Source of the DNA: a virus
Length of the DNA: 20,105 bases
IMG/VR virus record: IMGVR_UViG_3300042879_000273
Location: 1 to 20,105 of that record
Direction: 5' to 3' (one strand)
The notes beneath the pieces are model-generated. The model saw nothing but the letters and a program-made list of their open reading frames with translations. It was not told the origin of the DNA and did not search any database. This document shows positions 1-20,105 of the stretch, piece by piece (within the stretch, counting starts at the first letter, position 1; each line of letters opens with the position of its first letter). The position numbers and the translations under genes are program-made.

Positions 1-327
1 GAAGATGTAAAGCAAAGCCTTATGGCTGGAGATATGGATCTTTGGATTGCAGCCACTACAAGTGAAAAGGTGTTGATGGCTGCTACTACTCAAGTAGTGG
101 TGTTTCCAAAGGAAAAGAGACTCCGTATAGTTCTTGTCGGAGCCAAGGACAATAGACTTGATGAGTGGCTTGATACTTGTCTTGAAGACGGTTCTGAACT
201 ACTGAACTGGTGCAAGAAAAAAGATATCAAGAGGATCGAGTCTTGTGGTAGAGATGGGTGGACAAATGTCCTATCCAAACATGGGTTCAAGAAATACTAC
301 ACGGTTCTGACAAGGGATGTATCGTAA
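1..327 (+). CDS. Small acetyltransferase-like phage protein, 5' end cut off by the window
   Basis: The frame is open from base 1, with seven codons before the first ATG at 22. No ribosome binding site precedes that ATG, so the gene very probably starts outside the window. The visible 108 residues show two beta-strand-like stretches and an end of the form IESCGRDGWTNVLSKHGFKK. In small GNAT-like phage proteins encoded beside internal virion proteins, this Gly-Arg-x-Gly-Trp...Leu...His-Gly-Phe pattern forms the last part of the fold. That assignment rests on family memory; I see no acetyl-CoA loop (R/Q-x-x-G-x-G/A) in the visible part. Its stop codon at 325-327 overlaps the ATG at 317 but lies just before the preferred downstream start at 329, so it is co-transcribed with the virion genes. 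Role unknown; it may be catalytically inactive. Confidence 0.7.
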   Translation, partial: EDVKQSLMAGDMDLWIAATTSEKVLMAATTQVVVFPKEKRLRIVLVGAKDNRLDEWLDTCLEDGSELLNWCKKKDIKRIESCGRDGWTNVLSKHGFKKYYTVLTRDVS

Positions 328-328
328 A

Positions 329-2623
329 ATGCAAAACATTAAAAAGACAGTAGATGCCCTTTCCATTGATGAGAAGGTGGATCTCTTTAACTACCTTTAC
401 GCCAGCATTGCTGGTCGAGGTATCAATGGCGATACTGAACTGGCTCATGTAAACAAGGAAGAGGCTGCCCTTCTGAAGTCAGTTGGTGGTTCGGGTACTG
501 TCAACCCACATACTGGACTAAGGCAGTACTTTGGTGGAGGAAGCAAGCCTTCGGCTCCATCCTCCCAGACCGTAACCCAGCAAGCAACAATTCCACCAGA
601 GATTGCACCGTACATCACTGACATTCTTGGTCGTGCACAGGCTATCCAAGAGAAGCGTGAAGCAGAGGGTTTTGTACCGTACACAGGCCAGCAGATTGCC
701 GAGTTTACCCCAGAGCAGGAACAGGCTTTCAAAGGCATCCAGAGCCTTGTAGGAACATCCCAGCAGTACATGGACCCTGCTGCCCGTCTAACTGCTTCGG
801 CTGCTACAGCGCCAACTACGGAGTCTGTAGGGCAGTTCATGTCCCCGTACATGCAAAACGTCGTAGACATCCAGCAGAGGGAAGCTCGCAGGGCTGGGGA
901 CGTAGCACAGCAGCAGCTAGCCGCTGGTGCTGTAGCTGCTGGTGGTTTTGGTGGAAGCCGTCAAGCAATCCTTGAGGCTGAGCAGCAGAGAAACCTACAG
1001 CAGCAGTTGGGGGACATCCAAGCTAGAGGGCTGGCATCTGCGTATGAAGATGCTCAGAACAGGCTAGCGCAGCAGAGGGCTAGAGAGCTTTCTGCTGGCG
1101 CACAGTTTGCTGGTCTAGGTGGCTCTGCCGTACAGACAGGACTACAGGAGCTTGGCGCACTACAGCAAGTTGGTGGCGTAAGACAGGCACAGACACAGTC
1201 TGCGCTAGATCTAGCTCGCCAGCAGTTTGAGGCTGAAAGGACATATCCAGAGCAGCTACTCCAGAGATACTCATCCGTCATCCGTGGTTACCAGATGGAT
1301 CCTAATCTCATGCGGTCTACCATGTCGTTCACTCCACAGCCATCCTACCTTCAGCAGTTTGCTGGATTTGGTGTTGGTGCTGGTGCATTGGGCAAGGCAT
1401 TTGGTGCATTCAAGACTGGTGGACAGATCAAGAAGGGTCTAGCATCCATTGTCGTAAAGAGAAAGAAGGGTGGCAAGGTTGTCGGCCTACAGGCTGGTGG
1501 AAATGCAACTTCTGGTGATCGACTTGACAATGCAATCAAAGAGGCTGAAGGTGCGGCTGGAATGGGTCTTGGGCTTATTCGTGCTGGAGTTCCATCGGCG
1601 GCACAACAGCAGCAGGAGCTTCAAGAATTTCGTAGGCTTTCAGAAGAAAGCATGAAGAGAAAGCTTGAGGCTGCACAGCTTCGGCAGTCTCTAGCTAATC
1701 GTATTGGTGAAGTGTCTCCAGCAGAGCAGGAACTTCTGAAATATTACCAAGGAGAGAGGGCTATGGCTCCTCAGAGGCGTCAGGAAATAATGGCTGAGAC
1801 TGCGGCTGAAAAGGAAGCACTTAACAGGGCTAAGTACTTTGAGCTTGCTAATGTAGGTTTTCGATTTGCAGAACCTCAAGGGGGCACTGGCGGAGTTCTC
1901 TCTGATCTAGTCAGGTCTCTACAGCCATCTGTAAGTGAGTTTGGAAGGATCTCAGCAGCAGAGTCTGGTCTCCTGAAGCAGCAGCGAAAGGAGCTACAAG
2001 CTCTAACTGATAGGGAACGGGATATGCTGGCAAAGGAAGCTGGCATTAGTCGTGAACAGCTTAACAGGGAGCTACAATCTGAAGAGATGCGTATCAAGGT
2101 TCAGGAAGATACAATTGATCTTGATCTGGAACTTCAGAAGAATATGATGGCTCTTCAGCGTGACTATCGTAAGGAAAATCTGAGTGCTGCTCAAGTTGCT
2201 TCACAATATTTGAACCACCTGACAGACTATGCCGGTAAAATAGCTAATGCGAATAAACAAAAGCAGCCAACATCTTCAGATATCAATACCATTAGGGCTA
2301 TGGTTGCATCTTCTTATGGATATCAGCTTGATAAAGAAACTGGTAGTATTAGCCTTGGTGGTAAGACTCTCCTAAGCACAGATCCTAAACTTTCTGATAT
2401 GAGTCGAGATGAGGCTAATGCTATCAAGGAATTTGTAGCTGCGAGAGCAGTCGGACAAGATGGCTTTATTGCTGCTTCAAAGTGGGTTGAAAATAGAACA
2501 AAAGAGAGACTAGATAGGGCTGTTGCTGCTGATGCTAATCGTCAGCCAGCTACTGATAGAACTACAACCACTTCAGTAGATCCAAACAACCCTGTTGGAC
2601 TTAATATTCGCCCAAAAAACTAA
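329..2623 (+). CDS. Virion structural / DNA-ejection type protein, Gln-Ala rich
   Basis: A 764-residue soluble-looking protein. Residues 34-64 have the recurring phage motif of GDTELAH, a Glu-Glu-Ala helix and GGSGTVNPHTGL. Residues about 180-300 are rich in Gln and Ala and include GGFGGSRQAILEAEQQRNL followed by an LGDIQARGLASAYEDA stretch, typical of podoviral proteins encoded with internal core genes. Residues 340-362 are glycine-rich and weakly hydrophobic. Residues about 425-640 are strongly charged and probably coiled coil. The length is close to T7 gp15 (747 residues), and the next gene is close to T7 gp16. That parallel is suggestive only. An in-frame ATG at 317 lies directly against the AAGGG at 312-316, leaving no spacing, so I prefer the ATG at 329. 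Product family fairly sure, exact role inferred. Confidence 0.78.
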   Translation: MQNIKKTVDALSIDEKVDLFNYLYASIAGRGINGDTELAHVNKEEAALLKSVGGSGTVNPHTGLRQYFGGGSKPSAPSSQTVTQQATIPPEIAPYITDILGRAQAIQEKREAEGFVPYTGQQIAEFTPEQEQAFKGIQSLVGTSQQYMDPAARLTASAATAPTTESVGQFMSPYMQNVVDIQQREARRAGDVAQQQLAAGAVAAGGFGGSRQAILEAEQQRNLQQQLGDIQARGLASAYEDAQNRLAQQRARELSAGAQFAGLGGSAVQTGLQELGALQQVGGVRQAQTQSALDLARQQFEAERTYPEQLLQRYSSVIRGYQMDPNLMRSTMSFTPQPSYLQQFAGFGVGAGALGKAFGAFKTGGQIKKGLASIVVKRKKGGKVVGLQAGGNATSGDRLDNAIKEAEGAAGMGLGLIRAGVPSAAQQQQELQEFRRLSEESMKRKLEAAQLRQSLANRIGEVSPAEQELLKYYQGERAMAPQRRQEIMAETAAEKEALNRAKYFELANVGFRFAEPQGGTGGVLSDLVRSLQPSVSEFGRISAAESGLLKQQRKELQALTDRERDMLAKEAGISREQLNRELQSEEMRIKVQEDTIDLDLELQKNMMALQRDYRKENLSAAQVASQYLNHLTDYAGKIANANKQKQPTSSDINTIRAMVASSYGYQLDKETGSISLGGKTLLSTDPKLSDMSRDEANAIKEFVAARAVGQDGFIAASKWVENRTKERLDRAVAADANRQPATDRTTTTSVDPNNPVGLNIRPKN

Positions 2624-2632
2624 GGTATACAA

Positions 2633-5600
2633 ATGCCAACAAAACTTGAAGAATTTAGAAAGCAATATCCGCAGTACGATGATGTTCCTGATAGGGATCT
2701 TGCCGACGCCCTATACGATAAATTCTATTCTGATGGACCAAATAAGCTAGAGCAAAATGATTTCTATCGACAGATAGGATTAGGTAATCCTCCGTCTGAG
2801 CAGGGAGAACTAACAGAAGCTAATAGAGTTCAAAGCCAACAGGGTTTTGATGCTGCTTTCTATTCCGCTCCTCCTCAGAAGACAGAGGAAGAGAAAATCT
2901 ATGATTACTTTGATGCTCAATCTAGAGCTATGCGTCGTGAGGAAGAAACTGCTGTAAGAAAAGAAAAGCAGGAAAAAGCGGCAGAGACAAGACGAGAGCA
3001 AGAGAAGCCTCTGATGAGCATGATTGAAGAGGCTAAAGCAAGATACAATGATCCCAACACTCCATTCCTTGAGAGGGCTATGTTGTTTTTCAACATTGGT
3101 CAGATGTCTCAAGCTGCAAGTGGTCCAAGTGTTGCCGCTGCTGGTAGAAAAGCTATCGTGGAAACAGTAACAGCAGTTCCAGAGATGGCAATGCTTGGTC
3201 TTGCTGTTATGTCTCCAACATCAGCAGACGCTGTATACCAGTCGGACTTTGCTACAAAGTTAAAGGAGCTAAAGGACAAGGCTGCTGGAGAAACTACTTC
3301 TGAAGAGGATATGGCTGCAAACATTGCAACTCTTTTCACTGGTGCTGGTCTAGCTAAGCGTGGAACAAAGGCATTGCTTACAGCTAGAATGGAAGAGGTC
3401 AATCGCCAGTTCGGAAAGAAGATTGCAGATGATGTACAGAGAAAGATCCTTGAAACTACAGGACAGACTATGGCTGTCAAGCCAAAGACAATTCCAATTA
3501 GTGCAGAGCAAGCCAAGCAAATCTCAAGAGGTTCCACTGGAGCTGCCACAGCAGTTGGTGTAGCTCTGGATGTTCAACTTTCTGATGAAGAGCAGTTTGC
3601 TGTAAATCTATTGGGTACAGTTCCAGAGCTAGCTCCAATTGCAGAAGCACTCAAAATCAATCCAGATGACACAGAGGCACAAGAAAAGCTTAAAAGGCTT
3701 GGAGAGTCTGCTGGTCTTACGGGTGTAGTAACTGGTTTATTTAAGACGCCACAAGCTTTTCTGTCTGCCATTAATTCCGCTGTTGGAAAGATGAAGGGTG
3801 TAAATCAAGCTGTAAATAGCGGTGGGCTTAATGTACCCCCACCATCTCCAAATGCAGCAGTTGTCCAGTCCAACCTTGTACAGACTGGTCCACAGACATT
3901 TGAACAGAGAAACATCATTGTAGAGACAATTGCAAAGATCAACACTGCATTTGGAAGAGGTTTGAAGTCTACAGCAAATCTTCCAAATGAACTGTATGAG
4001 GCTTACATTAGAAAAGCCAATGCCGGCAGAGGTTACGAGCTTGAACTGAAAAAGACTACAAAGGATCTTCAAAGACTTCAAGATAACTTCAGAGTCTCTG
4101 ATGACGATATGTCAGCATACTTAGTCAATGGGGTTGACAATAATCTACCATCTCGGGTAAAGGCAAAGCTTGACGAAGTTCGGAATCTGATTGAGACAAA
4201 TCAATCTACAATCAACTCAGAGCTTGGACTTACCGGAAAGAAAGCTTTGGGTTTAGACTTCAAGAATGGTGAGGTCTACATTACAAGGACTTTTGATGCT
4301 ACAGATAATCCAGAATATCTAGCTAAAATCAAGAGTGCTTTGGATGGAAAAGCAGCGCCTGTAGCTGATGCTGATTTCATCACAAAGGTAGACAATGCCC
4401 GCGCCTATCTTAGAAACATGATGGTATCTAATCCAAATAGCAAGGCATCTAAGAGTTTTGCATCTTTGACTCCAGAACAGCAATCATCCATGATTGACTC
4501 GACAATCTACGATATGGTTCAGAACCTATCTGGAGAGAACAAGTCTATTGTGCGAAAGCTTTTTGATGGTACAACTACATCATCTGTTGATGATGTTGGT
4601 CGTTCTCTTGTAAAGGTTCTAAAAGCTAGACAAGAACTGGATAAGCCAATTCTGGATCTCCTTGGAGAGGTCAAAGATCCAATTCGCAATGCTGCTATAA
4701 CGCTACAAAACCAGAATAAACTACTGGCAGAGATTGAGTATCTGAAAACTGTCGAGCAGTTTGCCAAACAAAACAAGGATGTTGTCTTTGAGATTGGAGG
4801 ACTATTTAAGTTTCTCCCCTCAGTTAGAACAAAGTTTTCCACAACACCGTTTGTCGAAAGCCAGAACCTTGCAGATGTAACAGCCCAATCAGTTGGTAAG
4901 TTTGGCGGTACTACTGGGGATTTAGCTAAAATCTTCACTACTCCTCAGATGGCTCGTTACATTTCAAACGGAACAAACCTATGGGATTGGAACAATAGAC
5001 TTGGTAGTTCTGTAGGAAACATGTTTGCCAAGGTCGCTGGTTTTGGTCAGGCTACTCAGACAGTCCTAGATGCTCCTGCTTATGTTGTCAATACGGTAGG
5101 TGCTGCTACGTCTCTGGCAGCTAACGGGCATATGCTTAGCCCTACAGTCTGGAAGAATGTATTCACAAACATGAATACACTAGTACAGCAGATTACAGCT
5201 AGGGACAAGAGAGCCGTTGAATACATTGGAAAGCTAAAGACTGCTGGTGTACTAGATACAGACATTACAGGAGAAATTATTGCTAGAAATGCAAATGTAG
5301 TTGGAAAGGATCCTGCAAATTTCTTGGCTAAAGGCTACCAGAATACAATGCAGAAGGCAGGAGCATTCTATGGTCAGCCAGATAACTACATGAAACTTAT
5401 GGCGCATCAAGCAGAAATGGCGCAGCTTAAATCAATGTTCCCAAAGGCATCTGCTGATGAAATCTTTGACATGGCTGCTCGCAGAGTTAGAGATACAATG
5501 CCCACATACGGTGTGTCTTCTCCAGTGGTCAGAGAGCTTTCAAAGATGCCCTTTGGTACATATGCCTTGTATCCAACAGAGATCTTCAGGACATCCAAGA

Positions 5601-6799
5601 ACATTGTCAAGTATGCTCTGTCTGACATTGGGCAGGGTATTGCATCTGGAAATGCCAAGCAAGTTGCGTATGGATTGAAGAGAATAAGTGCTTTTGGTGT
5701 CACATTGGCAGGTCCAGAACTTTACTCTAGGACAAATAACCAAGCACTTGGAGTATCTGACGAGAATGTTCGTGTTGTGGAAGCGCTAGCTCCAGATTGG
5801 GGCAAGGGATCCAATAAGCTTTTCCTTGAAGGGTTCCAAGAGGGTGCTGATGGGACTGTCAAGACTAGATACGCTTCTTCTAGTTCCTTTGATGCCTATG
5901 ACGTATTGAAGACGCCAATTCGGCTTCTGACTGGAAAGATCCTTGCTGGTGAAAAGGTAGCTGACTTTGAAGTAGACCAAGCCATGAAGGGAATGGCTGA
6001 TTCTGTAGTTGGTCCGTATACCAATCCTAAGTTCTTCACTGAAGCCTTGATCAACGTGGTTAGCGGTGTAGATGCTAAAACAGGGAAGCCTATCTATGAT
6101 CAAGCTGTTGGCACAACGGTACTTGACAAGGTAAAAGCCGCTTCGCTTGAAATTGCAAAGTCTCTAGAACCCGGTACAAGCCAAGTTGTTCGGGCGTACA
6201 TTGACTCTCTAAAGTCAGAAGAACTGCGTAGCCTATATGAAGGTGTCAATGCTTCTGGGTTTCCACTGTCTTCAAAGGATATTGAAGCTTGGGCAAAGAC
6301 TGGTATCCGTCCAACCACTATGAATGTGGACAAGGCTATCGGAGCTAATCTAGCAAAGGATGTGAAGGCTATCAACGCCACTGAAGCTTCATTCATGAAG
6401 TTTGTATCCGAGACTACCGATCAAGTATACACACCTGAACTTGGTAAGAAGATTGTAGATGAATACCGAAAGTACCAGCAACGTAAGTTTGATGGAATGG
6501 TAGATCTCTCAGACAAGATCAAGCTTATTGAATCAATGAAATACTTCGACAAGAGCGGTAACGAGAGAAACTACGGTATTGGGCGTATTGTCATGGCTAC
6601 GACAGATAAGGGTTTCTTCAAGGCTCCAGAAGAGATCTTTTATGCTAGGCAAGGTTCATTTGTACCCGATAGGGTATTTGATAAAACTGATCTTAGAAAG
6701 ATGCTTCACGACAAGAAGTACCCGCCATCTCTGGTCAATGATCTAGCTCAAGTATACAAAGAGTTTGCTGGTAAGAAACTTGAAAGGGAGAAGAAATAA
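2633..6799 (+). CDS. Very large internal virion protein (putative DNA-ejection channel component)
   Basis: A 1388-residue protein, the largest in the window. Residues 8-34 carry the pattern FRKQYPQYDD...DLADALYDKFYSD, a short N-terminal motif seen on many large podoviral ejection and polyvalent proteins. Residues about 85-150 are highly charged (EEEK, RREEE, KEKQEK) and likely coiled coil. Residues 165-205 are Ala-rich and weakly hydrophobic. The region near residue 965 (FGTYALYPTEIFRTSKN) resembles domains of large polyvalent phage proteins. I see no lytic transglycosylase motif, unlike T7 gp16, so any cell-wall cutting would have to come from elsewhere. AAGG at 2622-2625 sits 7 bases before the ATG and overlaps the previous stop. 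The stop at 6797-6799 shares a base with the next ATG (TAATG). Virion role is inferred from size, order and motif. Confidence 0.78.
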   Translation: MPTKLEEFRKQYPQYDDVPDRDLADALYDKFYSDGPNKLEQNDFYRQIGLGNPPSEQGELTEANRVQSQQGFDAAFYSAPPQKTEEEKIYDYFDAQSRAMRREEETAVRKEKQEKAAETRREQEKPLMSMIEEAKARYNDPNTPFLERAMLFFNIGQMSQAASGPSVAAAGRKAIVETVTAVPEMAMLGLAVMSPTSADAVYQSDFATKLKELKDKAAGETTSEEDMAANIATLFTGAGLAKRGTKALLTARMEEVNRQFGKKIADDVQRKILETTGQTMAVKPKTIPISAEQAKQISRGSTGAATAVGVALDVQLSDEEQFAVNLLGTVPELAPIAEALKINPDDTEAQEKLKRLGESAGLTGVVTGLFKTPQAFLSAINSAVGKMKGVNQAVNSGGLNVPPPSPNAAVVQSNLVQTGPQTFEQRNIIVETIAKINTAFGRGLKSTANLPNELYEAYIRKANAGRGYELELKKTTKDLQRLQDNFRVSDDDMSAYLVNGVDNNLPSRVKAKLDEVRNLIETNQSTINSELGLTGKKALGLDFKNGEVYITRTFDATDNPEYLAKIKSALDGKAAPVADADFITKVDNARAYLRNMMVSNPNSKASKSFASLTPEQQSSMIDSTIYDMVQNLSGENKSIVRKLFDGTTTSSVDDVGRSLVKVLKARQELDKPILDLLGEVKDPIRNAAITLQNQNKLLAEIEYLKTVEQFAKQNKDVVFEIGGLFKFLPSVRTKFSTTPFVESQNLADVTAQSVGKFGGTTGDLAKIFTTPQMARYISNGTNLWDWNNRLGSSVGNMFAKVAGFGQATQTVLDAPAYVVNTVGAATSLAANGHMLSPTVWKNVFTNMNTLVQQITARDKRAVEYIGKLKTAGVLDTDITGEIIARNANVVGKDPANFLAKGYQNTMQKAGAFYGQPDNYMKLMAHQAEMAQLKSMFPKASADEIFDMAARRVRDTMPTYGVSSPVVRELSKMPFGTYALYPTEIFRTSKNIVKYALSDIGQGIASGNAKQVAYGLKRISAFGVTLAGPELYSRTNNQALGVSDENVRVVEALAPDWGKGSNKLFLEGFQEGADGTVKTRYASSSSFDAYDVLKTPIRLLTGKILAGEKVADFEVDQAMKGMADSVVGPYTNPKFFTEALINVVSGVDAKTGKPIYDQAVGTTVLDKVKAASLEIAKSLEPGTSQVVRAYIDSLKSEELRSLYEGVNASGFPLSSKDIEAWAKTGIRPTTMNVDKAIGANLAKDVKAINATEASFMKFVSETTDQVYTPELGKKIVDEYRKYQQRKFDGMVDLSDKIKLIESMKYFDKSGNERNYGIGRIVMATTDKGFFKAPEEIFYARQGSFVPDRVFDKTDLRKMLHDKKYPPSLVNDLAQVYKEFAGKKLEREKK

Positions 6800-7251
6800 T
6801 GACGTTTGTACTTTCACAGAAGAGCGCAATGAAGATGCAGGGGGTTGACCCAAAGCTTGTGTCTGTCATCAACAGGGCTATTCAGCTAAGCGAGATTGAC
6901 TTCTCGATTACTTGCGGACTTCGTACTCAAGCAGAGCAGGAAGAGCTTTTCAAGAAGAAGGCTACGCAGACACTTAAGTCAAAGCATCTGGATGGCAAAG
7001 CCGTTGACGTAATGGCTTTCAAGGATGGAAAGGGTAGCTGGGATCTACCACTGTATGTAAAGATTGCAGACGCAGTAAAGGCTGCTGCAAAGGAGCTTGG
7101 TGTACAGGTGCGGTGGGGTGCAGCGTGGTCTGTACCAGACATCAGCAAGTGGGAGGGATCAATGCAGGAGGCTATGGATGCATATGTAGCTGAGTGCAAG
7201 AAGAAGGGTACGAGACCCTTCATTGATGGTCCTCACTTTGAAGTACCGTGA
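6799..7251 (+). CDS. Endolysin, M15-family (VanY/L-Ala-D-Glu type) peptidase
   Basis: A 150-residue zinc peptidase expected to cut peptidoglycan cross-link peptides at lysis. The zinc-binding pattern of the M15 family is present: SKHLDGKAVDV gives His63 and Asp70, and GPHFE near the end gives His146. A typical GLRTQAEQ segment (residues 40-47) precedes them. There is no signal peptide or membrane segment, so export should depend on the holin-like protein encoded next. Length is normal for a single-domain phage endopeptidase with no separate wall-binding domain. A GGGAG box at 6786-6790 lies 8 bases before the ATG, and the start overlaps the upstream stop by one base, which suggests coupled translation. 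Family assignment is firm; the exact bond cut is not visible. Confidence 0.9.
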   Translation: MTFVLSQKSAMKMQGVDPKLVSVINRAIQLSEIDFSITCGLRTQAEQEELFKKKATQTLKSKHLDGKAVDVMAFKDGKGSWDLPLYVKIADAVKAAAKELGVQVRWGAAWSVPDISKWEGSMQEAMDAYVAECKKKGTRPFIDGPHFEVP

Positions 7252-7260
7252 AAAGGAGAT

Positions 7261-7809
7261 ATGAGTGTCATGGACTTTGGAAAGGTAGCTTCAGGCATTT
7301 TAGGCGCAGTCGCTCCCGTATTAGGCACAGCCATTGGCGGGCCTTTCGGAGGAATGGTAGCCTCAAAGCTTAGTGAGATCCTTCTGGGTAAGCCGGATGG
7401 ATCAAAGGATGAGATTGAACAGGCTCTAGAGAAAGCCTCTCCTCAACAGCTTCTAGATATCAAGAAGGCAAACAACGAGTTTCTTGTGAAGATGAAGGAG
7501 CTTGATGTCGATGTAGAGCGGCTTCACTCAGAGGACAGGAACTCTGCTAGAAACAGGGAGATCCAAGTACGTGACAAGATGCCAGCCATCCTTGGCATCC
7601 TGACCCTTGTGTCCTTCTTTGGCTTTATTGGAATGGTCACGTTCTCTCCACTAGCTCGTGGAGCCGACATGAACTTCATCACGCTAGCTGTAGGTTGGCT
7701 TGGTGGAACAGCTAGTACTGTTGTCTCTTACTACTTTGGGAGTAGCAGCGGAAGTCAGATGAAGAATACAATCATAGCCAACAAGCTAGAAGAGGACAAA
7801 AAGAAGTAA
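7261..7809 (+). CDS. Holin-like membrane protein (GTA_holin_3TM-like)
   Basis: A 182-residue protein with a small-residue-rich hydrophobic N-terminus (about 6-42), a charged middle (45-105) containing a Glu-Asp-Arg-x-Ser-Ala-Arg motif at 91-97, and two clear membrane segments at about 108-128 and 138-160, followed by a charged Lys-rich tail. This arrangement matches the three-segment holins of gene transfer agents and phages. Its place straight after an endolysin supports a role in letting the enzyme reach the wall. AAGGAG at 7253-7258 is only 2 bases before this ATG but 11 before a second in-frame ATG at 7270, so a dual start, common in holins, is possible. The gene is the last of the plus-strand block and faces the terminase gene 7 bases away. 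Confidence 0.75.
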   Translation: MSVMDFGKVASGILGAVAPVLGTAIGGPFGGMVASKLSEILLGKPDGSKDEIEQALEKASPQQLLDIKKANNEFLVKMKELDVDVERLHSEDRNSARNREIQVRDKMPAILGILTLVSFFGFIGMVTFSPLARGADMNFITLAVGWLGGTASTVVSYYFGSSSGSQMKNTIIANKLEEDKKK

Positions 7810-7840
7810 GGTCTTCTTACTCTTTAGGCTTTTCCTCTTC
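7789..7840. terminator. Imperfect inverted repeat at the meeting point of the two gene blocks
   Basis: The 3' ends of the two facing genes form a quasi-palindrome. The outer 8 bases, GAAGAGGA (7789-7796) and TCCTCTTC (7833-7840), match perfectly. The core AGTAAG (7805-7810), five-base loop, CTTACT (7816-7821) also matches perfectly. A competing stem is AAGAAG (7801-7806) with CTTCTT (7813-7818). On the minus strand the core hairpin is followed by TCTTTTT, and on the plus strand by CTTTAGGCTTTT, so it could weakly terminate both blocks. The stem is A/T-rich, so strength is uncertain. Confidence 0.5.
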
Positions 7841-8377
7841 AATTGTTTCAGTGGAAATGTCGTAGGACATATCTACTTCTTCAATGTCGTCGGACGCAGA
7901 CATCTCTTCGGTGTCTTCATCCGGCGACATTTCTGTTTTGGAAGCTTCTTCATCGTCCGCAGACATGGAAAAGAAGCTGCACTTCATGAGGATACGCATG
8001 GCGCGTTCCTCTCCCAAGATCTCAAGGCTCCTGACGATATCCTCTTCAAGATCCTTGATGCTCTTGGGGTTCTCTGTCTCAATGCCATCCTTGACTTTGG
8101 TGAGAAGCTCTAGAGCCTTTAGGGCGCTCTGAGTGTGGTTATTGTTCTTGGCATACTCGTACTGCTTCTCAATCTCAAGGATAACATCGATGTCAGTGAC
8201 GCCAGTACTGTCTAGCTCTGCAATCCGAGCAATGATGTCTGGGTTCTTGAGAAGCTTGCTACCGGTAACGCTAGCAGATATCTGAGAGTATCCGGCAGCT
8301 TTTGCCGAGGCTGTAGCGTTGCGCGTTACAAGGTAGTTTCGTACAAACTTCTCATGCTTTTCCTGTAGCTGTGGCAT
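7817..8377 (-). CDS. terS: Terminase small subunit (Terminase_2-like)
   Basis: A 186-residue protein whose first 60 residues follow the small-terminase pattern: QEKHEKFVRNYL, then NATASAKAAGYS, then GSKLLKNPDI and ARIAEL. This is the DNA-binding helix-turn-helix part that recognises phage DNA and recruits the large subunit for packaging. The middle (70-140) is helical and could form the ring. The last 50 residues are strongly acidic and Ser-rich, possibly flexible. The ATG lies one base after the stop of the upstream fusion gene, with only a distant AAGG, so translation is probably coupled. No large terminase gene is in the window. Placement is odd: as in T7 it neighbours the holin gene, but here on the opposite strand. 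Confidence 0.85.
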   Translation of the reverse strand: MPQLQEKHEKFVRNYLVTRNATASAKAAGYSQISASVTGSKLLKNPDIIARIAELDSTGVTDIDVILEIEKQYEYAKNNNHTQSALKALELLTKVKDGIETENPKSIKDLEEDIVRSLEILGEERAMRILMKCSFFSMSADDEEASKTEMSPDEDTEEMSASDDIEEVDMSYDISTETIEEEKPKE

Positions 8378-8378
8378 G

Positions 8379-10685
8379 TCAAGCTGCTACCTTTGGAAAG
8401 TACTCTGAGTAGTACTTCTTCTTTCCGTGATACGACTTGTCGTATAGCTGGGAGACCAGAGTGTCCTTTCCGTGAAAGTGGATGGTCATGTCGATTTCCT
8501 TGTTGTCAAATAGACGCTCGCAATCCTGAGCTAGTGCTAGAAGCTCTCCAGTAGTCCAGAAGGACTTGCCGTGACACTCTACGGGAATGTACTTCTTTCT
8601 ATCGTCTTCAAGCTTCTCATTCTTCATCTCTTCAGCCATATTTGGGATCGAAGCATCAAACCCAAAGAGATGGAACTGACGGAAGCCGACAATGTGGAAC
8701 ATGCCGATAGCCCGCATGGCAGAGCAAGTACCGCCAGTTACAAAGGTAGCATCATCGCCTAGATCAAGTTTTGTCTCGACGGTGAAGTTCTTTGGGTTGG
8801 CTGCTTGCTGGATAGCCTCCGAAAAAGCATGCCAACCGTAGATGTTGTCTGTCTTCTCCATCAAAAGCTTTGTCACGCTTGTGTCGGTCATTGATGCCAG
8901 CAGGAACTTGGTCTCCTTTTGGATATCCTTGAATAGTTCAGTACGTACAATGCCGTGTGTAGACGTACCAGTAACTGGTCGTGGATCTAAGATCACGCAA
9001 GCATACGGAACAATCCCATTCTTTAGGAGAGTTGGGTAGCTGTGCTTGACACAGATAATCTTTGAGTTGTGCCTCCTTGAGAGTTCCTTTACCTTCTCAA
9101 AATCGGTGGACGGACCAGCAGAGACGATGATGGCATGCTCGTCATTGGTAGTGTACTTTCGCACAAACTTCCAATCCTTGATAAGCTTCATGTTCTCCTT
9201 GATGTTGTTAAGGATATACTCTTTTGGCATGCTGTCCCTTGGCTGCACAACAATCGGGACCATCATGATATCCTTGCGGATATCCTCAAGTTCCTTGTTG
9301 TTCAGAAGGACAACCAGATGGGTAATGCCTCCACCCTTTACCTTGTCAGTCGAAGGTACAACTGCAATGCGCTTGCCTTCATCCTTAAGCTTCTTGAATA
9401 ACCTGTTGGTGCCTTGATGTTCTTCGCCTAAGATCTTTCCATCAGCATCCTTTGAGAAGTAATCGTCAAACACGATGACTGGGACATTTTTCAGGTTCTC
9501 ATAATCGGACACTACGGTAGTCTCGCTGTGACCACCATCAATGTATGCAAAGTCAATTGGTGGCAGATTTGCAACACTGTTGGTTAGTGTTACCTTTGAG
9601 TCTCCCTTGTGGAGTTCACAGGTAAAGGTCTTGCCCTTCTCCTTCATCTTATCAGCAAACTGCATTAGACGCTCACGAATAGCATCGATTGTGTTATGCC
9701 TCTTGGAGTTCAGTTCAACCTTGTCTAGCTCCTCCGTGGCCTCTTCGAAGAGATCATAGCCTGTGTAGTGAACGTCATCAAGCGTCTCAAAGGCAGCTAG
9801 GGACATCTCAATGGCTCTACCGCCATTCCAAGTCCCAACCTCTACGATGTGAGCCTTCTTGTCGTCCTTCTTGCCTACGTACTGTCGGACTAGATCCGCA
9901 AGCTTCTTGTATCTACTGGCCCTGACATCGGGAGCTACTCCAGTTGGTGCATCCTTCAGGTTGCCTTTGAAGTGGACCATGTACTGGCTTAGTGGAGACT
10001 GTGCGAATGCTGCAAGCCCTACGGCATTGGCAGAAAGGTTTTGTACGTGTGCACCATGAGCTTGGTAGATCTTCAGGAGACGCTCAAAGATAAAGCCATC
10101 ATGCCATTCCCTGTAGGCTGTAACCTCTCCAATGTCATAGCAGCCACGAAGATCAGCAAGAAGAAATGGACTGACATTCTTGTTGAACATGTTAAATGCA
10201 ATGAAGGATGTTTCGCTGTAGTCAGCATCCTTCCGACCTAGATGAACAATGTCTGCATTTCTGGCTAGGATCTCTAGGAGCTTGTCCTTTGAGAACGGCT
10301 TTGTCGTAATAGTGTCAGCATCAAGCCAGCACAGCCAGTTGCCATGCTCTACAGTCTCATCGTACAGAGCATACTGCGTAAGCGCGTAGACCTTGTGACA
10401 CCACTTGACTGCATCCAGACGCCAGTTGTACGGGGTCTTTCCACCCATCGTGCCATCGTACGTCTTCATGCGCTCACGGTAAGAAAGCATGGGCTTGACT
10501 AGATTGAGGTTCCTGTACTCAATCTTAGGTGAAGATGGAAAGTCATTTACTGTCTCAGACGAGCAGTCGTGGAAGTACGCTACAAGCTTTAGATCATCCT
10601 TCCAGTTCTCTACGACAGAGAGAAGCATGTTCTTGGCATACTTCTTGAAACCTTCTTCGCTAAACGAAGTTACAAATGTAATCAT
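8379..10685 (-). CDS. Three-domain fusion: glycosyltransferase, methyltransferase, DUF115/MptE-like
   Basis: A 768-residue protein with three recognisable parts. Residues 1-240 look like a GT-A fold glycosyltransferase with LDADT at 121-125 giving the metal-binding D-x-D, and HDGFIFERL near 195. Residues 275-460 are a class I S-adenosylmethionine methyltransferase of the Methyltransf_24 kind: VEVGTWNGG (281-289), an acidic residue after strand 2 (YDL, 310-312) and AYIDGGH (380-386). Residues 515-680 match the DUF115/MptE-like fold: IIVSAGPSTDF near 520, ILDPRP at 565-570, VTGGTCSA near 650 and LFGFDAS near 675. The ATG at 10685-10683 overlaps the preceding stop as ATGA. An upstream in-frame ATG at 10763 would only add the translated 33-bp repeat, so I reject it. 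Substrates are not readable; a role in building or decorating a glycan is inference. Confidence 0.85.
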   Translation of the reverse strand: MITFVTSFSEEGFKKYAKNMLLSVVENWKDDLKLVAYFHDCSSETVNDFPSSPKIEYRNLNLVKPMLSYRERMKTYDGTMGGKTPYNWRLDAVKWCHKVYALTQYALYDETVEHGNWLCWLDADTITTKPFSKDKLLEILARNADIVHLGRKDADYSETSFIAFNMFNKNVSPFLLADLRGCYDIGEVTAYREWHDGFIFERLLKIYQAHGAHVQNLSANAVGLAAFAQSPLSQYMVHFKGNLKDAPTGVAPDVRASRYKKLADLVRQYVGKKDDKKAHIVEVGTWNGGRAIEMSLAAFETLDDVHYTGYDLFEEATEELDKVELNSKRHNTIDAIRERLMQFADKMKEKGKTFTCELHKGDSKVTLTNSVANLPPIDFAYIDGGHSETTVVSDYENLKNVPVIVFDDYFSKDADGKILGEEHQGTNRLFKKLKDEGKRIAVVPSTDKVKGGGITHLVVLLNNKELEDIRKDIMMVPIVVQPRDSMPKEYILNNIKENMKLIKDWKFVRKYTTNDEHAIIVSAGPSTDFEKVKELSRRHNSKIICVKHSYPTLLKNGIVPYACVILDPRPVTGTSTHGIVRTELFKDIQKETKFLLASMTDTSVTKLLMEKTDNIYGWHAFSEAIQQAANPKNFTVETKLDLGDDATFVTGGTCSAMRAIGMFHIVGFRQFHLFGFDASIPNMAEEMKNEKLEDDRKKYIPVECHGKSFWTTGELLALAQDCERLFDNKEIDMTIHFHGKDTLVSQLYDKSYHGKKKYYSEYFPKVAA

Positions 10686-11539
10686 GATTGCTTGCTCTCT
10701 CCCGTGTACGCTTTCCTTAGACGTTCCCATTCGTCCGTGTACGCTTTCCTTAGACGTTCCCATTCGTCTGCGTAAACACCGTCAATGTCTCTGGAAGGAC
10801 GCCAGTTAGGGTATACCGGACCTCCTGTTGTGAAGTGTACGATTGCTGGGTCAATTGATGGGTCGGAATGACCATCAAGCCAATTCCACTTGTGGTCAAA
10901 GCCATGAATAAGGCTTTCGCCGTAGGACAGATTGTACTGATCTGGATCCGGTTTTCCTATGAATGGCTCGTCTAGCCAAGTAAAGCTGTGTAGCCAACTC
11001 CCAGTTCGGTAGTTGACGTTTGTAACATCAAGGGACTTGTTTGCTTCGTGGTTGCAGTTAAACATCATCAAGGATGACCAGTTCTTCCTGAAGTACCTTG
11101 TCTGTGCAACTCCATCCATCTTGACTTCAGCAGTAGGATTGTAGTCATGCTTGACACATCCAATAGCTTTGTCCATTGGGAAGGTCTCAAATAGCTCAGC
11201 AATATCCGCGCGAGCGTACATGTCGCAGTCCATGAATAGGACTAGACCCTTGTGGTTCTCAATATACGGCTTGTAGAAATGTTCAAAGAGGACTGGTGTC
11301 AGGAATCTGGTAAAGCTGAACTCCGTAGAGAATGGCTTTCCGTCGATTACGTCAATGTTCTGTCCGTTTACCTTTTCACTCTTTCTGTAGTACAGGGTTA
11401 GATCCCTAAGTTCCTTCTGGACAATAGGCTGAACCATAAGCCTAGACTTTGAAAGCTTGTGCAAGGTACTCTTGAGTACTCTTGTGTAGATTGCCTCTTT
11501 TGGATCGTATCCAATGAGGACAGTGTAGGTATTAGACAT
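10682..11539 (-). CDS. Glycosyltransferase (GT-A fold, GT8-like)
   Basis: A 285-residue enzyme predicted to move a sugar from a nucleotide donor. It starts with a strand (YTVLIGYDP) typical of sugar-nucleotide binding. It has MDCDMY at 103-108, where Asp104 and Asp106 form the D-x-D metal site, followed by NWSSLMMFNC (153-162) and IVHFTTGGP (233-241), the late His region seen in GT8-like enzymes. AAGGG at 11546-11550 sits 6 bases before the ATG at 11539, which decides against an in-frame TTG at 11542. The C-terminal tail contains DEWERLRKAYT twice in a row, the product of a perfect 33-bp tandem repeat. It overlaps the fusion gene by four bases, so both are likely made together. Acceptor unknown. 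Confidence 0.85.
   Translation of the reverse strand: MSNTYTVLIGYDPKEAIYTRVLKSTLHKLSKSRLMVQPIVQKELRDLTLYYRKSEKVNGQNIDVIDGKPFSTEFSFTRFLTPVLFEHFYKPYIENHKGLVLFMDCDMYARADIAELFETFPMDKAIGCVKHDYNPTAEVKMDGVAQTRYFRKNWSSLMMFNCNHEANKSLDVTNVNYRTGSWLHSFTWLDEPFIGKPDPDQYNLSYGESLIHGFDHKWNWLDGHSDPSIDPAIVHFTTGGPVYPNWRPSRDIDGVYADEWERLRKAYTDEWERLRKAYTGESKQS
10702..10768 (-). repeat. Perfect 33-bp tandem duplication at the glycosyltransferase gene end
   Basis: Units 10703-10735 and 10736-10768 are identical over 33 bases, and one flanking base (10702) also fits the period. The unit length is a multiple of three, so the glycosyltransferase stays in frame and gains a second copy of DEWERLRKAYT. Identity without a single change suggests a recent event. 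Confidence 0.95.
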
Positions 11540-11555
11540 CAATCACCCTTTTGAA

Positions 11556-11613
11556 TTAGACCTCACGTTATTGGTCTAAAGCCCTAACCAATTGCGACAT
11601 GCTTTATGCATGT
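11556..11613 (-). promoter_or_regulatory. Leader of the glycosyltransferase gene with competing hairpins
   Basis: The roughly 97-base gap before the glycosyltransferase holds three inverted repeats. ACATGC/GCATGT (11597-11602, 11608-11613) has a 5-base loop. ATTGGT/ACCAAT (11570-11575, 11587-11592) has an 11-base loop. TTAGACC/GGTCTAA (11556-11562, 11573-11579) has a 10-base loop. The last two share bases 11573-11575 and cannot form together, so the leader could switch structure just upstream of the AAGGG box. I see no good sigma70 promoter here. Function is inference. Confidence 0.45.
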
Positions 11614-11636
11614 ATGGCTGTGGCCTTTCTCACTTA

Positions 11637-12038
11637 TCAGTTGATATCAAGCTTCTTTGCGTTCTTCTTTTCTTGATCGATGATATCAATCTGAACTCGT
11701 AGGAGACCATTCACGAACTCCGCTGATGTAGCCTTGGAGTTATGTGGAGTAGTGAACTTGCGCTTGAATGGTCTGCGAGCAATGCGACGCTCAAAGTATA
11801 CGTGTTCTAGATTGTGTCCTAGTGTGTCATCCCTTTCAACCGGATTGCCAGTGATAACGAGTCCCATATCGGTGACCTCAATATCAATCTCTTCTCGACT
11901 GAACCCAGCTAGGGCTAGTTCGACATAGAATGAATCTCCCTTTCGATAGATGTTGTAGGGAGGATAGGCTTCTTGATTTAGAGACAGTGGATTCATCATA
12001 GCCTCAATGTCGAAGTCCTTTAGAAGTCGTGTCAGCAT
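11637..12038 (-). CDS. hsp20: Small heat shock protein, Hsp20/alpha-crystallin family
   Basis: A 133-residue chaperone that would hold unfolding proteins without ATP. The alpha-crystallin domain spans about 27-125: YNIYRKGDSFYVELALAGFS with IDIEV (start of the domain), LVITG (60-64), an Arg/Lys-rich strand with FERRI...FKRKF (82-95) and the closing NGLLRV (110-115) carrying the family G-x-L motif. The tail ends LDI, a possible match to the I/L-x-I/L oligomer motif. The N-terminal arm is short. A strong AGGAGG (12048-12053) lies 9 bases before the ATG. The gene stands alone between two structured gaps and has its own sigma70-like promoter right after the reductase gene. Phage Hsp20 genes are known in cyanophages and other marine phages; a role in virion assembly is inferred. 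Confidence 0.92.
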   Translation of the reverse strand: MLTRLLKDFDIEAMMNPLSLNQEAYPPYNIYRKGDSFYVELALAGFSREEIDIEVTDMGLVITGNPVERDDTLGHNLEHVYFERRIARRPFKRKFTTPHNSKATSAEFVNGLLRVQIDIIDQEKKNAKKLDIN

Positions 12039-12078
12039 AGTCTTATACCTCCTATTAGAGCGTATGTGGTTACGTTAG

Positions 12079-12098
12079 AAGCCCTTAATCAAAGGCTT
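12079..12098 (-). promoter_or_regulatory. Leader hairpin upstream of hsp20
   Basis: In the minus-strand RNA, AAGCCTTT and AAGGGCTT form an 8-pair stem (one G-U pair) closed by a GATT tetraloop. On the plus strand the same position is a C-A mismatch, so the structure favours the minus-strand RNA. No T-run follows, so it is not a standard terminator; it more likely shapes or protects the hsp20 leader. Confidence 0.5.
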
Positions 12099-12100
12099 AC

Positions 12101-12138
12101 TGGTGACGAAGACCCTTTTAAAGGCATCTTCGCCACCA
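12101..12138 (-). promoter_or_regulatory. Long hairpin between the reductase gene and hsp20
   Basis: In the minus-strand RNA, TGGTGGCGAAGA and TCTTCGTCACCA pair over 12 positions with one G-U pair, and the inner CCTTT/AAAGG extends it. The outer T overlaps the last base of the predicted -10 box, so a transcript from that promoter would keep only part of the left arm. It could end or process reductase read-through while leaving the hsp20 mRNA free, or act as a DNA operator. No T-run follows on the minus strand. Confidence 0.55.
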
Positions 12139-12166
12139 ATATATCCAATACTTGATGGAAAGTCAA
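12138..12166 (-). promoter_or_regulatory. Sigma70-like promoter for hsp20
   Basis: TTGACT (12166-12161) and TATATT (12143-12138) are separated by exactly 17 bases. Each box matches the host sigma70 consensus at five of six positions. It lies directly after the reductase stop codon, with a predicted start near 12131. It points to host RNA polymerase control of hsp20. Confidence 0.65.
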
Positions 12167-12169
12167 GTC

Positions 12170-14098
12170 TTATTTTGTCAGGTCTACAATCTCACAGGCT
12201 CCGGAAGCGCAAGCTAGTGTTTGAGTTCCGAAGGTGCTGTCCTCCTTCTCGTAGAGGGACAGTGCAGACCAGTCAATAGTCGTTGGCATGTTCTTCAGCA
12301 TCCTTGTGTAAGTCTCCTCATCGGTATCTTGATAAGGTGCCTGTGGATAGATATGGTCATCGTGAGGAAGAAACGAGATACCAGAGCAGATGTCAAAGTT
12401 CTCGTAGACCCAAGCACCTACAGCCATCCACTCATTGTCCCGTACGTTGATTGTCACTGATGGCTTATGCTCTGTCCAGTTGAGAGCGTACGTCTTCCAT
12501 ACCTCAAGCTGGTCAACAGCAGACATGTCTCGCCTTAGAATTGATCTTTCTGGAGCCTTCATCGGGAATGAGAACACGACAGTATCATTAGGATGGAAGA
12601 CTTCGGGTTCGTTGGGGATTCCGGAGTCCATCATTAGGCGAGTAAGCGGATCTTTGATGTCGCCACGGACAGTACGGACGTAGTAGTCATTGTGCCGTGC
12701 GTGGATGCCGCTAGCAGCGTCAACAAGCTGGCTGACGGTGCCAGATGGCTTGATGCACGTGATAGCTGTCGATTGCTCAATCCCGAGAAGCTCTGACCAC
12801 TTCTTGTTGACTTCTACAGCGCAGTCACGAAGAGACTTAAGCGTCTCTGGGTCTGGATTGGATGTCAGAGGATTGTCCATGATACCCGTGAGAGATACAC
12901 CTAGAAGCCTTTCTTCTTTAGTGTTCTTCTGCCAAACCTTGCGTAGGTAGGGGAAGTTCACAAACGTAGACTGGATTGTCCCAAGGATGGTGGCATTGCG
13001 GATCTTGACAAGTAGATCATCATACGTGTCGGTGCTACGGACAACAACCTCGGTCAAGTTACAGAACTGGTTGTTTCGTAGAATGATCTCGCTGCAAGGA
13101 TTTGTCCCAAAGTCATGATTGGAATCCCTTCGACCATTACGCGCTACGTGTCTCTGTGCAGCATACCTAGCAAAGATACCACGTTCGCCACTCTTGCTTT
13201 CCACAAGGGATAGCCATTCCTTCATGAATGAAGTCATGAATGGCTTGTCGGTGTACACAGCAGAGTTGTTGGCTAGAGTACGCTGTGGGTTTGATCTCCA
13301 CCACTCTCCACTCTTACAAACACGCATACGCTCGTCAGAGAGATCTGACAGGGAGATCATTGCAGATCGACGTACACCACCGACCACAACGACATCTCCA
13401 ATCTTGCACATGATGTCGTGACACTCAATGGAGTTAAGCTTTCTGCCGCTAGCTTTCTTGAAGATGTCAACGACAAAGGAGAATAGCTGGTTCAGAGGCT
13501 CCGGACCACTAGCCCTGCCGCCAAAGGTCTTCAAGCGAGAACCAGCAGGACGGATCTTGGATAGATCCCAAGACGGGATTTCTCCGCTGTAGAGCATGGC
13601 GATAAGCTTGCGAAGAGCCTTTGCCCAGCCTTCCTTTGAGTCATGGACAACGATGACATCGTCGGATGTAAACATCTTGTCCGGCACTTCTGGAAGGTTG
13701 TTGATGGCTTCAGTCTCGACTGAGAAGCCTACACCTGTACCACATAGAAGGATGAACATGGCTTCATCAAAAGACTTGATGTCGTCTACAGCCAAGTAAG
13801 AGCAGTTGTACCCACAAGTGTTGTCTCGCTCCAGAGCAGGACCAGCAGTCATCAGCATTCGCATCGACGGCATGACCTCCAGATTGAAGATTGCCTCGCG
13901 TAGAATGCTGATGGTTTCTCCGCTATTCTTGCCGAGAACGGGGCGAACTACATTGTCGATGTATCGATCAACAGTCTCTGCCCAAGTCTCCCTTCGGTTC
14001 TTGTCCTCTAGCCATCGTGCATAGCGGCTAAGAGCGATAAACGTCTGGTAATCTGTTGGCAAGTACTGTGGCTCGTTAGGGCGATCCTTCTGCTGCAT
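12170..14098 (-). CDS. nrdJ: Class II (adenosylcobalamin-dependent) monomeric ribonucleotide reductase
   Basis: A 642-residue enzyme that reduces ribonucleotides to deoxyribonucleotides for phage DNA synthesis, using a radical from coenzyme B12. NPCSEIILRNNQFCN gives Cys335, Glu337 and Cys346, with the same spacing as Cys408, Glu410 and Cys419 of the Lactobacillus enzyme. Cys99 in NCSYL fits the partner cysteine. The tail LACASGACE gives Cys630 and Cys635, five apart like the re-reducing pair 731/736. KPSGT (450-454) fits the phosphate-binding loop. It is shorter than the 739-residue Lactobacillus enzyme. No separate small subunit or activase is encoded nearby, as expected for class II. A weak GAGG precedes the ATG, and a strong terminator separates it from the upstream genes. 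Confidence 0.93.
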   Translation of the reverse strand: MQQKDRPNEPQYLPTDYQTFIALSRYARWLEDKNRRETWAETVDRYIDNVVRPVLGKNSGETISILREAIFNLEVMPSMRMLMTAGPALERDNTCGYNCSYLAVDDIKSFDEAMFILLCGTGVGFSVETEAINNLPEVPDKMFTSDDVIVVHDSKEGWAKALRKLIAMLYSGEIPSWDLSKIRPAGSRLKTFGGRASGPEPLNQLFSFVVDIFKKASGRKLNSIECHDIMCKIGDVVVVGGVRRSAMISLSDLSDERMRVCKSGEWWRSNPQRTLANNSAVYTDKPFMTSFMKEWLSLVESKSGERGIFARYAAQRHVARNGRRDSNHDFGTNPCSEIILRNNQFCNLTEVVVRSTDTYDDLLVKIRNATILGTIQSTFVNFPYLRKVWQKNTKEERLLGVSLTGIMDNPLTSNPDPETLKSLRDCAVEVNKKWSELLGIEQSTAITCIKPSGTVSQLVDAASGIHARHNDYYVRTVRGDIKDPLTRLMMDSGIPNEPEVFHPNDTVVFSFPMKAPERSILRRDMSAVDQLEVWKTYALNWTEHKPSVTINVRDNEWMAVGAWVYENFDICSGISFLPHDDHIYPQAPYQDTDEETYTRMLKNMPTTIDWSALSLYEKEDSTFGTQTLACASGACEIVDLTK

Positions 14099-14134
14099 GG
14101 CTGGTATGTCCTCAAATAAAAGATGGTTGAAGAG

Positions 14135-14188
14135 ACAAAAATCCCGTCTGGGATCAATGGCTTATCGCTCAAAGTTCCCAGACGGGAT
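14135..14188 (-). terminator. Strong hairpin terminator of the replication block
   Basis: Arms 14176-14188 and 14141-14153 are perfect 13-bp inverted repeats (ATCCCGTCTGGGA and its complement) with a 22-base loop. On the minus strand they run into TTTTTGTCTCTT. This is the clearest Rho-independent terminator in the window. It would end the transcript running from the helicase to the DUF3310-like gene. The unusually long loop may have another role. Confidence 0.85.
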
Positions 14189-14217
14189 GATGTATGTGTT
14201 CGTGTGTACTGGTTAAC

Positions 14218-14691
14218 TTAGGTAGGCTTGTCTTTAGTTTCAACCCTGTTATCGTGGATCGAAAGCATAATGATCGCATAGTGAAGGATCTTTAGCAAGT
14301 CCTTCCTGTTGTACCCATCCTTGCGACCATACCGCTGCCAGTACTTGAGGATGCTGCCCATGCAGAACCCCTCACCATATCCACTATCGATCATGATCTC
14401 CGTTGCTTGCATCTTGCTCTTGGCATAGTGAGCGGAGTACGTTGAGTCAATGTACTCCTTTAGCTCAGCAATATGCTTTGCCTCATTGTATTTATACACA
14501 ATGAAGTCAGAAGATAGATCTGGATAGATCTGTGTTTCATCCGTGGATGAAGGGATGTTGACGTTGTACTTTACCTGTGGATCGTAGAGATACATTGGCC
14601 CCTTCATGTCATTGATGTATGGGTCATAGATTACATCACCAATCTTGAACTTGTCAATCATTGAGGACTGTGTTGATTCGTTTCCTGACAT
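14218..14691 (-). CDS. DUF3310-like phage protein
   Basis: A 157-residue protein. Residues about 95-145 (GYGEGFCMGSILKYWQRYGR, then a Lys-Asp-Leu helix and LHYAIIML) match the compact helical DUF3310/SaV-like pattern found in many phages, often called a nucleotide kinase without good proof. The first 70 residues are Tyr-rich (DVIYDPYI, GPMYLYDP) and I do not recognise them. AAGGAG at 14699-14704 sits 7 bases before the ATG and fixes the start, even though it lies inside the preceding gene (38-base overlap). It is the last gene before the strong terminator. Function unknown. Confidence 0.65.
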   Translation of the reverse strand: MSGNESTQSSMIDKFKIGDVIYDPYINDMKGPMYLYDPQVKYNVNIPSSTDETQIYPDLSSDFIVYKYNEAKHIAELKEYIDSTYSAHYAKSKMQATEIMIDSGYGEGFCMGSILKYWQRYGRKDGYNRKDLLKILHYAIIMLSIHDNRVETKDKPT

Positions 14692-15007
14692 ACTTGATCT
14701 CCTTTGTCTTTATGACCTTGAATGCAAATGATCGCACAAACTGTGGCTCAAGTCCAGCCATGTCGCAGACATCGACAAAATCTTGACAAGTGACCCCTAC
14801 GGAAGAGAAGAACCAAGCTTGTGCCTGTGCACGAGCCAAGGCTTCTTCCTCTGGCTCGTTTTCATAGGCTGGTTTAGTAGCATCAAGAAGTGCTTGAAGA
14901 ATTACCGTACGAAAGAGGATCAACTCTTGTGGGGTTGATGGTCCGTACGAGTCAAGTCTTAGTACTTCTCCGAGGCTTTGAAGGCTTTCTCTTCTTTTCT
15001 CTTCCAT
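14654..15007 (-). CDS. Conserved-looking phage protein of unknown function
   Basis: A 117-residue mostly helical protein. The middle has an acidic Ala-rich helix (EEEALARAQAQAWFFSS) followed by FVDVCDMAGLEPQFVRSF. This Ala-Trp-Phe...Val-Cys-x-x-Ala-Gly-Leu-x-Pro-x-x-Val-Arg layout recurs in small proteins of proteobacterial phages and prophages; I know of no function for it. It overlaps the endonuclease I gene by 56 bases and the next gene by 38 bases in other frames. Only a weak purine run precedes the ATG, so translation may depend on the upstream gene. Confidence 0.65.
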   Translation of the reverse strand: MEEKRRESLQSLGEVLRLDSYGPSTPQELILFRTVILQALLDATKPAYENEPEEEALARAQAQAWFFSSVGVTCQDFVDVCDMAGLEPQFVRSFAFKVIKTKEIKYVRKRINTVLND

Positions 15008-15428
15008 TGGTTTTCTCTGCGACCTTGTACAGTCTTACTGTATCTAGACTATTGCGCTTCTTCCTAGACCATTGCTTTAGTGTTTCTACGTCCTTTGCAT
15101 CACAGCATTCAAAGCCGTGTTTTTTACACCAGTCCTCGTATGTCGTGGGGGAGTTCTTGTGTAGCTTGTTCTTCTTGTTTCCAAAGACAAAGTGGACATT
15201 GAGGTCGGGATAATTGTACTTGAGCAGTAGATGCTTCTTCCTGTCTTGTGCAGTGAAGTATCCCTTCACCTCAATAAGGACATCGTTGCCCAGTACAAAG
15301 TCTGGAGTGTACTTATGGTCTTCTGGAATAGTGCTGTAGAGGATCTTGATTGGTTCAAACTTGGCATCGATACCATTGGATGCTAATGTGGCACTTACCT
15401 TCTTCTCAAGTCCAGATCTGAAGTTCAT
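14952..15428 (-). CDS. T7-type endonuclease I (Holliday junction resolvase, gp3-like)
   Basis: A 158-residue nuclease that resolves branched DNA and, in T7, also helps degrade host DNA. The catalytic set of T7 endonuclease I (Glu20, Asp55, Glu65, Lys67) is present with the same spacing: Glu8 in FRSGLE, Asp43 in YTPDF, Glu53 and Lys55 in IEVKG. Further matching pieces are DRKKHLLL (62-69), NVHFVFGN and SPTTYEDWCKKHGF. The tail past residue 135 is very basic (EKKRKPSKPRR) and extends beyond the T7 protein. The start overlaps the stop of the Cas4-like nuclease gene as ATGA, and AGGAG lies 11 bases upstream. Confidence 0.93.
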   Translation of the reverse strand: MNFRSGLEKKVSATLASNGIDAKFEPIKILYSTIPEDHKYTPDFVLGNDVLIEVKGYFTAQDRKKHLLLKYNYPDLNVHFVFGNKKNKLHKNSPTTYEDWCKKHGFECCDAKDVETLKQWSRKKRNSLDTVRLYKVAEKTNGREKKRKPSKPRRSTKT

Positions 15429-16291
15429 GTTTCAAAGATCTCCTCTACGTCAGGAGTGCTTGCCACACTAGTGAGATAGCGAACACCATTGCTGTACTTG
15501 AAGGCTCGGAGACCGGCACCGTTGTTAGAAGATGACCAGCAGTGCTTCTTGAAGTCGCAGAAAGAACATGCTGTTGCAAGCTTCATGTTTCCACTCTTGC
15601 CATCCGGTACTGGGTCATGGCAGTGCTTTGGCGGTACTGGAATGTCAACAATGCGCTTTAGGTCTACAATCCTCTTTGAAGGATCGATACGCTCACGCTT
15701 GTGGACTTCGTGGAAGTGGATCTCTCCAGAGACCTTGTCGATTGCCACGAAGCCAGCACGATCATGCTTCCCAGCAAACGCATAGGACGAGATCTGGGCA
15801 ATGTACCCAAATGGATCGTCCATAGACAGAGAACCATCCTTGAACTTCTTGAAGCTGTGTGGTGAGGCAGACTTGAAGTCTACTAGCGTCCCATCGACAA
15901 CAGCGTCTTGGTGGCCTACTACACCTTCAACTGAAAGCTCATCCTGCTGCTCAGTTACATCGTGTCCTGAAAGCTTTGAGAGCAGGACTAGAAGATGCTC
16001 AAGGATATCTCCGTACAGGAACTTGATATGTGTAGGCTTTGTCAGCGGTTCCTTTGGTGCACCGTTTAGTTCATACCAGATCTTCCTATCCGGTTGACCA
16101 ACCATAGACAGTCGAAGATATGGCGCGCTCCTCTTACGAGTAAGAGAGGAGATGACAGAAGCTCGGACCCCTTCTAGGAATGCGTCGATTGCCTTATCGT
16201 CAATCTGCACATCGTTGCTCTCGTCAAACAGACTGTAGATGTCTTCGACAAGAGTATCGATAGTCTTCTTGTTGTTGTAAGCTTCTGTCAT
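15425..16291 (-). CDS. Cas4/RecB-like PD-(D/E)XK nuclease with a putative Fe-S cluster
   Basis: A 288-residue nuclease. The core motifs are Glu98 (GDILEHL), GHQD at 126-129 giving Asp129, VDFKS giving Asp138-x-Lys140, and a Gln166...Tyr170 pair (AQISSY). This is the order seen in RecB, Cas4 and phage exonucleases. Four cysteines follow: Cys224, then Cys242-x2-Cys245-x5-Cys251. The last three have the Cas4/AddB spacing that binds a 4Fe-4S cluster, with Cys224 as the possible fourth ligand. In Cas4 the fourth ligand is usually N-terminal, so this arrangement is slightly different. It sits beside endonuclease I and may fill the T7 gp6 exonuclease place in recombination and host DNA breakdown (inference). 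Confidence 0.8.
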   Translation of the reverse strand: MTEAYNNKKTIDTLVEDIYSLFDESNDVQIDDKAIDAFLEGVRASVISSLTRKRSAPYLRLSMVGQPDRKIWYELNGAPKEPLTKPTHIKFLYGDILEHLLVLLSKLSGHDVTEQQDELSVEGVVGHQDAVVDGTLVDFKSASPHSFKKFKDGSLSMDDPFGYIAQISSYAFAGKHDRAGFVAIDKVSGEIHFHEVHKRERIDPSKRIVDLKRIVDIPVPPKHCHDPVPDGKSGNMKLATACSFCDFKKHCWSSSNNGAGLRAFKYSNGVRYLTSVASTPDVEEIFET

Positions 16292-16303
16292 CTCAAAGAA
16301 TCC

Positions 16304-16585
16304 TTAAGCTGCCTGTCGAGTCATCGACGTTGGATTATTGATCTCGTGATCAAGCTTAAGATACGAAAGCTTGATGCGAGCCTGTTCCGGATTCACAAGC
16401 TTGTAGCGAGTGTACCTCTCTCCGGTATCTGACTTTGCATTTACCGTCAGGATCTCTACACCCCATTGACGGAGACGAGAGATCGTGGCAGTTAGGTTCT
16501 CACATAGACCCTTCTCGATTGCCGTCTTGCGCGTAACTCGATTGCGACGAAGAAGTGCCATTAGAACTCGGATCTCGTTAGTCAT
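16304..16585 (-). CDS. Helix-turn-helix DNA-binding protein
   Basis: A 93-residue protein with a winged-helix look: helix 1 (IRVLMALLRRN), helices 2-3 (VTRKTAIEKG and LTATISRLRQWGVEI) and a two-strand wing (LTVNAKSDTGERYTRYKLV). It resembles small phage HTH proteins that remodel or regulate. The ATG at 16585 is chosen because AAGGAG (16596-16601) lies 10 bases upstream. A longer frame up to 16666 would run over this site and over a small ORF. It follows the SSB and precedes the Cas4-like nuclease. Regulator or recombination accessory cannot be told from sequence. Confidence 0.72.
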   Translation of the reverse strand: MTNEIRVLMALLRRNRVTRKTAIEKGLCENLTATISRLRQWGVEILTVNAKSDTGERYTRYKLVNPEQARIKLSYLKLDHEINNPTSMTRQAA

Positions 16586-16676
16586 TTGAACTTCTCTCCT
16601 TTTGTATGTATATTTCATTTGCTTGTGCCAGTCGGTCCCTCTCCACACCCGACAAGCGAATGTCATCCAACGTCAT
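16578..16676 (-). CDS. Possible 32-residue small protein
   Basis: A short ORF starting MTLDDIRLSGVERDRL and ending in SSND. AAGGGG (16682-16687) lies 5 bases before the ATG, and its stop overlaps the start of the HTH gene by 8 bases, as in coupled translation. The peptide is charged and helix-like. It fills the only gap between the SSB and HTH genes. I do not recognise it. It could be a leader peptide for the HTH gene or a real small protein. Confidence 0.45.
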   Translation of the reverse strand: MTLDDIRLSGVERDRLAQANEIYIQKERSSND

Positions 16677-16701
16677 GATGACCCCTTGTGTGCGCTACTT
16701 A

Positions 16702-17199
16702 TCAGAACGGAATGTCATCGGCCACAGCGGCTGAATCCTTCTTCGCACCAACGGTATAACCACCGTCAATGACATCAAAGCCGTCGTTCTTGCCGCCACC
16801 GTATGGCACAAGCTCCACAACCTGAACCTTGACTAGGTCAGCAGAGCGACCCTTCTTGCCACGAACGGTGTACTCGTATGGCTGGTACTTGACGTTGACT
16901 ACGCTGCCATTGCCAATCAGGTCCCCGTTCCAAGGGTTCTTGGCTGCGTCGATGACCTCTGGAGCCTGACGAGGCGAACCATCACGCTTGGTGACCTTGC
17001 GCTTGATGGTTACGAAGTCACCACGGTTGTCGTTCTTGTTCTTGATGACAAGACCATCTGCGGCAGCCTTCTTCTTGTTTGCCTCGTCAAGAGAGACATC
17101 AAGAGACCAGCACGGCTCAAACGTAGTGTTTGGGGTAATAAGCGAAGCCCAATGAGCCTTGCCAGAGATGATCGTGTACTTGTTGTTGGTAGTAGCCAT
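16702..17199 (-). CDS. ssb: Single-stranded DNA binding protein (gp2.5-like)
   Basis: A 165-residue protein expected to coat single-stranded DNA at the replication fork. Beta-rich segments fit an OB fold (KYTIISGKAHWASL, WSLDVSLD, GDFVTIKRKV, GSVVNVKYQPYEY, LVKVQVVELVPY). The tail is acidic and ends ADDIPF, the tip that lets SSBs contact polymerase and helicase. AAGGAG at 17208-17213 is 8 bases before the ATG at 17199. An in-frame start at 17229 would read through this site, so I reject it. It lies among the polymerase and nuclease genes. Confidence 0.88.
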   Translation of the reverse strand: MATTNNKYTIISGKAHWASLITPNTTFEPCWSLDVSLDEANKKKAAADGLVIKNKNDNRGDFVTIKRKVTKRDGSPRQAPEVIDAAKNPWNGDLIGNGSVVNVKYQPYEYTVRGKKGRSADLVKVQVVELVPYGGGKNDGFDVIDGGYTVGAKKDSAAVADDIPF

Positions 17200-17225
17200 T
17201 TCCTTATCTCCTTCTGAAACATATG

Positions 17226-17248
17226 CCAAGCCAAGTAATCTTGGTTGG
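17226..17248 (-). promoter_or_regulatory. Hairpin in the leader of the SSB gene
   Basis: In the minus-strand RNA, CCAACCAAG and CTTGGCTTGG pair around an ATTA loop with one bulged base. It lies 12 bases upstream of the AAGGAG site, in the 61-base gap between two genes. It may stabilise or tune the highly needed SSB message. No T-run follows, so it is not a terminator. Confidence 0.35.
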
Positions 17249-17260
17249 ATTGATACTCTA

Positions 17261-17791
17261 TCAAGTCGGCTTTAGACTGTCAAGAGCTTTCTTCGCATCA
17301 AGTAGATCCCTCATGTCCTTTAGCTGACTGATCTTTACGTTATACATGTCAGTCTTGGCTGTAAAGTTGTTTGAAGGATCAAGTTCACCCTTCTTTATGA
17401 ACTGTGCTGCATCAAAGTACTCCTTTTTTGGAAGATATCCGAGAAGCCATCCGACAGAGAGATCGGACTTCACGCGAGTGAAGACGTAGTAGGTACACTT
17501 CTGCTTGATGTTGAATGCGGATATGGTGCAGTCGTAATCAAGCTTTGGAGGCCAACCAGTCTTCTTTGTCTTTACATCAATGGACTCTCCATTTGGTAGT
17601 TCCATGTCGTAGTCGTAGGAGTGCCTTAGAGACACGCCAACGAAGTCAGCTACTAGAAGTTCACCAATGAACCCGTAGATATTGCCGCCGCCTTGCATGA
17701 TTGAGTTCTTGATCACTCCCATTTCATCGGAGTAGATGCGGGCTTTTGCAATCATGTCTATCGGGATCTTGGTTTCAATTATCTCGGGCAT
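17261..17791 (-). CDS. PD-(D/E)XK nuclease-like phage protein
   Basis: A 176-residue protein. Residues 36-77 read GNIYGFIGELLVADF, then YDYD, then IDVKTK. Glu44, Asp60 or Asp62, Asp72 and Lys74 fit the E...D...(D/E)-x-K active site of restriction-like nucleases. The later part has YYVFTRV, WLLGYLPKKEYFDAAQF and a NNF...YN element, a pattern I associate with uncharacterised proteins of T4-like and T7-like marine phages. AAGGAG lies 9 bases before the ATG. It sits between polymerase and SSB genes, so a DNA-processing role is likely, but its substrate is unknown. Confidence 0.65.
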   Translation of the reverse strand: MPEIIETKIPIDMIAKARIYSDEMGVIKNSIMQGGGNIYGFIGELLVADFVGVSLRHSYDYDMELPNGESIDVKTKKTGWPPKLDYDCTISAFNIKQKCTYYVFTRVKSDLSVGWLLGYLPKKEYFDAAQFIKKGELDPSNNFTAKTDMYNVKISQLKDMRDLLDAKKALDSLKPT

Positions 17792-17805
17792 TTGCCTTTA
17801 CTCCT

Positions 17806-19527
17806 TTAGTGTGTCTCGCACCAGTTCTTACCGATCTTGTACTCTGAGGCTAGCTTGCACCTTACGCCCAAGCTGTCTTGAGTCGCTGACATGGCAATCT
17901 TTGTCATGTTGCCAAAGCTTTCCGCGTGTTCTGTTAGAACGTCATGCTGGTACTCGTCGTGGATAGACGCCACAAGCTTGGCGTCAAGATTGTTCAAGGC
18001 CACCATGTCTCTGATATGGGCGAGCCAGCTCTTGCAGATGACTGCTCCGGCCCCTTGGATTAGAAGGTTGAAGGCGGCGTGAGGTTCCCTGACAATCAGT
18101 CGTCTGCCGTCAAGACCGATAAGATAACCTCTCTTGGCTGCAATGTCAACACGTTTGCGTAGCGTAGCTAGAGCAGGGACGTTTCTCAGGAACTGCTCAA
18201 TCAGTTCAAGTCCAACCTTTGCGTCTCCTCCAACGATGGATCCGATCTTGGCAGGACCGGCACCGTAGATGAATGCGTAGATAAACGTCTTTGCTTGGTC
18301 TCTTGTCTCAAGTCCAGCAGCCTTCTGATTAGCTGTGTGTACGTCTCCTTCGACTACTTCCTTTGCGAATGCTGGGTCGTTAAGGTAGTGAGCCAATGCC
18401 CTTAGCTCAAGCGACGAAGCATCGCATCCAACGAGAGAGCGAGAAGGAGAACTAGCTGTCCAACACTCTCTGGATTCCTTGCCGTAAGGAGAATAGGAGG
18501 CAGGAACTTGGGCAACATTAGGAGAGTGGTGTGCCATTCTCCCACTGATTGCCCTAAGCGTAAGTACGCTACCGTGAACCTTCTCGTCGTCATCGACAAC
18601 ATCAAGCCAAGACTGAACCTTAGCAAGTCGATTTTGAATGAGAAGGAACTCGTATATGAGTTGGGCTTCCTTGATTTGAACATCTTTGAGTACTGCCTCA
18701 TCTACAGTTGGATGACCAGTTTCAGTAAACTTCTCAGGCTTCCAGCCCTTCATCATCAAGTGTCGTGCTATCTGATGTCTGGAAGACATGTTGAACTGCT
18801 GGTACCCGATTACCGAGTGGTCACCAGCTACAATTGATTTGTCTTCAAGGTGATTGAGACCAACAGACGAAAGAGATCCATCCTTCTTCAGTCGGAGTGT
18901 GTAGTCCTTCACGAAGGATGGTAGTGGCTTGAATACCTCTTGGACTTCTCTCTCAATCTCATTTGACTTGTCCTGTAGACGAGCAGCAAAGCACATGGCT
19001 TTCTTGACATCAAGCCTGAAGCCATAGCTTTCCTGCTCGTCAATGATCTCTCGTATCCTGTACTCAAGGTCAATGCTTCTCCTGCTGATCTTCTTCATCT
19101 CTGGAAGTAGACACATCCAGACCTTGAACGTCAACTCTACATCGTTTATGCAGTACTTAAGCATCTCGTCAGAAAACTTGGAGAAGTCATTAAAGTCTGA
19201 CTTTGGGTAGTTCAGTCGCTTGCCCCAAGATTCAAGGCTATGTCCACCATCCCTAGCAGGATTGAGTAGCTGGCTAAGGATGAGAGTGTCTTCGATTGAC
19301 TTCAGGTTGATTGCTGTACCGACAAGCTTGTTGAGTGCTGGAGCATCAAACGAGATGATGTTGTGCCCTATGAACTTGGTGACTAAGGATGCAAACTTAG
19401 GGAAGTCGGTAAGGCACTCGCCTTCAGACCAGTGCCTTACCTCCCCAGTCTTGATGTCCTTCACTACGATGCAGTGGATGACCGTAGGTTGAAGGCTGTC
19501 TGCTTCGATGTCGATGATGCATTCCAT
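17806..19527 (-). CDS. polA: DNA polymerase, family A with 3'-5' exonuclease (T7 type)
   Basis: A 573-residue replicative polymerase. The proofreading domain has Asp6 and Glu8 (IDIEAD), Asp61 (GHNIISFDAP) and Asp129 (YCINDVEL). The polymerase domain has motif A GCDASSLELR (Asp369), motif B R-x3-K-x3-Y-x3-YG at 409-422, and motif C SIHDE (Asp524, Glu525). Tyr417 sits at the place of E. coli Phe762 and T7 Tyr526. It is shorter than T7 polymerase (704 residues), yet all motifs are present. AAGGG (19534-19538) lies 6 bases before the ATG at 19527, so an in-frame TTG at 19533 is not the start. Two hairpins separate it from the MazG-like gene. Confidence 0.95.
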   Translation of the reverse strand: MECIIDIEADSLQPTVIHCIVVKDIKTGEVRHWSEGECLTDFPKFASLVTKFIGHNIISFDAPALNKLVGTAINLKSIEDTLILSQLLNPARDGGHSLESWGKRLNYPKSDFNDFSKFSDEMLKYCINDVELTFKVWMCLLPEMKKISRRSIDLEYRIREIIDEQESYGFRLDVKKAMCFAARLQDKSNEIEREVQEVFKPLPSFVKDYTLRLKKDGSLSSVGLNHLEDKSIVAGDHSVIGYQQFNMSSRHQIARHLMMKGWKPEKFTETGHPTVDEAVLKDVQIKEAQLIYEFLLIQNRLAKVQSWLDVVDDDEKVHGSVLTLRAISGRMAHHSPNVAQVPASYSPYGKESRECWTASSPSRSLVGCDASSLELRALAHYLNDPAFAKEVVEGDVHTANQKAAGLETRDQAKTFIYAFIYGAGPAKIGSIVGGDAKVGLELIEQFLRNVPALATLRKRVDIAAKRGYLIGLDGRRLIVREPHAAFNLLIQGAGAVICKSWLAHIRDMVALNNLDAKLVASIHDEYQHDVLTEHAESFGNMTKIAMSATQDSLGVRCKLASEYKIGKNWCETH

Positions 19528-19550
19528 GCCCAACCCTTCTTCAAGCTTAA

Positions 19551-19588
19551 GCGCCGCTAGTTGCGGCAGCGGTTAATTTCTATTAACC
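19551..19588 (-). promoter_or_regulatory. Two adjacent hairpins between the MazG-like gene and polA
   Basis: In the minus-strand RNA a 7-bp stem GGTTAAT/ATTAACC (19588-19582, 19577-19571) includes the MazG-like stop codon. It is followed by a G/C-rich stem GCCGC/GCGGC with loop AACTA inside 19551-19570. No T-run follows. The pair may protect or space the polA message, or weaken read-through. Confidence 0.5.
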
Positions 19589-19984
19589 AACAATCTTACG
19601 AATGTCGGGAGCCATGTAGTTTGGTCCCTTCACTACCTTTCCATCATCACGGTAAACTGGCCTACCATCGTTGCCAAGCTTTGAGAGGTTGGAATTATGG
19701 ACCTCTTCAAAGCATTTGTCAAGATCAATGCCGAATGCGTGACCGGCACCGTAGACGACATACAACAGGTCTGTAAGTTCCTTGGCTAGATTGCGAAGCT
19801 TTGGTGGATTGTCGCTTGACTCAAGTAAGTCAAGAAACTCTGCTCCAAGTTCTCCAGCTTCTTCTGCAATCAATACCATTCGTAGGTTAATAAGTCTTTT
19901 GTCAACTGTGTTCATTGGAGATGTCTTTACATCTTGTCCCATGCATCGCATGAACTCTCCAACTTTCTGGAAATTAGTTTGCAT
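19583..19984 (-). CDS. MazG-like nucleotide pyrophosphohydrolase
   Basis: A 133-residue all-helical NTP pyrophosphatase. The metal-binding pattern E-E-x-x-E (Glu41, 42, 45) followed by E-x-x-D (Glu69, Asp72) is clear. The tail SNLSKLGNDGRPVYRDDGK and then KGPNY matches the phage branch related to phosphoribosyl-ATP pyrophosphohydrolase. Such enzymes clear non-standard or excess nucleotides, or in some models affect (p)ppGpp. AGGAGG at 19993-19998 is 8 bases before the ATG at 19984. A longer frame to 20071 would overlap the upstream gene, so I reject it. It fits with the reductase as nucleotide-pool control. Confidence 0.88.
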   Translation of the reverse strand: MQTNFQKVGEFMRCMGQDVKTSPMNTVDKRLINLRMVLIAEEAGELGAEFLDLLESSDNPPKLRNLAKELTDLLYVVYGAGHAFGIDLDKCFEEVHNSNLSKLGNDGRPVYRDDGKVVKGPNYMAPDIRKIVG

Positions 19985-20003
19985 GTCTAGCTCCTCCTGT
20001 CTG

Positions 20004-20105
20004 TTAGATGTCGATGTCATTGCTAGTAGACGCCTTCTCTGTGTCACTGTCCCCAAGGTTCTCAACCTCATGAAGTCGTCCCGTTTCCTTGTTGAAGAAT
20101 AGATG
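20004..20105 (-). CDS. C-terminal end of a probable T7 gp4-like helicase (partial)
   Basis: An open frame enters at the window edge and stops at 20004, giving 33 residues. It begins LFFNKETGRLHEVENLG and ends in an acidic, polar tail. T7 gp4 primase-helicase ends with the same layout: an Asn-Lys-Glu-Thr-Gly strand and then an acidic tail that contacts the polymerase. The place ahead of the MazG-like and polA genes agrees. With so few residues the call is tentative. Confidence 0.5.
   Translation of the reverse strand, partial: HLFFNKETGRLHEVENLGDSDTEKASTSNDIDI

Follow-up and report, generated by a model that had tools for sequence, protein, structure and literature searches.

Some phages glycosylate their own particles: in mycobacteriophages, for example, phage-encoded glycosyltransferases act on capsid or tail proteins. 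In bacteria, the nearest described enzymes are the Maf/PseD flagellin glycosyltransferases. Published work describes Maf as modifying the flagellin protein in the cytoplasm (PMC4065374) and places in it a central domain that resembles Cst-II and, ahead of its PF01973 domain, a Rossmann-like domain with weak similarity to methyltransferase motifs (PMC11339370). Here we describe a phage fusion protein that shares with these enzymes, including Magnetospirillum Maf (5mu5), the PF01973 domain type, matched structurally over the whole domain. In contrast to Maf, the phage protein carries a real Methyltransf_24 domain and an extra N-terminal GT-A enzyme, and it ends with the PF01973-type domain, without the C-terminal chaperone-like helical domain. 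Its best NCBIfam match, to the flagellin modification protein PseD, reaches 29.8 bits against a cut-off of 670, and, unlike the Maf/PseD systems, the 11 phage records searched gave no match for a CMP-sugar synthetase. Because the C-terminal domain and the PseD cut-off both fail, we do not class the fusion as a Maf; it may nevertheless work like one.

Pelagibacter phage Mosig (MT647606), a member of the Kyanoviridae with a 141-kb genome, has relatives of the N-terminal glycosyltransferase (GT) part of the fusion and of its GT8-like partner side by side. The pair lies directly after two FkbM-type methyltransferase genes, and a putative sulfotransferase is encoded two genes on. Unlike the fusion, these are separate genes, the methyltransferases are of the FkbM type and tblastn detects no DUF115 match. 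Among the titles listed, a search of open-licence literature found nothing on a phage DUF115/MptE-like glycosyltransferase, and by title the work on Maf and DUF115 is not on phages. Going by its sequences, the family reported here appears to be a large one from uncultured phages, still without a name, that belongs to a kind of system already known.

A three-domain fusion upstream of a packaging gene

The fusion lies in a 20,105-base virus record (the window, by which we mean the whole stretch of DNA analysed; Table 1). An earlier sequence-only reading had given the coordinates and the 768-residue length of its frame exactly and needs amending in orientation: the frame is on the minus strand, and the plus strand there holds many stops. 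The open reading frame can be extended by 26 residues upstream, and the start codon assigned is supported because homologues start at the same position. This codon and the stop of the glycosyltransferase gene ahead of it share the sequence ATGA, and the small-terminase gene begins 1 nt past the fusion stop codon, which bears out the earlier description of a fusion coupled to another glycosyltransferase and followed by a packaging gene. All three parts also share one frame in 24 representative relatives with 45–72% identity to the fusion and, as judged from sequence, the fusion is not a chance frame.

Table 1 Features of the fusion locus in the window
Feature	Coordinates	Strand	Basis
Fusion of GT-A glycosyltransferase, Methyltransf_24 and DUF115 (Maf-like) parts, 768 aa	8379..10685	-	ORF, Pfam, alignment of relatives
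Predicted GT-A glycosyltransferase domain, residues 1–245, DxD at 122–124	9951..10685	-	AlphaFold2 model and Foldseek PDB matches
Putative SAM-dependent methyltransferase module, removable, residues 255–470	9276..9923	-	PF13578 above cut-off at 281–409
DUF115 / predicted Maf-like glycosyltransferase domain, residues 476–768	8382..9260	-	PF01973 above cut-off; model versus Maf 5mu5
GT8-like partner glycosyltransferase, overlaps fusion start by 4 nt	10682..11542	-	phrog_28018; Pfam GT8 below cut-off only
Small terminase subunit, Terminase_2	7817..8377	-	PF03592
Hsp20 family protein, upstream of the GT8/fusion pair	11637..12038	-	Pfam; neighbour only

The remainder of the window seems to resemble part of a podovirus-type genome. 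By Pfam and PHROG matches, the minus strand encodes a family A DNA polymerase, endonuclease I, a B12-type ribonucleotide reductase and Hsp20, and the plus strand an ejection-type protein, an endolysin and a protein of 1,388 aa that has no match. Among the DNA polymerases listed, the nearest belong to Pelagibacter phages HTVC104P, HTVC103P and HTVC115P, at about 46% identity, so the window phage is probably marine. The first 50 of the 54 kb of HTVC104P carry mainly hypothetical genes, and none there is annotated as a glycosyltransferase. The window contains no detected tRNA or Rfam element. PADLOC returned no match for the fusion or for three further proteins, and a defence-system identity for the fusion was rejected. 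At the junction of the GT8-like gene and the fusion, positions 10702-10768 (minus strand) hold a 33-bp tandem duplication in two exact copies, which lengthens the GT8 C terminus by 11 residues; one relative (L002) has a single copy and another (L001) has the longer form.

A large family in uncultured viral genomes

Scanning IMG/VR with a profile yielded 580 stretches, 532 of which encode a relative, and the best 80 of these 532 were read; a second scan with the DUF115 third found relatives in at least 594 of at least 599 matches, of which the best 80 were kept. Domain profiles run on 147 loci recognized 138 frames with GT, methyltransferase (MT) and DUF115 parts, six with GT and DUF115, and four with GT only, namely a gene cut by a contig end (L004), one broken into two frames (L073) and single genes of phages Mosig and ct7QV12. 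We counted as members the frames with near-complete GT and DUF115 parts. There are 141 of these, giving 92 distinct proteins, window included, a number that counts protein sequences and not contigs, as one contig may yield several loci. The 7 of 148 frames excluded were the four GT-only frames and three cut or broken three-domain frames (L060, L070 and L073). In agreement with the domain order read from the window, 86 of the 92 distinct near-full-length proteins have all three domains, and the methyltransferase alone is absent from the other six. Assembly error or frameshift was considered as a source of the fusion and rejected, since 138 frames in the 147 loci hold all three domains in one ORF.

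Large as it is in IMG/VR, the family is almost invisible among deposited phages: tblastn against 50,697 phage records found only the GT part, in two of them (Mosig and ct7QV12), and a two-domain query returned the same two. A pattern search of 84,980 genomes of bacteria and archaea gave 31 matching stretches, two of which encode a relative; the two bacterial MAG contigs concerned look like phage contigs. A search with the L003 protein yielded five loci only. The DUF115 third also matches BFVD entry A0A6J7X5Q0, a 714-aa protein of an uncultured Caudovirales phage named as a methyltransferase-domain protein (E 3e-24, 37% identity, between predicted structures), a structural match that by itself suggests that the three-part architecture has probably already been deposited without a function. 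Two different copies of the fusion lie 55 kb apart, about one genome length, on the 106,894-base contig of L124 (G004), which is possibly two phages joined in assembly. On a Sneathiella-binned contig, the relative at L087:7992-10337 has MNTN in place of the DxD motif and altered methyltransferase aspartates, with the DUF115 motifs mostly kept; because the DxD motif and these aspartates are replaced, this protein may retain DUF115 activity only, a point against the glycan assembly role proposed below.

Predicted structures of the outer domains

Each of the three signatures reported from sequence was located, and in the order given. The first, a DxD motif, lies within WLDADT (residues 120–125), and D122-A-D124 is invariant across a 25-row alignment of the family; the motif is lost in L087. 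In Pfam, residues 1–245 have no match above cut-off, with DUF1647 at E 0.07 only, and no Pfam or NCBIfam glycosyltransferase model matches this region at E ≤ 1. Searching the PDB by sequence, using the single sequence and three profiles, produced just two chance-level ribosomal matches, and structure comparison was therefore required. An AlphaFold2 model of the N-terminal third, built from a 25-sequence alignment (mean pLDDT 88.3), was matched by Foldseek to GT-A enzymes in the PDB, with 320 chains at E ≤ 0.001 and TM-scores of about 0.5. The best match was alpha-1,3-galactosyltransferase 2vs5 (E 1.8e-7), and further matches included xyloside xylosyltransferase 4wlm and glycogenin. The model identifies residues 1–245 as a DxD glycosyltransferase of the GT-A fold.

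The C-terminal third matches PF01973 (DUF115, MptE-like) at residues 491–681 with 61.2 bits against a gathering cut-off of 34.6 and carries the motifs AGPS (523–526), LDPRP (566–570) and LFGFD (673–677); PF01973 likewise exceeded its cut-off in each of 13 records searched. For the model of this third (mean pLDDT 84.3, with the first 17 residues poorly predicted) the best match is Maf 5mu5 (Foldseek E 1.2e-8; Z 19.6 over 229 residues at 3.4 Å), with model residues 22–289 of 303 aligned to residues 244–502 of the 632-residue Maf chain. Methanocaldococcus MptE/HPPK comes second (Z 15.2, 197 residues), and further matches are SteA (Z about 10) and sialyltransferases (about 8–9). The initial assignment to MptE-like DUF115 proteins is thus upheld by Pfam, but the predicted structure is closer to Maf, and because this third lies nearer to Maf than to MptE/HPPK, a sugar transferase appears likelier than a pterin kinase. 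Structure prediction, which had been proposed as a check, therefore returned a GT-A match for the first third and a Maf/MptE-type match for the last, and relatives carry the domains fused and not only as separate genes.

A methyltransferase module altered or absent in some relatives

Between these domains, Methyltransf_24 (PF13578) matches residues 281–409 with 36.3 bits against a gathering cut-off of 26.3, and includes the motifs EVGTWNGGR (282–290) and YIDGGH (381–386). The window protein has all of D383, D407 and D408, which are putative metal ligands by analogy with related sugar O-methyltransferases. Among the 92 distinct proteins this triad reads DDD in 71, is altered in 15 (DNN in 12, and DNG, GDH and GDN in one each) and is absent with the domain in six. 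The methyl capping envisaged from the window sequence accordingly has a real Methyltransf_24 domain behind it but cannot be a constant activity, because the putative metal ligands are altered or the domain is missing in 21 of the 92 proteins. These comparisons identify the methyltransferase as a dispensable module of the fusion. A tree of the methyltransferase domain requires three changes for the NN and NG forms, which fall into the groups L062/L063/L066, L030/L042/L049/L053 and L096 (position unsure), and at least two of these changes are forced by well-supported branches. Three changes, at least two of them forced, are likewise required for the three domainless representatives in a tree of the other two domains, where L088 sits on a very long branch.

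We compared substitution rates with a simple Nei–Gojobori script on pairs with a GT dS of 0.15–1.0, the pairs not being independent of one another. Median dN/dS for the methyltransferase domain was 0.063 in intact pairs (115), 0.090 in altered pairs (15) and 0.137 in mixed pairs (22); the corresponding medians were 0.070, 0.075 and 0.060 for the GT domain and 0.080, 0.053 and 0.072 for DUF115. Altered methyltransferase domains look faster around the change, yet still under purifying selection, which would point to a pseudo-enzyme or to changed chemistry. Because the median dS of mixed pairs is 1.50 for the methyltransferase domain versus 0.76 for GT, exchange of the module by recombination may also have occurred. 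Recurrent changes in a domain under selection offer a natural experiment on the methyl cap or on a pseudo-enzyme role. In one relative, a Methyltransf_23 gene lies directly downstream of the fusion (L003:8490-9173) and L087:10294-10959 is a relative of that gene; L003 and L087 are the two members whose internal methyltransferase has no D383.

Gene neighbourhood and separate-gene versions

As the loci are the best matches to this protein, the synteny counts describe this lineage only: all 92 distinct fusions, each of which has 900 nt or more of upstream sequence, are preceded on their own strand by a GT8-like gene, which overlaps the fusion or lies no more than 10 nt away in 75 and is less than 500 nt off in the farthest case; a small terminase follows on the same strand in 73 of the 75 fusions with at least 700 nt downstream, within 30 nt in 21 and at most 2,058 nt away; and the 62 fusions with at least 4,500 nt upstream have a ribonucleotide reductase in 61, a 2OG-Fe(II) oxygenase in 45 and Hsp20 in 38. 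In 22 of 86 loci, the neighbours include a holin gene. The window reductase (12170-14098) is of the B12-dependent type; many relatives have a shorter large subunit at that place (for example L082:3339-5024 and L019:3683-4654), and a class I small subunit stands beside the shorter reductase subunit in 27 of 86 loci.

Seven loci (L088, L196, L200, L207, L224, L230 and L232) have a second layout, in which the cassette comes after a large frame on the same strand. These large frames span at least 851 to 1,895 aa, some being cut by the locus end, and the reductase is on the opposite strand in L088, L200, L207 and L232. The large frames of L088, L196, L207, L224, L230 and L232 have no detectable relation to the large protein of the window, and we therefore assign these six no virion-gene identity.

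A wider GT search reached at least 80 loci, of which six already known were left out and 74 scanned, three of them (L221, L226 and L229) on contigs already met. Among the matches listed, these 74 loci hold 29 GT–MT–DUF115 frames, 48 GT-only, two GT–MT, one MT–DUF115 and two MT-only, and in this distant set a GT8 gene lies on the same strand within 40 nt of 27 of 31 multi-domain GT frames, again among the matches listed. Two counts speak against a glycan set: standalone GT frames have a GT8 gene within 10 nt in 6 of 48 cases and none inside 60 nt in the other 42, and 4 of the 31 multi-domain frames (L215, L197, L198 and L223) have no same-strand GT8 gene in the locus, L223 starting 178 nt from the locus end.

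Several of these distant loci carry the domains in other combinations. The gene order in L193 is GT8, GT, MT–DUF115, portal: the GT and MT–DUF115 genes overlap by 4 nt, both Pfam domains of the latter are above cut-off, and the portal-type gene (PHROG E 1.6e-13) is directly downstream. L197 and L198 are GT–MT frames with no DUF115 match, and L188 and L192 encode GT and MT as adjacent genes. Among other distant relatives, that of L227 has a nucleotide-sugar epimerase gene nearby and that of L182 a heptose-type nucleotidyltransferase gene, and in ct7QV12 the third annotated gene downstream encodes a large terminase and the fourth a head-to-tail joining protein. Domains that some genomes fuse and others encode side by side usually serve a common pathway. 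Radical SAM/SPASM enzymes with 59% mutual identity are encoded upstream of the cassette at L193:2988-3932 and L215:3862-4794; the gene in L215 occupies the expected GT8 position, and no GT8 was detected there.

A candidate pathway for glycan assembly

Computation shows the three domains, the folds of two of them, a GT8 partner that is almost always present, versions in other phages as separate genes or partial fusions, and neighbouring genes for packaging or the portal. We give a probability of roughly one half to the reading in which the fusion, with its GT8-like partner, forms a glycan assembly set whose acceptor is most likely a virion protein. The GT-A structure match, the Maf-like third and the GT8 partner support the glycan-building role suggested earlier, and we infer a virion-protein acceptor because the small terminase, the portal gene of L193 and the large terminase of ct7QV12 are nearby. 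Timing, step order, donors, acceptor and benefit are set out here as a proposal. The set would act in the host cytoplasm, where one GT-A enzyme would add a sugar and the other extend it, and the Maf-like DUF115 domain would transfer an additional sugar, possibly a nonulosonic acid in CMP-activated form. Such a donor would have to be supplied by the host, given the lack of a CMP-sugar synthetase match in the 11 records. In phages with an intact metal site, the middle domain would then O-methylate the glycan. The product, a short and optionally O-methylated glycan most likely carried on a virion protein, could shield the particle or tune adsorption. Were this correct, many aquatic phages would have glycosylated particles.

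The same enzymes might instead act on the host surface or on a lipid-linked glycan, altering the cell surface so that, for example, other phages are excluded. We consider this rather unlikely, although in Acinetobacter phages are reported to encode enzymes that modify the nonulosonic acids in the capsule of the host (PMC12053666, PMC6586298), and distant GT and GT8 relatives occur within larger phage clusters with sugar-nucleotide genes. Such a role fits poorly with a small terminase downstream in 73 of 75 cases and the portal-type gene of L193, with a lytic-looking layout in which the structural block is opposed to a replication block (integrases lay outside the search), and with the lack of a polysaccharide flippase, polymerase or transporter among the Pfam-scanned part of the neighbours.

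Phage DNA, also named at the outset as a possible acceptor, is disfavoured: that the set adds sugar and methyl groups to a hydroxylated base as protection from restriction is highly improbable. The upstream 2OG-Fe(II) oxygenase (45 of 62) and the DNA methyltransferase label of the top PHROG match to the middle domain (E 2e-5) would suit such a pathway, but the oxygenase is of the 2OG-FeII_Oxy_3 type and 17 of the 62 loci have no oxygenase match. TET/JBP (PF12851) is above cut-off in none of 11 records, which are possibly fragments, in a search that also matched none of 14 control genomes; one sub-threshold match (E 1e-3) falls inside the oxygenase gene of G010. Thymidylate synthase (PF00303) has no match of any kind in the same number of records, again possibly fragments, and the fusion protein has no [DNS]PP[YFW] motif. 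Least credible of all is a fusion working in cofactor or nucleotide metabolism with its DUF115 third as an MptE-like pterin diphosphokinase, for although the Pfam name, the second-ranked MptE/HPPK match and the reductase upstream in 61 of 62 loci are compatible with it, Maf is the better match and aligns over a longer stretch (229 residues versus 197), and a GT-A fusion with a near-constant GT8 partner misfits pterin synthesis.

A broader version of the virion-glycosylation reading joins it to methyl-cap switching and to a shared origin of the Maf front domain, as a viral counterpart of the Maf pathway; taken whole, it is a long shot, if a less distant one than modification of DNA. Aquatic phages would decorate their own particles with a glycan that ends in a host-derived, nonulosonic-acid-like sugar and is made by one three-enzyme chain with its GT8 partner, and repeated mutation or deletion of the methyltransferase would toggle a methyl cap and so change virion surface chemistry. 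In bacterial Maf, the front domain with its methyltransferase resemblance may come from the same MT–DUF115 pairing as is found in phage L193; the split forms put a Maf-like domain outside flagella and bear on the origin of Maf enzymes. Upstream of the glycan pair, one relative encodes a 2OG-FeII_Oxy_3 oxygenase (L028:5113-5685), a gene not among the window genes scanned, and an enzyme of this type could hydroxylate a protein residue ahead of glycosylation.
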